From an uncultured Selenomonadales bacterium (lineage in GTDB: Bacteria; Bacillota; Negativicutes; Selenomonadales; Selenomonadaceae): a stretch of 64,000 nt of DNA. The DNA is taken from the NCBI GenBank assembly GCA_947304355.1, contig CAMZAX010000005.1, positions 1 through 64,000 of the forward strand, in the 5' to 3' direction. A program made the translations under genes and the position numbers. Below are positions 1 through 64,000 of this stretch, piece after piece (position 1 is the first letter of the stretch; each line of letters opens with the position of its first letter). The notes beneath the pieces are model-generated. The model was not told where the DNA came from, searched no databases, and was given only the letters and a program-made list of their open reading frames with translations.

Positions 1-60
1 TTTTTACTCGCTGCTTCTGTTATTCACTTTTAATTTACCAACAGCCCCTAGAAAAACTTT

Positions 61-105
61 TCCCTAATCCCTACTAGTTCCTAGTTCCTGATTCCTAGTT
101 CCTAG
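61..105. repeat. Heptad repeat array, TAGTTCC family, at the paaK stop
   Basis: About six 7-bp units of the form TAGTTCC, some degenerate, preceded by CTAATCCCTACTAG. The paaK stop codon TAG is formed by the array itself, so the repeat abuts or replaced the natural 3' end. The same end sequence recurs at 58732-58771. Bases 1-60 hold nothing else I can recognise. Confidence 0.85.
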
Positions 106-1403
106 ATTTTGCGATTGTCGATGACGCGAACTGCCTTGCCTTCGCTGCGCGTGATGGATTTCGGCGCGACGAGCGTGACTTTGGCTTTGATGCCGAGCAT
201 GGAGCGCAAGCCGTCTTCCAAAACTTTGCGACGCGCCTGCACTTCGCCGACGTTATCGGTGAACATATCGGGCGTCATTTCTACTTTGACTTCAAAGGTG
301 TCGGTGTTGTTGACGCGCCCGACGATGATTTGATAATTCGCCGCGTATCCGTTGTTCATGAGCACGGTCTCGATTTGGCTGGGGAAGACGTTGACGCCGC
401 GAATGATAAGCATGTCGTCCGAACGTCCCTTGGGCTTCGTCATGCGGATATTCGTCCTGCCGCAGGAACATTGTTCGCGCGTGAGCGTGCAGATGTCGCG
501 GGTGCGGTAGCGAATCAGCGGGAAGGCTTTTTTATCAAGCGACGTGAAAACCAATTCGCCCTGCGTGCCTTCGGGAAGGACTTCGCCCGTGTCGGGGTCG
601 ATAATCTCGGCAAGGAAGTGATCTTCTTGAATGTGCATACCGCGCTGTTCGGAGCACTCGAACGCCACGCCGGGGCCGCTGATTTCCGTCAAGCCGTAGA
701 TGTCGTAAGCTTTAATGCCCAACGTCTTTTCGATGTCGCGGCGCATTTCTTCAGACCACGCCTCCGCGCCGAAGATGCCCGCTTTCAACGGAATGTCTTC
801 GGGCTTGTAACCTGCCTCTTTGAGAGTCTCGGCGATATAAGCGGCGTAGCTCGGCGTGCAACAAAGAATCGTAGCCTGCAAGTCCATGATGAACATAATC
901 TGCCGCTCGGTGTTGCCGGAGCTCGTCGGGACAGTCAAGCAACCTACCTTGTGACTGCCGCCGTCAAGACCCGCGCCGCCCGTGAACAAGCCGTAGCCGT
1001 AAGACACTTGGCAAACGTCGTCCTTGGTGCCGCCCGCCGCGCAGATTGCACGCGCCGTGCAGTCTTCCCAAATGTCAATGTCTTCCTGCGTGTAAAAAAC
1101 GACGACGCGCTTGCCCGTGGTGCCCGAAGTCGATTGAATGCGCACGCAGTCTTTGAGCGGCACGGCAAGCAGCCCGTAAGGATAAGCGTCGCGCAAATCC
1201 GCCTTCGACATGAACGGCAACTTGTAAAGGTCGGCGGTCGATTTGATGTCGTCGGGCGTGACGCCGTGCGCTTCCATTTTCTTGCGGTAGTAGGGGACGC
1301 GCTCCCAAACGTAACGAACCTGCGCGGGCAGCAATTCATCTTGCAACGCCTTTATCTTGTCGACGGGCATGCATTCGATTTCCTCTTGAAAATAATTTCC
1401 CAT
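102..1403 (-). CDS. paaK: Phenylacetate--CoA ligase
   Basis: ATP-dependent ligase that turns phenylacetate or related aryl acetates into CoA thioesters in the cytoplasm. The 433 residues match the usual family length. The AMP-binding loop STSGTTGK lies at residues 91-98, with YGLTEISGPG near 236 and a C-terminal domain carrying a CSCGR cysteine motif. Its neighbourhood with iorAB is typical: arylpyruvates are oxidised to aryl-CoA by IorAB and PaaK interconverts free acid and thioester. Here a terminator (1462-1487) and a large unrelated gene separate it from iorAB, so it probably has its own promoter. The stop codon lies in a heptad repeat array. Confidence 0.93.
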   Translation of the reverse strand: MGNYFQEEIECMPVDKIKALQDELLPAQVRYVWERVPYYRKKMEAHGVTPDDIKSTADLYKLPFMSKADLRDAYPYGLLAVPLKDCVRIQSTSGTTGKRVVVFYTQEDIDIWEDCTARAICAAGGTKDDVCQVSYGYGLFTGGAGLDGGSHKVGCLTVPTSSGNTERQIMFIMDLQATILCCTPSYAAYIAETLKEAGYKPEDIPLKAGIFGAEAWSEEMRRDIEKTLGIKAYDIYGLTEISGPGVAFECSEQRGMHIQEDHFLAEIIDPDTGEVLPEGTQGELVFTSLDKKAFPLIRYRTRDICTLTREQCSCGRTNIRMTKPKGRSDDMLIIRGVNVFPSQIETVLMNNGYAANYQIIVGRVNNTDTFEVKVEMTPDMFTDNVGEVQARRKVLEDGLRSMLGIKAKVTLVAPKSITRSEGKAVRVIDNRKI

Positions 1404-1461
1404 GTTTTAAAACCTGCTCTCTGAAAAACTTTGAATGACCGCGATTAAATTTCCACGGCGC

Positions 1462-1487
1462 AAAAAAAAATCCTGCACTTGGCAGGA
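1462..1487 (-). terminator. Rho-independent terminator after the 588-residue repeat protein gene
   Basis: On the minus strand TCCTGC-loop-GCAGGA is followed by nine T. It should end leftward transcription before paaK. Confidence 0.75.
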
Positions 1488-1490
1488 AAT

Positions 1491-1521
1491 TAGGGACAAG
1501 GGGTCAGGGGTAAGGGACAAG
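1491..1521. repeat. Heptad repeat array, AGGGACA family
   Basis: Four 7-bp units AGGGACA, AGGGGTC, AGGGGTA, AGGGACA lie directly 3' of the stop codon of the repeat-protein gene. They are read as TTGTCCC-type units on that gene's sense strand. Confidence 0.8.
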
Positions 1522-1522
1522 C

Positions 1523-3289
1523 TTATTTTGTCGCGGCAATGACGATTTGCGGCTTGGTGAGCTTGTCGGGTTGCGCGTTGAAGTCGATTTCGCCGAGGTC
1601 TGCATTGACGGGCAAAATTTCGGACAACTGATTGTCAAGCGTGCCCGCGTAGACAATTTGCAAAGCGTTCGCAAAGTCGTTGTCGTAATTCGGCAGGAAG
1701 TCGCCCGCGAGGTCTGCGCTTATCACGGTGCCGATACCGTTGCCCGCCGCGTCGATAGTGAACTGTCCCGCCGCATACGTCACGCCGTTGTAAATGAGCG
1801 AGCCGTCGGGGCTGTTTGTGAACGTCGAGCCCGCGACGTAGTTGGTTATGAACGTGCCGTTGACCGCATAGACGCCGACATCATTCAGTACAACGGTGTC
1901 TGCGATATTAGAAACCAAATCGGTGCCCGCGCTGAGTTGCGTGAAGCGGGAAGAATTGCTTATGTGGGAGCCGTGGCTTACTAAGTATACTACGTCGCCG
2001 AAAATTGCAATGCATTGCCCAGCTGTCGAGACGGCAAGGTCGGGCGTTGGGTTACCCAAATGCAATGTCGTATCGGCACTCGATGCAATGACGGCAATTG
2101 AAATACCTAAAGCTTCATCAATACCCGTCAATGTGGAGCCTTCGCTCAAAATTATGCCGCCCGAATCGTAAGTCGCGGTACCCGTCAGCTTTATGTTTGA
2201 TAAAGGCTGATTGAAGTTGCTGTTATCAAACGTCGCAGTGATTGCTTCGGGGTCTGTCGTCGTGATTTGCAAGCCGCCGTCCGTCAAATGAACCACGCCG
2301 CCGCCGTCCGTGTTGGAGGTAATGACAAGTTCCACGCCCGACGGCCAGCTGTTGGTGACGGTCGTGCCCGCGCCGAGCGTGATTGAGCCGTCAAGCGAAT
2401 AAGTGACTTCGCCGACGACGTTCAACGAAGCTTGACGAGTTACGCCGCCTTCCGTGACGGAAAGAATCAAACCGCCGTCGCCGCCCGCCGTCCTGAACGT
2501 CAAGCCGCTCGTACCGAAAGTGAGTTGTCCGCCTGCATTGTCCGTCGCCGTCAAGTCTATGTGACGCGTGCCCAAGTCGACGCCGAGAGTTGAGCCTTGC
2601 GCGAAAGTCAGCGTGTTGGTCAACGGGTCGAGGACAATCGCGCCGCTTAAAGTCACGTTGTTGAAAGGAATGCCGCCCAAGCTCAAATTCGCGCCGACAG
2701 TCCCGTTGGTTGTCAATGCGATTTGCGTACCATTGACGAGTGTGGCGTAAATGTCATTGACGCCGTCGCCGTAAATGGTGCCCGCGAGCGGAACGCCCGT
2801 GTAAGTCATCGCCGCCAAGTTCAACGAAAAATCTTTCGGGATAGTGATTACGGGGACGCCCGCCGCGCCGAGTGTGATTGTGCCCGTGCCGTTGAGTGAC
2901 ACGCTGAACGTCGCGCCGTCCTTAGTCGCAACCAAACCGAGCGAGCCGTCGCCGACATCGGGAGTGAAGCTCAAGCCCGCGTCGTTCAAGTCGAACGTGC
3001 CGCCAACGGTGCCCTGCGCAACGACTGCAATGTTGGCATTGACGCTACTTTGCGCAAAGGTGAAGTATGCGCCGTCTGCCGCGTAAAAGTGATTGTTCGC
3101 CGTGTCATAAGCTATCGAGCCGGAGGCAGCGAAGGCGTCAATCACGGTCTGCGCCGTGCCGAGGTTGACGATTGCCGCGCCGTTCGAGTAGCCCGTTGCG
3201 AGAATGGCGTTGTTCTGCGTCGTGAAAACGCCGTCGACTTCCGCCACAACCGTTGCCAATGCGTTGGCAATGTTGATACTGGTGAGCAT
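1523..3289 (-). CDS. Repeat-rich beta-type hypothetical protein (588 aa)
   Basis: Function not recognised. The protein is rich in G, T, S, N and D, with hydrophobic alternation typical of beta-strands. Loose repeats of roughly 90 residues contain phrases such as ITLGAG, LTFGTSGLTF and LSEGSTL, suggesting a beta-solenoid surface or secreted protein. There is no signal peptide, LPXTG or RTX GGxGxD motif. I chose ATG at 3289 because AAGGAG lies 9 bases upstream; a GTG at 3298 would overlap that site. It starts 21 bases after iorB, so it may be cotranscribed with iorAB, and it splits iorAB from paaK. A TolC-dependent secreted adhesin is a guess only. Confidence 0.6.
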   Translation of the reverse strand: MLTSINIANALATVVAEVDGVFTTQNNAILATGYSNGAAIVNLGTAQTVIDAFAASGSIAYDTANNHFYAADGAYFTFAQSSVNANIAVVAQGTVGGTFDLNDAGLSFTPDVGDGSLGLVATKDGATFSVSLNGTGTITLGAAGVPVITIPKDFSLNLAAMTYTGVPLAGTIYGDGVNDIYATLVNGTQIALTTNGTVGANLSLGGIPFNNVTLSGAIVLDPLTNTLTFAQGSTLGVDLGTRHIDLTATDNAGGQLTFGTSGLTFRTAGGDGGLILSVTEGGVTRQASLNVVGEVTYSLDGSITLGAGTTVTNSWPSGVELVITSNTDGGGVVHLTDGGLQITTTDPEAITATFDNSNFNQPLSNIKLTGTATYDSGGIILSEGSTLTGIDEALGISIAVIASSADTTLHLGNPTPDLAVSTAGQCIAIFGDVVYLVSHGSHISNSSRFTQLSAGTDLVSNIADTVVLNDVGVYAVNGTFITNYVAGSTFTNSPDGSLIYNGVTYAAGQFTIDAAGNGIGTVISADLAGDFLPNYDNDFANALQIVYAGTLDNQLSEILPVNADLGEIDFNAQPDKLTKPQIVIAATK

Positions 3290-3310
3290 TGAAATCACTC
3301 CTTGAAACTT

Positions 3311-3886
3311 TTAGGTGAAACTCTTGCCAAGTTCAAACGCCCGACGATTTATATCGAGGAACTTCGCGGGGACGTTCGCCTTAAGCGAATTTTGCCACGA
3401 ATCTTCAGATATGTCAAAGTAGTGCGACAGCCGACCGAGCAAGACGATGTTGACGGCCTTTTGAGAGCCCGCTTGCCGCGCCAACGTCAAGCAGTCCATT
3501 GCGTCGATTTTGACGCCCTCAGCCCGAATTTTGTCGACGAGGTTTGACGGATATTCCGCCGCGCCCGTGATGACAGGCATTGGGTCAATCTGTTGCGTGT
3601 TCGTGACGATTTGCCCGCCCGCTTTGAGATACGACAGCCAACGCGCCGTCTCCAAGATTTCAAACGAAACGATGAAGTCGGCTTGCCCCTTGTCGACGAC
3701 GGGCGAATAAACTTTGTCGCCGAAGCGGACGTAAGTAATGACGGAGCCGCCGCGCTGACTCATGCCGTGCACTTCGCTGACTTTCACGTCGAAGCCTTCA
3801 TTAAGCAACAGATGCCCCAAGATTTTGCTGGCAAGCAACGAGCCTTGCCCGCCGACGCCCACGATTATTATATTTTTAGTCTCCAC
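3311..3886 (-). CDS. iorB: Indolepyruvate:ferredoxin oxidoreductase, beta subunit
   Basis: Small subunit of the oxygen-sensitive enzyme that oxidatively decarboxylates aryl pyruvates to aryl-CoA and reduces ferredoxin. The 191 residues match the gamma-type domain of 2-oxoacid:ferredoxin oxidoreductases: the N-terminal GVGGQGSLLASKILG motif at residues 10-24 and HGMSQRGGSV near 40. It lies 3 bases after iorA and is clearly in the same operon. Confidence 0.92.
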   Translation of the reverse strand: METKNIIIVGVGGQGSLLASKILGHLLLNEGFDVKVSEVHGMSQRGGSVITYVRFGDKVYSPVVDKGQADFIVSFEILETARWLSYLKAGGQIVTNTQQIDPMPVITGAAEYPSNLVDKIRAEGVKIDAMDCLTLARQAGSQKAVNIVLLGRLSHYFDISEDSWQNSLKANVPAKFLDINRRAFELGKSFT

Positions 3887-3889
3887 GGT

Positions 3890-5632
3890 TCAAGCCTCCT
3901 GTGCTGTGCTGACGAACGCTTTTTTCGGGCAAAGCTGACTGCACACGTAGCAGCCGACGCATTGCGTTTGGTCGACAACCGCTTTGCCGTTTTTCATGCT
4001 GATAGCCGGACAGCCGATCTTCATGCACGACTTGCAACCGATACACTTGTCCGCGTCGACACGAAGCGGCGGCTTGTGCTTGACGGTTTTCAGCAGGGCG
4101 CACGGGCGGCGCGATATGATAACGCTCGGTTCGGCGGCGGCAAGTTCCTCCTTAATCGCAACGTCGCAAGCGGCAAGGTCGTAGGGGTCGACGACGCGCA
4201 CGCGATTGATTCCCATTGCGCGGCACAACGACTCTAAGTCAATCTTGCCGGCGGGGTCGCCTTTGATGTTCAAGCCCGTTGACGGATTCTGTTGGTGCCC
4301 CGTCATGCCCGTGATTGAGTTGTCGAGGATGATGACGGTCGAATTCGATTGATTGTACGCGACGTTCGCCAAGCCCGTCATGCCCGAATGCATAAACGTC
4401 GAATCGCCGATAACCGCCACGGTCTTGCCCTCCGACGCCGCGCCAAGCATTTTGTTAAAGCCGTGCGTCGCGCCGATACTTGCGCCCATGCACAGCGTCA
4501 ATTCAATCGTCGACAGCGGCGGGACGGCTCCGAGCGTGTAACAACCGATGTCGCCCAGGACGGTGCATTTGCGTTTCTTCAGCGAATAGAACAGCCCGCG
4601 ATGGGGACAGCCTGCGCACATGACGGGAGGCCGCGCGGGTAAGTTAGGAGTTAGGAGGTAGGAGTTAGAAGTTAAGTGTTTGCCTAATGCTTGCGCGATT
4701 ACATTTTGGCTGAACTCGTCGATACGCGGCAGAAGTTCACTGCCTTCGACTTGCAAGCCCAACGCTTTAACGTGCGTCTCAATCACGGGGTCAAGTTCTT
4801 CGACGACGACAAGCCGCTTGACTTTCGACGCGAAATCTTTTATCAGCGCGACGGGCAACGGATTAATCATGCCGAGCTTGAGGACGGACGCCGATTCGCC
4901 GAAAACTTCCTTGACGTATTGATAGCAGGTCGACGACGTGATAATCCCAAGTTCGTCGCTCGCAAGTTCAACGCGATTAATCGGCGTCGTCTCCGCGTAG
5001 TCAATCAGCTTGCGCGTGCGCTCCTCAACAATCGGGTGGCGTTTCTTCGCGTTGCCGGGCATCATGACGTACTTTGCGATATTTTTTTCGTAAGCCGCAG
5101 AATGTTCGACGCGCTCGCCCGTTTCGACGACGCTTTGACTGTGCGCGATGCGCGTGCACATCTTGATTAGGACGGGCGTATCGAATTGCTCGGAAATTTC
5201 GTAGGCAAGCTTTGCGAACTCCAACGCCTCCGCGCTGTCCGACGGTTCAAGCATGGGGACTTTGGCGGCAACGGCGTAGTGGCGGCTGTCCTGTTCGTTT
5301 TGCGAAGAGTGCATTCCGGCATCGTCCGCCACGACGACGACAAGCCCGGCATTGACGCCCGTGTAGCTCAGCGTAAACAGCGGATCCGCCGCGACGTTCA
5401 AGCCGACGTGTTTTTGTCCGCAGAAGGCGCGACGACCCGCCAAGCACGCGCCGAACGCCGATTCCATTGCGACTTTCTCGTTCGGTGCCCATTCGCAATA
5501 AATGTCGTCGAACTTGACTGCCTCTTCGGTTATCTCGGTCGACGGCGTGCCGGGATAGCTCGACACGAATTTGACGCCCGCCTCCCACAGTCCGCGGGCA
5601 AGTGCTTTGTTGCCCAACATCAGTTCTTTCAA
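3890..5632 (-). CDS. iorA: Indolepyruvate:ferredoxin oxidoreductase, alpha subunit, with an internal heptad-repeat insertion
   Basis: Large catalytic subunit (580 aa). N-terminal pyrimidine-binding domain with SSYPGTPSTEI near residue 24; thiamine-diphosphate domain with GDSTFMHSGMTG near 410; C-terminal two-cluster ferredoxin domain with CIGCKSC and CVGCYVCSQLCP near 530-570. It makes aryl-CoA from indolepyruvate and phenylpyruvate together with IorB. Residues about 319-330 (LTSNSYLLTPNL) are encoded by a 7-bp repeat array like those found between genes elsewhere in the window. The frame stays open, and the linker lies just before the conserved CAGCPHRG motif, so the enzyme may tolerate it. 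Confidence 0.93.
   Translation of the reverse strand: MKELMLGNKALARGLWEAGVKFVSSYPGTPSTEITEEAVKFDDIYCEWAPNEKVAMESAFGACLAGRRAFCGQKHVGLNVAADPLFTLSYTGVNAGLVVVVADDAGMHSSQNEQDSRHYAVAAKVPMLEPSDSAEALEFAKLAYEISEQFDTPVLIKMCTRIAHSQSVVETGERVEHSAAYEKNIAKYVMMPGNAKKRHPIVEERTRKLIDYAETTPINRVELASDELGIITSSTCYQYVKEVFGESASVLKLGMINPLPVALIKDFASKVKRLVVVEELDPVIETHVKALGLQVEGSELLPRIDEFSQNVIAQALGKHLTSNSYLLTPNLPARPPVMCAGCPHRGLFYSLKKRKCTVLGDIGCYTLGAVPPLSTIELTLCMGASIGATHGFNKMLGAASEGKTVAVIGDSTFMHSGMTGLANVAYNQSNSTVIILDNSITGMTGHQQNPSTGLNIKGDPAGKIDLESLCRAMGINRVRVVDPYDLAACDVAIKEELAAAEPSVIISRRPCALLKTVKHKPPLRVDADKCIGCKSCMKIGCPAISMKNGKAVVDQTQCVGCYVCSQLCPKKAFVSTAQEA
4640..4680. repeat. Heptad repeat array (GTTAGGA family) inside iorA
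   Basis: Five phased units, GTTAGGA, GTTAGGA, GGTAGGA, GTTAGAA, GTTAAGT, at 4643-4677, within the iorA coding frame. Confidence 0.8.
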
Positions 5633-5681
5633 TTAAAACATCTCCCAAAAATTTTTTACGGCGAATAAATTTTCCGCGCAC

Positions 5682-5704
5682 AAAAAAAAGCAACGTGACG
5701 TTGC
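5682..5704 (-). terminator. Terminator after the 247-residue protein gene
   Basis: Minus strand GCAACG-TCA-CGTTGC followed by eight T. It isolates iorAB from the gene upstream. Confidence 0.7.
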
Positions 5705-5791
5705 ATCCAACGGACGCGCTTCAACGTTGTAACAAGCAAAATAATTCACCGCGTTCATACGTAAATTTTTACCTTAGTCTTCGGTTGTCGG

Positions 5792-6535
5792 TTAAATAAC
5801 GGTTTCCTGTTCGGGGATTTGTCTCCAATCGATGCTGAAAATTTTGTTGAAGAGTTCTTCGGGCGATTCGGCTTCGACGTCCTCGCTCTTGAAGACGACG
5901 GGCATACCGTCATCCTCGGATTCGTCGTCGGCTTGAGCTTTTTCCTCGGCGGCTTTGCGTTCCTCGGCGCGTTTTTCCAGTGCGGCGTCAAGGCGTTCCT
6001 TTTGGTCGGCGGAAAGCTTTTCGAGTTGCGCGAACAGTTTCATGTTGCCTTCGCTGTCGAATGAAACCCCAAGTTGCGCGAATTGGACGCCCTCGCCCAA
6101 ATCTTTTTCCCAAATGTTTTTGAGCATGTCGACGGCGTCACCGACTTGCCCCATGACTTTTTGCGCGTAGTCTTCGTCGTCCGCCATCTGTTCGAGTTCT
6201 TCGGTCGTGAAGATAACGGAATACTCTTTGTCGGAGTCGGCGGTCTGCGCGGTGTCAAGATTGTCCGATACGACGAAATTGTAATCGCCGTACTTTTCGC
6301 GGAGCCCGTCAAGGAAACTCTGCGCCTTGGCGGAAAGGTGGCTTTCGTCGTCGCCTTGACTTGCCTGCAGTGCGTTGCGTCCCGCGTTGGAGATTTCTAC
6401 GGTTGCGTCGGCTGCGTAATTCGTCAAAGCGTTTTGTTTGTCGACGTTGTTGAAATTTTGAGCCGCCGCCTGCTTGCCAAGCTGCCCCGCGTTTTGATAC
6501 TGCAGGAAATAGTTGTTGTTAATTGCGTTCGTCAT
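5792..6535 (-). CDS. Hypothetical protein, acidic, with coiled-coil C-terminal part (247 aa)
   Basis: I cannot assign a function. The N-terminus (MTNAINNNYFLQYQNAGQ) is rich in Asn and Gln and resembles the unstructured start of flagellar or exported regulators. The middle is a mixed alpha/beta region containing FVVSDNLDTAQ. A strongly charged helix KRAEERKAAEEKAQ is followed by an acidic stretch. There is no signal peptide or membrane helix. ATG at 6535 is preferred over an upstream alternative at 6556 because GGGAGG lies 9 bases before it. It stands alone between iorA and mfd with its own terminator. Confidence 0.7.
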   Translation of the reverse strand: MTNAINNNYFLQYQNAGQLGKQAAAQNFNNVDKQNALTNYAADATVEISNAGRNALQASQGDDESHLSAKAQSFLDGLREKYGDYNFVVSDNLDTAQTADSDKEYSVIFTTEELEQMADDEDYAQKVMGQVGDAVDMLKNIWEKDLGEGVQFAQLGVSFDSEGNMKLFAQLEKLSADQKERLDAALEKRAEERKAAEEKAQADDESEDDGMPVVFKSEDVEAESPEELFNKIFSIDWRQIPEQETVI

Positions 6536-6621
6536 GAGATGTGCCCTCCCTAACAAAACTTCAATCCTTTGCTTAAAGCTGGACCGATTATATCACGCCT
6601 TGCTGAAAAAACAATTAGCTT

Positions 6622-9600
6622 TTAGGTTTTGTGCGGCATTAAACTTTTCAGCGCGCTTAAGATACGGCTCAGCAAGTTGGCTTCCGTCTTGAACGTGAGG
6701 AACAGCCGTTGCGAACTCTCGATGAATTTCAAATCGCTGCGGAAGACTTTCGACAAGTCAATCAAGCCCTGCGCGGCAATGCGTTTCAAATCGGTGAAGA
6801 CAAATTCGACGCGCAGATCCTTTTCGGTGACGGAGCGGACACCCAAATTTTTCGCGGCAACTCTGATACGCGCCACGAGCAAAAGATTTTCGACGGGCGC
6901 GGTGATTTTGCCAAAACGGTCTGTCAATTCGTCGCGCAGGTCGCGAATCTCGGCGTCCTCGCGCACGACGGCAAGTCGCCGATAAATTTCAATCTTGTCG
7001 CCGGCGTTGTCAATGTATTCGCGATTTATGAACGCCTCGACGGGCAAGCTGATAATCGGGTCGGGCTCTTCGACGCGCTCCGGTTCTTTGTGTTGAAGTT
7101 TATTAACCGCATCTTCCAACAGCCGGCAATACATCTCGAAGCCGACGCCCGCAATGTGTCCGTGTTGTTGCGCGCCGAGCAAATTTCCCGCGCCGCGAAT
7201 CTCTAAGTCACGCATGGCAATCTTAAAGCCCGCGCCCAGTTGAGCGAATTCGCGCATGGCTTGAAGACGCTTTTCCGCCGTCTCGCCAAGAATTCTGTCG
7301 GCGCGGTGCACGAAGTACGCAAACGCCATACGGCTCGAACGCCCGACACGCCCGCGCATTTGATACAGTTGCGCAAGCCCGAAATTGTCCGCGTCGTAAA
7401 CGATAATCGTATTGGCGTTGGCAACGTCAAGCCCGCTCTCGATTATCGTCGTCGTCAGCAGGACGTTGAACGCGCCCTCGTAAAAGTCCATCATGATTCG
7501 TTCAAGGAAATTTTCCGCCATCTGTCCGTGCGCCGTCCGAATCTGCGCTTCGGGCACCAACGCCGCCAAACGGTCGCGCATGATGTCAATCGTCTCGATA
7601 CGGTTGTAAACAAAGTACACTTGACCGCCGCGCCGAATTTCGCGCCGAATCGCTTCGCCGATAATGTCGTCGTCGTCCTCGATTATGTACGACTGCACGG
7701 GGAAGCGTTCGGCGGGCGCAGTCTCAATCAAACTCATGTCGCGCGCGCCGACAAGGCTCATGTGCAACGTGCGGGGAATCGGCGTCGCGCTCAAAGTCAG
7801 CACGTCAACGCCAATGCTCAAGGCGCGAATTCGTTCCTTTTGCTTGACGCCGAAGCGTTGTTCCTCGTCGATAATCAGCAAGCCCAAATCCTTGAACCGG
7901 ATGCGCTCGGACAAAATGGCGTGCGTGCCGATAAGAACGTCGACTTGCCCGGCGCGGACTTTCTGGAGCGTGACGCGTTGTTCCTTGGGCGTGCGAAAGC
8001 GGCAGATAACGTCGACGGTCGGCAGGAAGCCCGCGAATCGTTCGGAGAACGTCTGATAATGCTGTTGCGCAAGGACGGTCGTCGGCACGAGAACAGCGCA
8101 TTGCTTACCGTTCATTGCAGCCTTGTACGCCGCGCGAATCGCGATTTCGGTTTTGCCAAAACCAACGTCGCCGCAAATCAGCCTGTCCATAGGTCGCGGG
8201 CTCTCCATGTCGCGTTTGATGTCGGCAACGGCGCGAACTTGGTCGGGCGTCTCTTCGTAGGGGAAGGCGTCTTCAAATTCGCGTTGCGTGGCGTCGTCGG
8301 CGTCGAAGGCGAAACCGGGTGCGTTTTGGCGGCGCGCGTAGAGTTCAATCAATTTTTCGGCAATGTCTTCGACGGAGGCTTTGGCGCGCGACTTTGCTTT
8401 AACCCAATCGCCCGAACCGAGCCGCGACAATTTTGGTACGGTGCCATCGCCCGAAATGTATTTCTGCAGATAACGCGCCTGGTCGACGGGAATGAACAGC
8501 TTATCCGCGCCGCCGTATTGGATGTGCAGGAAGTCGGAGCGCACGCCGTTGAATTCAAGCGTCTCGACGCCGATGTATTTGCCGATTCCGTTTTCGACGT
8601 GAACGACGTAATCGCCGGGGTGAATGTCGCTGAACGTGCGGATTCGTTCTCCCGCCTCGGCAGGTTTCAAACGTTGGCGACGAACTTGCCCGCCGAAGAT
8701 GTTTCGTTCCGTCAAGACAGTCAGCTTGATGTTGGGCAACGTGAAACCGTCGCTCAAGTTGCCGAACTGCAAATTAATATCCCGCAAGCCGCGTTCGTCA
8801 AGCAAGCGTTTCATGCCCGTCATCTTGGCTTCGCTCGTGAACAGGAAGAAAATTTTCTGGTCAAGCTCAAGCATGTGAACGATCTCGTCCATGAAAAATT
8901 TTGTCTGCCCCTGAAAGCTCGTGACGTTGGCGGCGGTGATTCCAATCGTTTCGGTCGGCTCAAGGGCGCGGACGTTTTTCAACATCAGCTCGAAGTGAAT
9001 CAGCGAACCTGCGCGGGAGGCTTGAACGATTTGCGCGAACGTGAAAATTTTTTTCTTCAGGTCGGGGTCTTCGTGCGTGAGGGCTTGAATCGCCTCGAAA
9101 ATGCGTGCGGGCTCGTCGAAAACGATTGTGCCGTTTTCGCCCGCGCAGGTCGTAAAAGGCTCGCTGGTCGCGCCGAATTTTTTTATCGGGAGAATCGTGA
9201 CGGCTTGGAGCTTTTTCGTTGAGCGGAGCGTTTCAAAGTCAATGGCGCGAATCGAATCAACCTCGTCGCCGAAAAAATCCACGCGACAGGGTTGCGGCTC
9301 ATTTATCGGGAAGATGTCGACGATGCCGCCGTGCACGCTGAATTTGCCGATTGCGTCAATCTCGTCGGCGCGCTCGTAACCGAATTCGTTGAGCCGCGCC
9401 AAAAATTTTTCAAGCGTCAATCGTTGCCCGACTTCGACGCGTTCTTGGAACTTCAAAAAATCTTGCCGCGAAAAATCTTTCTTGACGGCAGCGGTCGCCG
9501 TCGCCAACACGATGAATCTGTCGCCGCGCAGGAGCCGCGCCAAAACTTCCAGCCGCTTGGCAGAGCGTTCGACGCCAACGGTGCTCGCCTGCACGTCGAT

Positions 9601-9858
9601 TAAGTCAAGTTCGGGCAGCTCGGCGACTTCGACTTCGGGCAAGAATTCTTTTAAGTCGTCGCGCCATTCGGGGATTTTTTCTCTGCCGCTTACCAAAATA
9701 ATCATCGGGCGCGGATTTTGCGCAAACGCCGCCGCCAACGTCAAAACTTTTTGCGAACCCGTCACGCCGTAAATCACGAACTCGCCGCGCCGTGAAAATT
9801 TCTTTGCCGCCTCGCGAATCATTTCGTCGCGCAGAGCTTCCGTCAAAATGTTGTGCAT
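6622..9858 (-). CDS. mfd: Transcription-repair coupling factor
   Basis: ATP-dependent translocase that removes RNA polymerase stalled at DNA lesions and recruits UvrA. About 1078 residues: an N-terminal UvrB-like module with YGVTGSQKVLTLAAA near residue 30; a CarD-type RNA polymerase interaction domain around HPGDYVVHVENGIGKY; a RecG-like helicase core with GDVGFGKTE (Walker A), DEEQRFG and RVGRS; and a C-terminal TRCF domain. ATG at 9858 is chosen because GAGG lies upstream and the promoter TTGAAA-17-TATAAT at 9887-9915 sits just outside. An in-frame extension to 10131 would run through that promoter and the opposing peptide gene. Confidence 0.95.
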   Translation of the reverse strand: MHNILTEALRDEMIREAAKKFSRRGEFVIYGVTGSQKVLTLAAAFAQNPRPMIILVSGREKIPEWRDDLKEFLPEVEVAELPELDLIDVQASTVGVERSAKRLEVLARLLRGDRFIVLATATAAVKKDFSRQDFLKFQERVEVGQRLTLEKFLARLNEFGYERADEIDAIGKFSVHGGIVDIFPINEPQPCRVDFFGDEVDSIRAIDFETLRSTKKLQAVTILPIKKFGATSEPFTTCAGENGTIVFDEPARIFEAIQALTHEDPDLKKKIFTFAQIVQASRAGSLIHFELMLKNVRALEPTETIGITAANVTSFQGQTKFFMDEIVHMLELDQKIFFLFTSEAKMTGMKRLLDERGLRDINLQFGNLSDGFTLPNIKLTVLTERNIFGGQVRRQRLKPAEAGERIRTFSDIHPGDYVVHVENGIGKYIGVETLEFNGVRSDFLHIQYGGADKLFIPVDQARYLQKYISGDGTVPKLSRLGSGDWVKAKSRAKASVEDIAEKLIELYARRQNAPGFAFDADDATQREFEDAFPYEETPDQVRAVADIKRDMESPRPMDRLICGDVGFGKTEIAIRAAYKAAMNGKQCAVLVPTTVLAQQHYQTFSERFAGFLPTVDVICRFRTPKEQRVTLQKVRAGQVDVLIGTHAILSERIRFKDLGLLIIDEEQRFGVKQKERIRALSIGVDVLTLSATPIPRTLHMSLVGARDMSLIETAPAERFPVQSYIIEDDDDIIGEAIRREIRRGGQVYFVYNRIETIDIMRDRLAALVPEAQIRTAHGQMAENFLERIMMDFYEGAFNVLLTTTIIESGLDVANANTIIVYDADNFGLAQLYQMRGRVGRSSRMAFAYFVHRADRILGETAEKRLQAMREFAQLGAGFKIAMRDLEIRGAGNLLGAQQHGHIAGVGFEMYCRLLEDAVNKLQHKEPERVEEPDPIISLPVEAFINREYIDNAGDKIEIYRRLAVVREDAEIRDLRDELTDRFGKITAPVENLLLVARIRVAAKNLGVRSVTEKDLRVEFVFTDLKRIAAQGLIDLSKVFRSDLKFIESSQRLFLTFKTEANLLSRILSALKSLMPHKT

Positions 9859-9886
9859 AATCGTCGCCTCGCGAATTTTTGTGACG

Positions 9887-9915
9887 ATTATATTTGTCGG
9901 CGAAATCTTTTTCAA
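9887..9915 (-). promoter_or_regulatory. Predicted mfd promoter
   Basis: Minus strand -35 TTGAAA (9910-9915), 17-base spacer, -10 TATAAT (9887-9892), about 30 bases before the mfd start. It is divergent from the peptide promoter at 9932. Confidence 0.65.
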
Positions 9916-9931
9916 CGTTTGGCAATTCTGT

Positions 9932-9960
9932 TTGACATATGCCCGAAAACTGTATACAGT
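9932..9960 (+). promoter_or_regulatory. Predicted promoter with palindromic operator for the GG-peptide genes
   Basis: A perfect TTGACA (9932-9937) is followed by the 12-bp perfect palindrome ACTGTATACAGT (9949-9960), which overlaps either possible -10 (TATACA with a 15-base spacer or TACAGT with 17). A dimeric repressor bound here would block the promoter. The regulator is unknown. Confidence 0.5.
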
Positions 9961-10027
9961 CACGTCGGTTTTTGCATAGGTTACAAATTGAATATTAACC
10001 GTCGTGTTTTGTAAAGAGTGATTTGAA

Positions 10028-10141
10028 TTGAGCAAAGATCTTAAAGCCGAATTGGACGCGATAGCCAAGGGCGAGCAACTCAGCGAAGAGGATCTCGACA
10101 ACGTCGCCGGCGGCACCCACGCACAGAACATTCAGCTTTAA
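10028..10141 (+). CDS. Short peptide with double-glycine leader (37 aa)
   Basis: TTG start behind AAAGAGTGA. The 37-residue product ends in LSEEDLDNVAGG followed by only THAQNIQL. The LSEEDLDxVAGG pattern is the leader type cut by C39 peptidase domains of bacteriocin ABC exporters, cleaving after GG. The remaining eight residues are very short for a bacteriocin, so it may be a signal peptide, a decayed precursor or a spare leader. It lies 75 bases before a second peptide gene with a matching leader. A matching C39 exporter is encoded at 56515-58731, 46 kb away. Confidence 0.6.
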   Translation: MSKDLKAELDAIAKGEQLSEEDLDNVAGGTHAQNIQL

Positions 10142-10216
10142 TTCGTGGAAGTTTTGAAACAGTGCATTCCGTCTTGACGATTGACTTCATGCGATTCACT
10201 GAAAGCAGGTGACAGC

Positions 10217-10579
10217 ATGTCTGAAAAAGAAAAGACTCCCGAAACTCTTACCGAAGAGCAACTCGACGAAGTGGCGGGCGGCTCCAGAGAACAGTTCAAC
10301 GAAATTTGCGAACTGCTCGGCAAGAGCCCCACATTCAGCACGCGCAACGGCATTCGCACGTATCTCAAAGAACATTGCGGAATCGGCGTGGCGCATTGGA
10401 ACACCGGCGACAGAATGTCAAGCGGCACCGGCGACGCCGAATTCGTCGACCTTTACGGGCAATGGTACAAGCCTGGCACTCCCATTTCCTACAAAAACGT
10501 TTACCATATTATCAAGAACGGAGCATACAGGGAAGGCATCGGTACTCACGGCTACGCGGAACATTGGGAACCGATGTAA
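10217..10579 (+). CDS. GG-leader secreted peptide precursor (120 aa)
   Basis: ATG behind AGGTGA. The leader LTEEQLDEVAGG ends at residue 22, leaving a core of about 98 residues. The core is rich in aromatic residues, Gly and His, with two Cys (CELLGKSP and HCGIGVAHW regions). No family is recognised. The leader fits C39-peptidase processing, as in the NHLP and class II bacteriocin families. It is followed by a terminator at 10605-10630, making a two-gene unit with the 37-residue peptide. No immunity or modification gene is adjacent, so activity as a toxin, signal or structural peptide is undecided. Confidence 0.7.
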   Translation: MSEKEKTPETLTEEQLDEVAGGSREQFNEICELLGKSPTFSTRNGIRTYLKEHCGIGVAHWNTGDRMSSGTGDAEFVDLYGQWYKPGTPISYKNVYHIIKNGAYREGIGTHGYAEHWEPM

Positions 10580-10604
10580 CGACTTAACGATTTGAAACGT
10601 TTTC

Positions 10605-10630
10605 ACCTCGCGACATGCGGTTTTTTTTTT
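10605..10630 (+). terminator. Terminator of the GG-peptide unit
   Basis: Short stem ACC(t)CGC-GACAT-GCGGT followed by a run of T. A heptad array follows directly. Confidence 0.55.
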
Positions 10631-10656
10631 AGGGACAAGGGACAAGGGACAAGGGG
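10631..10656. repeat. Heptad repeat array, AGGGACA family
   Basis: Three perfect units AGGGACA plus a partial one, between the convergent peptide and mtlD terminators. Degenerate units GTTAAAG, GTCAGAG, GTTAGCT at 10712-10732 overlap the mtlD stop codon. Confidence 0.8.
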
Positions 10657-10662
10657 AATAGT

Positions 10663-10691
10663 AAAAAAATCCCGCCGATTGTCGACGGGAT
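10663..10691 (-). terminator. Terminator of the mannitol operon
   Basis: Minus strand CCCGTC-loop-GGCGGG followed by seven T, downstream of mtlD. Confidence 0.7.
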
Positions 10692-10719
10692 AAAATTTCG
10701 GGTTGCGGTAAGTTAAAGG

Positions 10720-11853
10720 TCAGAGGTTAGCTTTAATCAGCGCGAACAGCTTGGAATCGCTTGCCGCGCCCGTGAAGTGAGTTATCGCGGCGTCAATGCC
10801 ATTCGCTTTGATGAAGTCCTGCACTTCGACGGCTTCCTTGTCCTCGGCGTAATCGAACTTCAACGCGGCGGCGATAACCTTTGCCAAAGCGTCGGGCGTC
10901 TTGCCGCGTTCAATCAGCTGCGTCGCGGGCGAAACCAGACGGTCGGCGGCGGAAAGTTTGCGCTTCGGACCGCGAGCCACGCGCGTAACTTCGTCGCTGA
11001 TTTCGGGATTCTTAAAACGCGTTTCCGTCGTGTCGACGTATTTTTGATGAACGGCGGGGTCAAATTTGTATTTGTCAATCAACAGCGCGGACGTTTCAGC
11101 CCACACGGCGCGAGCAGCCGCAACGATTTCGTCGTCGCTCATGGCGGAGCTGATGTCGGGCAAGCCCTTTTGATACGCAAGGTAAGCAATCGACGCGTGA
11201 CCGGTGTTGACGGTGAACAGCTTGCGCTCAATGTACGCGCCGAGATTGTCGACGAGCGTCATACCTTTAATCGCGGGCAGTTCGCCGACAACGCCCTTGG
11301 AGTCAACGTCCCATTCGGCGTAGGGTTCGACTTTGACCAAAAGTTTTTCGTCGTTCTTCTGGAGCGGGACAATTCTGTCGACAGCCGCGTCGGGGAAGCC
11401 GATAAGTTTTTGGACAGCGGGCTTAACGTCGTCGGCAAGGTTTTCGTAAACGAAATTCTTCAACACCGTCGAGCCGCCTACCATGTTTTCGCAAGCAATG
11501 ATGTTGAGCGGCGTCTTGTTGACGGCGACGCGCTTGGTGAGACCCTTGGCGATATTCGGCGCGATGAACTTCAAGATGTTCGGTCCGATTGCCGTGGTTA
11601 CGATGTCCGCGTCGACAATGGCGTCGAGCAGGGCGTCAAGATTTTCGTTGCTGTTGATTGCGCTGACGTTGGTTACGAGCGTCTTTTCAGCCGCGCCGAA
11701 GATTTGCACGTTGTATTTGCCGAGCGTGTTGATGTCGTCGACGAGCGGAGCCGCCACGTCCACGAACGTCACGTGATAGCCGGCTTGCGAAAGCAACAGC
11801 CCGATAAAGCCGCGCCCGATATTGCCCGCGCCGAAGTGTACAGCTTTTTTCAT
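10720..11853 (-). CDS. mtlD: Mannitol-1-phosphate 5-dehydrogenase
   Basis: Converts the mannitol 1-phosphate made by the PTS into fructose 6-phosphate with NAD+. The 377 residues match the family. The N-terminal Rossmann motif VHFGAGNIGRGFIG lies at residues 5-18, and the dehydrogenase domain contains the conserved VNTGHASIAYLAY segment near 217. It is the last gene of the mtlA-cupin-mtlD operon, 11 bases after the cupin gene, followed by a terminator. Confidence 0.95.
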   Translation of the reverse strand: MKKAVHFGAGNIGRGFIGLLLSQAGYHVTFVDVAAPLVDDINTLGKYNVQIFGAAEKTLVTNVSAINSNENLDALLDAIVDADIVTTAIGPNILKFIAPNIAKGLTKRVAVNKTPLNIIACENMVGGSTVLKNFVYENLADDVKPAVQKLIGFPDAAVDRIVPLQKNDEKLLVKVEPYAEWDVDSKGVVGELPAIKGMTLVDNLGAYIERKLFTVNTGHASIAYLAYQKGLPDISSAMSDDEIVAAARAVWAETSALLIDKYKFDPAVHQKYVDTTETRFKNPEISDEVTRVARGPKRKLSAADRLVSPATQLIERGKTPDALAKVIAAALKFDYAEDKEAVEVQDFIKANGIDAAITHFTGAASDSKLFALIKANL

Positions 11854-11864
11854 GTCATAACCTC

Positions 11865-12380
11865 CTACTTAAGACTCTTGAAAAACTTTTCGTCCACAGG
11901 TTCAAGCCACTCCGTCGAGACTTCGGGGCTTGCCTGCATGATTGACAAGTGTTGCATCATTTTGCCGGGAGCTGCGCCGTGCCAATGCTTGACGCCTTCA
12001 GGGACGGTGAACACGACGCCGGGCGTAAGTTCGACGGGTTCTTGTCCCCAGATTTGAACGTAGCCCGCGCCCGATTCCGTCACGAGGATTTGACAGCTGC
12101 CGTGGTGGATGTGCCAAAACGTGTGCGCACCGTCAATGAACGTGACGTTTGCGACGCCCATTGATTGACCCGACGTGAGCGGCGCAAGATACGTCCGTCC
12201 CGTGAAATATTTTTCGTAAGTGACGTTCGGCTTGCCAATCGGGAAGATAACGCCGTCGACTTCGGTCAGCTTTTGAATAACTTCAGCTTCCGAAGGATAG
12301 TCCGCCGCTTGAGCCTGCGCGCCGAATGTCAAGCACGTTGCCGCGATCAGTGTTGCGAATGTTTTTTTGAATGAAATCAT
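11865..12380 (-). CDS. Exported cupin-domain protein
   Basis: 171 residues with a cleavable signal peptide (hydrophobic segment ending ...GAQAQA, about residues 1-23), then a single cupin fold. The metal-ligand pattern HIHHGSCQ and the later GVKHWHGAAPG are visible. Relatives are metal-dependent isomerases, dioxygenases or binding proteins. The substrate is unknown; the position between mtlA and mtlD suggests a sugar-related role in the periplasm. ATG at 12380 is preferred to an upstream start because it begins the signal peptide (MISFKK). It is not a usual member of mannitol operons. Confidence 0.8.
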   Translation of the reverse strand: MISFKKTFATLIAATCLTFGAQAQAADYPSEAEVIQKLTEVDGVIFPIGKPNVTYEKYFTGRTYLAPLTSGQSMGVANVTFIDGAHTFWHIHHGSCQILVTESGAGYVQIWGQEPVELTPGVVFTVPEGVKHWHGAAPGKMMQHLSIMQASPEVSTEWLEPVDEKFFKSLK

Positions 12381-12405
12381 TTTTGTCACCGTTAATCTTT
12401 CCAAT

Positions 12406-12426
12406 TACGCATTGCGCATTGCATTT
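12406..12426. repeat. Heptad repeat array, TGCGCAT family
   Basis: Units TACGCAT, TGCGCAT, TGCATTT directly after the mtlA stop codon. The same family occurs at 27570-27597. Confidence 0.65.
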
Positions 12427-14315
12427 CAGCCCTTCGTGAACATGTCGAAGAGAACTTGCGGGTCTTTGGTCGTGTAGGCTTTCTGCAAATCTTCTTCCGA
12501 ATACTCCATGGTAATCGTCGCGAGGTTCGCGATAATCGCAAGGTGGTCGTCGCCTTTGCCCGCGATACCGACGATAAGATGAGCGGTGTTTTCGTCCGAG
12601 AACTTGACGCCCTGCGGATATTGCATGACGACGAGACCGGTTTTGATGACGTGTTTCTTTACAGCGTTTTCGCCGTGAGGAATCGCGATGCCTTGACCGA
12701 TGTAAGTTGAGATGTCGCGTTCGCGAGCCAACATGCCGTCGATATATTCTTTTTCGACGTAGCCGCTCTTGAACAGGAGTTCGCCCGCCGCTTTGATGGC
12801 TTCTTCCTTGCTGACGGACTTCAAGCCGACTTTGACGTTTTCTTTGAGCAGGACGCCTTCTTTTAGGGTCTGCGCGGGTTCGTCTGCGCCGCCGCCGTCC
12901 GATGCGGGAGCTTCAACGCCGCCGCCCTTCAAGCGTTCGCTGATGATGTCGTAAACGTTGTTGTTGGTGAAGTCTTTAACCCAAATGTGTTCGGCTTGCG
13001 GTGAGTCTGCGCGTGCGCGTTCGGCAAGTTTTTCGTGGCTTACGACGATCTGCGCGTCCTTCGGAATGCTGCCGATTGCGAAGTTCTTGACGGTGATATT
13101 TTTGTAGCCGTCCTTTTGGAGTTTCTTGCGCAGAGCCGCCGCGCCGAGTGCACTGGAGCCCATACCCGCGTCGCAAGCGTAAACGATGAACTTGATGTCC
13201 GCGCCCGCAACTTGTTTTTCGCCTTCGACCGACTGACCTTTGGAGGCAGCCTTCATGGATTTCATGTTTGCTTGCGCCGCTTCGAGGGCGTCTTCTTTTT
13301 CGGCGTCCGCCGCCGCCGTCGCTTTGATAAAGACTGAACTGACTGCAAAACTTACTGCGCCCGCAGCCGCGACCGCCGCAATGTTTGCGAAGTACGCGCC
13401 GGGAGCCGTCATAGCCATAATCGCGATAAACGAGCCGGGAGCCGCCGGAGCGACCAAGCCGCCGTTGAGGAGCGTCAACGTGAACACGCCCGTAACGCCG
13501 CCCGCCATAACCGCGAGAATCAGCGCGGGTTTCATGAGGACGTAGGGGAAGTAAATTTCGTGAATGCCACCGAAGAAGTGAATGATGACCGCGCCGGGAG
13601 CCGAGCCTCTTGCGTTGCCGACGCCGAACAGCGAGTAAGCAAGCAGGACGCCCAAGCCGGGGCCGGGGTTCGATTCAATCATGAAGAACACGGATTTTCC
13701 GACTTCCTGCGCCTGTTGCATGCCGAGCGGCGTGAAGACACCGTGGTTAATCGCGTTGTTGAGGAACAAAATCTTTGCGGGTTCGACCAAGATTGAAACC
13801 AGCGGCAACAGTCCCGCGCTGACGATTGCGCCGACTGCCGAGGCAAGTCCGTCCGTTATGCTTGACACTATCGGACCGACGAAACTGTAAGCCGCACAGG
13901 CAAGCACGCCGCCGAGGATACCCGCCGAAAAGTTGTTGACGAGCATTTCGAAGCCGCCGGGGATTGAATCTTGCGCCGCCTCGTCGAATTTTTTAATCGC
14001 GACGCCGCCGATGGGACCCATGATCATTGCGCCCATGAACATCGGAATATCTGTGCCGACGATAATGCCCGCCGTGGCAATCGCGCCGACGACGCCGCCT
14101 CTGTGACCGTAGACGACTTCGCCGCCAGTGAAGCCGATTAACAGCGGCAACAGCCATTTCGCCATAGGTCCGACAAGTTCTGCCAGACCTTCGTTGGGAA
14201 TCCAGCCGGCCGGGATAAAGAGTGCTGTGATAAAGCCCCAAGCAATGAACGCGCCGATATTGGGCATGACCATTGCGCTGAGGAAGCGACCGAACTTTTG
14301 CATGGCCTCTTGCAT
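12426..14315 (-). CDS. mtlA: PTS mannitol transporter, fused IICBA components
   Basis: Imports and phosphorylates mannitol at the inner membrane. 629 residues in three parts: membrane IIC domain (about 1-340, many hydrophobic helices, with GGIHEIYFPYVL); IIB domain near 375-460 with the phosphorylated Cys in ACDAGMGSSALG; and IIA domain (about 490-629) with the active His in IAIPHGENAVKKH. ATG at 14315 follows GGAGGTG by 6 bases; a TTG further up overlaps that site. It is first gene of the operon, behind the promoter at 14358-14386. Confidence 0.95.
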   Translation of the reverse strand: MQEAMQKFGRFLSAMVMPNIGAFIAWGFITALFIPAGWIPNEGLAELVGPMAKWLLPLLIGFTGGEVVYGHRGGVVGAIATAGIIVGTDIPMFMGAMIMGPIGGVAIKKFDEAAQDSIPGGFEMLVNNFSAGILGGVLACAAYSFVGPIVSSITDGLASAVGAIVSAGLLPLVSILVEPAKILFLNNAINHGVFTPLGMQQAQEVGKSVFFMIESNPGPGLGVLLAYSLFGVGNARGSAPGAVIIHFFGGIHEIYFPYVLMKPALILAVMAGGVTGVFTLTLLNGGLVAPAAPGSFIAIMAMTAPGAYFANIAAVAAAGAVSFAVSSVFIKATAAADAEKEDALEAAQANMKSMKAASKGQSVEGEKQVAGADIKFIVYACDAGMGSSALGAAALRKKLQKDGYKNITVKNFAIGSIPKDAQIVVSHEKLAERARADSPQAEHIWVKDFTNNNVYDIISERLKGGGVEAPASDGGGADEPAQTLKEGVLLKENVKVGLKSVSKEEAIKAAGELLFKSGYVEKEYIDGMLARERDISTYIGQGIAIPHGENAVKKHVIKTGLVVMQYPQGVKFSDENTAHLIVGIAGKGDDHLAIIANLATITMEYSEEDLQKAYTTKDPQVLFDMFTKG

Positions 14316-14357
14316 TTGAAACACCTCCAAAAAAACTTTTGGTTAATTCATGTTGCC

Positions 14358-14386
14358 ATTATAAGCGTCGGCGTTCACGGCGGCAA
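14358..14386 (-). promoter_or_regulatory. Predicted mtl operon promoter
   Basis: Minus strand TTGCCG (14381-14386), 17-base spacer, TATAAT (14358-14363), about 43 bases before mtlA. Confidence 0.7.
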
Positions 14387-14430
14387 GCAAAACACATTGC
14401 GCCCTGTCCGTAATCCCTGCGGACAAATTA

Positions 14431-14460
14431 ACTTGACAAGGCAACTGTGCAAGTTATAAT
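14431..14460 (+). promoter_or_regulatory. Predicted promoter and inverted-repeat operator of the GntR-family gene
   Basis: TTGACA (14433-14438), 16-base spacer, TATAAT (14455-14460). The hexamers AACTTG and CAAGTT form an inverted repeat across the spacer, a plausible site for autoregulation by the dimeric product of the next gene. Confidence 0.6.
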
Positions 14461-14492
14461 AGGCACAAACTTTACGAAAGGGCGTTGCCGTT

Positions 14493-15224
14493 ATGGAAGT
14501 CGGCGAGGTTGTTGAAAAAAATTTCTTGAGACCGATTGACAATACGTCGGTGGTGCAACAAGTCATTGACCGCTTAACTTACGCGATGATTTATAAAGAA
14601 CTCCGTCCCGGCGACAAGCTGCCGACGGAAATGGAATTGGCGGCGAGTTTCGGCGTCGGGCGCAATTCGATTCGTGAGGCGATAAAAATTCTGGTGTCGT
14701 TCGGCGTGCTTGACATCCGCCGTCCCGAAGGAACTTTCGTCGCCAACGGCTTTTCAGACAAGATGATTAATCCGTTGCTGTACGGAATAATTCTCGACCA
14801 ATCCGATTCAATCGATTCGCTGAAAGAATTGCGCGAGTGGGTTGACTACGGCATTCTCGAATTGGCTATGGAGAAAGCCGAGCCCGAAGATTTGTTTCAG
14901 CTTGAAGAACAGCTCAACAAATTGCTGACGGAAATCGACGGCGGCGACGCGCACAAAATTTTCATTGCCGACGACGAATTTCACGAAGCGATCTCGACGG
15001 CGGCGCATAATTCACTGCTCGGACAAATCGCCAAGCTCGTGCGGACGCTGACCAGCGAAATGCGCATGAACACAATCAGCAACATGATTAAGCTCCGCAA
15101 GCGCGGCGAACTCAAAAAAGCGCACGAAGACCTTTTTAATATCGTCAAGCGCAAAATCAACGATTCGGCGCGCGAATTGCTCGTCGAAGGCTATTTCTAT
15201 CGCTACAACGTCTTGCGTAAGTGA
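14493..15224 (+). CDS. GntR-family (FadR/FCD type) transcriptional regulator, likely of the mannitol operon
   Basis: 243 residues: N-terminal winged helix with PTEMELAASFGVGRNSIREA near residues 46-65, and a helical FCD ligand domain. Such regulators repress sugar acid and sugar alcohol genes and release DNA when ligand binds. It is divergent from mtlA with back-to-back promoters, so control of the mtl operon is a reasonable inference. The effector is unknown. Confidence 0.85.
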   Translation: MEVGEVVEKNFLRPIDNTSVVQQVIDRLTYAMIYKELRPGDKLPTEMELAASFGVGRNSIREAIKILVSFGVLDIRRPEGTFVANGFSDKMINPLLYGIILDQSDSIDSLKELREWVDYGILELAMEKAEPEDLFQLEEQLNKLLTEIDGGDAHKIFIADDEFHEAISTAAHNSLLGQIAKLVRTLTSEMRMNTISNMIKLRKRGELKKAHEDLFNIVKRKINDSARELLVEGYFYRYNVLRK

Positions 15225-15232
15225 ATCTGCAA

Positions 15233-15268
15233 CAAAAAATCCCTCCGCATGTCAACGGGGGGATTTTT
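15233..15268. terminator. Bidirectional terminator between convergent genes
   Basis: A-run, stem ATCCCTCCG/CGGGGGGAT, then T-run. It serves the GntR gene (plus) and the 129-residue protein gene (minus). Confidence 0.75.
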
Positions 15269-15283
15269 CGTTTGCAAGCGTCG

Positions 15284-15673
15284 TCACCACGCCAAGTATC
15301 GCTCGATGTGTTCAAATATCTCGTCGGGCAATTTATTTTGCGTGTACGCGCCGAAAGCAGACGTTACCAACAGCGGCGTGAAGAACAGCGCACCGACCGC
15401 CGCCGCGCCAACTTTGTCGATCCATTTTGCCATGCCGACGTTCACCAAGACTTCACGCGCCTCGCCGGGAATGATTTGAACTTGCAACGCGTTGCCCAAG
15501 CCTGTCAGTTTTTTCCACGTCGACGTTTCCTTTGCTTGAATCAAGTAGCCGTTGTGAGCCGCGAAACCCTCGACCGTCAATTTCTTTTCGTTGCGCAGAA
15601 AGTCTTCGACGACGTGAGCAATGTCCTCGACGTGCACGCCCGCCTTGAGCGCAAAAACTTTTGAATCAGCCAC
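15284..15673 (-). CDS. Conserved hypothetical protein with C-terminal hydrophobic segment (129 aa)
   Basis: Function not known. The first 80 residues look like a small alpha/beta domain (NEKKLTVEGFAAHNGYLIQ). A hydrophobic, Gly/Ala-rich segment follows near residues 85-110 (VGAAAVGALFFTPLLVTSAFG), likely membrane-associated, and then a charged tail. No signal peptide. It is 13 bases downstream of the MATE pump gene and probably cotranscribed. Confidence 0.65.
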   Translation of the reverse strand: MADSKVFALKAGVHVEDIAHVVEDFLRNEKKLTVEGFAAHNGYLIQAKETSTWKKLTGLGNALQVQIIPGEAREVLVNVGMAKWIDKVGAAAVGALFFTPLLVTSAFGAYTQNKLPDEIFEHIERYLAW

Positions 15674-15686
15674 GTTAATACCACCT

Positions 15687-17033
15687 TTACTTAACCAATC
15701 GCCGCGCAGTCACGACGAAAGCAATCATCAACGGCAACAGCCCGCCAATCCACGCCATCGGCGACGCAAGACACGCGCCCAAATATCCGAGCCAATCGAC
15801 CAGGAAAATCGCCGCCGCTATCCGCATGACGAGTTCGACAATCCCCGCCAACGTCGGCACAAAACTTTGACCGAGCCCCTGCAACGTGAAGCGAAAGATA
15901 AACAGCAGAGCCAACGCCCAATACGACAGCCCCGTCACGATAAGGAACAACCGCCCGTATTCGATAACCTGTGTCGCCTGCGTGCCTACGAACAATTCGA
16001 TTATCTCCGCGCCGAGGTAAATGTTGAACAGCGCGACCACAATGCTGAACGAACACGACATCAGCACGCATTTCTTGACGCCTTCGACGATTCGCCCGAA
16101 TTGTTTCGCTCCGAAGTTCTGCGCGGTGTAAGCAGCCATTGCAATGCCGAAAGACATCATCGGCATGACGGCAATCCCGTCGACTCTGTGCGCCGCCGCG
16201 AACGCCGCAACCGCCACGCTCCCCAAGCCGTTAAGCGCGATTTGCAGGACGACCGCGCCGATTGCAATGATTGACGACTGAAAACCCATAGGCAGACCGA
16301 TTCGCAAATGTTCAAACAGAAACGCCCTGTCGAACTTGAAATCTGCGCGGCTTACATGCAAATAGGGGACGCGCCGCTTTATGTAGACGATGCAGATGAT
16401 ATTGCCGAGCGTGAGCGCAACAATCGTCGCCGCCGCCGAGCCGGGAATGCCCAGACCGAGCCCGATAATCGCAATCGGTTCAAGCAAAATGTTTATGCAC
16501 AACGTCGTTGCCTGAATGACCGTGGGCATTTTGCTGTCTCCGAGCGCGCGGATTAAATTCGTCAGCATCTGCTGAAAGACAAACATCACGACGCCGCCGT
16601 AAATGATTGATATGAACGAGTACGCGCCGTCGAGAATTTCGGGCGGGGTGTCCATTGCAATGAGCAATTCGCGGCAGAACGTCACGCCGACAATCGCCAA
16701 GACGACCGACGCCGCCAACGCCAACACTATACAAATCGCCGCGCTCTTCTTGACGCCGTTGAAGTCCTTCGCGCCGAAACGTTGTCCCGTGCAGATTGAA
16801 AAGCCGCTCGTCATGCCGAAGCAAAAGCCCAACATCAAAAACATCAACGACCCGGTGCAACCGACTGCCGCAAGCGCGTCGACGCCGAGAAACCGCCCGA
16901 CAATCAGCGTGTCGACGAAGCCGAACAGCTGTTGAAAGACGTTGCCCGCCAACAACGGCAACGTGAAATAAAAAATCAGCCGCGCAGGTTCCCCGACGGT
17001 TAAATCTTTGACTGCGCCGTTTTGAGCTTGCAT
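15687..17033 (-). CDS. MATE-family multidrug efflux transporter
   Basis: 448-residue inner-membrane protein with about 12 hydrophobic helices. The family signature GFVDTLIVGRFLG lies near residue 40, and the two halves show MatE symmetry. It uses Na+ or H+ gradients to export cationic drugs or metabolites; the substrate here is unknown. ATG at 17033 is preferred, with GGGAG inside the end of the RNase G gene whose stop lies 4 bases upstream, so the genes are cotranscribed. Confidence 0.88.
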   Translation of the reverse strand: MQAQNGAVKDLTVGEPARLIFYFTLPLLAGNVFQQLFGFVDTLIVGRFLGVDALAAVGCTGSLMFLMLGFCFGMTSGFSICTGQRFGAKDFNGVKKSAAICIVLALAASVVLAIVGVTFCRELLIAMDTPPEILDGAYSFISIIYGGVVMFVFQQMLTNLIRALGDSKMPTVIQATTLCINILLEPIAIIGLGLGIPGSAAATIVALTLGNIICIVYIKRRVPYLHVSRADFKFDRAFLFEHLRIGLPMGFQSSIIAIGAVVLQIALNGLGSVAVAAFAAAHRVDGIAVMPMMSFGIAMAAYTAQNFGAKQFGRIVEGVKKCVLMSCSFSIVVALFNIYLGAEIIELFVGTQATQVIEYGRLFLIVTGLSYWALALLFIFRFTLQGLGQSFVPTLAGIVELVMRIAAAIFLVDWLGYLGACLASPMAWIGGLLPLMIAFVVTARRLVK

Positions 17034-17037
17034 AAAA

Positions 17038-18132
17038 TTACTCCCTGCTGTGCCGCGTGATCTCAACGAGCCCAAGCGGCGTCATGTCAACAATTTTCGT
17101 TTTGTTGCGGTCAAGGGCGGCCTTCGTGCGCAGGAAGTGCATCAAAATATTCTTGTGCGCGTCGCCGACCATATCAATGAAATCGACGATAACAATCCCG
17201 CCGACGTCGCGCAACTTCAGCTGTCGAAGGATGAGTTCCGCCGCCTCCAAGTTGGTTTTGAGAATCGTCTCGTCGAAGTCGTCGCGCCCGACGAATTTGC
17301 CGGTATTCACGTCGACGGCAGTCAAAGCCTCGGTTTTGTCGAAGACGATTTGCCCGCCGCTGGGCAAAGGCAGTTCGCGCTTGTCGACGGTCGCAATATC
17401 CTGCGCCACGCCGAACGCCTCAAAAATCTGCGCGGTACCTTCGTGTAAGGAAATTTTTTCGGCGGGAACAAGTTTTTCAAGCCGACGATAAATTTTCAAG
17501 CTGTCGACGACGATTTCGGTATCGGGCGTGAATTCGTCGCGCAGGAGCTTTTCAATCAAGTCGTTGTCGCTGTAAAGCAAGGCGGGCGATTTGCGCTTTG
17601 AATTGCGTTCGACAATGTGCGCCCACAGTTTTTGCAAGGCGGCAAGGTCTTCAAGCAAAGCCGTTTCGTCGCAACCTTCAGCCGCCGTCCGAACGATGAT
17701 GCCCGCGCCCGCCGGACGAATTTTTTTCGCCAAGTCGTGGAGCCTGTCACGTTCCGCGCCGCGAATTTTACTCGACACGCCGACATAATTCAGATTGGGC
17801 AGGAAAATCGCGAGCCGTCCCGCCAAGCTGATGTTGAGCGTCGCGCGTGCGCCCTTCGTGCCGACCGCGTCCTTTTCGATTTGCAGCAAGACGCTTTGTC
17901 CGATGTAAAATTTTTGCGCCGCCTTCGTCTGCAGGAAAACATTTTTGTCGCGCCCGATGTCTATGAACGCCGCCCGCATTCCCGGCAAAAAGTTTTGCAC
18001 GCGCCCTTTGTAAATGTTGCCGACAAGTCGCGGATCGTCTTCGCGCGAAGAATAGACCGCCTCAAGCTCGCCGTCAATCTTCACCGCCGCGCAGGTCAAA
18101 ACGTTTTTGTGACTAATCAGTATCCGTTTCAT
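17038..18132 (-). CDS. rng: Ribonuclease E/G family, short form ending after the catalytic domain
   Basis: Single-strand endoribonuclease for rRNA and mRNA processing. 364 residues with S1-like RNA-binding segment (GNIYKGRVQNFLPGMRAAFI near 38-57), 5'-sensor/RNase H-like region, and catalytic aspartates in LTAVDVNTGKF and VIVDFIDM. It stops just after PLGLVEITRHSRE. Full-length RNase G (about 490 aa) continues with a CPxC zinc-link and a small dimer/tetramer domain, which are absent here. ATG at 18132 begins the conserved MKRILIS. Confidence 0.88.
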   Translation of the reverse strand: MKRILISHKNVLTCAAVKIDGELEAVYSSREDDPRLVGNIYKGRVQNFLPGMRAAFIDIGRDKNVFLQTKAAQKFYIGQSVLLQIEKDAVGTKGARATLNISLAGRLAIFLPNLNYVGVSSKIRGAERDRLHDLAKKIRPAGAGIIVRTAAEGCDETALLEDLAALQKLWAHIVERNSKRKSPALLYSDNDLIEKLLRDEFTPDTEIVVDSLKIYRRLEKLVPAEKISLHEGTAQIFEAFGVAQDIATVDKRELPLPSGGQIVFDKTEALTAVDVNTGKFVGRDDFDETILKTNLEAAELILRQLKLRDVGGIVIVDFIDMVGDAHKNILMHFLRTKAALDRNKTKIVDMTPLGLVEITRHSRE

Positions 18133-18158
18133 TGAATCAGCTCGCTTTCTGCGCCGTG

Positions 18159-18188
18159 ATTCTATCACATTGTCCGGACGCCGCGCAA
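18159..18188 (-). promoter_or_regulatory. Predicted promoter of rng-MATE operon
   Basis: Minus strand TTGCGC (18183-18188), 18-base spacer ending TGA, -10 TAGAAT (18159-18164). Confidence 0.5.
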
Positions 18189-18196
18189 AAAAATTT

Positions 18197-18225
18197 TTGA
18201 CACCCGCGCGGAAAGGTTATACAAT
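18197..18225 (+). promoter_or_regulatory. Predicted promoter of the 73-residue protein and carbonic anhydrase genes
   Basis: TTGACA (18197-18202), 17-base spacer, TACAAT (18220-18225), with AAAGGAG just before the start at 18249. Confidence 0.75.
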
Positions 18226-18248
18226 CTTCGCCGAAAGGAGCGATTGGC

Positions 18249-18470
18249 ATGGATGGTTTGAAACGGTTCATTCAATTCGACAACGACCGCATAAATCTCG
18301 ACGAAATCGTAAGCTACGGCAGCGGCACCGACGAGGACGACGACCGCTATCTTTACGTCGAAACTAAGACCAGCGAAGACGTTTTCCAGTATTACGAGGA
18401 AGACTCCGAATTCGACATTGACGAAAAGCTTGAGGAGCTCGACGAGATTTTGCTTTGCCGCAAGCCCTGA
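18249..18470 (+). CDS. Small acidic hypothetical protein (73 aa)
   Basis: Start supported by AAAGGAG 8 bases upstream and a strong promoter. Very acidic: runs of Asp/Glu around residues 25-30 and 50-67, with DIDEKLEELDEILL as a likely helix. No signal peptide, membrane helix or family recognised. It lies 61 bases before the carbonic anhydrase gene and probably shares its transcript. Confidence 0.6.
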   Translation: MDGLKRFIQFDNDRINLDEIVSYGSGTDEDDDRYLYVETKTSEDVFQYYEEDSEFDIDEKLEELDEILLCRKP

Positions 18471-18531
18471 CGCGTCGACTTTGAACAGAATTGAGCTACA
18501 AGTCGCTGAAATTTTTTGGGGAGGTTATTAC

Positions 18532-19101
18532 ATGTCGGTAATCGATGAAATGCTTCAGACGAACGAAAAGTTTTGCGCAAACCTGCCGGAAGAATACAAA
18601 GCCTATGAGCACGAAGACCACCACGACAGCAAGTTGCCGAAGAAACACTTGGCAATCGTCACCTGCATGGACACGCGCCTCGTCAATTTCTTGGAGCCCT
18701 GCCTCGGAATCAAGCGCGGCGACGCGAAGATTATCAAGACTGTCGGCAACTGCCTCAACGGCGTCTTCGATACGACGGTACGCAGCCTGTTGGTTTGCAT
18801 TTACGAACTCGGCGTGCAGGAAGTCGCGATTATCGGTCACCACGAATGCGGCATGGCAAAGACGACTTCGCAGAGCCTGACCAACGGCATGACGGCACGC
18901 GGCGTGTCGCCCGATGCTATCAAGATGGTCGAAAAGGAACTCGTCGAATGGACGGACACTTTCCAAAAGCCCGAAGAAAACGTTATCAAAGTCGTCAAGG
19001 AACTGCGCAACAATCCGCTTATCCCGAAGGACGTAAAAATTCACGGGCTGATGTTCCACCCCAGGAGCGGCAGGCTCGAATTGCTCGACAAACAAGACTG
19101 A
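18532..19101 (+). CDS. Beta-class carbonic anhydrase
   Basis: Interconverts CO2 and bicarbonate. 189 residues with the zinc site of beta-class enzymes: CMDTR near residue 43 and HHECG near 102-106. The conserved IIGHHECGM loop and a C-terminal GLMFHPRSGRLEL strand are present. It is cytoplasmic, with no signal peptide. ATG at 18532 is preceded by GGGGAGG. It likely supplies bicarbonate for carboxylations in an anaerobe. Confidence 0.92.
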   Translation: MSVIDEMLQTNEKFCANLPEEYKAYEHEDHHDSKLPKKHLAIVTCMDTRLVNFLEPCLGIKRGDAKIIKTVGNCLNGVFDTTVRSLLVCIYELGVQEVAIIGHHECGMAKTTSQSLTNGMTARGVSPDAIKMVEKELVEWTDTFQKPEENVIKVVKELRNNPLIPKDVKIHGLMFHPRSGRLELLDKQD

Positions 19102-19123
19102 TTGCAACGCGATAAAATTTTTC

Positions 19124-19152
19124 GGGCGTCGATAAAAATCGGCGTCCTTTTT
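19124..19152 (+). terminator. Terminator of the carbonic anhydrase transcript
   Basis: Ten-pair stem GGGCGTCGAT/ATCGGCGTCC with two G-T pairs, loop AAAA, then T5. Confidence 0.7.
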
Positions 19153-19154
19153 GA

Positions 19155-19182
19155 TTGACGCGCCATTTTTTTTTGATACAAT
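19155..19182 (+). promoter_or_regulatory. Predicted flagellin promoter (sigma-70 type)
   Basis: TTGACG (19155-19160), 16-base spacer containing a T-run, TACAAT (19177-19182). Confidence 0.5.
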
Positions 19183-19236
19183 ATTCGCAAAAGAATCGCA
19201 GGAAGTCACGGACGACAACTCAAGGAGGAATTACAA

Positions 19237-20565
19237 ATGTCAATGGTCATACGAACCAACATGGAAGCAACGCGGACGCTCAATCAAATGACGGCGAACC
19301 ACGCGCTGGCGCACAAACACTTGATGAAAGTTTCGACGGGGCTTAAAGTTCGCGACGCGCAGGACGACGCCTCGGCTTACGCCATATCGGAAAATATGCG
19401 CGTAAGAATTCGTGCACTCGAACAGGCGCACTCAAACACCCAAAACGGCTCCAACATGATGAAGACCGCCGAAGGTGCCGTCGCAAATATCATCGACGCG
19501 CTCCGCACACTCAAGGAGAAAGCGATTAACGCCGCAAACGATTCAAACACCGACGAAGACCGCCGTATGATTCAGCGGGAATTCGATCAGCTCGTCGACC
19601 AAATCGACGAAGACGCCCTTATCACTTTCAACAACAAGTATCTGATTGACGGGACGCGCAACAACTCCTTCGTGCCCGCCAAGACGATTTTGCTCAATCA
19701 AAGCTTGCACGACGAAACGACGACCGATACGGCTTTGACGGATTTGCGCAACCGCGCCGGCGATTCGCTCGAAATCCAATCGACTGATTATTATCAGCTG
19801 TCATACGTCATGAACGGGAAAATGACTTCGGTCAGCGGACAAGTCGCGGACACTACGCTTGGAACCCTCTTGACGCAAGAAGACGTGTCCGAAGCGCAGG
19901 CGACGACCGACGGGCAAATCACCGGCATTACCGACAAATTCGGCAACGACGTTTACACGCCCGACAGAAAGCAGGGCATTGTTGTTTCGTCAATCTACAA
20001 CGACGGCGACGACATCTTAAGTACGCAAATCGCCGGCTTCGCGATAAGCATCCTGGATTCGGAAGGACACGTCAAAAAATCCGCCAACGCCGCGCTCGAC
20101 AAGTTCAAGCAGTATCAACGCGCCGAAACGCAGACGGGCGACCAAGCATTGTCGTTCCAAGTCGGCGCAGATGCCAACTTCGCGACAAAGTTCGCCCTAA
20201 GCGACATGCGTTCGCGGGCTTTGGGCTTGAAGGGCGAAGACGGCAGCATTATCAGCATTTCCACGAAGGAAGACGCCAACGCCGCCATTAACGTTCTTGA
20301 CAACGTGCTGACAAAAGTTTTGGACGAGCAAAGCCATATCGGTTCGGCTCTGTCCCGATTGGAATACACGGCGACGAATTTGACGACAGCCTACACCAAC
20401 GACCAAGCGTCCGAGTCCGTGATTCGTGATGCCGATATGGCGACGGAAATGGCGGGCTATCTCAAATACAACGTCTTAACTCAAGCGTCGCAGGCAATGT
20501 TGGCGCAGGCGAATCAAAATCCTATGGACGTGCTGGCTTTGCTCGGCAACCAGGCGACAGAATAA
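19237..20565 (+). CDS. Flagellin
   Basis: Subunit of the flagellar filament, exported by the flagellar type III system. 442 residues: a conserved N-terminal D0/D1 helix region (VSTGLKVRDAQDDASAYAIS near 30-49), a variable middle, and a C-terminal D1/D0 region ending QASQAMLAQANQNPMDVLAL. AAGGAGG lies 9 bases before the ATG. No other flagellar gene is in the window, and the next gene starts 12 bases after it in the same direction. Confidence 0.95.
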   Translation: MSMVIRTNMEATRTLNQMTANHALAHKHLMKVSTGLKVRDAQDDASAYAISENMRVRIRALEQAHSNTQNGSNMMKTAEGAVANIIDALRTLKEKAINAANDSNTDEDRRMIQREFDQLVDQIDEDALITFNNKYLIDGTRNNSFVPAKTILLNQSLHDETTTDTALTDLRNRAGDSLEIQSTDYYQLSYVMNGKMTSVSGQVADTTLGTLLTQEDVSEAQATTDGQITGITDKFGNDVYTPDRKQGIVVSSIYNDGDDILSTQIAGFAISILDSEGHVKKSANAALDKFKQYQRAETQTGDQALSFQVGADANFATKFALSDMRSRALGLKGEDGSIISISTKEDANAAINVLDNVLTKVLDEQSHIGSALSRLEYTATNLTTAYTNDQASESVIRDADMATEMAGYLKYNVLTQASQAMLAQANQNPMDVLALLGNQATE

Positions 20566-20577
20566 GGAAGTTTTCAT

Positions 20578-21795
20578 TTGAATATATTTTTGCTTTTGAC
20601 GGCGGCACTTGCAATCATAATCGTGCTGTTGCGATTCAAATTTCAAATCGGAGTCTGCATGTTGGCAAGCGGACTGTTTATCTGGGCTTTGCGATCCGCG
20701 AGCCCAATTTCTTTGTTGCAGGCGGCTTACGAGACGTTCACGCTGTCGCGCACGTATGACATAATCTTCGCACTGTATTTCGTTATGTGTCTTGAAATCG
20801 AGTTGCGTTTGAGCGGCGCGCTGACCGATATGGTTAAGGCGTTGCGGCGCATGTTTTCGAACGTGAAGTTTTTGCTTGCGGCAATGCCCGCGTTTTTGGG
20901 CTTGTTGCCGAGCGTCGGCGGCGCACGCTTTTCCGCGCCGATTGTTCAAGAATTGAGCGCGAACTTGACACTGCGCCCCGAACACAAGGCGGCGATTAAT
21001 TTCTGGTTCCGTCACATGTTCGAGTTTTCGAGCCCGATAATCCCCGGCATGATTATGGCGTGTTCAATCGCGGGCGTGACGTTCGGCACGTTCATAAGCC
21101 ACTTGTGTTGGCTGACGCTTTTGGCAATCGTCGTCGGCTGGCTGATTCTGATTCGCCCGATAAAAGTTCCCGCAACGCACAAAGTAGCGGAGACGGCGGC
21201 GGAGATTCGTCACGAGCGCAACGGCTTGATATTGGCTCTGTTGCCGGTGGCGTCGGTGTTTATGGTCGTGGTGTTCGGTGGGCTCAACGCGTCGACGGCA
21301 ACGGGTTTGGTCGTGACGGCGTGGGTGTTCGTGTTGGCGGCGGTCGGGCGCGGCGTCAGCGTCAAAGAAATTTACTTCGGCGCGTTCGATTGGAAAATGA
21401 CGCTGAACATTTGCTGTATCCTGTACTTTATTCAGCTGCTGAGCGTGACGGAAGTTTTGGGCGAAATCGTTGCTGCGTTCCAAGCGTCGCCGTTGCCCGT
21501 CCCCGTAATAATCGCTTGCGTGTCGCTGATAATCGGCGTGCTGACGGGCATGAGTCAAGGTCACGTCGCGATAGTCATGCCGATAGTCGCGGCGATGGGC
21601 ACGGGCGATTTGAATTTGGCAGGCGTGGCGATGGCGTTCGGCGTCGCGGGGCAAATGCTGACTCCAACGCACTTTTGCCTTATCGTGACGACGGATTATT
21701 TCAAGGCGGATTTGCTCGCCACGCTCAAGCCTATATTCTTCGCGGAAGTCATCATGCTGACGGTCTTCAGCGCGTACACTTACTTAACGTGGTGA
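20578..21795 (+). CDS. DUF401-family membrane protein
   Basis: 405 residues, almost entirely hydrophobic, about 10-12 membrane helices, with the conserved LPSVGGARFSAPIV motif near residue 110 and MTPTHFCL-type region (GQMLTPTHFCLIVTTDYF) near 355. DUF401 proteins resemble permeases of the arsenite/citrate-transporter class; the substrate is unknown. TTG start behind AAGGAAG. It follows flagellin by 12 bases, so cotranscription is possible but functional linkage is doubtful. Confidence 0.85.
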   Translation: MNIFLLLTAALAIIIVLLRFKFQIGVCMLASGLFIWALRSASPISLLQAAYETFTLSRTYDIIFALYFVMCLEIELRLSGALTDMVKALRRMFSNVKFLLAAMPAFLGLLPSVGGARFSAPIVQELSANLTLRPEHKAAINFWFRHMFEFSSPIIPGMIMACSIAGVTFGTFISHLCWLTLLAIVVGWLILIRPIKVPATHKVAETAAEIRHERNGLILALLPVASVFMVVVFGGLNASTATGLVVTAWVFVLAAVGRGVSVKEIYFGAFDWKMTLNICCILYFIQLLSVTEVLGEIVAAFQASPLPVPVIIACVSLIIGVLTGMSQGHVAIVMPIVAAMGTGDLNLAGVAMAFGVAGQMLTPTHFCLIVTTDYFKADLLATLKPIFFAEVIMLTVFSAYTYLTW

Positions 21796-21862
21796 ATAAG
21801 GGAAAAGGGACAAGGGGGCAGGGGTAAGTTAAAAACCCTTGTCCCTTAACCCTTGTCCCTTA
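21796..21862. repeat. Convergent heptad arrays forming a large hairpin
   Basis: Directly after the DUF401 stop there are AGGGACA-type units in sense, and directly after the opposing DUF362 stop there are the same units in its sense. The two arms (AAGGGACAAGGG and CCCTTGTCCCTTAACCCTTGTCCC) pair, giving a stem-loop that can act as a terminator in both directions. Confidence 0.8.
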
Positions 21863-22921
21863 ACCGACTTGAATCAGTTCGTATTGCGGGTTGCCCATTT
21901 TGTGTTCCGCCATTGCGCTGAGCTGACGCAAGCCGTGACGCGATTCTATACGTTCGCGCAAATCCGCGCTGTCGGCGGCGGTGTAAACGAAATCGCAACA
22001 CGCTTGGTCAACGGCAAGAATGTCCGTCGACGCGCAAATCCCGATGTCCTTCATGGTCGGTTCGGCGGCGGAGGTGCCCGCGCAATCGCAATCGACGCTG
22101 AGCCGGCGCATGACGTTGATAAACACAATCCGCTTGCCGAAGTGGTCGCAGGTCGCCTTGCCGCTGTCCGCCATGCGTTCCATGAATTCTTCTTTGAGCG
22201 GCATGTTCACGCCGTCAAACCAATACGGACCGGGCGGCGGCATTTCGGAGCGTTTGTAGCCGTGAACTTGCACTTTGCCCACGTGTCCGCTCGCCATGCC
22301 GATTGCGATATTTTTGAGTGAGCCGCCGAAGCCGCCCATTGCGTGTCCTTTGAAGTGCGTCAACACGACGACCGAATCGTAATCAACAAGCGTCTTGCCC
22401 ATGTTGACTTTCTGCAAGTGAAAGCCGCCGTTTACGGGCAAGTCGACGCCGCCGAATTCGTCCATGATGTCAACTTTGCAGAAGTCCCAACCGTTCGTCG
22501 TCAAGGTCTCGCGGTGACCCGGCGTCTCGTAACGCGCGCCGTCGTAAAGCGTGTTCGTCTCGATGATGTTGCTGTTGGGGATTTGCGCTTGAAAAGCCTT
22601 GACCCATTCGCGCGGCAAGATGTTCGGACCGTGCGGCTCGCCCGTGTGGAGCTTGATGCCGACTTTGCCGAAAATTTCGCCGTTAATCAGATTGTACAGC
22701 TTGATGAGGTGCGCGGCATCGATTTTGTCCGTGAAGTAAACTTTCGCCGCCGTGCCCGCGTATTTGGTGCCGGTGACGTTTTTGGAGCCGACGACGGGAG
22801 CCGCTTTGAGCTTGACAGTTTTAGTCGCCGCCTCGACGGGTTGAACGTTGAGCTGACCGACTGCCGCGCCGACTGCCGCAACGCCCGCCAACTTGAAAAG
22901 GTCGCGCCGTGTGATGTCCAT
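21860..22921 (-). CDS. DUF362 protein with Tat signal peptide
   Basis: 353 residues. Tat-type signal TRRDLFKLAGVAAVGAA at residues 4-20, then a DUF362 domain with KIGVKLHTGEPHG-like sequence and FKGHAMGGFGGSLKN, where Lys, His and Gly motifs are conserved. DUF362 proteins are often iron-sulfur linked; Cys in DCDCAGT and DQACCDF could be ligands, but no ferredoxin motif follows here. The Tat signal implies folding, perhaps with cofactor, before export to the periplasm. It is 12 bases after a Tat-signal flavodoxin gene and likely works with it. Confidence 0.88.
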   Translation of the reverse strand: MDITRRDLFKLAGVAAVGAAVGQLNVQPVEAATKTVKLKAAPVVGSKNVTGTKYAGTAAKVYFTDKIDAAHLIKLYNLINGEIFGKVGIKLHTGEPHGPNILPREWVKAFQAQIPNSNIIETNTLYDGARYETPGHRETLTTNGWDFCKVDIMDEFGGVDLPVNGGFHLQKVNMGKTLVDYDSVVVLTHFKGHAMGGFGGSLKNIAIGMASGHVGKVQVHGYKRSEMPPPGPYWFDGVNMPLKEEFMERMADSGKATCDHFGKRIVFINVMRRLSVDCDCAGTSAAEPTMKDIGICASTDILAVDQACCDFVYTAADSADLRERIESRHGLRQLSAMAEHKMGNPQYELIQVG

Positions 22922-22933
22922 GATAAAGCCTCC

Positions 22934-23539
22934 TTACATTAAGCCGAGCCGCCGCAGATTTTCGACGACGGTTGATTCGGCTTGTGAGCGATTGTTTTGC
23001 GCAACCGAGCCGCGCATTTCAAAGCCGCGCAGAACCTTGGCGGTCGGGCACGTCATAGAAATTGTCTGGTCGGTACTCGAAAGCCCGCTGCCGCCGTGCG
23101 TGCAGAACGGGACGATTTTCTTGCCGCCGAAATCGTGACGTTCAAGGAACGTGTAAACAATCTGCGGGGCATCTCCGTACCAAATAGGATAACCGCAGAA
23201 AATCATTGTGTAGGGCGCAACGTCAATGTCGCCGACAAATTCGGGACGAGCCTTGGTCGCCTTCTCGCGGCTCGCAACTTTTTTGCAGTCTTCGTAGCTG
23301 TTGGGGTAAGCCTGCGCGGGTTTAATCTCGAACAGGTCGCCGCCCGTGCGTTGCGCGATAATCTCGGCGACGATTTCAGTGTTGCCCTTGCTGATGTTAC
23401 CGGTGCCGTATTCCTCGCCCGTGCGCGAAAAGTAGACGACAAGGATTTTTTCATTGGTCGCGGCTTCGACACGCCCGAACGACAACGCAAGTCCCGTCGC
23501 GCCCGCCAGCTTGAGAAAATCTCTGCGCGTGATGTTCAT
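22934..23539 (-). CDS. Exported flavodoxin-like protein with Tat signal
   Basis: 201 residues: Tat signal TRRDFLKLAGATGLALS at residues 4-20, then a flavodoxin fold with the FMN-phosphate loop region VVYFSRTGEEYGTGNISKGN near 34-53 and CGYPIWYGDAPQ near 113. Flavodoxin_4-type proteins carry FMN and act in electron transfer or quinone reduction. An exported version would be periplasmic. First gene of a two-gene unit with the DUF362 protein, whose signal peptide is almost the same. Confidence 0.87.
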   Translation of the reverse strand: MNITRRDFLKLAGATGLALSFGRVEAATNEKILVVYFSRTGEEYGTGNISKGNTEIVAEIIAQRTGGDLFEIKPAQAYPNSYEDCKKVASREKATKARPEFVGDIDVAPYTMIFCGYPIWYGDAPQIVYTFLERHDFGGKKIVPFCTHGGSGLSSTDQTISMTCPTAKVLRGFEMRGSVAQNNRSQAESTVVENLRRLGLM

Positions 23540-23603
23540 ATCAACACCTCCGAAAAATTTCTTCGTGTCGATTATAAAATCTTGAGTTTACTCCATGCAA
23601 GCA

Positions 23604-23642
23604 AAAAAATTTCCCCGCGACATTCGCAGGGAAAATTTTTTT
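23604..23642 (-). terminator. Terminator of the phosphatase-transglutaminase operon
   Basis: Minus strand TTTCCCTGCGA-loop-TCGCGGGGAAA followed by T7. Confidence 0.75.
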
Positions 23643-23647
23643 ACGCA

Positions 23648-24241
23648 TTAATAAAACGGTTCAAAGTAGCCCCAACGAACTTCCGAATCGTAGTAGGAGC
23701 CGGGCGTCTCGTCGTAAGTCACGCAAAAGCGATAGTAGACGTTCGCGCCGATGTTGTCGTCGATTTGCGGGTCGAAGACGTATTCCACGCCGTCAATCGC
23801 AATGACGCACCAGATGTGGCCGGTGTAGCCGCCGTCAGCGCGCGCCGTCTGTCCGTAGACCGTGTAGCAGTTCAAGCCGATTGCACGCGTCAGAGCGGCG
23901 AACGCGCACGAATAATCGTCGCAAGCCCCAACGTGACCGACAAGCATGCCGTAGGCGCGGGCAGTGCCGTTGTCTTCGGGGAAGTCAAGGCGCAGGACGT
24001 TATCGCCGTAGCTGCACGTGTCGACAAGATAATCGTAGCACGCGCGCACTTTGTCGCAGGTCGTCATGTTTTCGGTCGTGATTTGATTGAGCGTCTGCCA
24101 AACGATCTCGTCGCAGTAGTCCGCGCCCGTCGACGTGGGATTGAGCTCGGCGTTGTTGAGCAGATACTCCGCGTCGGTCGCCTTTGCCGAACTCGTAAGC
24201 AACAGCAACACCGCCGCGCAGGTTACGAAAAAATTTTTCAT
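23648..24241 (-). CDS. Exported transglutaminase-like (cysteine) protein
   Basis: 197 residues: signal peptide (about 1-21, ending SSAKA), then a transglutaminase-like core with Cys in GACDDYSCAFAALTRAIG, His in GYTGHIWCVIAIDG and Asp in EYVFDPQID, which form the expected Cys-His-Asp triad. Such bacterial proteins are usually proteases or peptidoglycan/protein-processing enzymes rather than cross-linkers. The start overlaps the end of the phosphatase gene by four bases (ATGA), so translation is coupled. Likely periplasmic. Confidence 0.82.
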   Translation of the reverse strand: MKNFFVTCAAVLLLLTSSAKATDAEYLLNNAELNPTSTGADYCDEIVWQTLNQITTENMTTCDKVRACYDYLVDTCSYGDNVLRLDFPEDNGTARAYGMLVGHVGACDDYSCAFAALTRAIGLNCYTVYGQTARADGGYTGHIWCVIAIDGVEYVFDPQIDDNIGANVYYRFCVTYDETPGSYYDSEVRWGYFEPFY

Positions 24242-25176
24242 TGCTTAATCTCCGTCAGCCACTCGCTCCACGGCAAACCGATTTGCTCGGCGCGCGTGCC
24301 TTGAACGAATTCGTAGAACAGGCGAATTTTTTTTGCGCGGTCGCGTGACTTTTCGGCGTACCAATCGTCGCCTTCGGGCTCAAGCAAAAGATTTGACCCG
24401 CCCAAAAGGTAATGCCGCTTGCAAATTGTTTCCAGCGACACGTCGGGATTTTTCATAATGTCGTACATGACAAGGAAAGTCGTCGTGCGCCCGTGACCCG
24501 CTTGGCAGTGGAAGTGCAACCACGCATTTTCGGGCAGGTTGGCGACGAACGTTACAAAGTCGTCGACGATTTCGGGCGCGGGAAATTGCATGTCTGCCGC
24601 CGCGAATCGCACGTATTCAAAGCCCGCCGCCTCGGACGTGTCGCGCTCGGTCTGAATCACGCGCGGGATTATCGTTATCGGCTTGAACGCCAGCTTGTCG
24701 GCGTTGCCCAAAGGCTCGAAGGTCGTTTCGACGCCGCGTAATTTGTTCAGTCGTTCGACTTCGTCCGCCTCGACTTCGGAAACGGTCTTGCCGGCATTGG
24801 CAGCGTTGTGTTCGACGTACCAGCTGACGGGCAACAGATTAACGAAGCCGTGAGATTCTTGCCGCAAGTCAACCATGAAAATTTTTGCGTCGGGCTCGCG
24901 CTCGCGAATCGTCCGATAAAGCGTCTTCAGCGCGGCGGGTGAAGGTTGACCGCTCGCCGAAGCCCAAAGCTCGTTCAAGCCTGCGCGGTCGGGCTCTTTG
25001 CCGCGAACGTCGTTTTGCCACGCGTCGAACATGAAACGGAAGTTGCGCGGCAAGTCAGCGGAGGCAGCCCCGTCCAGTCGCCATTGCCCGTCGACTTTTT
25101 TCTTGGCGTCGGCGGCGGCGAACAGCGTCAAGCTCAACAACGCAATCAGCGCGCCGATTAAAAATTTTTTCGTCAA
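24238..25176 (-). CDS. Exported cysteine phytase-like phosphatase (PTP fold)
   Basis: 312 residues: signal peptide (about 1-24, ending FAAADA), then a protein-tyrosine-phosphatase fold with the P-loop HCQAGHGRTT near residues 223-232. Selenomonas phytase PhyA has HCEAGVGRTT, and the downstream FLVMYDIMKNPDVSLETI matches it closely, as does the C-terminal PWSEWL. It likely removes phosphate from myo-inositol phosphates outside the inner membrane; Glu to Gln and Val to His changes in the loop could alter substrate. TTG start overlaps the previous stop (TTGA) behind AAGGAG. Confidence 0.88.
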   Translation of the reverse strand: MTKKFLIGALIALLSLTLFAAADAKKKVDGQWRLDGAASADLPRNFRFMFDAWQNDVRGKEPDRAGLNELWASASGQPSPAALKTLYRTIREREPDAKIFMVDLRQESHGFVNLLPVSWYVEHNAANAGKTVSEVEADEVERLNKLRGVETTFEPLGNADKLAFKPITIIPRVIQTERDTSEAAGFEYVRFAAADMQFPAPEIVDDFVTFVANLPENAWLHFHCQAGHGRTTTFLVMYDIMKNPDVSLETICKRHYLLGGSNLLLEPEGDDWYAEKSRDRAKKIRLFYEFVQGTRAEQIGLPWSEWLTEIKQ

Positions 25177-25862
25177 TGCGAATCACTCCTTGCAAGCCGT
25201 CGAATCTCGCGCAGTTCGTCAATCAAATGCGCCTTAAGTTTGTCTTCCAACTCGTCGCGGGTTGCGGCGTCAAAAGAGTAAACGACTTGCGGCGCGCCGT
25301 CAACGCGTCGTTCGCCGCTGAATTCGTCGGTATAAATGTTGCGGTAAAGCACGAAGTCGCTGTTCAACGCGAAGTCGGCGTAATTGATGACGATAACCGA
25401 TCCGTTCGTGACTTCGACGGGCGCGGCGGGGCTTATGAACAGTTTGAAACCTTCAAGCGTCGCGGGCAGGCTTTGACCGTAAGCCCATTCGTCAAGCTTG
25501 AGTTTGCGCAGGAAACGATTGCCGGTGCCGCCGCGTATGCCGCGCAGATTTTTCAACACGTCGGCAAGTTCGGCGTCAAGCAGCTCCTTGAAGTGCGCGA
25601 AGTCCTCGGTAAAAAATTTCGTCAAGCAAAATTCCGTCAAGCCGATTCGCTGACGAACTTTGAACTCGGCGGTCTCCTCGTGAAAGTAAGTCGTCAACGC
25701 GCAATGAATCTCGTCGTCGGCGCACGTGTAGAAAATAAATTTGTCGTCGGCGGGTGCGAAGATTTTTTTCACCGCGAAACCCTCAAGCGCGTCGGGCAAG
25801 TCTTCGGCGAAGTGCAACGCGTCAACCTGCGCGGCGATTTTGTTTATGGTGTCGTCCTTCAA
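25173..25862 (-). CDS. Hypothetical protein of the phytase-like operon (229 aa)
   Basis: No family recognised. Mixed alpha/beta, soluble, no signal peptide, with several Asp/Glu-rich helices and a C-terminal helix LEDKLKAHLIDELREIRRLA. TTG at 25862 is chosen because GGAGG lies 7 bases upstream; an ATG at 25898 has no ribosome site and would overlap the preceding gene. Its stop overlaps the phosphatase start, so the two are translationally coupled. Confidence 0.6.
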   Translation of the reverse strand: MKDDTINKIAAQVDALHFAEDLPDALEGFAVKKIFAPADDKFIFYTCADDEIHCALTTYFHEETAEFKVRQRIGLTEFCLTKFFTEDFAHFKELLDAELADVLKNLRGIRGGTGNRFLRKLKLDEWAYGQSLPATLEGFKLFISPAAPVEVTNGSVIVINYADFALNSDFVLYRNIYTDEFSGERRVDGAPQVVYSFDAATRDELEDKLKAHLIDELREIRRLARSDSH

Positions 25863-25875
25863 GAAATTTCCTCCG

Positions 25876-26648
25876 TCAAGATTTTTCAAGCATGGCAATG
25901 AATTCTTGCCGTCCCCAAATCGTGTGGCACAGCCTGAACAATTTCAAGTCGATAAGATTCAGCTTGTTGAGCAAGTCGACGATATAACCGAAGTTGTCGG
26001 GCGTGAATTTCCAGTTGTGCGCGCTGATGTACTTGCCCTGCTCCAAGGCGTCGGAATAACGCTCAACCATATGCGCAAGCTTTTGGAAACTCGCGCCCTT
26101 GCCGTCGTCGGAAAAATATTCGTCCAAGATCTCTATTTGAGCGTTGGGCTCAAGCAACGTTTTTTTATAGCCGTAGCGTTCGCCATGCACGCCAAGCCAA
26201 TGAAGTACCGCGTTGTTGTGCGTGCGCGTATATGACGTGACAGCTGAAGACGATATCGAACGTTTCATTGACGACGCTCAAGTCGCCGTTCGCGCCCACG
26301 AAGTCAATCTGCGCGGGCAGGTGCTCAAGGTGCCGCTTGACGCCGACAGTCGCTTTGCGCAAATCATCACCGCTCACGACTTCAAAATATTTGACGGTCT
26401 CGCCGCGCAGGAAGGGACTGTCCCACGGGCTTATCTCCAAAGCTTTCAAATGATTTTCGTCGATGGTTTTCTGCAATAACACTTGAAGATATTCGCGGCG
26501 GTCGTAAAAGCACGTCGAACGCCCCTGCTCCACGGCGAAGCGTTTACAGTGTTCCGCAAGCAACTCGTCGGGAAAAGTGTTCAGTTCAGGATAAGCTTGC
26601 CGATAGTAATTCAAATCTACTGTATGGGGGGGGGTTAATGATTGCCAT
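25876..26648 (-). pseudogene. Damaged SAM-dependent methyltransferase gene with C9 tract at the 5' end
   Basis: Two reading frames together resemble a methyltransferase: residues LEISPWDSPFLRGETVKYFE and NETFDIVFSCHVI in the first (to 26165), then HNNAVLHWLGVHGERYGYKK, HNWKFTPDNFGYIVDLL and a C-terminal helix in the second (to 25876). The frames meet at about 26220-26240, where a segment of perhaps 60-80 residues normally present in this family seems missing. The best start, ATG at 26648 with AAAGGAG 8 bases upstream and 14 bases after nadK, is followed by C9 and is out of frame with the coding region; C8 would restore it. A TTG at 26614 in frame has no clear ribosome site. Confidence 0.7.
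26626..26634. repeat. Homopolymeric G9/C9 tract
   Basis: Nine consecutive G on the plus strand, read as C9 at codons 5-8 of the methyltransferase-like gene. Tracts of this kind slip during replication and switch translation on or off. Confidence 0.85.
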
Positions 26649-26662
26649 GTATAAAGCTCCTT

Positions 26663-27553
26663 TCAAGACCACATCTTAGCCTTGAGCACGTCGTAATAAT
26701 TCTTGTCGTCGAACTTTACGATCTGCGCGGTCTCCTTCGCCTTGCGGACAACAATGTCGTCGCCGGGCTGAATCTTGTGACTTACCTGCCCGTCAAGCGT
26801 GACAATAACGTCGGGCATTGCGTCGATTTTGATTAAAACTTCGTCGTCCTCGTTGACGATGAGCGGGCGCATTTGGAAGGTGTGAGCGCAAATCGGCGTA
26901 AGCAACAGCGCGCGAACAGTCGGGTTGAGTATCGGGCCGCCCGCGCTGAGCGAATACGCCGTGGAACCGGTCGGGCTCGCGACGATAATGCCGTCCGCCT
27001 TGTAGTCCATGAGGTGCGTGCGATTGACGTAAAGCCCAAGGCGCAACATGCGTGCGACGCCGCCTTTGGTGATTACCACGTCGTTGATTGCGTTGCCCAA
27101 AAATTTTTCGCCGAGTTCGTTGCGAATGTAGCCGCTCAACAACAACCGCCGCTCGACGCGATATTGACCAGCCAAAATTTTCGCAAGACGGCTTTCAAGT
27201 TCGCGCGGCTCGATGTCGGCAAGGAAACCCAACGTGCCAAGGTTGATTCCGCAGACGGGGACGCTTTGCCCGCCGAAACGACGACAGACGCCCAATAACG
27301 TGCCGTCGCCGCCGATACTCAACGCCATGTCGACGTGCACGCGTTCGACGCAGGGCAAGCCGTATTCTTCCTTGCGAAATTGGCGCGCCTCGGTCGCGGG
27401 CATGACAAGGCGCACGTCTTTGTTTTGGTAGAAATTAAAAATGCGGTCGACGATTTCACCCGCCCGCCGCTTGCTCATGTTCGGGAAGACCGCGATTTGC
27501 ATCATGCCCGCTTCGACGCCGAACGCCGTCCCAAAAATATTTTGTCTTGCCAT
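26663..27553 (-). CDS. nadK: NAD kinase
   Basis: Phosphorylates NAD to NADP using ATP or polyphosphate. 296 residues with the GGDGT motif (LSIGGDGTLLGVCRRF near residue 78) and the glycine-rich GSTAYSLSAGGPILNP segment near 195. ATG at 27553 has AGGAG 8 bases before it; internal Met at 27505/27502 (MMQIAVF) would give the more usual family length, so about 16 N-terminal residues are uncertain. It is downstream of tlyA in a common order for Firmicutes. Confidence 0.92.
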   Translation of the reverse strand: MARQNIFGTAFGVEAGMMQIAVFPNMSKRRAGEIVDRIFNFYQNKDVRLVMPATEARQFRKEEYGLPCVERVHVDMALSIGGDGTLLGVCRRFGGQSVPVCGINLGTLGFLADIEPRELESRLAKILAGQYRVERRLLLSGYIRNELGEKFLGNAINDVVITKGGVARMLRLGLYVNRTHLMDYKADGIIVASPTGSTAYSLSAGGPILNPTVRALLLTPICAHTFQMRPLIVNEDDEVLIKIDAMPDVIVTLDGQVSHKIQPGDDIVVRKAKETAQIVKFDDKNYYDVLKAKMWS

Positions 27554-27569
27554 CAGTCAAGCTCCTGTT

Positions 27570-27597
27570 CAATGCGCAATGCGCAATGCGTAATGAA
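27570..27597. repeat. Heptad repeat array, CAATGCG family
   Basis: Three perfect units CAATGCG and one TAATGAA between tlyA and nadK. It is the reverse complement family of 12406-12426. Confidence 0.8.
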
Positions 27598-27606
27598 AAC
27601 GTTGCG

Positions 27607-28401
27607 TCAATCCAAAGCTTCATGGGCCGAATCAACAACCGATAAAATTTCAACGTCCGTCGACGCGCCGCCCTTCGACAGGTGCGCGAGGTATTCGATA
27701 TTGCCTTCGGGACCTTTGACGGGCGAAAAGTCTAAGCCTTGAACTGCAAAGCCGACGCCCGCCGCAAAGTTCAAGACGCGTTCGATAACGGCGGCGTGAA
27801 TCTTTTTGTCGCGGACGACGCCTTTCTTGCCGACGTGTTCGCGACCCGCCTCGAATTGCGGCTTAATCAGCGCGACGACTTCACCCGAATCGTCAAGCAC
27901 GTCGAACACCACGGGCAAAACTTTTTCCAGCGAAATGAACGACACGTCGATTGAAACGAATTCCGGCAAGCCGTAATAAAAATCGCGACGCGTGATGTTG
28001 CGGATGTTGGTGCGTTCCTTGTTGACGACGCGCAAATCACGGCGCAGTTTCCAGGCGAGCTGACCGTAGCCCACGTCGATTGCGTAAACCATCTTCGCGC
28101 TGCGTTGCAACATGCAATCGGTAAAGCCGCCCGTCGACGCGCCGACGTCCGCCGCCATTTTCCCGACGAGGTTGATTTTGAACACGTCGAGAGCTTTTTG
28201 GAGTTTGAGCCCGCCGCGACTGACGAAAGGCATATCTTCGCCGAGAATGCGAATCTGCGCGTCTGCGGGGACGAGCGTGCCGGCTTTGTCGACCTTTTGC
28301 CCGTTGACGAGGACTTTGCCCGCCATAATCATCGCCTTGGCGCGGGTGCGGTTGTCGAAGAAATTTTGCTCCGTCAAGAGTACGTCGAGTCGTTGTTTCA
28401 T
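27607..28401 (-). CDS. tlyA: TlyA-type rRNA 2'-O-methyltransferase
   Basis: 264 residues: N-terminal S4 RNA-binding domain (MKQRLDVLLTEQNFFDNRTR and AGKVLVNGQ), then an FtsJ-like SAM domain with DVGASTGGFTDCML near residue 85 and AIDVGYGQL. TlyA methylates ribosomal RNA and was once named hemolysin. It lies between hicA and nadK, in the frequent dxs-tlyA-nadK order interrupted by hicAB. Confidence 0.93.
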   Translation of the reverse strand: MKQRLDVLLTEQNFFDNRTRAKAMIMAGKVLVNGQKVDKAGTLVPADAQIRILGEDMPFVSRGGLKLQKALDVFKINLVGKMAADVGASTGGFTDCMLQRSAKMVYAIDVGYGQLAWKLRRDLRVVNKERTNIRNITRRDFYYGLPEFVSIDVSFISLEKVLPVVFDVLDDSGEVVALIKPQFEAGREHVGKKGVVRDKKIHAAVIERVLNFAAGVGFAVQGLDFSPVKGPEGNIEYLAHLSKGGASTDVEILSVVDSAHEALD

Positions 28402-28422
28402 GTCGCTTCCTCAATGATTTTA

Positions 28423-28617
28423 TTAAAAATGGTACTTTATTCCGCTTTGCCGCATTATAGCGTTCGCCGTGTGTCTGGATTTTATTTTGCTGTCCACAGT
28501 GAAATTATTTTTTGTAATCGGGCTGTAATAAATGTCGTGGTCGCCTTTACCGTGACGAACAAATTCACAACCGTTTTGTTTTAGCAGTTCGCGAACTTTC
28601 TTTTCATATTCAGCCAT
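28423..28617 (-). CDS. hicA: HicA-family mRNA interferase toxin
   Basis: 64 residues with the small dsRBD-like fold of HicA: ELLKQNGCEFVRHGKGDHDI holds the Gly-x-His catalytic region, and the C-terminus SRHTANAIMRQSGI is typical. HicA cuts mRNA unless bound by HicB. The gene overlaps the antitoxin stop by one base (TAATG). The order antitoxin-toxin is the reverse of the classical hicA-hicB. Inserted between dxs and tlyA. Confidence 0.85.
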   Translation of the reverse strand: MAEYEKKVRELLKQNGCEFVRHGKGDHDIYYSPITKNNFTVDSKIKSRHTANAIMRQSGIKYHF

Positions 28618-28841
28618 TATGCGATAACTACTCGTTCGTTCCGTGTCATTGAGAAATTAATTGCTTTGCAGGCGGATAAATTATTGAGTCTGATTAATTC
28701 CGGCGCGGCTTCTGTGACACGTTTCATCAAATATTCGGGTGATTCATCTTCCAAAACTAAGCCGACTATATCATCGCTGGTTGCTATCCAAACTCCTGCA
28801 TCATTATCGTAGTCAACCCTAACTTGATACTCTTTTTGCAT
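28617..28841 (-). CDS. hicB: HicB-like antitoxin (DUF1902 type)
   Basis: 74 residues. The partial RNase H-like fold of HicB is seen in YQVRVDYDNDAGVWIATSDD followed by GLVLEDESPEYLMKRV. No C-terminal DNA-binding domain is evident at this length, so autoregulation may be weak or indirect. The start lies at the end of dxs, with the ribosome site overlapping the dxs stop. Confidence 0.82.
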   Translation of the reverse strand: MQKEYQVRVDYDNDAGVWIATSDDIVGLVLEDESPEYLMKRVTEAAPELIRLNNLSACKAINFSMTRNERVVIA

Positions 28842-28845
28842 GTTC

Positions 28846-30747
28846 TCACCTTATTTCCGTCAAAAAGCCGAAAATCAAATCGTTAAGGCGTTCGTGAATC
28901 CGTTGCGCGATTTTTTCGGCCGTCAAGCCGCACAAGTTCAAAAGCTCCGCGCGCGTGCCCTGTTCGACGAATTTATCTGCAATGCCGAGCCGCAACAACG
29001 GCGTCGAGATTTTTTCGTCAGCCAAAAGCTCCGCGACCGCCGACCCGAAGCCGCCCGCCAATGTGCCTTCCTCGCACGTGACAAGCAGTTTCGACGCCCG
29101 CGCAGATTTTTTTATCAGTTCGGCGTCAAGCGGCTTGACGAAGCGGGCGTTTATCACGTCAACGGAAAAATTTTTGCCGCGCAGGATTTTCGCCGCGTCG
29201 ACGCAAGCTTTGACCATCGTGCCGACCGCGCAGACCGTCACTTCCGCCGCGTGTGTGTGTTCGACGACTTCGGCTTTGCCCCAAGGAATTTCTTGCGGCT
29301 TGACTTCGACTTTGATGCCGAGCCCCGCGCCGCGCGGGTAACGAATCGCCACGGGGAAATTTTTATTCAACGCCGAGAAAATCATTTGTCGCAATTCGTT
29401 TTCGTCCTTCGGAGCCAAGACGTTCATGTTCGGAATCGTGCGCAGATAAGCCAAATCGAACGCGCCGTGATGTGTCGCGCCGTCCTCGCCGACCAAGCCG
29501 CCTCTGTCCAAACACAACAGCACGGGCAGATTTTGCAAGCAGATGTCGTGCAAGATTTGATCGTAGCCGCGTTGCATGAATGTCGAATAAATGGCGACGA
29601 CGGGACGCAAACCGCCCGCCGCCATGCCCGCCGCCAACGTTATCGCGTGTTCTTCGGCAATGCCCGTGTCGAAGAATCTGCGCGGGAATTTTTCGGCGAA
29701 TTTCTTCAAGCCCGTGCCCGACGGCATTGCGGCGGTTATCGCGACGATTTTGTCATTGCGAGCCGCGCAGTCGATAACGGCTTGCGAAAAAATTTCGGTG
29801 TAGCTCGGCGGCGACGGACGCTTGAAAACTTGACCCGTTGCCTTGTCGAATTTGCCGACGCCGTGAAATTTTTCGGGCGAAGTCTCGGCGGGCGCGTAAC
29901 CCTTGCCCTTTGTCGTGCGGACGTGAATCAAAACGGGCGCGTCAATCACGCCGACCTTTGAGAAGACTTCCTGCATGGTCTTGATGTCGTGCCCGTCAAT
30001 CGGTCCGATGTAATTGAAGCCGAATGCCTCGAAGATTGCGCCGGGGAAGACAGCAGCCGTCACGCCCGCCTTGACGGAGTTCGCCGCAAGCAAAATTTTT
30101 TCGCTGACGTCGCGGAAGGGCAGATTGCGAACGAAGTCCTCGAATTCGCGTTTGGCGCGGTGATATTGCGGCTTGAGTCTGATTTTGGACAGATATTCGC
30201 TCAGCGCGCCGACGTTCTTGTCGATTGACATTTCGTTATCGTTTAGGACGACGAGCAATTTTTTCTTGAGTTGCCCGGCGTGATTGAGAGCCTCGAACGC
30301 CATGCCGCCCGTCAATGCGCCGTCGCCGATAACCGCGACAACTCGGTTTGACGTGTGCTTGAGTTCTTCGGCGATTAGAATGCCCAACGCCGCGCTTATG
30401 GACGTGGACGCGTGCCCGACGCCGAACGAATCAAAAGGCGACTCGGCACGCTTCGGGAAGCCGGTAATGCCTCCCAAAGTCCTAAGCGTGTGGAATGTGT
30501 CGCGTCGCCCTGTCAAAATTTTGTGCGTGTAAGCTTGGTGCCCGACGTCCCAGATGAGTTTGTCGCGTCTGAAATCGAACACCGAATAAAGTGCCAGCGT
30601 CAGCTCGACCGTGCCCAGGCTCGGCGCAAGATGCCCGCCGTTTTTCGCGACCGTCGTCAAGATTAGCTCGCGAATTTCGCCCGCCAATTCCTCAAGTTGC
30701 GGCAAGCTCAGCTTCTGAAGTTCGGCGGGCGATTTTAATCTTTTCAA
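28846..30747 (-). CDS. dxs: 1-deoxy-D-xylulose-5-phosphate synthase
   Basis: First enzyme of the MEP isoprenoid pathway: pyruvate plus glyceraldehyde 3-phosphate, using thiamine diphosphate. About 633 residues with GDGALTGGMAFEALNHAG near residue 143 (TPP/Mg site), the catalytic-region phrase DRGGLVGEDGATHHG near 413, and a transketolase C-terminal domain. The start is uncertain: TTG at 30747 begins MKRLKSPAEL, but GAGGAG is 16 bases away and the true initiation codon may lie slightly upstream. ispE of the same pathway is at 46370. Confidence 0.93.
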   Translation of the reverse strand: MKRLKSPAELQKLSLPQLEELAGEIRELILTTVAKNGGHLAPSLGTVELTLALYSVFDFRRDKLIWDVGHQAYTHKILTGRRDTFHTLRTLGGITGFPKRAESPFDSFGVGHASTSISAALGILIAEELKHTSNRVVAVIGDGALTGGMAFEALNHAGQLKKKLLVVLNDNEMSIDKNVGALSEYLSKIRLKPQYHRAKREFEDFVRNLPFRDVSEKILLAANSVKAGVTAAVFPGAIFEAFGFNYIGPIDGHDIKTMQEVFSKVGVIDAPVLIHVRTTKGKGYAPAETSPEKFHGVGKFDKATGQVFKRPSPPSYTEIFSQAVIDCAARNDKIVAITAAMPSGTGLKKFAEKFPRRFFDTGIAEEHAITLAAGMAAGGLRPVVAIYSTFMQRGYDQILHDICLQNLPVLLCLDRGGLVGEDGATHHGAFDLAYLRTIPNMNVLAPKDENELRQMIFSALNKNFPVAIRYPRGAGLGIKVEVKPQEIPWGKAEVVEHTHAAEVTVCAVGTMVKACVDAAKILRGKNFSVDVINARFVKPLDAELIKKSARASKLLVTCEEGTLAGGFGSAVAELLADEKISTPLLRLGIADKFVEQGTRAELLNLCGLTAEKIAQRIHERLNDLIFGFLTEIR

Positions 30748-30774
30748 CAGCCCCGTGTTAATCGCTCCTCAAAA

Positions 30775-31281
30775 TTAAATTCCGGATGAATCGATTCTCT
30801 TGTAGCGTTTGCCTTCGACAATCAGATTTGCCTCGAAGTACTCAACGTCGATAACCGAAGCGACGGGAATTTCTTGCCAGTTGTCGTTCGCGCCGTTGTA
30901 GTGCATGTCCGTCAGTTGCGCGCCGGAGGCGGTGTAAGAAATGCGCTCAAGAATGCGGTAATATCTCTTTTCGCCTTCGCGTTTGAATTGCATCTTCGAA
31001 ATGTTGTAGGCGAGGTTTTCGATACCGCGCGGCATTATCGAGTAGTCGCGATACCAATCGATCAAAGCCTTACGACCTTTGTCGCTGTAGTCCATGCGAA
31101 ACACCGCGTCGAAAATGACATCATCACGTTCGCTGGTCATTTCAGTGATCTGCACGGAGTCCGTGTCAAAGAGAATCGCGTTTTCGGTGTCGTCGAGATA
31201 AATCTGTTGCCAGTTGGCAGCCAACGCCGTCGCCGCGCTCATCATGAAAATCATAAGAGCCGCAAAAAAAACTTTACGCAT
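30775..31281 (-). CDS. Exported hypothetical protein (168 aa)
   Basis: Signal peptide of about 19 residues (FFAALMIFMMSAATALA), mature part about 150 residues, beta-rich, with conserved-looking WQQIYLDDTENAILFDTDSV and a C-terminal YFEANLIVEGKRYKRI. Such proteins occur as small periplasmic proteins of Negativicutes; I cannot name a function. ATG at 31281 has AAGGAG 10 bases upstream. Its stop lies 27 bases before dxs. Confidence 0.7.
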   Translation of the reverse strand: MRKVFFAALMIFMMSAATALAANWQQIYLDDTENAILFDTDSVQITEMTSERDDVIFDAVFRMDYSDKGRKALIDWYRDYSIMPRGIENLAYNISKMQFKREGEKRYYRILERISYTASGAQLTDMHYNGANDNWQEIPVASVIDVEYFEANLIVEGKRYKRIDSSGI

Positions 31282-31350
31282 AACAAACAACTCCTTAAAA
31301 AGATTTCCGGCAGTATTCGGCGCGGCGCAGTAAAAATCCTTTAGCCGAAA

Positions 31351-31410
31351 TTATTTTTCGCGCTCGCGGCGAATGGTTTCGAGTTCCGCCATGATTTCGT
31401 CCCAAGTCAT
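31351..31410 (-). CDS. Possible very small ORF (19 aa)
   Basis: MTWDEIMAELETIRREREK, a charged helix. ATG overlaps the stop of the next small ORF (ATGA), which suggests translational coupling. It may be the tail of a decayed gene. Confidence 0.25.
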   Translation of the reverse strand: MTWDEIMAELETIRREREK

Positions 31411-31484
31411 TTCGGGGCGTTCAGTTGCTCCACTACCGTTTGTAAATCCTCATCACTCAGCGCGGTGAAGTCGCAGCCTTTCAT
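31407..31484 (-). CDS. Possible very small ORF (25 aa)
   Basis: Encodes CDFTALSDEDLQTVVEQL near its middle. LSDEDLQTV resembles the LSEEDLDxV leader of the peptides at 10.0-10.6 kb and 51.7 kb, but there is no GG. No ribosome site is visible and the frame is open further upstream, so this may be a remnant. Confidence 0.25.
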   Translation of the reverse strand: MKGCDFTALSDEDLQTVVEQLNAPK

Positions 31485-31518
31485 TGTACATTCGCGGCGC
31501 AAACGAAAGGGCAGACAC

Positions 31519-31547
31519 TTGCCGATTTGACTTTCGACGGCTATAAT
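31519..31547 (+). promoter_or_regulatory. Predicted ctsR promoter
   Basis: TTGCCG (31519-31524), 17-base spacer, TATAAT (31542-31547), followed by GAGGTG before the ATG at 31577. Confidence 0.65.
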
Positions 31548-31576
31548 GTCAAAATATCAATGTGAGGTGAATCATC

Positions 31577-32053
31577 ATGCTGAACAACAAAGCAGACACG
31601 ATTGAAGAATACATTTTGAACCGGCTCAAGCAAAACTCGGACAAACAGATTGAATTGAAACGCACGGCACTGGCCGACGAAATCAGTTGCGCGCCGTCGC
31701 AGATAAGTTACGTCCTTAGCACGCGATTTACGACCGAACGCGGTTTCGTTGTGGAGTCGCGGCGCGGGCTCGGCGGTTACATTCGCATTGCGCTGATACC
31801 GCAGGAAATCGACCAAAAGCAAGTGCTTTATCGCAAAATGCTTGAGGAAATCACCGCAAGGACGCCGTTCGCCGAAATAAAATCGATGCTCGACTTCTTG
31901 CTGAAAAGCAACTTAATCACACGGCGCGAAGCCGAACTTATCGCGCAAATGTCAGCGAATCTTTACAAGTCGGAGGCGTCGGAGCAAATCACGGCGGAGG
32001 AACGCGCCAAGCTTATTCGTTCGATTTTCGCGACTCTGGCGAAGATAACATGA
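31577..32053 (+). CDS. ctsR: CtsR-family transcriptional regulator
   Basis: 158 residues: winged helix N-terminal half (ADEISCAPSQISYVLSTRFT near 32-51) with the wing GFVVESRRGLGGYIRI, the hallmark of CtsR, then a helical C-terminal domain. CtsR represses clp heat-shock genes at tandem heptamer sites. Usually it precedes mcsA-mcsB-clpC; here it is followed after 13 bases by topB, and none of its usual partners is in the window. I could not find a clean CtsR box near its own promoter. Confidence 0.88.
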   Translation: MLNNKADTIEEYILNRLKQNSDKQIELKRTALADEISCAPSQISYVLSTRFTTERGFVVESRRGLGGYIRIALIPQEIDQKQVLYRKMLEEITARTPFAEIKSMLDFLLKSNLITRREAELIAQMSANLYKSEASEQITAEERAKLIRSIFATLAKIT

Positions 32054-32066
32054 CGAGGTGAGTGCT

Positions 32067-34316
32067 TTGAAACTTTACATAGCCGAAAAGCCGTCGATGG
32101 CGCGCGAACTTGCCGCCTGCCTGCAAGTCAAAGGCAACGGCAAAGGTTTCATACTTACGGCGGGCGGCGTCGTGACGTGGCTCGTCGGTCACGTGTTGGA
32201 GCCCGTTAAGCCCGAAGCTTACGACCCGAAGTATAAAACGTGGCGCGCCGAAGATTTGCCGATTGTCCCGCGCCAATGGAAACTTCAAGTCAATCCGTCG
32301 ACGGCGGAGCAGTTTCAAATCGTCAAGACGCTGATTCGCCGCGCAGATGTTGATTTGATAATTCACGCCGGCGACCCCGATCGCGAAGGTCAGTTGCTCG
32401 TCGACGAAGTTCTTGATTACGTCGGCAACACCAAGCCCGTCAAGCGAATCCTGCTCAACGCGTTGGACGAAATAAGTATCCGCCGCGCCAATGACGCCCT
32501 GCGCGACAACGCCGAATTTTTCAACCTCAAGCAGTCCGCATTGGCACGCAGCCGCGCAGATTGGCTAATCGGCATGAATCTTTCGCGGGCGTACACGTTG
32601 GCAGCACGGCGGCTCGGTCACGATTTGGTTTTGCCAATCGGGCGCGTGAAGACTCCGACACTTGCGCTGGTTGTCCGCCGCGAACGCGAAATTGTGAACT
32701 TCAAGCCCGTCGACTTTTTCACGATACGGGTGACGTTCGCGCACCCCAACGGCGATTTCGTCGCGAAGTTCAAGCCGTCAAAGAAAATGCTCGACCTGTC
32801 CGCCTTCGACAGCGAGGGACGATTAATCGACAAAGCCTTCGCCGAGGTGCTGGTAAAAAAATTTTCGACCGCGCCGCGCGACGGAAAAATCTCCGTGTAC
32901 AAGACGACCGAAAAAAAAGAATCGCAACCGTTGCCGTTCTCGTTGTCGACGTTGCAGGTGGCGGCGGGCAAGGCGTTCGGGTACACGCCCCAACAAGTCC
33001 TCGACGCCGCGCAGAGTCTTTACGAGAAAAAGCTTACGTCCTACCCGCGTTCCGATTGCGAATATTTGCCGACGGTTCAATTCAAGGACGCGCCGACAAT
33101 TTTAAGCAACCTGAAACGTTCGGGCAACGACGCCTTGCAAAAATTGTTCGCGCACGCCGACGCCGAGATTAAAAGCCGCGCTTGGAACGACAAAAAAATT
33201 TCCGCGCACCACGCCATCATCCCGACGCGCAAACCCTTGACGGTGAGCCTGACGACCGCCGAGTTCAACGTTTACAGCCTTATCGCCAAAAATTACGCCG
33301 TGCAATTCTATCCGCTGCACGTCTACGACGAAACCGTTGTCGAAGTCAAGTACAAAGGCGAGACGTTCACGGCGCGCGGCAAGGTCGTCAAGCAACCCGG
33401 TTGGCGCGAATTTTACGTTGCGCCGAAGGTCAAAGCCGACGACGAATCCGAAATCCTCCTGCCACAAATGCAGAAAGGCGACGGCGTTCAATACAAGTCA
33501 AGCGAACTCAAACAGGGCACCACGACGCCGCCCAAGCGTTTCACTTCGTCGAGCCTGGTGCAGGGCATGAAGGACATTCACAAGTACGTTAAAAATCCCG
33601 ACGCGAAAAAGCAACTCAAGGACGTTTACGGAATCGGCACCGAGGCGACGCGCGCCGCGATTATCGACGATTTGATTCGGCGCGGCTTCTTGAAGGTCGC
33701 GAAAAAAATTTTGCAACCGACCGCGCAGGCTTACCTGCTGATTGACGCGCTGCCCGACGCAATGACGTATCCCGACGCGACGGCGATTTGGGAAGACAAA
33801 TTGCACTCCATGAGCGCGGGCGACGGCACGCTTGAAGATTTTCTTGCGGGTCAAGTGCAGTTTACGAGCGAGCTTGTTACGGCGGCGACGACGGCGAAAT
33901 TTGCTTTGGCGGAAGGCGTTTTCAAGTGTCCGAAATGCGGCAGTGCAATGGTCAAGCGCAACGGCAAGAACGGCGCATTTTGGAGTTGCACGGGCTATCC
34001 TGAATGCAAGGCGACGTTCGACGACGTGAACGGTAAGCCCGATTTCGACGGCAAGCAACGCTCAGAGCGACTGATTAAAGACGGCGCGCCGACGTGTCCG
34101 AAATGCGGCAGTGCAATGGTCAAGCGCAACGGCAAGAACGGCGCATTTTGGGGCTGCGCGGCTTATCCGAAATGCCGTACGACTTTCGACGACAAGGACG
34201 GCAAGCCCGACTTCGACGGGAAAAAATTTCTGTTGCCAGCCCCGACCGTCGACACGCCCGCCGATTTCAATCCTGCTGACTTCGAGCCGATAATTTCTTC
34301 CGCCGATTACGATTGA
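32067..34316 (+). CDS. topB: DNA topoisomerase III with two C-terminal zinc-finger repeats
   Basis: Type IA topoisomerase that decatenates DNA through a transient single-strand break. 749 residues: TOPRIM domain (LYIAEKPSMARELA and IIHAGDPDREGQLLVDEVL), topoisomerase core with active Tyr in LYEKKLTSYPRSDCEYLP, and near residues 620-720 two CPKCGSAMVKRNGKNGAFW zinc ribbons. The DNA of the two ribbons is identical over 58 bp. TTG at 32067 is chosen because GAGGTGA lies 6 bases upstream; GTG at 32058 overlaps it. Confidence 0.94.
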   Translation: MKLYIAEKPSMARELAACLQVKGNGKGFILTAGGVVTWLVGHVLEPVKPEAYDPKYKTWRAEDLPIVPRQWKLQVNPSTAEQFQIVKTLIRRADVDLIIHAGDPDREGQLLVDEVLDYVGNTKPVKRILLNALDEISIRRANDALRDNAEFFNLKQSALARSRADWLIGMNLSRAYTLAARRLGHDLVLPIGRVKTPTLALVVRREREIVNFKPVDFFTIRVTFAHPNGDFVAKFKPSKKMLDLSAFDSEGRLIDKAFAEVLVKKFSTAPRDGKISVYKTTEKKESQPLPFSLSTLQVAAGKAFGYTPQQVLDAAQSLYEKKLTSYPRSDCEYLPTVQFKDAPTILSNLKRSGNDALQKLFAHADAEIKSRAWNDKKISAHHAIIPTRKPLTVSLTTAEFNVYSLIAKNYAVQFYPLHVYDETVVEVKYKGETFTARGKVVKQPGWREFYVAPKVKADDESEILLPQMQKGDGVQYKSSELKQGTTTPPKRFTSSSLVQGMKDIHKYVKNPDAKKQLKDVYGIGTEATRAAIIDDLIRRGFLKVAKKILQPTAQAYLLIDALPDAMTYPDATAIWEDKLHSMSAGDGTLEDFLAGQVQFTSELVTAATTAKFALAEGVFKCPKCGSAMVKRNGKNGAFWSCTGYPECKATFDDVNGKPDFDGKQRSERLIKDGAPTCPKCGSAMVKRNGKNGAFWGCAAYPKCRTTFDDKDGKPDFDGKKFLLPAPTVDTPADFNPADFEPIISSADYD
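33926..34151 (+). repeat. Direct repeat encoding duplicated zinc ribbons of TopB
   Basis: Bases 33926-33983 and 34094-34151 are identical, 168 bp apart (56 codons), indicating a recent in-frame duplication. Confidence 0.85.
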
Positions 34317-34326
34317 TAAAAAAATT

Positions 34327-34356
34327 GCCCCCCGCTCCGTTGCGAGGGGCTTTTTT
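34327..34356. terminator. Terminator between topB and the convergent coiled-coil gene
   Basis: Stem GCCCCCCGC/GCGAGGGGC with one mismatch, T-run on the plus side and A-run on the other, so usable in both directions. Confidence 0.7.
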
Positions 34357-34371
34357 GTTGCGAAGAAACAA

Positions 34372-34641
34372 TCACTTCATGAGCACTGCGACAACCATTG
34401 CTCCGACGCCGATTATTACCGTGATGAACATGTTGCGCACGTTGCTGTTTAGGCTCTGCCGAATTTCGCGCATGTCCTCATCTTGTCGGGCACGATCCGC
34501 TCGTACTTCGTTTTTGAAATCGCGTAATTCGCTTACGACCAAGTCAATTTTATCTGACAAGGCGTCTACCTTAGTTGCCACGACCGACACTTGCCTTTCC
34601 AAGTTCGTGACGCGTTCGTCGAGGTTGCTGTTGTCCGCCAT
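34372..34641 (-). CDS. Small coiled-coil protein with C-terminal membrane anchor (89 aa)
   Basis: Residues 1-65 form heptad-like helix (LDERVTNLERQVSVVATKV, VDALSDKIDLVVSELRDF); residues 70-88 (MFITVIIGVGAMVVAVLM) are one membrane helix. The layout resembles XhlA/holin-accessory proteins but no holin is near. AGGAGG precedes the ATG. It follows the superoxide reductase gene by 15 bases. A second protein of the same design is encoded at 41413-41727. Confidence 0.65.
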   Translation of the reverse strand: MADNSNLDERVTNLERQVSVVATKVDALSDKIDLVVSELRDFKNEVRADRARQDEDMREIRQSLNSNVRNMFITVIIGVGAMVVAVLMK

Positions 34642-34656
34642 GATAATCGCCTCCTG

Positions 34657-35037
34657 TCAGGCGATGTCCGCCTTCCACAGTCCGTGCAGGTTGCAGTACT
34701 CGTAGGCGGCAACGGGCTCGTCACCGTCCGCAACGACGAATTCGGCTTCGGGCTTGTCGTTCGCGCTCAGGTGCACGTATTGCCCGCCGCGTTTGGTCTG
34801 CAGGTAAATCCACTGAATCAAATGCGCGTCCGTCATTGGGTGCGCGACGCTGCCGACCTTGACGGAAATTTTTTTGCCGTTGACCGTCACTTGCGGGACG
34901 TGCTTTTCCTGCGCGGCGTCAGTGGTGTTCGCCGTCAAAAAGTTCATGGGTTTGCCGTCGCAAGAAATGTCTGTGCCTTTGCCGCCGATAACCATGATAA
35001 CCGATTTACGGTCTTCCGAAATCAACAGTCTGCTCAT
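34657..35037 (-). CDS. Superoxide reductase (desulfoferrodoxin-like), N-terminal iron site lost
   Basis: 126 residues. The C-terminal neelaredoxin domain is intact: EKHVPQVTV, VAHPMTDAHLIQWIYL and YCNLHGLWK supply the four His and one Cys ligands of the ferrous centre that reduces superoxide to peroxide. The first 40 residues correspond in layout to a desulforedoxin domain (ISCDGKPMNFLTANTTDAA), but only one Cys remains, so it cannot hold the second iron: a class III-like form. Protects anaerobes against oxygen. GGGAGG lies before the ATG. Confidence 0.85.
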   Translation of the reverse strand: MSRLLISEDRKSVIMVIGGKGTDISCDGKPMNFLTANTTDAAQEKHVPQVTVNGKKISVKVGSVAHPMTDAHLIQWIYLQTKRGGQYVHLSANDKPEAEFVVADGDEPVAAYEYCNLHGLWKADIA

Positions 35038-35094
35038 ACGAATCCCTCCCGGAAATTTTTTTCAGCTTAAAGCATTGGGCGTTGTTCGTCAAGC

Positions 35095-35123
35095 AAAAAG
35101 CCGTCCGATAAATTTTCGGACGG
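35095..35123 (-). terminator. Terminator of the RecQ/coiled-coil operon
   Basis: Perfect stem CCGTCCGA/TCGGACGG with T5 on the minus strand, downstream of the coiled-coil gene. Confidence 0.8.
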
Positions 35124-35127
35124 TGTT

Positions 35128-36087
35128 TCACTTTACGAATTGAATCAAGCAACTCAAGATGCCGAACCCGACAGCCGCAGTAGTTGCCGCTTTTATGTAA
35201 GACAGCACGGAGAGTTTTTCTTTCAGCGCGGCGACTTCGGCGGACAATTTTTTATTTTGCTCGTCCAGCCGGGTTATCAAAGAATTTTCAAGCTCGCGCC
35301 TGTGCAAGTCCGTCTTCCGCGACAATTCGTTAAGCAATGTTGCTTGATTCGCCGCCGAAGATTCAAGCGCGCCCTTCGCCAAGTCGATTTTGTTTGACAG
35401 CGCGGCAAGCAGGTTGTTGTAAGTTTCAAGATTTTTCGTGTTGTACTTGATGAGCAGGTTTTCCGTGTCCGCCAAAAATTTTTCTTGCGACGCCTTATGC
35501 AGTTTCATGAAGTCGTCAATTTCCTTGCAGGTCTTTTGCAATGCGGCATTGGTTTCGTTGAGCGGCGCGGCGATTCCGTCGAGTACTCGGCGTGCGTCCG
35601 CGACTATCTTTTCGTGCACGACGACAACCAGCTGTTCGCGCTCCTCCGTCTCGTGTTTCGCGAACGTTTCGAGAAGGGCTTTGGTGTCCGCCAAAAATTT
35701 TTCCTGCGAAGTTTTGTGCGCGGCGATAAGGGCGTCGAGTTTTTGAGCAGTTTCAGCTAACGCCGATTTGACGGGCGCAAGCGGGGTCGTCACGCCGTCG
35801 ATTATCTGCCGCGAATCAGCCGTTATCGTGTTGTGGATGTCGGTGACCAATTTTTGACGCGCCGCCGCCTCGTTAGCCGCGAATTTTGACAGTGCCGCGC
35901 AATCTTTTTCAAGTCCCGCTTTGAGTTCCGTCAGCCGCTTCATTGCGCCCTGAAAATCTTTGCCCGCATCCGAAAAGAGATCCGTCAAGTCGTCGATTTC
36001 CTTTATCAGCTCGTTTATCTTGGTCAGCTTGTCGACTTCGCGGTCAAAATTTTTCATTGACTGTTCAAGCCTTTCCGAATAGCCCAT
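35128..36087 (-). CDS. Coiled-coil protein with C-terminal membrane helix, partner of the RecQ fusion
   Basis: 319 residues, almost wholly helical. Two internal copies of a block (HKTSQEKFLADTKALLETF and HKASQEKFLADTENLLIKY) near residues 124 and 196 point to repeat duplication. The C-terminus (AATTAAVGFGILSCLIQFV) is a membrane anchor, so the long coil faces the cytoplasm. GGAGGC lies 8 bases before the ATG, inside the 3' end of the helicase gene; the two genes overlap by 23 bases and end at one terminator, so they form one unit. No family recognised. Confidence 0.7.
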   Translation of the reverse strand: MGYSERLEQSMKNFDREVDKLTKINELIKEIDDLTDLFSDAGKDFQGAMKRLTELKAGLEKDCAALSKFAANEAAARQKLVTDIHNTITADSRQIIDGVTTPLAPVKSALAETAQKLDALIAAHKTSQEKFLADTKALLETFAKHETEEREQLVVVVHEKIVADARRVLDGIAAPLNETNAALQKTCKEIDDFMKLHKASQEKFLADTENLLIKYNTKNLETYNNLLAALSNKIDLAKGALESSAANQATLLNELSRKTDLHRRELENSLITRLDEQNKKLSAEVAALKEKLSVLSYIKAATTAAVGFGILSCLIQFVK

Positions 36088-39000
36088 GCAAATTCGCCTC
36101 CAATGAATTTTTTATCTGCGCGGCGCAACCGTCGATTATAAGCGCAAGGGAATGCATGTCGTTCAATTCCTCGTGAACGCGCCGCAAAAGTTCGGGGTAA
36201 ATGTTCAGCAACGTCTCGCTGAGCATATTTTTTTCCGCCGCGCCGAAGTTTTTCGCCAAAGCAAAAGTTTCGTCGAGAATGTCATTTACCGCCGCGTCGG
36301 GAAGATTTTCCTTGACGCTCTCCAAACCGTCGGCAAGACGCCACTCGCCGTCGCTGCCCGCGTAATTCCCGCAAAGCAGCCGCAACATCCCGCACAGATA
36401 ATTCAAGCCCGTGTTGTTGCCGTAAGATTCAAGATAGCGCAACAGCGAAGTCAACAGCGGCTCGGCGTCGCCCGACTTCAAGACTTCAAACCAAAGCTTG
36501 TAATCCAGCGGCTGCTGAACGATGGCGTCGAACAAAACGGTTTTCTCGGTGTAACGGAAGAAATCATTTATCCGTTGCCGAAAAGCCTCGTCCGATACCT
36601 CCGCCGCGCAAAAGTCCAGCATATTCTTCGCCGACTGCAGGCGATTGTAAATTATCTCGTCGTTCGTCCACTCAATCAAAATCAAAAGCTGTGTCCGAAG
36701 GTCGTCGGGATTTTCCTGTGCGAGCCGAAAATATTTTTCGTAACGAGTATTCTTGCCGTCGAGCGAAAACTCTACGTCGTGTTTGTGAATGTATTTCAGC
36801 ATGGAGCTTTGCACGCGCGTCAAGTCGACGCCCGCATAATCGACGTACACTCTGCCGCTGTCCAAGTTGAAATATTCAATTGTCCAATCGCGTACAATCC
36901 CCAACAACGCGAGCTTATAGAGCGCGAATTGACGACTGCTCAAGGAAAAATTTTCGTCGGCGCGGTTGTCGAAGTCGAGAACTTTTATGTCGCCTTCCGA
37001 AGACGCTTTAAGCTCCGCAAGGATTTTCAAGATATTGTCGCATTCTTCGGCAGGCGGCACTTTGCCGAGATTCAAAAGATACAAGACCGTGCCCAAATCG
37101 CTGGTCAGTCGTCTGCAAAGTGTCTTGCGCTCGGCGACGCCGGTGTTCTTATTGAAGATTTCTTCGATTATCGCGGGCGCAACTTTTTCGGGCATGTGCA
37201 AAAGGTAGCAATACGATTTCGTCGATTTGTCACTGTCGCGACCTGCGCGCCCCGCCTCCTGATAGAATTCCTCAATCGACTTGGGCAACGACGCGTGAAT
37301 CGTGTACTTGATGTTCTCCTTGTCGATGCCCATGCCGAAAGCCGTGGTGCAAACCATCAAGCCCGAAAAATTTTTTTGCATGAAACGTTTTTGATTTTGT
37401 TCCTTGACTTCGGACGAAAGCCGCCCGTGATAAATTTCAACGTCCCCGTTCAGCTTTTCGGCGCGGAGCCAATTATACATAGTTACGCAGGCGGGTTTGT
37501 CTTTTGGGAAACCGGGATTGACCGTCTGGCAAAAAATCAGCCCGACACGATTTTTTTCGACGCCGCCCGCCGTGTAAGTCCCCTCGTTTTCGTGAATGAT
37601 TTTTAAAATCGCCGCGTTACGTGCGGGATTATTTGCAACCGTCAACCGCTTGAAAATCAATTCGTCTCTGTCCATCGACTGCAACGCTTTGATTCCGCTG
37701 CCGTCGTTGTCGAATTCGGCTTTCAGGTCTTCAAGGACGGCTTGCGAGGCGGTGGCGGTCAAGCCCAACAGGCAAGCACCCGCGCAATATTTTCTGAGCG
37801 TCGGGATAAGGCGCAAGTAAGAAACTCTGAAGTCGTGCCCCCACTCCGAAAGGCAATGCACCTCGTCGATAACCGCCGTCGAAAACTTCATCGTGGCGTT
37901 GATTTCGCCGAGTGCCTCTCTGAACGCCGCATTTTGAAGGCGTTCGGGCGAAACGACCATGAATTGATATTTGCCCGCCTTGAAGTCTCTGATAACCTTG
38001 GCGCGCGCGTCGCCGCTCACCGCGCTTGAAATGTAATCGACGCGCCGAATCCCCTTTGCCTCCATGACGCGCTTTTGGTCTTGCATGAGCGAAACCAGCG
38101 GGACAATCACGATACTCACGCCGGGCTGGAGCAACGCGGGCAGTTGGTAGCAAAGCGATTTGCCCGTACCCGTCGGCAAAATCCCGATCGTATCTGCGCG
38201 GCTCAAAACGTTTTTCAAAATGGGCATCTGTCCCGTGCGGAAGTCGTCGTGCCCGAAAAGATTTTTCAGCAGGAACTTAAGGGCGGCGGCGTCCTTGTGT
38301 TCGTCCTTCGCCGTGAATCGGTACTTAATCGGCTCGGCGGCGGCAAGGCGGAAATAATCTTTGTCGGGGAAATAATCCGTGCGGACGTAAAGCGCGTTCT
38401 TGGCGTTGAAATTTTTATCGGCGTCGGCAAAGCGACTGAACATGCAAAAATCCAGCGCAAGGGCAGTTTTGTCGTTCGGCGGAGAAATTTTCAGCGCGGG
38501 CAGTTTCAGCTTGACTTTGGCGAGTTGCGCGACGTTTTCAATCCACAGGCGCAAATCTTCGTAAGCCGCCTTCAACAGCTCGTCAAGAGTTGCAAGGTCG
38601 CTGTTCACAATTTTAATTTTGATTTGCCGCTTGTTCGGGTCGAGGACGCCGCTGTGCAGGCAAAACAAAATCGCCATCTGTAAACGCATGACAGCATCGT
38701 ATCGGACGCGCAAATCGTCGGGCGGGACATTCAGCGCGGCGCGATAAAGATTTATCGTTTCGTCGCGACGCAATCGATTGAGGAAAGACGCCATGACATT
38801 TTGGAAGCGCGGCGTTTCGTCGTAAATGTCCGCCGTCTTAAATCGCACGGCAGTTATTCCTTCGCGCCTTAAAGCGGCGTCGCGCAGACGGTCTTTTTGA
38901 ATCTGCGCGGGCGTATCGTGGCTTGCGCCGTCGATTTCGAAGACGCATTTCATTTGCGGAAAGTAAAAGTCAACCTGTTGCCCGTCGAAGCTCCTGTTCT

Positions 39001-39379
39001 GCGTCAAGATGTCGGCGAAGTCTGTTTCGGGCAAAATCAGATTGCGCACGAAGGAATATTCGCCCAAATACTTTTCAAGCAACTCGTTGTAAAAAGTCCG
39101 CGCAGGGTAATTGCCCGCCGCGTCGTCGCCCTTGATGTTGTTCCACGTGATTCGCGTGCCGTCGAGCAGACAAATTCTTTCGGCGGGCGGCGCGCCCAAT
39201 GCGGACTGCAAAAAAACGCTCGGCTTGGTGACGAAACTGCGCTGAAGAATATTTTGGACGACGCAAAAAATTTTCAATACATCGTTCGACGGAATTTTTG
39301 ATTGAGGCGGCGGCAAAGCTTTGACGATAAAATTTTCTTGCGTCCCGCCGTATGTCGCGCTGAATTTTTCTTGAGCCAT
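36065..39379 (-). CDS. DUF559 nuclease-like domain fused to a RecQ-type helicase (1104 aa)
   Basis: Residues about 90-200 are a DUF559/Vsr-like PD-(D/E)XK domain: FDGQQVDFYFPQMKCVFEID carries the D...ExD pattern, followed by GASHDTPAQ, KDRLRDAALRREG and VRFKTADIY. Residues about 375-720 are a RecQ helicase: GILPTGTGKSLCYQLPAL (Walker A), IDEVHCLSEWGHDFR (DEVH instead of DEAH), LLGLTATA and QEAGRAGRD. The last 380 residues are helical, with no HRDC domain evident. At over twice the size of housekeeping RecQ it is more like a defence or specialised repair protein. ATG at 39379 has GGGAG upstream. Confidence 0.85.
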   Translation of the reverse strand: MAQEKFSATYGGTQENFIVKALPPPQSKIPSNDVLKIFCVVQNILQRSFVTKPSVFLQSALGAPPAERICLLDGTRITWNNIKGDDAAGNYPARTFYNELLEKYLGEYSFVRNLILPETDFADILTQNRSFDGQQVDFYFPQMKCVFEIDGASHDTPAQIQKDRLRDAALRREGITAVRFKTADIYDETPRFQNVMASFLNRLRRDETINLYRAALNVPPDDLRVRYDAVMRLQMAILFCLHSGVLDPNKRQIKIKIVNSDLATLDELLKAAYEDLRLWIENVAQLAKVKLKLPALKISPPNDKTALALDFCMFSRFADADKNFNAKNALYVRTDYFPDKDYFRLAAAEPIKYRFTAKDEHKDAAALKFLLKNLFGHDDFRTGQMPILKNVLSRADTIGILPTGTGKSLCYQLPALLQPGVSIVIVPLVSLMQDQKRVMEAKGIRRVDYISSAVSGDARAKVIRDFKAGKYQFMVVSPERLQNAAFREALGEINATMKFSTAVIDEVHCLSEWGHDFRVSYLRLIPTLRKYCAGACLLGLTATASQAVLEDLKAEFDNDGSGIKALQSMDRDELIFKRLTVANNPARNAAILKIIHENEGTYTAGGVEKNRVGLIFCQTVNPGFPKDKPACVTMYNWLRAEKLNGDVEIYHGRLSSEVKEQNQKRFMQKNFSGLMVCTTAFGMGIDKENIKYTIHASLPKSIEEFYQEAGRAGRDSDKSTKSYCYLLHMPEKVAPAIIEEIFNKNTGVAERKTLCRRLTSDLGTVLYLLNLGKVPPAEECDNILKILAELKASSEGDIKVLDFDNRADENFSLSSRQFALYKLALLGIVRDWTIEYFNLDSGRVYVDYAGVDLTRVQSSMLKYIHKHDVEFSLDGKNTRYEKYFRLAQENPDDLRTQLLILIEWTNDEIIYNRLQSAKNMLDFCAAEVSDEAFRQRINDFFRYTEKTVLFDAIVQQPLDYKLWFEVLKSGDAEPLLTSLLRYLESYGNNTGLNYLCGMLRLLCGNYAGSDGEWRLADGLESVKENLPDAAVNDILDETFALAKNFGAAEKNMLSETLLNIYPELLRRVHEELNDMHSLALIIDGCAAQIKNSLEANLHGLFGKA

Positions 39380-39440
39380 TAAATTTCTCCCGAAAAACAT
39401 TTTGACGCCGATTGTAGCAAAATTTTTCCGCGCCGTCTAC

Positions 39441-39471
39441 AAAAAAAATCCCCGCTCGTTTTGAACGGGGA
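39441..39471 (-). terminator. Terminator of htpG
   Basis: Minus strand CCCCGTTC-loop-GAGCGGGG followed by T8. Confidence 0.75.
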
Positions 39472-39491
39472 CAACGTTATCGCACCGAAAT

Positions 39492-41393
39492 TTATTTCGT
39501 GAGCAGGTCGGTAATCTTGCCGGCGAAGTCTGCGGGATTGGCGGGCAAGACGCCTTCAATGAGCAACGCCAACGAGTAAAGCGTCGTGCACAGGTCTTTG
39601 AATTCGGGCGCGTCCTTGCCGAGCGCGTGCAGGCTTTCCAGCTTCTTGAAGACGGCGTGATTCGGGTTGAGTTCCAAAATCTGTGTCGCTTTGAACAGCG
39701 GATTCTTCATGTTGGCGAAAGTTTTTTCCATGGACAGCGAAGGACCGCCTTCGCCCGTGACGAGACACACTGCACCCGATTTCAGCCGCGAAGTCAAGCG
39801 AACTTCCTTCACGTCGTCGCCAATCGCGTCCTTGACGTCCTTGAGCAAATCTTCATGCGACTTGGCGATTTCGGCGACTTCGGCTTTGACTTTCTGTGAT
39901 TCGGCGTCGTCAAGGTCAAAGTCTTCGCGGGTTATCGACTGGAATTCTTTTTCGGCGTAATCGTGCAGGACTTGAATCGTGAATTCGTCGACGGGATCGG
40001 TAAGGTAAAGGACTTCGAGCCCGCGATCGCGCAACAATTCCATTTGCGGGAGCCGTTCAATCGCCGCAGAGTCTTTGCCGGGCGCGACGTAAATTTTCTT
40101 CTGGAAGTCGGGCATACGCGCAACGTATTCGGCGAGCGTCGCAAATTTGTTGTCCTTGGACGTTTGGAACAGGAGCAAATCTTTCAAGCTGTCCTTAACC
40201 TTTGAATCAAACATGCTGTTGTAAACGCCGATTTTGAGCGACTTGCCGAACTCGTTCCAAAATTCTTCGTACTTGGCGCGGTCGTCCTTGAGCATCTTGC
40301 CGAGCTGACGGAGAATATTTTTTTCCAACGCCTTGCCGATAACTTGGACTTCGGTGCTCTTCTGAAGGATTTCGCGGGAAATATTCAGCGGCAGGTCGGG
40401 CGAATCAACCAGCCCCTTGGCGAAACGCAGATATTCGGGCAAGAAGTCTTTGCACTTGTCCATAATGAACACGTGGCGCGAATACAGTTGCAGGCCGGCT
40501 TCGTAGTCGGTGTAGTAAAAATTGTAGGCGGCGTGCTTGGGAATGCAAAGCAGCGCGGTGTATTCGACGGTGCCTTCCGCCTTGACGTGAAAGACTTCAA
40601 GCGGCGATTCCCATTCGTGCAGTTGTTGCTTAAAAAATTCGTCGTAGTCTTCGCGGGTGAGTTCGGACTTACTGCGCGTCCAGAGCGGCTTCATTGAATT
40701 GACCGTGCGGATTTCGATTTCGGGCGTGTCTTCGGGCTTGCCCTTGACGGAAAAACTCATCTTGACGGGGTAGCGCACGAAGTCGGAATATTTTTTGATA
40801 AGGCGTTCGAGCTGATAAACGTCGGTGAAGTCGTATTCGTCGTCGCCGCAGAATTCGGGCTTGAGGTGCAAAATAACGGTCGTGCCGTGCGTCTCCTTGT
40901 CGCAGTCTTCGATTTCGTATTCGCCCGCGCCGTCTGAAGTCCACTTGACGCCCTGCGTGGTGCCCGCCTTGCGCGTGATGAGTTCAACTTTTTCGGCGAC
41001 GATGAACGCGGAATAAAAGCCCACGCCGAATTGACCGATGAGTTCCTGCGCGGCGGCGTTGGAGGCTTCGCGAATCTTGTCGAGAAAATCTTTGGTGCCG
41101 CTTTTGGCGATTGTGCCGATGTTGTTTATGACTTCTTCGCGCGTCATGCCGATTCCGTTGTCGCTGACGGCGACGGTTTCGGTGTCGGCGTCGGGGATAA
41201 CGAAAATTTCCGGGTCGAAGTCGTCGACGAGATCTTTGTTGGTGAGCAATTCGATTCTGAGCTTGTCGAGGGCGTCGCTTGCGTTCGAGATGAGTTCGCG
41301 CAAGAAAATTTCCTTGTTCGTGTAGATTGAGTTGACCACGAGGTCGAGGAGCCGTTTGGTTTCGGCTTGGAACTGCATTTTTTCAGCTGACAT
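39492..41393 (-). CDS. htpG: Molecular chaperone HtpG (Hsp90)
   Basis: ATP-dependent cytoplasmic chaperone. 633 residues with the GHKL ATPase motifs ELISNASDALDKL (near 32), DNGIGMT (near 84) and GQFGVGFYSAF (near 117), then middle and C-terminal dimer domains. ATG at 41393 follows AGGAGG by 9 bases; the longer frame upstream lacks support. Preceded at 20 bases by a small coiled-coil membrane protein gene. Confidence 0.95.
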   Translation of the reverse strand: MSAEKMQFQAETKRLLDLVVNSIYTNKEIFLRELISNASDALDKLRIELLTNKDLVDDFDPEIFVIPDADTETVAVSDNGIGMTREEVINNIGTIAKSGTKDFLDKIREASNAAAQELIGQFGVGFYSAFIVAEKVELITRKAGTTQGVKWTSDGAGEYEIEDCDKETHGTTVILHLKPEFCGDDEYDFTDVYQLERLIKKYSDFVRYPVKMSFSVKGKPEDTPEIEIRTVNSMKPLWTRSKSELTREDYDEFFKQQLHEWESPLEVFHVKAEGTVEYTALLCIPKHAAYNFYYTDYEAGLQLYSRHVFIMDKCKDFLPEYLRFAKGLVDSPDLPLNISREILQKSTEVQVIGKALEKNILRQLGKMLKDDRAKYEEFWNEFGKSLKIGVYNSMFDSKVKDSLKDLLLFQTSKDNKFATLAEYVARMPDFQKKIYVAPGKDSAAIERLPQMELLRDRGLEVLYLTDPVDEFTIQVLHDYAEKEFQSITREDFDLDDAESQKVKAEVAEIAKSHEDLLKDVKDAIGDDVKEVRLTSRLKSGAVCLVTGEGGPSLSMEKTFANMKNPLFKATQILELNPNHAVFKKLESLHALGKDAPEFKDLCTTLYSLALLIEGVLPANPADFAGKITDLLTK

Positions 41394-41412
41394 AAAAAAT
41401 TTGCCTCCTGTG

Positions 41413-41727
41413 TTATTTGGAAAGGATTGAGTAAAGCACGCCGAGCGCAATGCCGACCGTCGAAATAGTTGCTATTTGTCCGTGGTTTGTCGAAGACTGC
41501 ATAACTTTACGCAAATCGTTGATATTGGCATTCAATTCTTGCCGGGTAGATTTCAGTTCTTCTTCAAGTCGATCCATTCTATGTTCGAGCCTGTCCATGC
41601 GCTGATTGAGTTCTTTACGCGTTTCTTTGACTTCGGTTTTAGTATCTTGCAACTGTTCCCAAAGTATTTCGGTATAAGTCGGACGTTCGCGAGTTTGACT
41701 TTTACCGTTGAGTTGCGGTGCCGGCAT
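41413..41727 (-). CDS. Small coiled-coil protein with C-terminal membrane helix (104 aa)
   Basis: Basic N-terminus, then a coiled coil (RMDRLEHRMDRLEEELKSTR, residues about 43-62) and a C-terminal hydrophobic helix (GQIATISTVGIALGVLYSIL). The design matches the protein at 34372-34641. AAGGAGG lies before the ATG. The gene is upstream of htpG and may share a transcript with it; function unknown. Confidence 0.62.
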   Translation of the reverse strand: MPAPQLNGKSQTRERPTYTEILWEQLQDTKTEVKETRKELNQRMDRLEHRMDRLEEELKSTRQELNANINDLRKVMQSSTNHGQIATISTVGIALGVLYSILSK

Positions 41728-41742
41728 AGAAATTCCTCCTTG

Positions 41743-41775
41743 GAAAAAAAATCAGCGGCGAATGCTCACCGCCGA
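41743..41775 (-). terminator. Terminator of prs
   Basis: Minus strand CGGCG-GTGAGCATT-CGCCG followed by T9. Confidence 0.65.
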
Positions 41776-41793
41776 AGGAATTTTTATCGCAAC

Positions 41794-42753
41794 TTATTTA
41801 AACAACACGCTGACCGAGCGGTGCGACTGAATGTTCAAGATAACGTCGCCGATAGCTTCTGCCATGCTGAGCACGGTGATTTTGGGCGACTGCTTTTCGG
41901 GCGGCAGGGCAATCGTGTCGGTGATAACAAGCTGTTCGATGTCGGAGTTGTTGATTTTTTCGACGGCGTTCTTGCTGAGGACGGCGTGTGTGCACGCGGC
42001 AATAACCTGTTTCGCGCCGAGTTTCTTGAGAGCCTTCGCGCCTTCGCAAAGACTGCCCGCCGTGTCAACGATGTCGTCAATCATGAGCGCGACTTTGCCG
42101 TTGACTTCGCCGATAATGCTCATGACTTCCGCTTCGCCGGGACGCGGACGCCGCTTTTCGATTATGGCAATCGGAGCCTTGAGATAGTCCGCCAATTCGC
42201 GGGCGCGAGTGACGCCGCCGAGGTCGGGCGACACGACAACCAAATCGTCGCCGAAATTGCGTCCTTTGAAGTAGTTGGCGAGAACGGGTGCGGCCTTCAA
42301 GTGGTCGACGGGGATGTCGAAGAAACCCTGAATTTGTCCCGCGTGCAAGTCGACAGTCAAAACCCTGTTCATACCCGCCGCGACCATCAAGTTGGCGACG
42401 AGTTTGGCGGAAATGGGCTCACGACCGCGCGTCTTGCGGTCTTGGCGGGCGTAGGCGTAATACGGGACGACGGCTGTGATTGAGTGCGCCGAAGCCCGCT
42501 TGCAGGCGTCCGCCATAATCAGCAAGTCCATCAAGTTGTCGTTGACGGGCTGCGAAGTCGGCTGAACAATGAAAATATCCTTGGCGCGAATGCTGTCTTT
42601 AATCATGACTTGCGATTCGCCGTTGTTGAAACGTCCGACGAAGGTGTCGAAGATTTCAACGCCGATGTGCTTGGCGATTTTCGCCGCCAATTCGGGATTG
42701 GCGTTTCCCGTCATCAAACAGAGTTTACTGACCGCGTTGGTGCTCATGCTCAC
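41794..42753 (-). CDS. prs: Ribose-phosphate pyrophosphokinase
   Basis: Makes PRPP from ribose 5-phosphate and ATP for nucleotide, His and Trp synthesis. About 319 residues with FNNGESQVMIKDSIR near 47, the PRPP-binding VVSPDLGGVTRARELADYL near 215, and MIDDIVDTAGSLCEGAK. GTG at 42753 (9 bases after GGGGAG) fits better than ATG at 42747 (15 bases). It is the distal end of the glmU cluster, as in many Firmicutes. Confidence 0.95.
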   Translation of the reverse strand: MSMSTNAVSKLCLMTGNANPELAAKIAKHIGVEIFDTFVGRFNNGESQVMIKDSIRAKDIFIVQPTSQPVNDNLMDLLIMADACKRASAHSITAVVPYYAYARQDRKTRGREPISAKLVANLMVAAGMNRVLTVDLHAGQIQGFFDIPVDHLKAAPVLANYFKGRNFGDDLVVVSPDLGGVTRARELADYLKAPIAIIEKRRPRPGEAEVMSIIGEVNGKVALMIDDIVDTAGSLCEGAKALKKLGAKQVIAACTHAVLSKNAVEKINNSDIEQLVITDTIALPPEKQSPKITVLSMAEAIGDVILNIQSHRSVSVLFK

Positions 42754-42785
42754 GTTGAACAACTCCCCTAAAAAATTTTTGCGTT

Positions 42786-43685
42786 CTATTTAAGCGGTGT
42801 CTTCTTGCCGTAAAGCAACAAATCCCAAACGTCGTAGGCTTGCACTTCGCCCGAAAGGACGCCTTCCGCCGCGTGCAACAGATTGCCGCCGCAAAGTTCG
42901 GGACTGAGATAAAAGCCCGACTCAAGCTCCGTTTCAAACGGCACGAAGCAAGCCTTTTTGGCGTAAGGCAGGCAGTCAAACCGCTCCAACACGGCGGGGC
43001 TTGACGTGTGCATCGTCACCAGGACGTTTGACCAGTTGATTTTGTCTTTGCGCGCGTTCCACAGTTCAAAGGCGTCGGCGTCGCTTGTGTAGCTGTTCAT
43101 AAACCATTGCGTGCCGTCAAGCCAGAAAATCGGGTAGCTGAGCCCCAAATCCGCGTTGTATTCCGTGCGCTCAAAGTGCAAGTCTTTCTTGAGGTGCCAA
43201 CGCGCCTCCGGCAGGAAGTTCATGAAATGTTCTTCGGAAGTGTACATGCCGATTGTCGGCGACAGTTCGGGCAAGCCGAGCTTGTGATAGGCGATGCCTG
43301 CCCACCAGCCCATTGACAGAATCGACAGATTTGACTTGCGCAGCGCGGCGTATTTTTCGGGCGTGAAACCCGGCAAGCAAACCGTGCGGTCGAGGACAAA
43401 TTTATCGGTGTCGAGACCGAGCTCCTTAGCTTCCGCGACAATCGGCGCAAGGTCGACGTCGTGACCCGTAACCAAAATTAAATCGTAGTCGAGTTTAAGC
43501 AGATCGCGCTTGTCGATTGTGTTGAGCCTGTTAATCGGCATGGGCACCGACTCCACGACGCCGACGAGATTCGCACTGCCGCGCGGCTTATCCAACGCGG
43601 CGAAGGCGGGCTTCAAAAAATTTTGACCGTGCGCCTTGGCTTGCGTGGCAACCGTGTCGTACTGCACCCAAACTACAATGTTCAT
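42786..43685 (-). CDS. DUF1919-like protein, possible cell-surface glycan enzyme (299 aa)
   Basis: A central segment reading WAGIAYHKLGLPELSPTIGM then EEHFMNFL matches the DUF1919 pattern found in capsule and exopolysaccharide loci. It also has an N-terminal alpha/beta region (MNIVVWVQYDTVATQ) that may bind a nucleotide or sugar, with a DLILVTGHDVDL strand-turn. No signal peptide or membrane helix, so cytoplasmic. AAAGGAGG precedes the ATG. It lies between glmU and prs, framed on its 5' side by a heptad array. Confidence 0.7.
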   Translation of the reverse strand: MNIVVWVQYDTVATQAKAHGQNFLKPAFAALDKPRGSANLVGVVESVPMPINRLNTIDKRDLLKLDYDLILVTGHDVDLAPIVAEAKELGLDTDKFVLDRTVCLPGFTPEKYAALRKSNLSILSMGWWAGIAYHKLGLPELSPTIGMYTSEEHFMNFLPEARWHLKKDLHFERTEYNADLGLSYPIFWLDGTQWFMNSYTSDADAFELWNARKDKINWSNVLVTMHTSSPAVLERFDCLPYAKKACFVPFETELESGFYLSPELCGGNLLHAAEGVLSGEVQAYDVWDLLLYGKKTPLK

Positions 43686-43702
43686 GAAAAGGCCTCCTTT
43701 GG

Positions 43703-43766
43703 AAGGGACAAGGGTTAAGGGACAAGGCAAAAACTCTTGTCCCTGCTCCCTTGTCCCTTATCCCTT
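43703..43766. repeat. Heptad arrays forming a hairpin after glmU
   Basis: The glmU stop codon is the TAA within GGGATAAGGGACAAGGGAG on the minus strand; after a short A/T loop comes the complementary TTGTCCC array. A long stem-loop between glmU and the DUF1919 gene results. Confidence 0.8.
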
Positions 43767-45119
43767 CCGTTTGTCGTTCCAGACTTCGATATTCGTTTGA
43801 CGCGAGCGCGCGACGGCTAAGTTGCCCTTGGGCACGTCCTTGGTTATGGTCGAGCCGGCGGCAATGTACGCGCCTTCCTCAACCGTGACGGGCGCAACCA
43901 GATTCGTGTTACAGCCGATAAACGCGTTGTCGCCGATTGTCGTGCGGAATTTTTTCTTGCCGTCGTAATTGCAAGTGACGGTGCCGCAACCGATGTTGAC
44001 GCCTCTGCCGATGTCCGCGTCGCCGATGTATTGCAAGTGCGGGAGCTTGGTGCCTTCGCCGACGTTGGAGTTTTTGATTTCGACGAAGTTGCCGATTTTG
44101 ACGTTCTCGCCAATCGTGGTGCCGGGGCGAATGTGAACGTAAGGACCGAGCGTGACGCCGTCGCAAATCTCCGCCTCGTGACAGTAGCTGAACTGCGCGG
44201 TAACCCGATTGCCGACAGTCATATCCGTGAAGCGAATGTTCGGGCCGATGTTGCAGTCTTCGCCGATAACGGTCTTGCCCTCAAGGTAGGTGTTGGGGCG
44301 AATAATCGTGTCCTGCCCGATTTCAACGTCGCAGTCGATAAAGGTCGTGTTGGGGTCGACGATTGTAACGCCGCTGTCCATGAGAGCGCGTTCCTTGCGC
44401 ATGCGAAGGGCGCGGTCGGCTGCGGCGAGTTGCACGCGTGAATTTATGCCGAGCGTTTCGTCGGCGTATTGAGCTTTGAACGCGCCGATTTGTTCGCCCG
44501 CTGCCATGAGAATCGGCAAGACGTCGGGCAAGTAGTATTCGCCCTGCGCGTTGTCGTTTTTGACATTGGCGAGCGCGCCGAAAAGTTTTTTCACGTCGAA
44601 GCAATAGACGCCGGCGTTGACCTCGTTGATTTTCTTTTCAAGTTCGGTGGCGTCCTTATCTTCGACGATTTTTTTAAACGCGCCGTCGGTGTCGCGAATG
44701 ATTCTGCCGTAACCCGTGGCGTCGGGCATTTTGGCGGTCAGGACGGTCGCCGCGCAGGCAGAGCCTTCGTGAGCCGCGACGAAATCTTTCAGCAGTTCGC
44801 CCGTCAAAAGCGGGGTGTCGCCGCACAAAATTAAAAGCGTGCCTTCTGAGTCGGTGAAATTTTTTTCGGCGGCAAGGACTGCGTGACCCGTGCCGAGTTG
44901 TTCCGCTTGCAAGACGAATTCGACGCCCGTTATGGTTTTTTCGACGAGCTCCGCGCCCGAACCGATTACGACGACCTCACGCGACGAGCCGGCTTTTTTT
45001 ACCGCGTCGATTACGTGTTGAAGCATGGGTTTGCCGCCGACTTTATGCAGGACTTTGGGTACTTTGCTTTTCATGCGCGTGCCCTTGCCCGCCGCCAATA
45101 TCAATGTTTCCAGTTTCAT
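43758..45119 (-). CDS. glmU: Bifunctional UDP-N-acetylglucosamine pyrophosphorylase / glucosamine-1-phosphate N-acetyltransferase
   Basis: Makes UDP-GlcNAc for peptidoglycan and LPS. 453 residues: N-terminal nucleotidyltransferase (LILAAGKGTRMKSKVPKVLH at residues 5-24, GDTPLL near 100), then a left-handed beta-helix acetyltransferase with hexapeptide repeats and the catalytic-region SYCHEAEICDGVTLGPYVHI. Its last codon and stop lie in a heptad repeat, so the natural C-terminal tail seems trimmed. Confidence 0.95.
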   Translation of the reverse strand: MKLETLILAAGKGTRMKSKVPKVLHKVGGKPMLQHVIDAVKKAGSSREVVVIGSGAELVEKTITGVEFVLQAEQLGTGHAVLAAEKNFTDSEGTLLILCGDTPLLTGELLKDFVAAHEGSACAATVLTAKMPDATGYGRIIRDTDGAFKKIVEDKDATELEKKINEVNAGVYCFDVKKLFGALANVKNDNAQGEYYLPDVLPILMAAGEQIGAFKAQYADETLGINSRVQLAAADRALRMRKERALMDSGVTIVDPNTTFIDCDVEIGQDTIIRPNTYLEGKTVIGEDCNIGPNIRFTDMTVGNRVTAQFSYCHEAEICDGVTLGPYVHIRPGTTIGENVKIGNFVEIKNSNVGEGTKLPHLQYIGDADIGRGVNIGCGTVTCNYDGKKKFRTTIGDNAFIGCNTNLVAPVTVEEGAYIAAGSTITKDVPKGNLAVARSRQTNIEVWNDKRKG

Positions 45120-45132
45120 AAGCCAACCTCCT

Positions 45133-45474
45133 TTAGGCTGTCTTCCTGAATTTTTTTGCCTTATTGCGTTTCTTCATATCCAAGATCTTCCTCAACTGCA
45201 ACAAATCTCCGTAAAGTTCGGTGTCCGCGTAAACGTACTGCGCAAAGCTGTTTTTGTCGTCAAGCTTAATGTCTTCGAGTTTGCTCGGCTTGGGGATAGG
45301 GTCGCCGCATTTTTCCGCGTCCCACAGCATCAAATTCAAAACGTCGTCAGCGTAATCAATCGCTTCTGCTAAGGTGTAACCATACGTAAAACAATTTTCC
45401 ATATCGGGAAAGTGAACAGAATACGTTTTTGATTCCTCGTCCCACGTGAAGACGGCAGGGTAAATGCATTTCAT
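45133..45474 (-). CDS. hicB: HicB-family antitoxin (second hicAB pair)
   Basis: 113 residues: HicB-like partial RNase H fold (YPAVFTWDEESKTYSVHFPD, FTYGYTLAEAIDYADDVLNL) and a Lys/Arg-rich C-terminal tail. It should neutralise the HicA encoded 13 bases upstream and may autoregulate the pair. Start supported by GAGGAG. Sits just before glmU. Confidence 0.88.
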   Translation of the reverse strand: MKCIYPAVFTWDEESKTYSVHFPDMENCFTYGYTLAEAIDYADDVLNLMLWDAEKCGDPIPKPSKLEDIKLDDKNSFAQYVYADTELYGDLLQLRKILDMKKRNKAKKFRKTA

Positions 45475-45487
45475 AAAAGACCACTCC

Positions 45488-45673
45488 TCATCTTTTTATG
45501 CCGGCTTGTTTAAAAATGTCTTCTGCCAAATATTTCGGCAAATCTTGTCCCGAATGGCGCGGTACGCTAAATTTTTTCCCGTTGGCGTTTATCCACTTTT
45601 CGTGATCAGAACCATTCTTCCAAAATTGACAACCGTGTTGCCGCAAAATTTTTAACAATTCGGAGCATTTCAT
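45488..45673 (-). CDS. hicA: HicA-family mRNA interferase toxin (second pair)
   Basis: 61 residues: LLKILRQHGCQFWKNGSDHE contains the GSxH region of the active site, and FSVPRHSGQDLPKYLAEDIF is the typical C-terminus. The ATG overlaps the stop of the GntR gene (ATGA). Classical order hicA-hicB, unlike the pair at 28.4 kb. Confidence 0.88.
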   Translation of the reverse strand: MKCSELLKILRQHGCQFWKNGSDHEKWINANGKKFSVPRHSGQDLPKYLAEDIFKQAGIKR

Positions 45674-46353
45674 TTGCCAACACCCTTGCGCATGGCTTTA
45701 AGCAGAGTTTCTTCGGCGCGTTCCATGTGGCGTTCGGCGGCGTCGCGAGCGGCGTCCACGTCGCCGGCAGCAATGGCCTCAACCATGGCGCGATGTTCTT
45801 CGAGCGTCTCTTGCAGTCTGCCGGGGTAAGACATGGACAACGTGCGGAAGCGGGCGAGCTGTTCTTTAAGGTTGCTGATAATCGCGACGAGCCGGTCGTT
45901 GCGGCTGACCTGGTAAAGCAAGCCGTGAAATTCAATGTCCGTCGCGACGATTTTGTCCATGTCTTTGCGTTCGATGTGCCCTTCGATTTCGGCGAGCAGG
46001 GCGCGGAGTCTGTCCAATTCTTCGGGCTCAATGCGAATCGCAGCCAAACCCGTCGACAGCGATTCGAGTGCCGAGCGAATCTCAAAAATTTCTTTGACGT
46101 CGTGCACCGACACGCTTGAAACGTAAGTGCCCCTGCGCGGCATCATGATAACGTAACCTTCCTGTTCGAGCTTGCGAATGGCTTCGCGGACGGGCGTGCG
46201 ACTGATTCCGAGCTCTTCGGCAAGCTGAACTTCCATGAGCCTTTCGCCCGGCTCCAAAATCCCGCGCCTTATCGCGTCGCGCAACGCTTCACAAACGGTT
46301 TCGCGCAACGGCTGATAGCTGTCTATCGTTATCGGTTGCAGTCTGTTGCCCAT
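45670..46353 (-). CDS. GntR-family (FCD type) transcriptional regulator
   Basis: 227 residues: winged helix with AEELGISRTPVREAIRKLEQ near 46-65, wing PRRGTYVSSV, and an all-helical FCD domain with metal-ligand-like Asp/His positions (ATDIEFHGLLYQ, EEHRAMVEAI). ATG at 46353 is preferred, 9 bases after AAGGA; an ATG two codons upstream is too close. Conserved position between ispE and glmU in Negativicutes-like clusters. Targets unknown. Confidence 0.87.
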   Translation of the reverse strand: MGNRLQPITIDSYQPLRETVCEALRDAIRRGILEPGERLMEVQLAEELGISRTPVREAIRKLEQEGYVIMMPRRGTYVSSVSVHDVKEIFEIRSALESLSTGLAAIRIEPEELDRLRALLAEIEGHIERKDMDKIVATDIEFHGLLYQVSRNDRLVAIISNLKEQLARFRTLSMSYPGRLQETLEEHRAMVEAIAAGDVDAARDAAERHMERAEETLLKAMRKGVGK

Positions 46354-46369
46354 AGTCATTCATCCTTAC

Positions 46370-47224
46370 TCAATGAAACTTCGTGATAAAAACTTGCGTG
46401 TCGACGGCGGCGGCAATTCTTTTAGCCGCAGCGTCGTCGTCAGTCAATGCAAAAACCGTCGGACCGGAGCCGCTCATCAAAGCGACTCGTGCACCGGCGG
46501 AAAGGAACTTCCTTTTGCAGTCGGCAACGGCGGGGATTTTCTTAAGCGCAACGCTTTCGAGGACGTTGGAGAAATTTTTAAACGCCGCGTCATAATCGCC
46601 GCTTGCCATCTGCGCGATAATCTCTTGCGTGGGCGGGTGAACGGTTGCGGGTTGCGCGTCGTAGGTTTTGTAAGCCCAAGCCGTAGAAATTTCGCCGTCG
46701 GGTTTGGCAAGGACGACGCCGAACTTTTTCACGGGAGCGAGCCGCGTCAAGACTTCGCCGCGCCCTTCGGAAAGACACGTGCCGCCGATTATGCAAAAGG
46801 GAACGTCCGAGCCTACACACGCGCCGATTGTGCAAAGTTCGTCTTCAGTCAAGTGCAGGTCGTAAAGGCGATTCATGCCGCGAATAACCGCCGCCGCGTC
46901 AGCCGAGCCGCCCGCCAAGCCTGCCGCCGCCGGGATTTTTTTCGTCAGCGCAATCGCGACGCCCAAATCTTTGCCGCAAAATTTTTGAAACTCGACAGCC
47001 GCGCGCCACGCCAAATTTCGTTCGTCGGTCGGAATGGTTTCGCCGCCCGCTATGCCCGTCGCGTCCATTGCCAACGTCACGCCGCCCGAAATTTTTTCAA
47101 GCGTCACCGCGTCCGCCAAGGCAATCGTCTGCATTATCATCGACACTTCGTGATAGCCGTCCGCACGCACGCCCAAAATATCCAGCGTCAAGTTGATTTT
47201 CGCCCGCGCAAATTCCTTAAGCAT
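46370..47224 (-). CDS. ispE: 4-diphosphocytidyl-2-C-methyl-D-erythritol kinase
   Basis: GHMP kinase of the MEP isoprenoid pathway. 284 residues with ARAKINLTLDILGVRADGYH near residue 6, the ATP loop KKIPAAAGLAGGSADAAAVI near 92, and a late GSGPTVFAL motif. ATG at 47224 (MLKEFARAK) has GGTGAG close upstream and matches the family start; the longer frame does not. Confidence 0.95.
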   Translation of the reverse strand: MLKEFARAKINLTLDILGVRADGYHEVSMIMQTIALADAVTLEKISGGVTLAMDATGIAGGETIPTDERNLAWRAAVEFQKFCGKDLGVAIALTKKIPAAAGLAGGSADAAAVIRGMNRLYDLHLTEDELCTIGACVGSDVPFCIIGGTCLSEGRGEVLTRLAPVKKFGVVLAKPDGEISTAWAYKTYDAQPATVHPPTQEIIAQMASGDYDAAFKNFSNVLESVALKKIPAVADCKRKFLSAGARVALMSGSGPTVFALTDDDAAAKRIAAAVDTQVFITKFH

Positions 47225-47294
47225 TAACTCACCACGCCTATTAAATTTTCGGCGAAATTCTACCACGCTTTATTTTAGTTGGCAAGGTTGACGT

Positions 47295-48575
47295 TCATTC
47301 GTGCCACTCAAACTCAAGCCCGCCGATATGAACGGTCGTGCCCTCCTTGATTCCGCGAGCCTTCAACAGAGCGTCGAGGTTCTTCATGCGCCAGATGAAT
47401 TGGAAACGGCGCAAACCCTCCGTGTTGTCGAAGTTGGTCATTGCGACGATTTTCTCAAGGTTCTTGTTGCGAACGATGAACTCCGCCGCGTCGTTGCGTT
47501 CGATTATGACGGAGTCGTCGTCCTTAGCCACGTCGAAGACTTTCACGGCGTCGACGACGGGTTCAACTTCCTTGCCGAGTTCGTCAAGCCGCTTGCCGAC
47601 GAAATTAATCAGCGCGTCAAGATTTTCGTGCGCGGCGGCAGATATTGCAAAGAACGGAATATTTTCCTGCGCGGCGAGCCGTTCAAGGGCGGGCAAGTTG
47701 TCATTGGCTTGCGGCAGGTCGATTTTGTTGGCAACGAGGATTTGCGGACGCTTGGAAAGTTTTTCGCTGTAGCGTTTCAATTCGGCGTTAATCTTTTGAA
47801 AATCGGCAACGGGGTCGCGTCCGTCAACAGCCGCCGCGTCGACGATGTGCAGGATTAATTTCGTGCGTTCGATGTGGCGCAGGAAGTCATGCCCCAAGCC
47901 GACACCGTCCGCCGCGCCTTCGATAAGCCCGGGGATGTCCGCCATGACGAAAGATTTTTCGTAGCCGAGACTGACAACGCCCAACACCGGCACGAGCGTC
48001 GTGAAGTGATAATCGGCGATTTCGGGGCGCGCGGAGCTGACGGCGGCTATCAAGCTGGACTTGCCGACGCTGGGATAGCCGACAAGCCCGACGTCCGCCA
48101 AAAGTTTCAGTTCAAGCAACAGTTCGCGACTTTCGCCGGGCTCACCGTATTCGGCAAAGGTTGGGGCACGTCGCGACGCCGATTTGAATTTGGCATTGCC
48201 TCTGCCGCCGCGTCCGCCGCGTGCGACGATTGCGCGCTGACCGAGCTCCGTCAAGTCGGCAAGCACTTCACCGGTCGTCGCGTCCTTGACGAGCGTGCCC
48301 TGCGGGACTTTGATAACGCAATCGTCCGCGCCGCGCCCGAATTGTTTTTTAACGTCGCCGGCAGTGCCGTTGTCCGCCGTGAATCTGCGGTTGAATCGGA
48401 AGTTCAGCAGGGTGTTGACGTTCGCATCGACTTCAAGAACAACGTCGCCGCCCTTGCCGCCGTCGCCGCCGTCGGGTCCGCCTTTGGGCACAAATTTTTC
48501 GCGGCGGAAGGACGATTTGCCGTTGCCGCCGTCGCCCGCCCGCACGCTGATTTTGCCTCTGTCTATGAATTGCAT
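47295..48575 (-). CDS. obgE: Obg family GTPase
   Basis: Ribosome-associated GTPase for 50S assembly and stress response. 426 residues: glycine-rich Obg domain (GGDGGKGGDVVLEVD near 35), G domain with VGYPSVGKSSLIAAVSSA near 165, NKID and SAAA motifs, then a C-terminal OCT domain (residues about 345-426, FDNTEGLRRFQFIW). ATG at 48575 follows GGAGG by 9 bases. It diverges from glgB across a heptad array. Confidence 0.95.
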   Translation of the reverse strand: MQFIDRGKISVRAGDGGNGKSSFRREKFVPKGGPDGGDGGKGGDVVLEVDANVNTLLNFRFNRRFTADNGTAGDVKKQFGRGADDCVIKVPQGTLVKDATTGEVLADLTELGQRAIVARGGRGGRGNAKFKSASRRAPTFAEYGEPGESRELLLELKLLADVGLVGYPSVGKSSLIAAVSSARPEIADYHFTTLVPVLGVVSLGYEKSFVMADIPGLIEGAADGVGLGHDFLRHIERTKLILHIVDAAAVDGRDPVADFQKINAELKRYSEKLSKRPQILVANKIDLPQANDNLPALERLAAQENIPFFAISAAAHENLDALINFVGKRLDELGKEVEPVVDAVKVFDVAKDDDSVIIERNDAAEFIVRNKNLEKIVAMTNFDNTEGLRRFQFIWRMKNLDALLKARGIKEGTTVHIGGLEFEWHE

Positions 48576-48598
48576 TTGATTTGCCTCCGTCATAACAT

Positions 48599-48640
48599 CT
48601 AGTTCCTAGTTCCTAGTTCCTAGTTCCTAGTTCCTAAATT
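48599..48640. repeat. Heptad repeat array, TAGTTCC family
   Basis: Nearly six perfect tandem units of TAGTTCC, between the divergent obgE and glgB genes, ending just before the glgB promoter. Confidence 0.9.
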
Positions 48641-48651
48641 CTATATCAGTC

Positions 48652-48680
48652 TTGATTAAAAAACAACGATTTGCTACAAT
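48652..48680 (+). promoter_or_regulatory. Predicted glgB promoter
   Basis: TTGATT (48652-48657), 17-base spacer, TACAAT (48675-48680), 40 bases before the ATG. Confidence 0.65.
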
Positions 48681-48720
48681 CGACGCGGTAAACTCAAATG
48701 CGATTAGGGGAGGAATGATT

Positions 48721-50733
48721 ATGGCGAAAGAACACATCGGCTTGGTTGCGAAGGACGGCTGGCTCGAACCGTTTGAGGACGCGATACGCGGGCGGCACGA
48801 TCACGCTGTCTGGAAAATCTCACAGCTCACGCAGGACGGCAAGCGCACGCTGTCCGATTTCGCGTCGGGTCATTTGTATTTCGGGTTGCACAAGACGGCG
48901 GACGGTTGGGTTTTCCGCGAATGGGCTCCGAACGCTTCGGCAATTTATTTAATCGGCGATTTCAACGGCTGGCAGAAAACCGAGGAATATCGTTGCAAGC
49001 GAATCGACAACGGCAACTGGGAACTCAAATTGCCCGCCGACAAAATGAAACACGGCGACCTTTACAAAATGTACGTGCGCTGGGACAACGGCGAAGGCGA
49101 ACGCATTCCCGCATGGTGTCAACGCGTCGTGCAGGACGACAACACGAAAATTTTCTCCGCGCAAGTGTGGGATCCGCCTCAAAAGCACGAGTGGCACGAC
49201 CAAGGCTTCAAGGTTGACACGAACCCGCTTTTGATTTACGAATCGCATGTCGGCATGGCGCAGGACGCAGAGAAAGTCGGAACCTACACCGAATTCAAAG
49301 ACAACATCCTGCCGCGCATAAAAAAAGCCGGCTACACCGCCGTTCAAATCATGGCGATTCAAGAGCACCCTTACTACGGCAGCTTCGGCTATCACGTGAG
49401 CAGTTTCTTCGCGCCGTCAAGCCGTTGCGGCACGCCCGAAGAGCTCAAAGACTTAATCGACACCGCGCACCAAATGGGCTTGGGCGTCATTATGGACATC
49501 GTGCACAGCCACGCCGTCAAGAACGAAGTCGAAGGCTTGGGCAACCTGGCGGGCGACCCGAATCAATTCTTCTATCCCGGCGACCGTCACGAACACCCCG
49601 CTTGGGACAGCCTCTGCTTCGATTACGGCAAGGACGACGTGTTACACTTCCTGCTGAGCAACTGCAAATACTGGCTTGAAGAATATCACTTCGACGGCTT
49701 CCGCTTCGACGGCATAACGTCCATGCTTTACTACAGCCACGGGCTCGGCGAGGCGTTCTGCGGCTACGGCGACTACTTCAACGGACACCAGGACGACAAC
49801 GCCATTTGCTACTTGATGATTGCCAACAAGCTGATTCACGAAGTCAAGCCCGACGCCGTCACGATTGCCGAAGACGTTAGCGGTATGCCCGGTCTTGCAA
49901 GCAAATTCGAGGACGGCGGCTTCGGATTCAACTACCGCCTTGCAATGAACGTGCCCGATTACTGGATTAAGATGATTAAGGAACAGCGCGACGAGGATTG
50001 GAAACCGTCAAGCATTTTCTGGGAGATGACCAACCGCCGCGCAGACGAGAAAACCGTTTCCTACGCCGAAAGCCACGACCAAGCATTGGTTGGCGACAAA
50101 ACGATTATCTTCCGCCTGATTGATGCCGACATGTATTGGCACTTCCGCAAGGGCGACGAAAACGACGTTGCCAATCGCGGCATTGCCCTGCACAAGATGA
50201 TAAGGCTCGTCACGCTGTCGACGTGCAACGGCGGCTACTTAAACTTCATGGGCAACGAATTCGGTCACCCCGAATGGATTGACTTCCCGCGCGAGGGCAA
50301 CGGCTGGAGCTACAAATACGCGCGCCGTCAATGGCACCTGCTTGACGACCAGACACTTTGCTATCACGAATTGGGCGACTTCGACCGCGCGATGATTGCT
50401 GTCATTAAAGCGGAGCCCGACTTCGTGAACTTGCCCGTCCGTGAGATTTGGCACGACGACGCCGACCAAGTGTTGGCTTACATGCGCGGGCGGTTGTTGT
50501 TCGTCTTCAACTTCTCGCCGACGAAATCGTTCACGGGTTACGGCTTCCTCGTCCCCAAGGGCAATTACGATGTCATGCTCAACACTGACGACAAGGCGTT
50601 CGGCGGCTTCGGTTTGACCGACGACACGATTGTTCACGAGACGAATTACGACCCGCTTTACGACCGCGACAACAAAGATTGGCTCAAGCTTTACATCCCG
50701 GCGCGCAGTGCCGTCGTCCTTTGGAAGAATTGA
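48721..50733 (+). CDS. glgB: 1,4-alpha-glucan branching enzyme (eukaryote-like GH13 type)
   Basis: Introduces alpha-1,6 branches into glycogen. 670 residues: N-terminal CBM48 (FREWAPNASAIYLIGDFNGW near 72), GH13 barrel with DIVHSHAVKN, GFRFDGITSM (catalytic Asp), TIAEDVSG (catalytic Glu) and AESHDQALVG, then an all-beta C-domain. The arrangement resembles the GH13_8 subgroup of plants and animals rather than the common bacterial GlgB. GGGGAGG precedes the ATG. No other glycogen gene is nearby. Confidence 0.92.
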   Translation: MAKEHIGLVAKDGWLEPFEDAIRGRHDHAVWKISQLTQDGKRTLSDFASGHLYFGLHKTADGWVFREWAPNASAIYLIGDFNGWQKTEEYRCKRIDNGNWELKLPADKMKHGDLYKMYVRWDNGEGERIPAWCQRVVQDDNTKIFSAQVWDPPQKHEWHDQGFKVDTNPLLIYESHVGMAQDAEKVGTYTEFKDNILPRIKKAGYTAVQIMAIQEHPYYGSFGYHVSSFFAPSSRCGTPEELKDLIDTAHQMGLGVIMDIVHSHAVKNEVEGLGNLAGDPNQFFYPGDRHEHPAWDSLCFDYGKDDVLHFLLSNCKYWLEEYHFDGFRFDGITSMLYYSHGLGEAFCGYGDYFNGHQDDNAICYLMIANKLIHEVKPDAVTIAEDVSGMPGLASKFEDGGFGFNYRLAMNVPDYWIKMIKEQRDEDWKPSSIFWEMTNRRADEKTVSYAESHDQALVGDKTIIFRLIDADMYWHFRKGDENDVANRGIALHKMIRLVTLSTCNGGYLNFMGNEFGHPEWIDFPREGNGWSYKYARRQWHLLDDQTLCYHELGDFDRAMIAVIKAEPDFVNLPVREIWHDDADQVLAYMRGRLLFVFNFSPTKSFTGYGFLVPKGNYDVMLNTDDKAFGGFGLTDDTIVHETNYDPLYDRDNKDWLKLYIPARSAVVLWKN

Positions 50734-50734
50734 T

Positions 50735-50803
50735 AAGGGACAAGGGGTAAGGGACAAGGGACAAGGGATTTGTTTTTAAACTTGTTCCTTGTTCTTTTTT
50801 TTT
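50735..50803 (+). terminator. glgB terminator built from heptad repeats
   Basis: After the glgB stop, AGGGACA-type units (50735-50769) are followed by a diverged inverse arm CTTGTTCCTTGTTC (50781-50794) and T9. The heptad array is therefore one arm of a rho-independent terminator. Confidence 0.7.
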
Positions 50804-50825
50804 CTTGTTCGGAGGCGGTGATAAC

Positions 50826-51014
50826 ATGATACCCGTGATAATCGGCGCGGCTGTCGGTGCGGCGGCGGCTTACAAATTTTTTGACGGCAAGCGCGAAAAA
50901 AAATCCCGCGAAGAAACTTTCACGCGTTACATTTCCGAAGAGGACGTTCCGCCCGACGTGCTTGAAAAAATTCGCGCCAAACGTCGCGCACGGCTCGGCA
51001 AGGACGATTGTTAA
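50826..51014 (+). CDS. Small membrane-anchored protein (62 aa)
   Basis: Residues 1-19 form a Gly/Ala hydrophobic helix (MIPVIIGAAVGAAAAYKFF); the remainder is charged and cytoplasmic (DGKREKKSREETF, DVPPDVLEKIRAKRRARLG). No family recognised. ATG at 50826 has GGAGGCGGTG upstream. It lies just ahead of the sigma factor gene, whose promoter overlaps its last codons; an anti-sigma role is conceivable but unsupported. Confidence 0.6.
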   Translation: MIPVIIGAAVGAAAAYKFFDGKREKKSREETFTRYISEEDVPPDVLEKIRAKRRARLGKDDC

Positions 51015-51036
51015 AGCGGCGGCGTTGTGTTACAAT
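51008..51036 (+). promoter_or_regulatory. Predicted sigma-factor gene promoter
   Basis: TTGTTA (51008-51013), 17-base spacer ending TGT, TACAAT (51031-51036). Confidence 0.65.
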
Positions 51037-51079
51037 CGGCGTGAAAAATTTTTGCTTCGCGCAGGAAAGGCGGAGACTG

Positions 51080-51628
51080 ATGGCTGACATCGAATATTAC
51101 AACGAGCTTGCTCAACGGGCGACGACCGACGAAGACGCCTTCGAGGAGCTTTACGAACATTTTTTCCCGCGAGTGTACAATTTCATTTTCGCGCGGCTGA
51201 AAAACGCTGCGGACGCCGACGACGTGACGAGCATCGCTTTCATTAAGATGAACGAGAACTTGGAGCGGTACAATCCCGCCGTCGCCGCCTTTTCGACGTG
51301 GCTGTTCCGTATCGCGTCCAATGCGATAATCGACCACACGCGCCACCACGAAAAAAGTCAGGAGACCGAGTGGGAAGAATTCTTCGACCCCGCCGCGCCC
51401 GAATATCAAGAGCCCGAAGCGCAGGCAATGACCAACGAGGACAATCGCGAATTGTTTGAGGCACTGGACAAGCTCAACGAACGCGAACGCCGTATCGTCG
51501 AACTGAAATATTTTTCGGACATGGACACGCGCGCAATCGCCGAACTGATGTCGATGACCGAAGGCAACGTCCGCACGACGCTTTCACGCACGCTTACAAA
51601 GCTCAAGAAATTTTTAACCGACGTGTAA
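51080..51628 (+). CDS. Sigma-70 family (ECF-like) RNA polymerase sigma factor
   Basis: 182 residues with only region 2 (AFEELYEHFFPRVYNFIFAR, DADDVTSIAFIKMNENL, FSTWLFRIASNAIIDHTR) and region 4 (LNERERRIVELKYFSDMD, AIAELMSMTEGNVRTTLSRT). ATG at 51080 is preceded by AGGAAAGGCGGAG. It stands directly upstream of a leader-type peptide gene and close to the export operon, so it may control them; no anti-sigma factor is recognised. Cytoplasmic. Confidence 0.88.
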   Translation: MADIEYYNELAQRATTDEDAFEELYEHFFPRVYNFIFARLKNAADADDVTSIAFIKMNENLERYNPAVAAFSTWLFRIASNAIIDHTRHHEKSQETEWEEFFDPAAPEYQEPEAQAMTNEDNRELFEALDKLNERERRIVELKYFSDMDTRAIAELMSMTEGNVRTTLSRTLTKLKKFLTDV

Positions 51629-51683
51629 CAAATTCGCCGGCGCGACGTATAAGGTGCAGAAAACAACTTAAGGAGTGATTGAA

Positions 51684-51878
51684 ATGACGACGATAGAAAA
51701 CAAACTCGGCAACGTAGATTTCTCACAATTCAGCAAGGTGAAGGACAGCCTCCTGTTCCGCTTGAAACTTCGCCGCCGCGCCATCAACGAGGAAATGAGC
51801 CTTGAAGATCTCGACCAAGTCGCCGCAGCCGGCAACCCGAACTTGAAGCCCGACTTCAACAAGATACCCGTCGTATGA
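51684..51878 (+). CDS. Leader-type small peptide (64 aa), probable export substrate
   Basis: ATG behind AAGGAG. Basic N-terminal half (LLFRLKLRRRAINEE), then MSLEDLDQVAAAG and a 14-residue tail NPNLKPDFNKIPVV. MSLEDLDQVAaaG aligns with LSEEDLDNVAGG and LTEEQLDEVAGG of the peptides near 10 kb, so a C39-type cut after AG or AAG is plausible, although the canonical GG is AG here. It lies between the sigma factor and the convergent export operon, and has its own terminator at 51885-51917. Confidence 0.65.
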   Translation: MTTIENKLGNVDFSQFSKVKDSLLFRLKLRRRAINEEMSLEDLDQVAAAGNPNLKPDFNKIPVV

Positions 51879-51884
51879 AACTTT

Positions 51885-51917
51885 AAAACCCCCGCCGATT
51901 GTTGACGGGGGCTTTTT
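51885..51917 (+). terminator. Terminator of the 64-residue peptide gene
   Basis: CCCCCG-loop-CGGGGG then CTTTTT. Confidence 0.8.
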
Positions 51918-52009
51918 ATTTGACAACGCGGCGCGACTGTGATAAATTGACTGCGTTGTTAAGGCAACAACTGTAACCAGTACTAGCAGTTCAAACGTAA
52001 TTCTCACCG

Positions 52010-52056
52010 AAACGAAAACCCCCGACGGAGTGATGAACCGACGGGGGCTTCGTTTT
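52010..52056. terminator. Extended hairpin terminator after the 30-residue peptide gene
   Basis: CCCCCGACGG/CCGACGGGGG with one mismatch, extended by AACGAA/TTCGTT; T-rich on both exits. Confidence 0.75.
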
Positions 52057-52111
52057 GCCATAACCGGTTGATGAGACCGATTAGCGGGCGGACAATTGGA
52101 CGTTCTGCCGC

Positions 52112-52204
52112 TTAAAAGAAGCGTTTGATGATAAGGTAAGCGATTACGCCACCGGCTGCGTTTGTTGCTACGTCTAAGAGCACGTTAACCAGTACTTCAA
52201 ACAT
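52112..52204 (-). CDS. Small hydrophobic peptide (30 aa), type I toxin-like or leaderless peptide
   Basis: ATG preceded by the very strong ribosome site GAGGAGGGAGGTGG. The product starts MFEVLVNVLLDVATNAAGG and ends VIAYLIIKRFF: one membrane-spanning helix with a basic Lys-Arg end. An extended -10 (TGATATAAT) lies about 60 bases upstream and a terminator follows. Such single-helix peptides are typical of type I toxins and of some membrane-active bacteriocins; either is inference. It is the first feature 3' of the export operon, on the same strand but with its own promoter. Confidence 0.6.
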   Translation of the reverse strand: MFEVLVNVLLDVATNAAGGVIAYLIIKRFF

Positions 52205-52263
52205 AATTCCACCTCCCTCCTCAAGCGTCGAGTTACCGCCTTAAGAGGTACGGCATTGGCGTG

Positions 52264-52272
52264 ATTATATCA
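52264..52272 (-). promoter_or_regulatory. Extended -10 promoter of the 30-residue peptide gene
   Basis: TGATATAAT on the minus strand, with a weak TTTTCA 16 bases upstream. The leader RNA would be about 50 bases. Confidence 0.55.
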
Positions 52273-52285
52273 GAAAGTTTTCAAA

Positions 52286-52317
52286 TGAAAAACCCCCGCC
52301 GCGTTGACGGGGGTTTT
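52286..52317 (-). terminator. Terminator of the export operon
   Basis: Stem CCCCCG/CGGGGG with a T-run on the minus strand, directly after the tolC stop. Confidence 0.75.
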
Positions 52318-52318
52318 G

Positions 52319-53818
52319 TTATTCGTCGAAGGGCGCGGGCGATTCTTTTATGACTTCCGCGTCCGGGTCGTCATGATTGATTGTCGCCGCCTCCAGGGAT
52401 TTCGGGGAAGATTTGCCGGACTGCTCGGCTTCGGTGTAAAGGAGCGCGTCAATCACGACGGGCACGCCCATTGCCTTTTCAAGTTGGGCGCGGCTCGTAT
52501 TGTAGTTGTAAACGGCGGTGTAGTAATTGTTGCGCGTCTCGACAACCTTTTCCTGCGCATTCATGACGTTCAAGTTGGTATCGACGCCCTCGACGTAGCG
52601 AATCTTCGCGATAGAGAATTCTTCCTCGGCCTTGTCGACGGCGGCTGCTGTCGTCGCGATATTTTTTTCGGCGGTTTTAAGGGCGATGTAGGCTCTGTGA
52701 ACTTCAAGCTGAATCGTTTCGATTTGCTGGCGGGCGATGGATTCGGCTTTGCGCTCGGCGGCCTTGTATTGCTGAACCTGCGCGGACGTTATGCCGTTGT
52801 CGAAAATATTCCAGCTCATTTCCAGACCGATTGACCAACGCTCGTTGCGGTGGTTTGCGTTAAGGTAACTTTCGCCCGAACTGCTCCCTTGAACGATGGC
52901 TGAAATGTTCGGGCGATAACCTGCCTTCGCGGAGGAAACGTCTGCACCGGCGCGCTTGACGGCGTAAACGGCGGCAATCCCGTCGGGGCGGTGACTCAGC
53001 GCGTAGTCAAGGCAATCGGCTTCGGACAGATTGTATTGCACGAAGTCAATCTTATCGCCGGCGGCAATCTCGGTGTCGACGGGCAAGCCCAAGACGTTGT
53101 TGAGTTGCGCGACGGCGGTTTGATAATTGCCCTGCGCGGTGTTCAAGCTCTGTTGGCTGTTGGCAAGCTGAACGTTGGTGGCAAGCACGTCGGACTTTGC
53201 GACGGTGCCGACTTCGTATTGGACGGAAACCATGCGCAAATGTTCCTGCAAAAGCTGAACCGCCTGCTCCTGCACGCCGACCAAGCTCCGTTGCTGAAGG
53301 ACTTGATAATAAGCCGAAGCCGCCTGATACTTGACTTGCTGACGGGAATTTTCAAGCACCAAATCAGCGGCGTTAAGGCTGTAACGTGCCGCCTCGCGCT
53401 GATTCTCCAGACGCCCGCCCGTGTAAATCGGCATACGCAGTGACAGGCTGTGCGTCGCCTCGTAATTGTAACTCGGATAAAGATTCATGTTTATGGGCTC
53501 ATAGCCGTACTCCGCTCTGTGCTGCGCGTTTCGCATCCTGGCATTGGCTCTGTTAGCGCGATAGCCTGTGTTATAATATTTGCCGCCGATTCGATACAGC
53601 GACGAAGCCCAACTTAACATTGGACCGGAACTGCGGCGCACGGCGGACAGTTGCCATTTGGCAGCCTCGCGGTCTTCCTCCGATTGTTCGATCAGGCGGT
53701 TGTTCTTCAACGCAAGTTCAATGGCGTCGTCGAGCGTCAAGGACATGCCGTCGGCGGCAAGGGTTGTGTTCGGGAAAAGCAATGCCGCCGTTGCCAATGC
53801 CGCCAAAAATTTTTTCAT
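52319..53818 (-). CDS. tolC: TolC-family outer-membrane channel of the export operon
   Basis: 499 residues: signal peptide (about 1-22, LAALATAALLFPNTTLAA), then two homologous helical/strand repeats of the outer membrane efflux family (LTLDDAIELALKNNRLIEQS near 27 and SWNIFDNGITSAQVQQYKAA near 340). It forms the trimeric outer-membrane duct joined to the HlyD adaptors. AAGGAG precedes the ATG; the gene follows the second ABC transporter by 13 bases. Its presence shows that the host has an outer membrane. Confidence 0.92.
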   Translation of the reverse strand: MKKFLAALATAALLFPNTTLAADGMSLTLDDAIELALKNNRLIEQSEEDREAAKWQLSAVRRSSGPMLSWASSLYRIGGKYYNTGYRANRANARMRNAQHRAEYGYEPINMNLYPSYNYEATHSLSLRMPIYTGGRLENQREAARYSLNAADLVLENSRQQVKYQAASAYYQVLQQRSLVGVQEQAVQLLQEHLRMVSVQYEVGTVAKSDVLATNVQLANSQQSLNTAQGNYQTAVAQLNNVLGLPVDTEIAAGDKIDFVQYNLSEADCLDYALSHRPDGIAAVYAVKRAGADVSSAKAGYRPNISAIVQGSSSGESYLNANHRNERWSIGLEMSWNIFDNGITSAQVQQYKAAERKAESIARQQIETIQLEVHRAYIALKTAEKNIATTAAAVDKAEEEFSIAKIRYVEGVDTNLNVMNAQEKVVETRNNYYTAVYNYNTSRAQLEKAMGVPVVIDALLYTEAEQSGKSSPKSLEAATINHDDPDAEVIKESPAPFDE

Positions 53819-53831
53819 ACCGAATCACTCC

Positions 53832-56522
53832 TTAAGCCGTTTGACGTTTAACCAAGTTCGCGAAGATGCCGCCTTGCGCAACAAGTTCGTCGAAGGTACC
53901 GTTTTCGACAATCCTGCCCGCGTCCATGACCAAAATTCTGTCGCAGTTGCGAATCGTCGACAGGCGGTGGGCAACGATTATCCGCGTCGCTTTGAGATTG
54001 TCCAGGCTTTTGGTTACGATTGCCTGCGTGCGGTTGTCGAGCGCGCTGGTCGCCTCGTCGAAGATGAGAATTGACGGCTTTGTAACCAACGCACGGGCGA
54101 TAAGAATTCTCTGGCGTTGACCGCCGCTGATGTTCGTTGAGCCTTCGCTGATAACGGTTTGCATACCCATTGGCATCATCGCGATATCTTGAGCAATGCC
54201 CGCCGCCTCCGCCGCCTGCCACGCGTCTTCTTGCGTCAAGGCGTTCGTGCCGATTATGTTCGTGAAGATGTCGCCCTGCATGAGCTGACCGTTTTGTAAG
54301 ACAACGCCCATTTGCGTGCGCACGCTCGGCAAGTTCAGTTCAGCCAAGTCTTGACCGTCGAAGTAGATTGAACCTTTGCGCGGCGTCTCGAAACCCAAAA
54401 GCAATCGGACAAGCGTGGATTTGCCGCAACCGGAACGCCCAACGATAGCGACGTTTTCGCCCGCCGCAATCTTGAAGCTGACATCGTGCAAAACGTCATG
54501 ACCTTCGTTGTAGGCGAAGGTGACGTTGTTTAGTTCAATCGCGCCGCTTAAAATGCCCGCGTCCGCCTTTTCGCCGACGCTTTCGGGCACTTCCTTGAGT
54601 ATCGGGCGCAAGTTTTCAATATGCGGCTGAATCGCGAAGTACTGACCAATAAGCGGGACAATGCCGTTGAGCGTGGCGTTGAAGCTTGAGAACGCGCCTT
54701 GGAACGCAATGAACTGCGCGTAGGTTATGCCCTGTACCATTTGCCCGTTGGGGCCGACTTCGTTCGTGCCGTAGACCGCGATATAGTACAGAGCCATCGT
54801 CAAGATAAACGGTTGCACGCTGCCGATAATCGCGTTGTAGTTGCTTTGCCAGCGCAATTTCAAGTTCCACTTCCACGTTTCGCCGAAGACGCCGCTCCAA
54901 AGCCAGTAAGCCTGATTCTCTGCGCCGTGTTCGCGGAACTTGGCGAGCCCCTTGAAAATCTGTTGGACAATGCCAGCCTCTTGGTTGGTCGCGTTGATTA
55001 AGTTGCGTTGGAAGCCGATGACACGCCGATAAATGAACGCCGTGATAATCGCGTAGATGAACCAGATGACAATCGCCACAGCCGTGAGCTTGAGGCTGTA
55101 GTAGCACATGAGGAAAACGCTCCAGAAGCTGAAGACGAAGCCGAACAGACTGCCGATAAAGTCCGCGCTGACCAAACCTTTGATGACGCTGATGCCTTGC
55201 ATGCGGCTTGCCAATTCGCCGGAGGTGAATCGGCGGAAAAATTTCGTCGGCAAGGTAAGCAGTCGTCCCCAAAGCGCGGCCTCGGTCGCCATGTTCATGC
55301 GCGTCGTTATACGCATGACGGCTATCGTGCGGACAATGCCCAATGACGCCGTCGTAAAGCTTGTGACCATGATGACTTGCGTGACGGTCGCGAGTCCTTG
55401 ACGGTCGAGAATCGGGATGATGTCGGCGAAAATCGTTTCCGTGACCAGCGGCATTGCCAACGGGATTATGCCCGCGACGAGGCTGATGACGATAACGGTT
55501 TTGTAATCGGTGAACCAACACTGCTTGAAGATAAACTTCATTAGGTCGAGAATACCCAATTCCCGCGCAGGAAAGCCCGCGTAACACTCAAACGCGCTCT
55601 TGTCAATCTTCGCGGCAACGTCGTCGGTTATCGGAATGCCGTCGGGCTTGTCCTTGGTGATGAGCTTGTATTTGCCGGGCGCGGTCGGCACGAAGACGGA
55701 AAGCGTCTTGTTTTCGCCATAGTAGCCGATGATTACGCCGCTGTCGTTTTTGTGCCAATCTTCGACGAGTTCGATAAGGCGCATTTGCATGTTGCCCTTT
55801 TGCACGAGCCGCCGAATCAATCTGATTTGGTCGAGCTTGTGAACGATCTCCGGGTCGATTTTGATGTTGTCGGTCGGCATATTCAGCGCGACGGCAGCCC
55901 GCCGCACGATAAACGACGCCTCCTCAAGACGTTCGACGTGTTCGGTCGTTTCGCTGTATTGGGTCGTCTCTTCGCCGAGCAGGTTGGCTATCGAGTTGTC
56001 GAGCAGTCGCCGCTGATTGCGCGAGCGGACTTCAACGCGTTGCGAGAAACGTTTATCTTCGGCTTGAAAGCGCACGCCCAACAGCATGGAAAAAATTTCT
56101 TCGTTTTCGCGGAAAGCTTCGGTCAAATCGTCCGCGTCTTCGAGTACCGAGCCGTCGAGCCACGTGCCCAAAACGTCGTCACCCTTGTCGGCAAGCAGGC
56201 GCAACCACGGCAACTTAATCAGTTCGACGAACCAGTTGCGCATGAAATTTTTCAGCGCGTCGGGCGACACTTCGTCGAACGTGAGAATTTTTATTTGCGT
56301 GTCTTCAGTGGCGTAGATAAGCGTTTCCGTCTGTTCAAATTCGTCGAGCGACGGGAAGGCAGCTTCGCCCGTTGCCAACTCAACGAGGAATTGCTGACGG
56401 AAGGAACCTTCGGCGCGAGTGACGGCGTAGACTTCGACCTTGCCCGAATCAATCAGCGCGAGCCGTTCGCCGTCTTCAAGGCGGACGCGTTCGCCTGCCA
56501 AGAGAGAAAAATTTTTACTCAA
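53832..56522 (-). CDS. NHLM-type bacteriocin exporter ABC transporter, second subunit
   Basis: 896 residues: N-terminal regulatory-type region of about 330 residues with a cyclic-nucleotide-binding-like start (LEDGERLALIDSGKVEVYAV) and no peptidase, then six membrane helices (about 340-620) and an ATPase domain with VGRSGCGKSTLVRLL, NISGGQRQRILIARAL and ILIFDEATSALD. This layout is that of NHLM (nitrile-hydratase leader microcin) ABC proteins, which pair with a C39 ABC protein. TTG at 56522 follows AGGAGAG and overlaps the preceding stop by 8 bases. Confidence 0.88.
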   Translation of the reverse strand: MSKNFSLLAGERVRLEDGERLALIDSGKVEVYAVTRAEGSFRQQFLVELATGEAAFPSLDEFEQTETLIYATEDTQIKILTFDEVSPDALKNFMRNWFVELIKLPWLRLLADKGDDVLGTWLDGSVLEDADDLTEAFRENEEIFSMLLGVRFQAEDKRFSQRVEVRSRNQRRLLDNSIANLLGEETTQYSETTEHVERLEEASFIVRRAAVALNMPTDNIKIDPEIVHKLDQIRLIRRLVQKGNMQMRLIELVEDWHKNDSGVIIGYYGENKTLSVFVPTAPGKYKLITKDKPDGIPITDDVAAKIDKSAFECYAGFPARELGILDLMKFIFKQCWFTDYKTVIVISLVAGIIPLAMPLVTETIFADIIPILDRQGLATVTQVIMVTSFTTASLGIVRTIAVMRITTRMNMATEAALWGRLLTLPTKFFRRFTSGELASRMQGISVIKGLVSADFIGSLFGFVFSFWSVFLMCYYSLKLTAVAIVIWFIYAIITAFIYRRVIGFQRNLINATNQEAGIVQQIFKGLAKFREHGAENQAYWLWSGVFGETWKWNLKLRWQSNYNAIIGSVQPFILTMALYYIAVYGTNEVGPNGQMVQGITYAQFIAFQGAFSSFNATLNGIVPLIGQYFAIQPHIENLRPILKEVPESVGEKADAGILSGAIELNNVTFAYNEGHDVLHDVSFKIAAGENVAIVGRSGCGKSTLVRLLLGFETPRKGSIYFDGQDLAELNLPSVRTQMGVVLQNGQLMQGDIFTNIIGTNALTQEDAWQAAEAAGIAQDIAMMPMGMQTVISEGSTNISGGQRQRILIARALVTKPSILIFDEATSALDNRTQAIVTKSLDNLKATRIIVAHRLSTIRNCDRILVMDAGRIVENGTFDELVAQGGIFANLVKRQTA

Positions 56523-58731
56523 GCGCGTCACTCTCCTGACTTCGTTCCTCAATCAAGCGGCGATAAGCCCCGTCGTGTTGAATCATTTCGCGGTGGGTGC
56601 CGCGTTCGACGACTTGCCCTTGTTGCAGAACGATAATCTCGTCGCAGTCGCGAATCGTCGACAGGCGGTGCGCAACGATTAGGCACGAACAGCCGCGCCG
56701 CCGAATATTTTCCAACACGGTCTGTTCGGTCATGGGGTCGAGCGCGCTGGTTGCCTCGTCGAGAATCAACAGCGACGGATTGTTGGCAAGGGCGCGGGCA
56801 ATTTCCAAACGTTGACGTTGCCCGCCGCTGAAATTCAAGCCGCCTTCCGAGACTTCCGAATCGTAGCCCTTGTCGAGCATTAAAATATCGTCGTGAATGC
56901 ACGCGTCCTTCGCCGCCTGAATTATATCGCTGCGCCGAACCGAATCGTCGAACAGCGCGAGGTTTTGCGCGACGGTGCCCGTGATTTGAAAAACGTCCTG
57001 GTCGACGGCGGAAATCGAGTTGACGATAACTGCGCGGGGCAGTTCACGCCGAATCACGCCGTCGAAACGAACTTCGCCGCTCCACTCCTCGTAAATGCCC
57101 GTGACGACTTTGGCGACGGTTGACTTGCCCGAACCGCTTGCGCCGACGACCGCCACCCAATGCCCCGGCTCAATGTGCAGGGAAAATTTGCTAATCAACG
57201 GCTTTTCCAGCGGGCTGTAGCCGAAGTCAATGTCCTTAAGCTCCAATTCGCCGTTCAAGCGTTCAATCGGCTGACCTTCGGGAAGTTTTTCGTCGCGGCA
57301 ATTCAAGCTGTCGATTTCGTATTTGCGCACGTCGTCGAGGCGTTGCATTTGCATTTCGGTCGTCTGCAACGTCGAGCCCAAACCCAAAAGTGCGCCGACG
57401 GGTGCCTGGAAACTGCCCATGAGCGATTGGAACGCGGTGAACATGCCCGCCGTCAAAACGCCTTCCATAATCGAGAAGCCGCCGATTGTCATAATCAGTG
57501 CGCCGTTTATGCCGCCGAATAGCGTCGGGATAATCGTCGCGGTCATCTGCCACAGCGCAACGTCTTGCCCGGCTTTGAGGACTTTGGCGCGATAGCCCGC
57601 CCATTTCGCGAAGAAATCGGACTCATTGCCGTTCGCCTTAATCGTTTCAATCATCATCAAGCCGTTCATCGTCGTGCCGTATTCCTTGCCGGCGTCCTGT
57701 TGAATTTTCATATTCATATCGGTGAGGTGTCGACGGAGCGCGAAGAACATGATTATGTTGATACTTGAAAAGAACACGCCGATTAGCGTCAACGTCACGT
57801 GGTATTGGAGCAACAACACCAAATAAAAAATCGCGACGAGGAAATCCAAAATCGCCGTCGCTGCCGGTCCCGACAAGACGCCCGCGATTGATTCGTTGAA
57901 GTTGACGCGCGACGCCACTTCGCCCGCGAAACGCTGATTGAAGAACTGCATGGGCAGGCGGAGCAAATGCCAGAAGAAACTGCTTGAATCGGCGAGCGTC
58001 AATTTTTTCTGCCAGCGCGTGAGGATAACGGCTTGCAACCACGTCATGACGCCGCAGACGACCCAAGAGACCGTCATTGCCAAGCAGAAGTTGAACATCC
58101 AATCGGGGTGCTTTTTTGTCAAAATGTCGTCGAGGAAAATTTGACTGAAGACCGGCGACGCGAGCCCCGGAATTATCATGCCGAGGTTGAGCAGGATGAT
58201 GAATAGCACCGCCCACTTGTCCTGCGCGAGTTTTCTTGCCACGTCCTTGAAAATGTTGTAGCGTTCGCCTTCGGGCTTGAATTCTTCGCCAGGGACGACG
58301 TGCAACGCCACGCCCGTGTAAGACGTGCGGAAGTCAGCCCACTTGACGGTGCGTCTGCCCATCGCGGGGTCGTTGAGATAAACCGTGTCGCCCTTGATGC
58401 CTTCCAAAACGACAAAGTGATTAAATTCCCAGTGAATAATCAGCGGGAACGCCATAACTTCTTTCAAGCGGTCGGCATTCCAGCGATAACCGTTGGCGGT
58501 GCAGCCGCGATTGCGAGCCGCCCGAATCACGCAACTTGCTTTGGAGCCGTCGCGATTGACGCCGCATTCTTGACGCAACTTTTCGAGCGGGAGCCACAAG
58601 CCGTAATGCGACAAAATCATCGACAGCGACGCCGCGCCGCATTCGGTTGCCTCCATCTGCAAAATCGTCGGCACCTTGACGCGCGAATTGCCGAAGCCGA
58701 AGAAATCTTTTATCTTGTCTAAAAAATTCAT
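56515..58731 (-). CDS. NHLM-type ABC exporter with C39 leader peptidase
   Basis: 738 residues: C39 cysteine peptidase (residues 1-140) with Gln25, Cys31 (EATECGAASL), His105 (FNHFVVLEG) and Asp121 (LNDPAMG), so the triad is intact; six membrane helices (about 165-450); ATPase with VGASGSGKSTVAKVV, LNFSGGQRQRLEIARAL and LLILDEATSALD. It cuts GG-type leaders and pumps the freed peptide across the inner membrane. The peptides at 10.0-10.6 and 51.7 kb carry suitable leaders. Its start lies at the edge of a heptad array that also supplies the AGGA ribosome site. Confidence 0.92.
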   Translation of the reverse strand: MNFLDKIKDFFGFGNSRVKVPTILQMEATECGAASLSMILSHYGLWLPLEKLRQECGVNRDGSKASCVIRAARNRGCTANGYRWNADRLKEVMAFPLIIHWEFNHFVVLEGIKGDTVYLNDPAMGRRTVKWADFRTSYTGVALHVVPGEEFKPEGERYNIFKDVARKLAQDKWAVLFIILLNLGMIIPGLASPVFSQIFLDDILTKKHPDWMFNFCLAMTVSWVVCGVMTWLQAVILTRWQKKLTLADSSSFFWHLLRLPMQFFNQRFAGEVASRVNFNESIAGVLSGPAATAILDFLVAIFYLVLLLQYHVTLTLIGVFFSSINIIMFFALRRHLTDMNMKIQQDAGKEYGTTMNGLMMIETIKANGNESDFFAKWAGYRAKVLKAGQDVALWQMTATIIPTLFGGINGALIMTIGGFSIMEGVLTAGMFTAFQSLMGSFQAPVGALLGLGSTLQTTEMQMQRLDDVRKYEIDSLNCRDEKLPEGQPIERLNGELELKDIDFGYSPLEKPLISKFSLHIEPGHWVAVVGASGSGKSTVAKVVTGIYEEWSGEVRFDGVIRRELPRAVIVNSISAVDQDVFQITGTVAQNLALFDDSVRRSDIIQAAKDACIHDDILMLDKGYDSEVSEGGLNFSGGQRQRLEIARALANNPSLLILDEATSALDPMTEQTVLENIRRRGCSCLIVAHRLSTIRDCDEIIVLQQGQVVERGTHREMIQHDGAYRRLIEERSQESDALE

Positions 58732-58771
58732 TCCTAATCCCTACTAGTTCCTAGTTCCTAGTTCCTAGTTC
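58732..58771. repeat. Heptad repeat array, TAGTTCC family, within the export operon
   Basis: On the operon's sense strand: stop TGA of the hlyD gene, then AGGAACT units, then AGTAGGGATTAGG running into the ATG of the C39 ABC gene. The end AGTAGGGATTAGG is identical to that after paaK. Confidence 0.88.
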
Positions 58772-58772
58772 C

Positions 58773-59735
58773 TCATCTGCTCCTAAGCCACTGGCTGAGC
58801 TTGTAGAAAACTTTTTCAATCGGCGGCTTGCGTTCAATGATAATCGAGCCCGTGCAGAACGAGCCCGCCGTTATCGGTTTGTGTTCGCCGACATGCGAAG
58901 TCCACAAGTAGCCCGACTTGTCGTCCGCGTCTTTAACCAGGTCGAAAGTCACTTCCATGAGCGACGAGTTTTGCGCCTGAAAAAGCCACTGCGCGAGCTG
59001 CGCGTTGCCGATGTGTTGCTGAAGACCCTGCGCGGTTATCGGGTATTGCGAAACGGTGCGAACGACGCCGATTAGTGAGCCCGTCTGCGAAACGTCCGCG
59101 CCGTTGGGTGCAAGCTGAATTGTCATGCCGGGTTCGACGCGTTTGCCCTTGTCGAGCGGGATATAGAGCAAGCCCGTCAAGTCGTCGCGGTTTTGCGTCA
59201 TGCGCACGGAACAAATCGGCGTGCCCGCAGTGACGAGCGTCCCGACGTCCACCATGACTTCATCAACAATGCCGTCGTAGTCGCTGTAAATATCTTCCGC
59301 CACGTCCTGTTGATAGCGTTTTGCGTCGTATTGGTAAGCGCGTCCCATTGCGTCGCGGTCGCTGGAGGCGAGCCCCATGCCGTATTGCGCCATGCGCGTG
59401 TCGGCGGATTGTTGAGCCTGTTCCATGTGCGCGATTAAGTCGCCTTTTTTAATCCTCATGCCGGGGCTTATGTAAAGTTGCGCGATTTTCCCGTTGGCGG
59501 TGTGCGAAACGTTCATCAAGCCCGCCGAGTCCATTATAAGACCCATGCCGTCCGCTTTGACCGTGAACGCGCCGTAAATAGACCAAAGCACGACTGCAAA
59601 CAATAAAACCAACACAGCGATTAATCCTATCCAGCTGACAGGCGTCGTGATTGGCAACATTGTATCGAGCTTTTCGGGCGAACGGAGTTTGTCGAGAGCC
59701 TCTTGGCTGAAGATTTGCGAATTCTGCTGTCTCAA
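58773..59735 (-). CDS. HlyD-family secretion protein of the NHLM export system
   Basis: 320 residues: a cytoplasmic start (QIFSQEALDKLRSPEKLDTM, typical for NHLM adaptors), one membrane helix near 35-55, then a lipoyl/barrel-sandwich domain (NGKIAQLYISPGMRIKKGDL) and beta-barrel. The hairpin is short. It links the C39 ABC protein to the outer-membrane duct. TTG start overlaps the stop of the preceding adaptor gene (TTGA), with GGTGGTG upstream. Confidence 0.88.
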   Translation of the reverse strand: MRQQNSQIFSQEALDKLRSPEKLDTMLPITTPVSWIGLIAVLVLLFAVVLWSIYGAFTVKADGMGLIMDSAGLMNVSHTANGKIAQLYISPGMRIKKGDLIAHMEQAQQSADTRMAQYGMGLASSDRDAMGRAYQYDAKRYQQDVAEDIYSDYDGIVDEVMVDVGTLVTAGTPICSVRMTQNRDDLTGLLYIPLDKGKRVEPGMTIQLAPNGADVSQTGSLIGVVRTVSQYPITAQGLQQHIGNAQLAQWLFQAQNSSLMEVTFDLVKDADDKSGYLWTSHVGEHKPITAGSFCTGSIIIERKPPIEKVFYKLSQWLRSR

Positions 59736-60904
59736 GTGTCACCACCGCCAATCAGCGTGACGGTGACTTTCATGCCGTCTTCGAGCCCTTCGGAGGCGGA
59801 CGTGATAACGGTTTCGCCTTCACTCAAGCCCGTGAGAATTTCAATGTATTCGCCGTCGTCCGCGCCCGTCTTGACTATGCGGCGTTCGATTGTGTTTTGC
59901 GGCGTGACGACGAAAACGGCATTGTGATTTGAATCGGTCATTGCGTCGAGCGGGACAGCCAACAGCTTGCGCGAACGCGAAGACCTCAACACTGCGCCGC
60001 TGTAGGCTTGCTGTTCGAGGAGCCCGACGCGGTTGTCGACTTCCCAAACGATTTTGCGGAGCGTCGCGGGTTCGTTCAAAGGCGGCATGATGTCGCGGAC
60101 GTGCACTGAAAAAATTTCGGCGTCGCCGCGATTGCCCGCCGCGTATTCGGTATCGTAAGCCTTGCGCAAAATTTGACTGCTTGTGAAACTCAATTCCGCG
60201 CTGTCGCCGACGGCAAGTCTTTTGGCGTGTTTGTCGTCGATTGGCATGGAAAAGAACAGCCGCGAGAAATTTCCGACCAGAGCGAGCGGCGTGCCCGCTT
60301 GAACATACGCGCCCTGTTGCTTGTACAGAATCAAGATTTCGCCGTCAATGGGAGCAATAACGTCTTGCCGCGCAGATTGAACGAGCAACTGTTCCTTGAC
60401 GGTTTGCGCCTCTTTCAACGCCGCCTCCGTCGCAAAGAACGCAGCTTCCGCCTCGTCGAATTTTTCTTTGGAAGTCGCGTCGCGATCCATCAATCGTTTA
60501 TAGCGGGCGTAGTTGTTGCGGGCGTTGGCGAGCTGCGCTTCCGCTTTGGCGATTGAACTGTCCGCCTGCTGAATCTTTAACGGTATGTCGTCGTTTACCA
60601 GCGAGAAAATCACTTGCCCGCGCCGCACGTTTGAGTTTTTCGAGACGAATATTTGATCGATGCGCCCGTCAATCAGCGCGACGGCGTCCGCCATTTCCTC
60701 CGAGTAAAGGTTGACCGTTTCCATTTCGATTCGCGGGTAGAAGTCGCGCACTTGCACCTTCGCGCCTTGGAGCGGGATTGTTCTATTCGCCATGCGTTCG
60801 GTGATTTGATTTTCGCCCGTTTGATTGAGCCACGCGCCGTAAGCAATCATCACTCCGGAAAACAGTAAGATAAGCACAAGCCCGACCATGTACGATTTTT
60901 TCAT
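59732..60904 (-). CDS. Periplasmic adaptor protein (HlyD/RND-MFP type), first gene of export operon
   Basis: 390 residues: N-terminal membrane anchor or signal (MVGLVLILLFSGVMIAYGAW), biotinyl-lipoyl halves (ALIDGRIDQIFVSKNSNVRR and APIDGEILILYKQQGAYVQ), a helical hairpin between them (about 105-180) and a C-terminal beta-barrel plus membrane-proximal domain. The hairpin is long enough to dock on TolC, which suggests a division of labour with the short NHLM adaptor downstream. Two adaptors in one operon is unusual. Confidence 0.87.
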   Translation of the reverse strand: MKKSYMVGLVLILLFSGVMIAYGAWLNQTGENQITERMANRTIPLQGAKVQVRDFYPRIEMETVNLYSEEMADAVALIDGRIDQIFVSKNSNVRRGQVIFSLVNDDIPLKIQQADSSIAKAEAQLANARNNYARYKRLMDRDATSKEKFDEAEAAFFATEAALKEAQTVKEQLLVQSARQDVIAPIDGEILILYKQQGAYVQAGTPLALVGNFSRLFFSMPIDDKHAKRLAVGDSAELSFTSSQILRKAYDTEYAAGNRGDAEIFSVHVRDIMPPLNEPATLRKIVWEVDNRVGLLEQQAYSGAVLRSSRSRKLLAVPLDAMTDSNHNAVFVVTPQNTIERRIVKTGADDGEYIEILTGLSEGETVITSASEGLEDGMKVTVTLIGGGDT

Positions 60905-60943
60905 GTGGATTAACGACCTCCTTTCGGCGATTATTTCGGGGCA

Positions 60944-60972
60944 AGTATAAAATAATTGGTTTGCACTGTCAA
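60944..60972 (-). promoter_or_regulatory. Promoter of the export operon
   Basis: Minus strand TTGACA (60967-60972), 17-base spacer, TATACT (60944-60949); AAAGGAGG follows before the first ATG. Close to consensus, so strong housekeeping expression is expected. Confidence 0.8.
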
Positions 60973-60984
60973 ACGAGAAATGCC

Positions 60985-61014
60985 TTGTCGCACGCCGCTT
61001 GCACGTGATATAAT
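60985..61014 (+). promoter_or_regulatory. Predicted rfbB-cbiD promoter
   Basis: TTGTCG (60985-60990), 18-base spacer ending TGA, TATAAT (61009-61014). Confidence 0.6.
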
Positions 61015-61044
61015 CGCGAAAAAATTTTTGGGAGGAAAATTTTC

Positions 61045-62064
61045 ATGACAATCATAGTGACGGGCGGCGCGGGCTTTATCGGCGGCAATTTCGTTTATTA
61101 CGAGCTCAAGCACAATCCCGAAGACAAAATCATTTGCTTGGACAAGCTGACTTATGCCGGCAACTTGGAGACGCTTGCCGACGCGCAGGGCAATCCGAAT
61201 TTCAAATTCGTCCGCGCGGACATAGCCGACCGCGGCACCGTGTACAAAATCTTTGAAACCGAAAAACCCGACGTCGTTGTAAATTTCGCGGCGGAAAGTC
61301 ACGTCGACCGCTCAATCGAAGACCCCGAACTTTTCTTGCGCACGAACATAATAGGCACGAGCGTTTTGCTTGACGCCTGCCGCAAATACGGAATCAAACG
61401 CTTTCATCAAGTTTCGACCGACGAAGTGTACGGCGACCTGCCGCTTGACCGCCCCGACTTGTTCTTCACCGAGACGACCAACTTGCACACGTCGAGCCCC
61501 TACTCCGCGAGCAAAGCCGCCGCTGATTTGCTGGTTCAAGCGTATCAGCGCACGTATCAAATCCCCGCGACGATAAGCCGTTGCTCCAACAACTACGGTC
61601 CGTATCACTTCCCCGAAAAGCTGATTCCGCTCATGATTATCAACGCGTTGCACGACAAAAAGTTGCCCGTCTACGGCAAGGGGCTCAACGTCCGCGATTG
61701 GCTTTACGTCGAGGATCACTGCGCGGCGATTGACTTGATTATCAGGTGCGGCACCGTCGGCGAAGTCTACAACATCGGCGGGCACAACGAACGCGCCAAT
61801 ATCGACGTGGTTAAGACGATTCTGCGGATTTTGGGCAAGGGCGACGACTTGATTGAATTCGTCACCGACCGCAAGGGGCACGACCAACGTTACGCCATTG
61901 ACCCGACGAAAATCACCAACGAACTCGGCTGGACGCCGCAAACGAAATTCGACGACGGCATTAAGAAAACCGTCGCGTGGTATCTGGACAATCGCGCTTG
62001 GTGGGAAAAAATTATCAGCGGCGAGTACAAGAACTATTACGCCAAAATGTACGACAATCGCTGA
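61045..62064 (+). CDS. rfbB: dTDP-glucose 4,6-dehydratase
   Basis: Second step of dTDP-rhamnose and related sugar synthesis. 339 residues with the NAD loop VTGGAGFIGGNFVYYEL near residue 5, catalytic STDEVYG near 127, and the SPYSASKAAADLL (YxxxK) motif near 153. Normally it is clustered with rfbA, rfbC and rfbD, but here it is alone, one base before cbiD. Confidence 0.94.
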   Translation: MTIIVTGGAGFIGGNFVYYELKHNPEDKIICLDKLTYAGNLETLADAQGNPNFKFVRADIADRGTVYKIFETEKPDVVVNFAAESHVDRSIEDPELFLRTNIIGTSVLLDACRKYGIKRFHQVSTDEVYGDLPLDRPDLFFTETTNLHTSSPYSASKAAADLLVQAYQRTYQIPATISRCSNNYGPYHFPEKLIPLMIINALHDKKLPVYGKGLNVRDWLYVEDHCAAIDLIIRCGTVGEVYNIGGHNERANIDVVKTILRILGKGDDLIEFVTDRKGHDQRYAIDPTKITNELGWTPQTKFDDGIKKTVAWYLDNRAWWEKIISGEYKNYYAKMYDNR

Positions 62065-62065
62065 T

Positions 62066-63118
62066 ATGAAGAACCTGCGGAGCAGCTACACGACGGGAGC
62101 CTGCGCGGCGGCGGGCGTCAAGGCGGCTTTGATTCTGCTGACGACGGGCACGGTTGTCGAAACGGTTGACATCACTGCGCTGGACGGAACGCCGCTGACA
62201 ATCCCCGTTGCCCGCGTTGAAAAACTTGACGGCGGCGCACGAGCCGAAGTCATAAAATTTTCGGGTGACGACCCCGACATAACCAACGGCGCATCGGTTT
62301 TCACGACGGTGCGCAAAATTTTTGGCAACGATATAATTTTCCGCGCAGGCATCGGCGTCGGTCACGTCACAAAGCCCGGACTGCAACTGCCCGTCGGCGA
62401 ACCCGCAATCAATCCCGCACCCCGTAAGATGATTCAGAGCGTCGCGGCGGAATTCAACGTCGACGGGCTTGAAGTAGAAATCTCAATCCCTGCGGGCGTC
62501 GAGCTTGCCAAACGAACACTCAACCCCGTGCTGGGCGTCGAGGGCGGCTTGTCGATAATCGGCACAACGGGCGTCCTGCGACCCATGAGCGAAGACGCGT
62601 TCAAAAATTCTCTCGTACCGCAAATCGACGTGGCGAAGGCTGCGGGCTTCAGCGAATTAATCTTCGTGCCGGGGAAAATCGGCGAGACCATTGCGCGACG
62701 AATCGGCTTCCCCGAAGGCGCAATAATCCAGACGAGCAACTTTATCGGCTTCATGTTGGAGGCGGCTTCCGAGCGCGACGTTGCCAAAGTGATTTTGTGC
62801 GGACATATCGGCAAGCTTGCGAAGGTTGCGGCGGGCGTCTTCCACACGCACAATCGCGTTGCCGACTGTCGCCTTGAGACGTTGGCGGCTTATGCGGCGG
62901 CTGAAGGTTTGCCCGCGCGCGAAGTTCAAAAAATCCTTGACGCCAACACCGCCGAGGACGCCGCGCAGATTATCGCCGCCAATCATTTGGAGCGCGTCTA
63001 CAAAAAAATCGCGGCGCGTGCAAGCTTGCGAGCCGAGCGTTACGTTTACGGAAAACTGAAGGTCAACACAATCCTCGTCGATTACGCGGGCAAGATTTTG
63101 GGCACCGACAACGATTGA
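62066..63118 (+). CDS. cbiD: Cobalt-precorrin-5B C1-methyltransferase
   Basis: Anaerobic cobalamin pathway enzyme that methylates the corrin ring at C1. 350 residues: RSSYTTGACAAAGVKAAL near residue 4, GVGHVTKPGLQLPVGEPAIN near 94, and the C-terminal CGHIGKLAKVAAGVFHTHNR segment near 252. ATG at 62066 lies one base after the rfbB stop; the ribosome site is weak, suggesting coupling. The other cobalamin genes are not in the window. Confidence 0.93.
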   Translation: MKNLRSSYTTGACAAAGVKAALILLTTGTVVETVDITALDGTPLTIPVARVEKLDGGARAEVIKFSGDDPDITNGASVFTTVRKIFGNDIIFRAGIGVGHVTKPGLQLPVGEPAINPAPRKMIQSVAAEFNVDGLEVEISIPAGVELAKRTLNPVLGVEGGLSIIGTTGVLRPMSEDAFKNSLVPQIDVAKAAGFSELIFVPGKIGETIARRIGFPEGAIIQTSNFIGFMLEAASERDVAKVILCGHIGKLAKVAAGVFHTHNRVADCRLETLAAYAAAEGLPAREVQKILDANTAEDAAQIIAANHLERVYKKIAARASLRAERYVYGKLKVNTILVDYAGKILGTDND

Positions 63119-63120
63119 AT

Positions 63121-63156
63121 AAAAAAAATCCCCGGTCGCTTTGACAGGGGTTTTTA
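63121..63156. terminator. Bidirectional terminator between cbiD and rsmB
   Basis: A8, stem CCCC(g)GTC/GAC(a)GGGG, then T-run. Works for both convergent genes. Confidence 0.75.
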
Positions 63157-64000
63157 TTTTGTCCGAATCAGCTTCGCCACGAAAAATCCGTCTGTGTTCG
63201 TGACGTGCGGCAGGAGCGTTTGCATTTCGACGAGTTGAAAATTTTCGTGCGCCGCCAAAAATTTTTCGACGACGTCTTGATTTTCGCGCTTAAGGATCGT
63301 GCACGTGCTGTAAAGCAAAGTTCCGCCGGGTTTGAGCGTTTTCTCCGCGCCCGACAATATTTCAAACTGCAGGGCGGGCAACGCGTCGACTTCGGCGGGA
63401 TTTTTCTTCCAGCGCAAATCTGCCTTCCGCCGCAACACGCCCAAGCCCGAACACGGCGCGTCGACGAGAACTTTGTCAGCCTGCGCGGGAAATTTGTCGC
63501 CGAGCCTGCGTGCGTCGAGCAAAAGCGGTTCGATAATCGTAATGCCGAGGCGAGCAGCGTTTTGCTTGACGTGATTCAGTTTCCTGTCGTAAATGTCCGC
63601 CGCGACGATTCGCCCGCGATTTTGCATGAGTTCGGCGAGGTGCGTTGACTTGCCGCCGGGTGCCGCGCACGCGTCGATAACGAATTCGCCGGGCTTCGGG
63701 TCAAGCAAGCGCGCCGCCGTCATTGAGCTTTCGTCCTGCACTTGACAGAGCCCGTCGCGCAGTGCTTGAAACTTGTCAAGCGCGCCGTGCCCTTTGCATA
63801 TGACGCCTTCGGGCGCGAATGTCGACGCCTCCGCCTGAAAGCCGAAAGTCCTGAGCGCGTCCAAAATGTTTTCGCGCGTCGTCTTGAGGAAGTTCACGCG
63901 CAGGCAAAGCGGCGGGTCGGTGTTGTCGAAGTCGAGCAGGCGTTTCGTCGCGTCGAGCCCGAATTCTGCCGCGAACAACTTCACGAGCCACAGCGGATGA
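63154..64000 (-). CDS. rsmB: 16S rRNA (cytosine-C5) methyltransferase, 3' part only
   Basis: Cut by the window edge; the frame is open to base 64000 with HPLWLV before the visible LFAAEFG. The SAM domain is complete: DACAAPGGKSTHLAEL, AADIYDRKL, VDAPCSGLG (catalytic Cys) and LLYSTCTI (second Cys). Matches the RsmB/NOP family that methylates 16S rRNA C967 in E. coli. The N-terminal NusB-like region would lie outside. Confidence 0.9.
   Translation of the reverse strand, partial: HPLWLVKLFAAEFGLDATKRLLDFDNTDPPLCLRVNFLKTTRENILDALRTFGFQAEASTFAPEGVICKGHGALDKFQALRDGLCQVQDESSMTAARLLDPKPGEFVIDACAAPGGKSTHLAELMQNRGRIVAADIYDRKLNHVKQNAARLGITIIEPLLLDARRLGDKFPAQADKVLVDAPCSGLGVLRRKADLRWKKNPAEVDALPALQFEILSGAEKTLKPGGTLLYSTCTILKRENQDVVEKFLAAHENFQLVEMQTLLPHVTNTDGFFVAKLIRTK

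Follow-up and report, generated by a model that had tools for sequence, protein, structure and literature searches.

In the flagellar sigma-28/FlgM system, a sigma factor is tied to an export machine and a small exportable peptide is made from the sigma's own promoter. Actinomycete lantibiotics such as microbisporicin are likewise ECF-controlled, with a single modified-peptide cluster as the target. In PCAT-type C39 exporters, such as PCAT1 and ComA, a single polypeptide carries the C39 peptidase, the permease and the ATPase. For the NHLM/NHLP export cassette, the original account gives several precursors per genome (Haft et al., 2010; PMC2887384).

The stretch of DNA considered here (the window, 64,000 nucleotides) comes from the 2.41 Mb, 88% complete genome of a rumen bacterium near Quinella, and its locus can be set beside each of these systems. 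As in the NHLM/NHLP cassette, all three transporter families (TIGR03796, TIGR03797 and TIGR03794) score above their cut-offs and several precursors occur in the genome. However, the cargo scanned here falls below the NHLP and Nif11 models, the enzyme families searched gave no linked modification gene, and an extra RND-type adaptor, TolC, an ECF sigma factor and a common promoter are present. The one-chain exporter resembles the PCAT type, but here it is found with an outer membrane path and at least 26 genes with double-glycine (GG)-type leaders, on 13 contigs of the genome. The tie of sigma to export machine and the small peptide recall sigma-28/FlgM, although here the sigma is of the ECF class, the exporter is of the C39 type and the peptide is a candidate anti-sigma factor. 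An ECF sigma over a secreted peptide is also seen with microbisporicin-type lantibiotics, whereas here the genes are many and unlinked. We consider it likely that the locus belongs to a dedicated regulon for C39/NHLM secretion under an ECF sigma. One sigma appears to switch on many dispersed small secreted proteins, which probably exit via the exporter beside the sigma gene; in our searches we came across no account of a secretion programme of this kind.

The proposed pathway would run as follows. First, the ECF sigma would recognise TGTAAC-N16-CGTATAA and turn on many small, mostly solitary genes with GG leaders, together with a conserved AAG peptide next to its own gene. The NHLM exporter would be made from a housekeeping-type promoter. 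Its C39 domain would then cut off the leaders, and the apparently unmodified cores, mostly of 80-106 aa, would pass two adaptors and a docked TolC across both membranes, presumably to act outside the cell.

The exporter operon (52319-60904, - strand) is made up of the following features:

60944-60972, - strand: sigma-70-like promoter TTGACA-N17-TATACT of the operon, not ECF-type (promoter scan)
59732-60904, - strand: adaptor 1 (HlyD1), RND-type periplasmic adaptor of 390 aa (TIGR01730, 175 bits; cut-off 94.9)
58773-59735, - strand: adaptor 2 (HlyD2), NHLM HlyD of 320 aa (TIGR03794, 221 bits; cut-off 156.2)
56515-58731, - strand: NHLM ABC1, C39 peptidase/permease/ATPase exporter (TIGR03796, 981 bits; cut-off 853.3)
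53832-56552, - strand: NHLM ABC2, permease/ATPase without C39 (TIGR03797, 739 bits; cut-off 709.4)
52319-53818, - strand: TolC-type outer membrane channel (Pfam OEP, 209 bits; cut-off 22)

Within the operon, adjacent genes overlap or are separated by no more than 41 nt, and the original prediction of one operon of hlyD, hlyD, C39 ABC, NHLM ABC and tolC holds for all five genes, each with its family model over cut-off. It had also called the exporter constitutive; the set of exporter genes is complete and its promoter is of a housekeeping-like type. As for the claimed course from near-consensus promoter to terminator, the promoter is found at 60972-60944; the other end is a CCCCCG/CGGGGG stem followed by T's, seen by eye just past tolC and not listed by the scan that gives the promoter. 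Among relatives' loci with room, HlyD1 and HlyD2 lie upstream of ABC1 in 58/64, ABC2 is present in 68/70, and TolC in 41/66 (35 downstream, 6 upstream). HlyD2 is shorter than its 421-position model, its best stretch aligning residues 142-314 with TIGR03794 positions 249-420, and the alpha-hairpin is probably absent; all listed relatives' frames except four are of similar length (313-323 aa). Close PDB matches of ABC1 include bacteriocin-transporter and ComA structures. Its C39 domain has Cys, His and Asp, as TECGAAS, NHFVV and NDP by eye, which we take to be the catalytic residues, and is the only one of three C39 domains found in the genome with the Cys.

The sigma gene adjoins this operon, and three features lie together there:

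51080-51628, + strand: ECF sigma factor of 182 aa (TIGR02937, 131 bits; cut-off 42.9)
51624-51652, + strand: TGTAAC-N16-CGTATAA, an ECF-type promoter that overlaps the stop codon of the sigma gene, the sole exact site in the window
51684-51878, + strand: conserved 64-aa AAG-leader peptide (DFSQFSKVKDSL...EDLDQVAAAG), candidate feedback/anti-sigma peptide

The closest PDB relatives of the sigma are ECF sigma factors. The promoter, with its AAC-type -35 and CGT-type -10, has a form that we take to be ECF-like, and the adjoining sigma would be the factor that reads it. At up to one mismatch it occurs 17 times in the genome (control 0), and 16 of these sites lie 30-90 nt before the start of a GG-type leader. 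Conversely, ten of the 26 GG genes have no such promoter: three are second genes behind a promoter-bearing one, and seven are without explanation.

Two of the genes without the promoter are the candidate substrates at 10 kb:

10028-10141, + strand: GG-leader open frame with an 8-residue core
10217-10579, + strand: GG-leader protein with a 98-residue core of the common family (profile match 77.5 bits, the protein being itself a row of the matched cargo profile)

Substrates had been expected here and at 51.7 kb as scattered genes; open frames with GG or AAG leaders are indeed present, but 16 of the 26 GG genes share the ECF-type promoter. That further GG-leader genes exist was borne out genome-wide: the leader pattern matches 24 times and the reversed pattern 4 times, and therefore the candidates go beyond chance. 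Profile A1 was built from 15 of the genome's own proteins, so that their matches to it hold by construction. Leaders measure 17-32 residues in 25 GG genes and 49 in the sigma-linked AAG peptide, and cores measure 80-106 residues in 19 of the 26. No Pfam or NCBIfam model matched the ten GG proteins scanned out of these 26, and none of the ten has an NHLP or Nif11 leader; three reach 12.7-14.1 bits with TIGR03793 (cut-off 50.9) and one reaches 13.8 bits with TIGR03798 (cut-off 32.3). The cargo could instead be an array of class II bacteriocins, placed with the exporter under a common switch. GG leaders, of the roughly 15-30 residues known for this class, agree with such an array, as do weak matches to the CTB bacteriocin model, at 14-22 bits where the cut-off is 32, and one protein whose 50-residue core is hydrophobic with GxxxG-type motifs. 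The prevailing core length argues against it, as does a relative's core predicted to be globular (pLDDT 79-97 for the core blocks). Moreover, no immunity-like neighbour was seen to recur beside the cargo in 15 contexts viewed by eye, and dN/dS is 0.18-0.49 in eight of nine measurable core comparisons (0.99 in the remaining one). We therefore regard bacteriocins as a possible but less probable cargo.

The regulon reading also has to account for similarity around the promoter boxes. If the shared upstream sequence were a mere relic of gene duplication, read by another sigma, likeness would extend beyond the boxes, and to a degree it does: the first five spacer positions hold 0.9-2.0 bits and the transcript start is also alike among the promoter-bearing genes. 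The other 11 of 16 spacer positions hold only 0.17-0.84 bits at fixed length (figures from 15 sites chosen at up to one mismatch in the boxes, which are thus fixed by selection). Furthermore, close relatives of the genes carry other boxes where the species' sigma differs, which makes a relic improbable. In three species with diverged sigmas only (G070, G098 and G136), the sites read TGTCAT-N16-CATATA and number 17, 18 and 22; G125 has one, and the control and the 24 other genomes have none. The local promoter type stands even before a core that shares 91% identity with one of the source genome. Some of the loci of these three species were fetched with the variant pattern; loci fetched by the cargo profile give an unbiased picture of the promoter types. 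Both -35 types precede cargo in G092.

Co-occurrence across genomes is likewise read from sequence. The 28 genomes of the genus overlap in part with the 80 named loci, some contigs of the two sets being equal in length. Exact sites number 4-27 in 15 of the 28 and 0-1 in the others, as in the control; 15 encode the sigma with a score of at least 230 bits, and the two sets overlap in 14 (Fisher p 8e-6). For 28 of 55 sigma matches an NHLM exporter is no more than 12 kb away, where about one is expected; the sigma follows ABC2 by eye in G016, G119 and G002, and in several genomes sigma and exporter are on separate contigs. Cargo profile matches occur in 19 of the 22 genus genomes that have the exporter versus one of the six that lack it (p 0.003). 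Exceptions exist: G150 (86% complete) has 13 promoters and 14 cargo matches with neither sigma nor exporter found, G149 has this sigma yet one exact site, and the exporter occurs in G113, G140 and G142, where the cargo profile has no match. Across 29 loci, overlapping ones being counted twice, 39 promoter instances were seen, and 30 of them precede a GG frame; sampled exact sites without one come from the genus genomes G146, G108, G092, G142 and G125. In genomes beyond the genus, exact sites do not outnumber those of the control (14 versus 23), and seven of the 11 instances found there precede GG frames (G062, G045, G032, G083 and G002).

The cargo could also consist of RiPP precursors modified by unlinked enzymes. 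The NHLM exporter family was defined together with RiPP systems (PMC2887384). A SCIFF-type maturase is among the SPASM proteins of the genome, and in a sister locus (L101) a radical SAM protein and precursors of the Nif11 type lie beside an exporter of this kind. Two of the genome's five SPASM proteins, however, are NirJ1 and NirJ2, and none of the five lies inside the window or beside cargo. SPASM genes occur in 21/21 genus genomes searched, five of which lack exporter and cargo matches, and LanC-like genes are absent from all 21 and from the source genome. The 24 cores listed have 0-2 Cys each. From the LanC-like and SPASM families, the two that the search covered, modification by unlinked enzymes seems very unlikely. 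Within those two families no enzyme is tied to the exporter, in the window as had been claimed or in a modification cluster elsewhere in the genome. L101 shows that exporters of this type are not enzyme-free throughout.

If the secretion regulon is real, many rumen Selenomonadaceae have a defined, switchable secretome that annotation likely misses, since its genes are short, in many cases stand alone and match no family in the models tried. Promoter sequence would then predict the cargo of a C39 exporter, and the natural sigma-promoter swaps would be a means of testing ECF specificity. It would also open a way to study what is released by Quinella-like bacteria; Quinella was found to be more abundant in some low-methane sheep, to which it may or may not contribute (PMC9585023).

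The AAG peptide lies beside the sigma in 13 of the 15 genus genomes with this sigma and at 4 of 16 more distant sigma loci. Its conserved part (DFSxFSKVxDSLxxRL), the promoter over the sigma stop codon and this recurrence next to the sigma gene allow a speculative reading, which we hold to be doubtful, as an exported anti-sigma factor. Much as FlgM does in flagella, it would bind the sigma as long as the exporter is missing or blocked, and would be cleaved and exported once the exporter is free, in which case cargo would be made only when able to leave.

The five genes of the exporter, with their strand and order, are as originally predicted (gene reading and family models), and all three NHLM transporter models score above their curated cut-offs in a model search of the operon proteins. 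In agreement with the claimed promoter and terminator, TTGACA-N17-TATACT stands at the start of the operon and, identified by eye, a GC-rich stem followed by T's at its end. However, that account did not mention an ECF sigma gene beside the exporter, located between it and the remainder of the window and followed by the peptide gene at 51.7 kb. The best reading of the locus is an ECF sigma regulon devoted to the secretion of cargo, small proteins with double-glycine-type (GG) leaders, via the C39/NHLM exporter. The features concerned are:

10028-10141 and 10217-10579: GG-leader frames
51080-51628, plus strand: ECF sigma gene
51684-51878, plus strand: 64-aa peptide with an AAG leader
52319-60904, minus strand: exporter operon (HlyD1, HlyD2, C39 NHLM ABC1, NHLM ABC2, TolC)

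The closest named relatives of the exporter (90-95%) are from uncultured Selenomonadales or Selenomonadaceae, mostly ruminant-labelled, followed by Quinella sp. 2Q5 (87%). Among the best 80 named loci the gene arrangement is conserved: where the locus leaves room, the two adaptors HlyD1 and HlyD2 precede ABC1 in 58 of 64, ABC2 follows it in 68 of 70 and TolC is nearby in 41 of 66. With the exception of four listed frames, the NHLM adaptor is 313-323 aa long against a model of 421 positions. The absent part is probably the hairpin, and the contact to TolC may therefore be made by the RND-type adaptor. Three C39 domains were found in the genome (2.41 Mb, 66 contigs, 88% complete), and only that of the window exporter has the Cys.

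A leader-shaped DNA pattern matched this genome 24 times, compared to four for the reversed pattern, and 20 of the matches are leaders of small open frames. A protein profile built from 15 of these frames found six further cargo genes. Other GG-leader genes are thus present genome-wide, at least 26 in all with the peptide at 51684 included. As predicted, they are scattered, over 13 contigs and, in the contexts inspected by eye, solitary or in twos and threes, often amid housekeeping genes; however, most (16 of 26) have one promoter in common. Cores are 80-106 residues long in nineteen of the 26 and 8-53 in the remaining seven, with 0-2 Cys in the 24 cargo proteins listed. A weak pattern (D..FL..G ... 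N.YY..G..I.R..A) recurs in the long cores, and no Pfam or NCBIfam model rose above its cut-off among ten cargo proteins per scan. When 20 proteins were compared with relatives' DNA, one was unmatched, five cores aligned too short and five were saturated; dN/dS for the other nine was 0.18-0.49 in eight and 0.99 in one. The confidently predicted structure of a relative's core (L060) combines helices with a small beta part and ends in a helix (pLDDT 82.3 on average, 79-97 in the core blocks). GG-type leader frames were also found in 28 of the 80 named exporter loci, 69 frames in total, some with unrelated cores, and none in reversed sequence. One GG-leader peptide of the own genome (C25, L022:1350-1565) has a hydrophobic 50-residue core unlike other cargo, and at L122:6109-6370 two GG leaders precede very arginine-rich cores.

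The promoter common to the cargo upstream regions is TGTAAC-N16-CGTATAA, with 17 sites in the genome at no more than one mismatch (15 exact) and none for the backward pattern. Sixteen stand 30-90 nt ahead of a GG-type leader start, and the remaining one sits behind a leader remnant. Ten GG genes have no such promoter; three are second genes after a promoter-bearing gene, while seven, including both 10-kb window genes, are without explanation. In the window, a copy overlaps the sigma stop codon. The 64-aa peptide lies beside this sigma in 13 of the 15 genus genomes that have it, behind it in 12 (11 listed by script, G086 by eye) and in front in G149; none was seen beside it in G103 or G092. Among more distant sigma loci, 4 of 16 have the peptide. 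In G103 (L205), short tandem repeats of about 30 nt follow soon after the sigma stop codon. Directly ahead of the window's sigma gene is a small membrane-type protein (50826-51014) with no Pfam or NCBIfam match, and frames resembling it lie ahead of sigma in G134, G131 and G146.

The family sample comprised 151 genomes, 28 of them in the genus. Of these 28, 15 have 4-27 exact promoter sites and 13 have none or a single one (control no more than 1); 15 carry the sigma with a score of at least 230 bits, and the two sets overlap in 14 genomes (Fisher p 8e-6). The exceptions are G150 (86% complete), where sites and cargo are present and sigma and exporter were not found, and G149, with the sigma and one exact site. 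Outside the genus, 14 exact sites occur in 9 of 123 genomes, compared to 23 in the control, and in five of those nine a site that was sampled lies ahead of a GG frame.

In G070, G098 and G136, three genomes of the genus whose sigma homologues are all distant, cargo is present and TGTAAC-N16-CGTATAA sites are absent. In loci fetched by protein profile, their cargo instead carries TGTCAT-N16-CATATA, which occurs 17, 18 and 22 times in these genomes, once in G125 and in none of the other 24 (control 0). In G070, one of these copies runs over the end of a sigma gene, similar to the arrangement in the window. The core of one own cargo gene (C33) is 90.9% identical to a G070 core over 88 residues and each is preceded by the promoter of its own species, so simple duplication does not explain the pattern. 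Two genes sampled from each of G149 and G092 have an altered -35 (TTAAT) and an unchanged or almost unchanged -10; by eye, the sigma of these two genomes has NVGVVL in the region 4.2 helix where the others have NVRxTL. This is weaker evidence for a swap, because the variant is known from sampled genes and the usual promoter form also precedes cargo there (one gene in G149, two sites by position in G092).

The sigma and cargo are also linked to the exporter. For 28 of 55 sigma hits (50 genomes), the contig that holds the sigma also carries an NHLM exporter no more than 12 kb away, where about one is expected at random. By eye, the sigma follows ABC2 in G016, G119 and G002 and a TolC gene in G043. 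A sigma homologue flanks 36 of the 80 named exporter loci, three being weak or partial, and the cargo profile matches 19 of the 22 exporter-bearing genus genomes compared to one of the six that lack an exporter. No description of an ECF sigma/C39-NHLM system with GG cargo was found in the open-access literature searched; the available portions of the Quinella genome paper (PMC9585023) and of a rumen bacteriocin survey (PMC13289728) lack, respectively, the word bacteriocin and the terms Selenomonas and sigma factor. The novelty of the proposed regulon with C39/NHLM secretion is its combination.

For the two modification enzyme families searched, no gene was found tied to the exporter. LanC-like genes were found in none of the 21 genus genomes searched, and by position none of the five own SPASM genes lies beside cargo. 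SPASM proteins exist in this genome, as in all 21 with or without the exporter; three of the five are NirJ1, NirJ2 and a SCIFF-type maturase above cut-offs, and two have no model above cut-off. Enzyme-free use is not general to the exporter family, since in the sister locus L101 an exporter of this type is accompanied by a radical SAM protein and Nif11-like precursors. At L101:2821-7767, eight precursors with Nif11-like leaders, six ending in RRW, lie beside the radical SAM protein and the exporter, and similar RRW precursors occur in L095 and L098. In L118 (7896-13749, labelled Candidatus Riflebacteria), two large proteins stand between NHLM ABC1 and ABC2, and the one scanned has an adenylate/guanylate cyclase domain.
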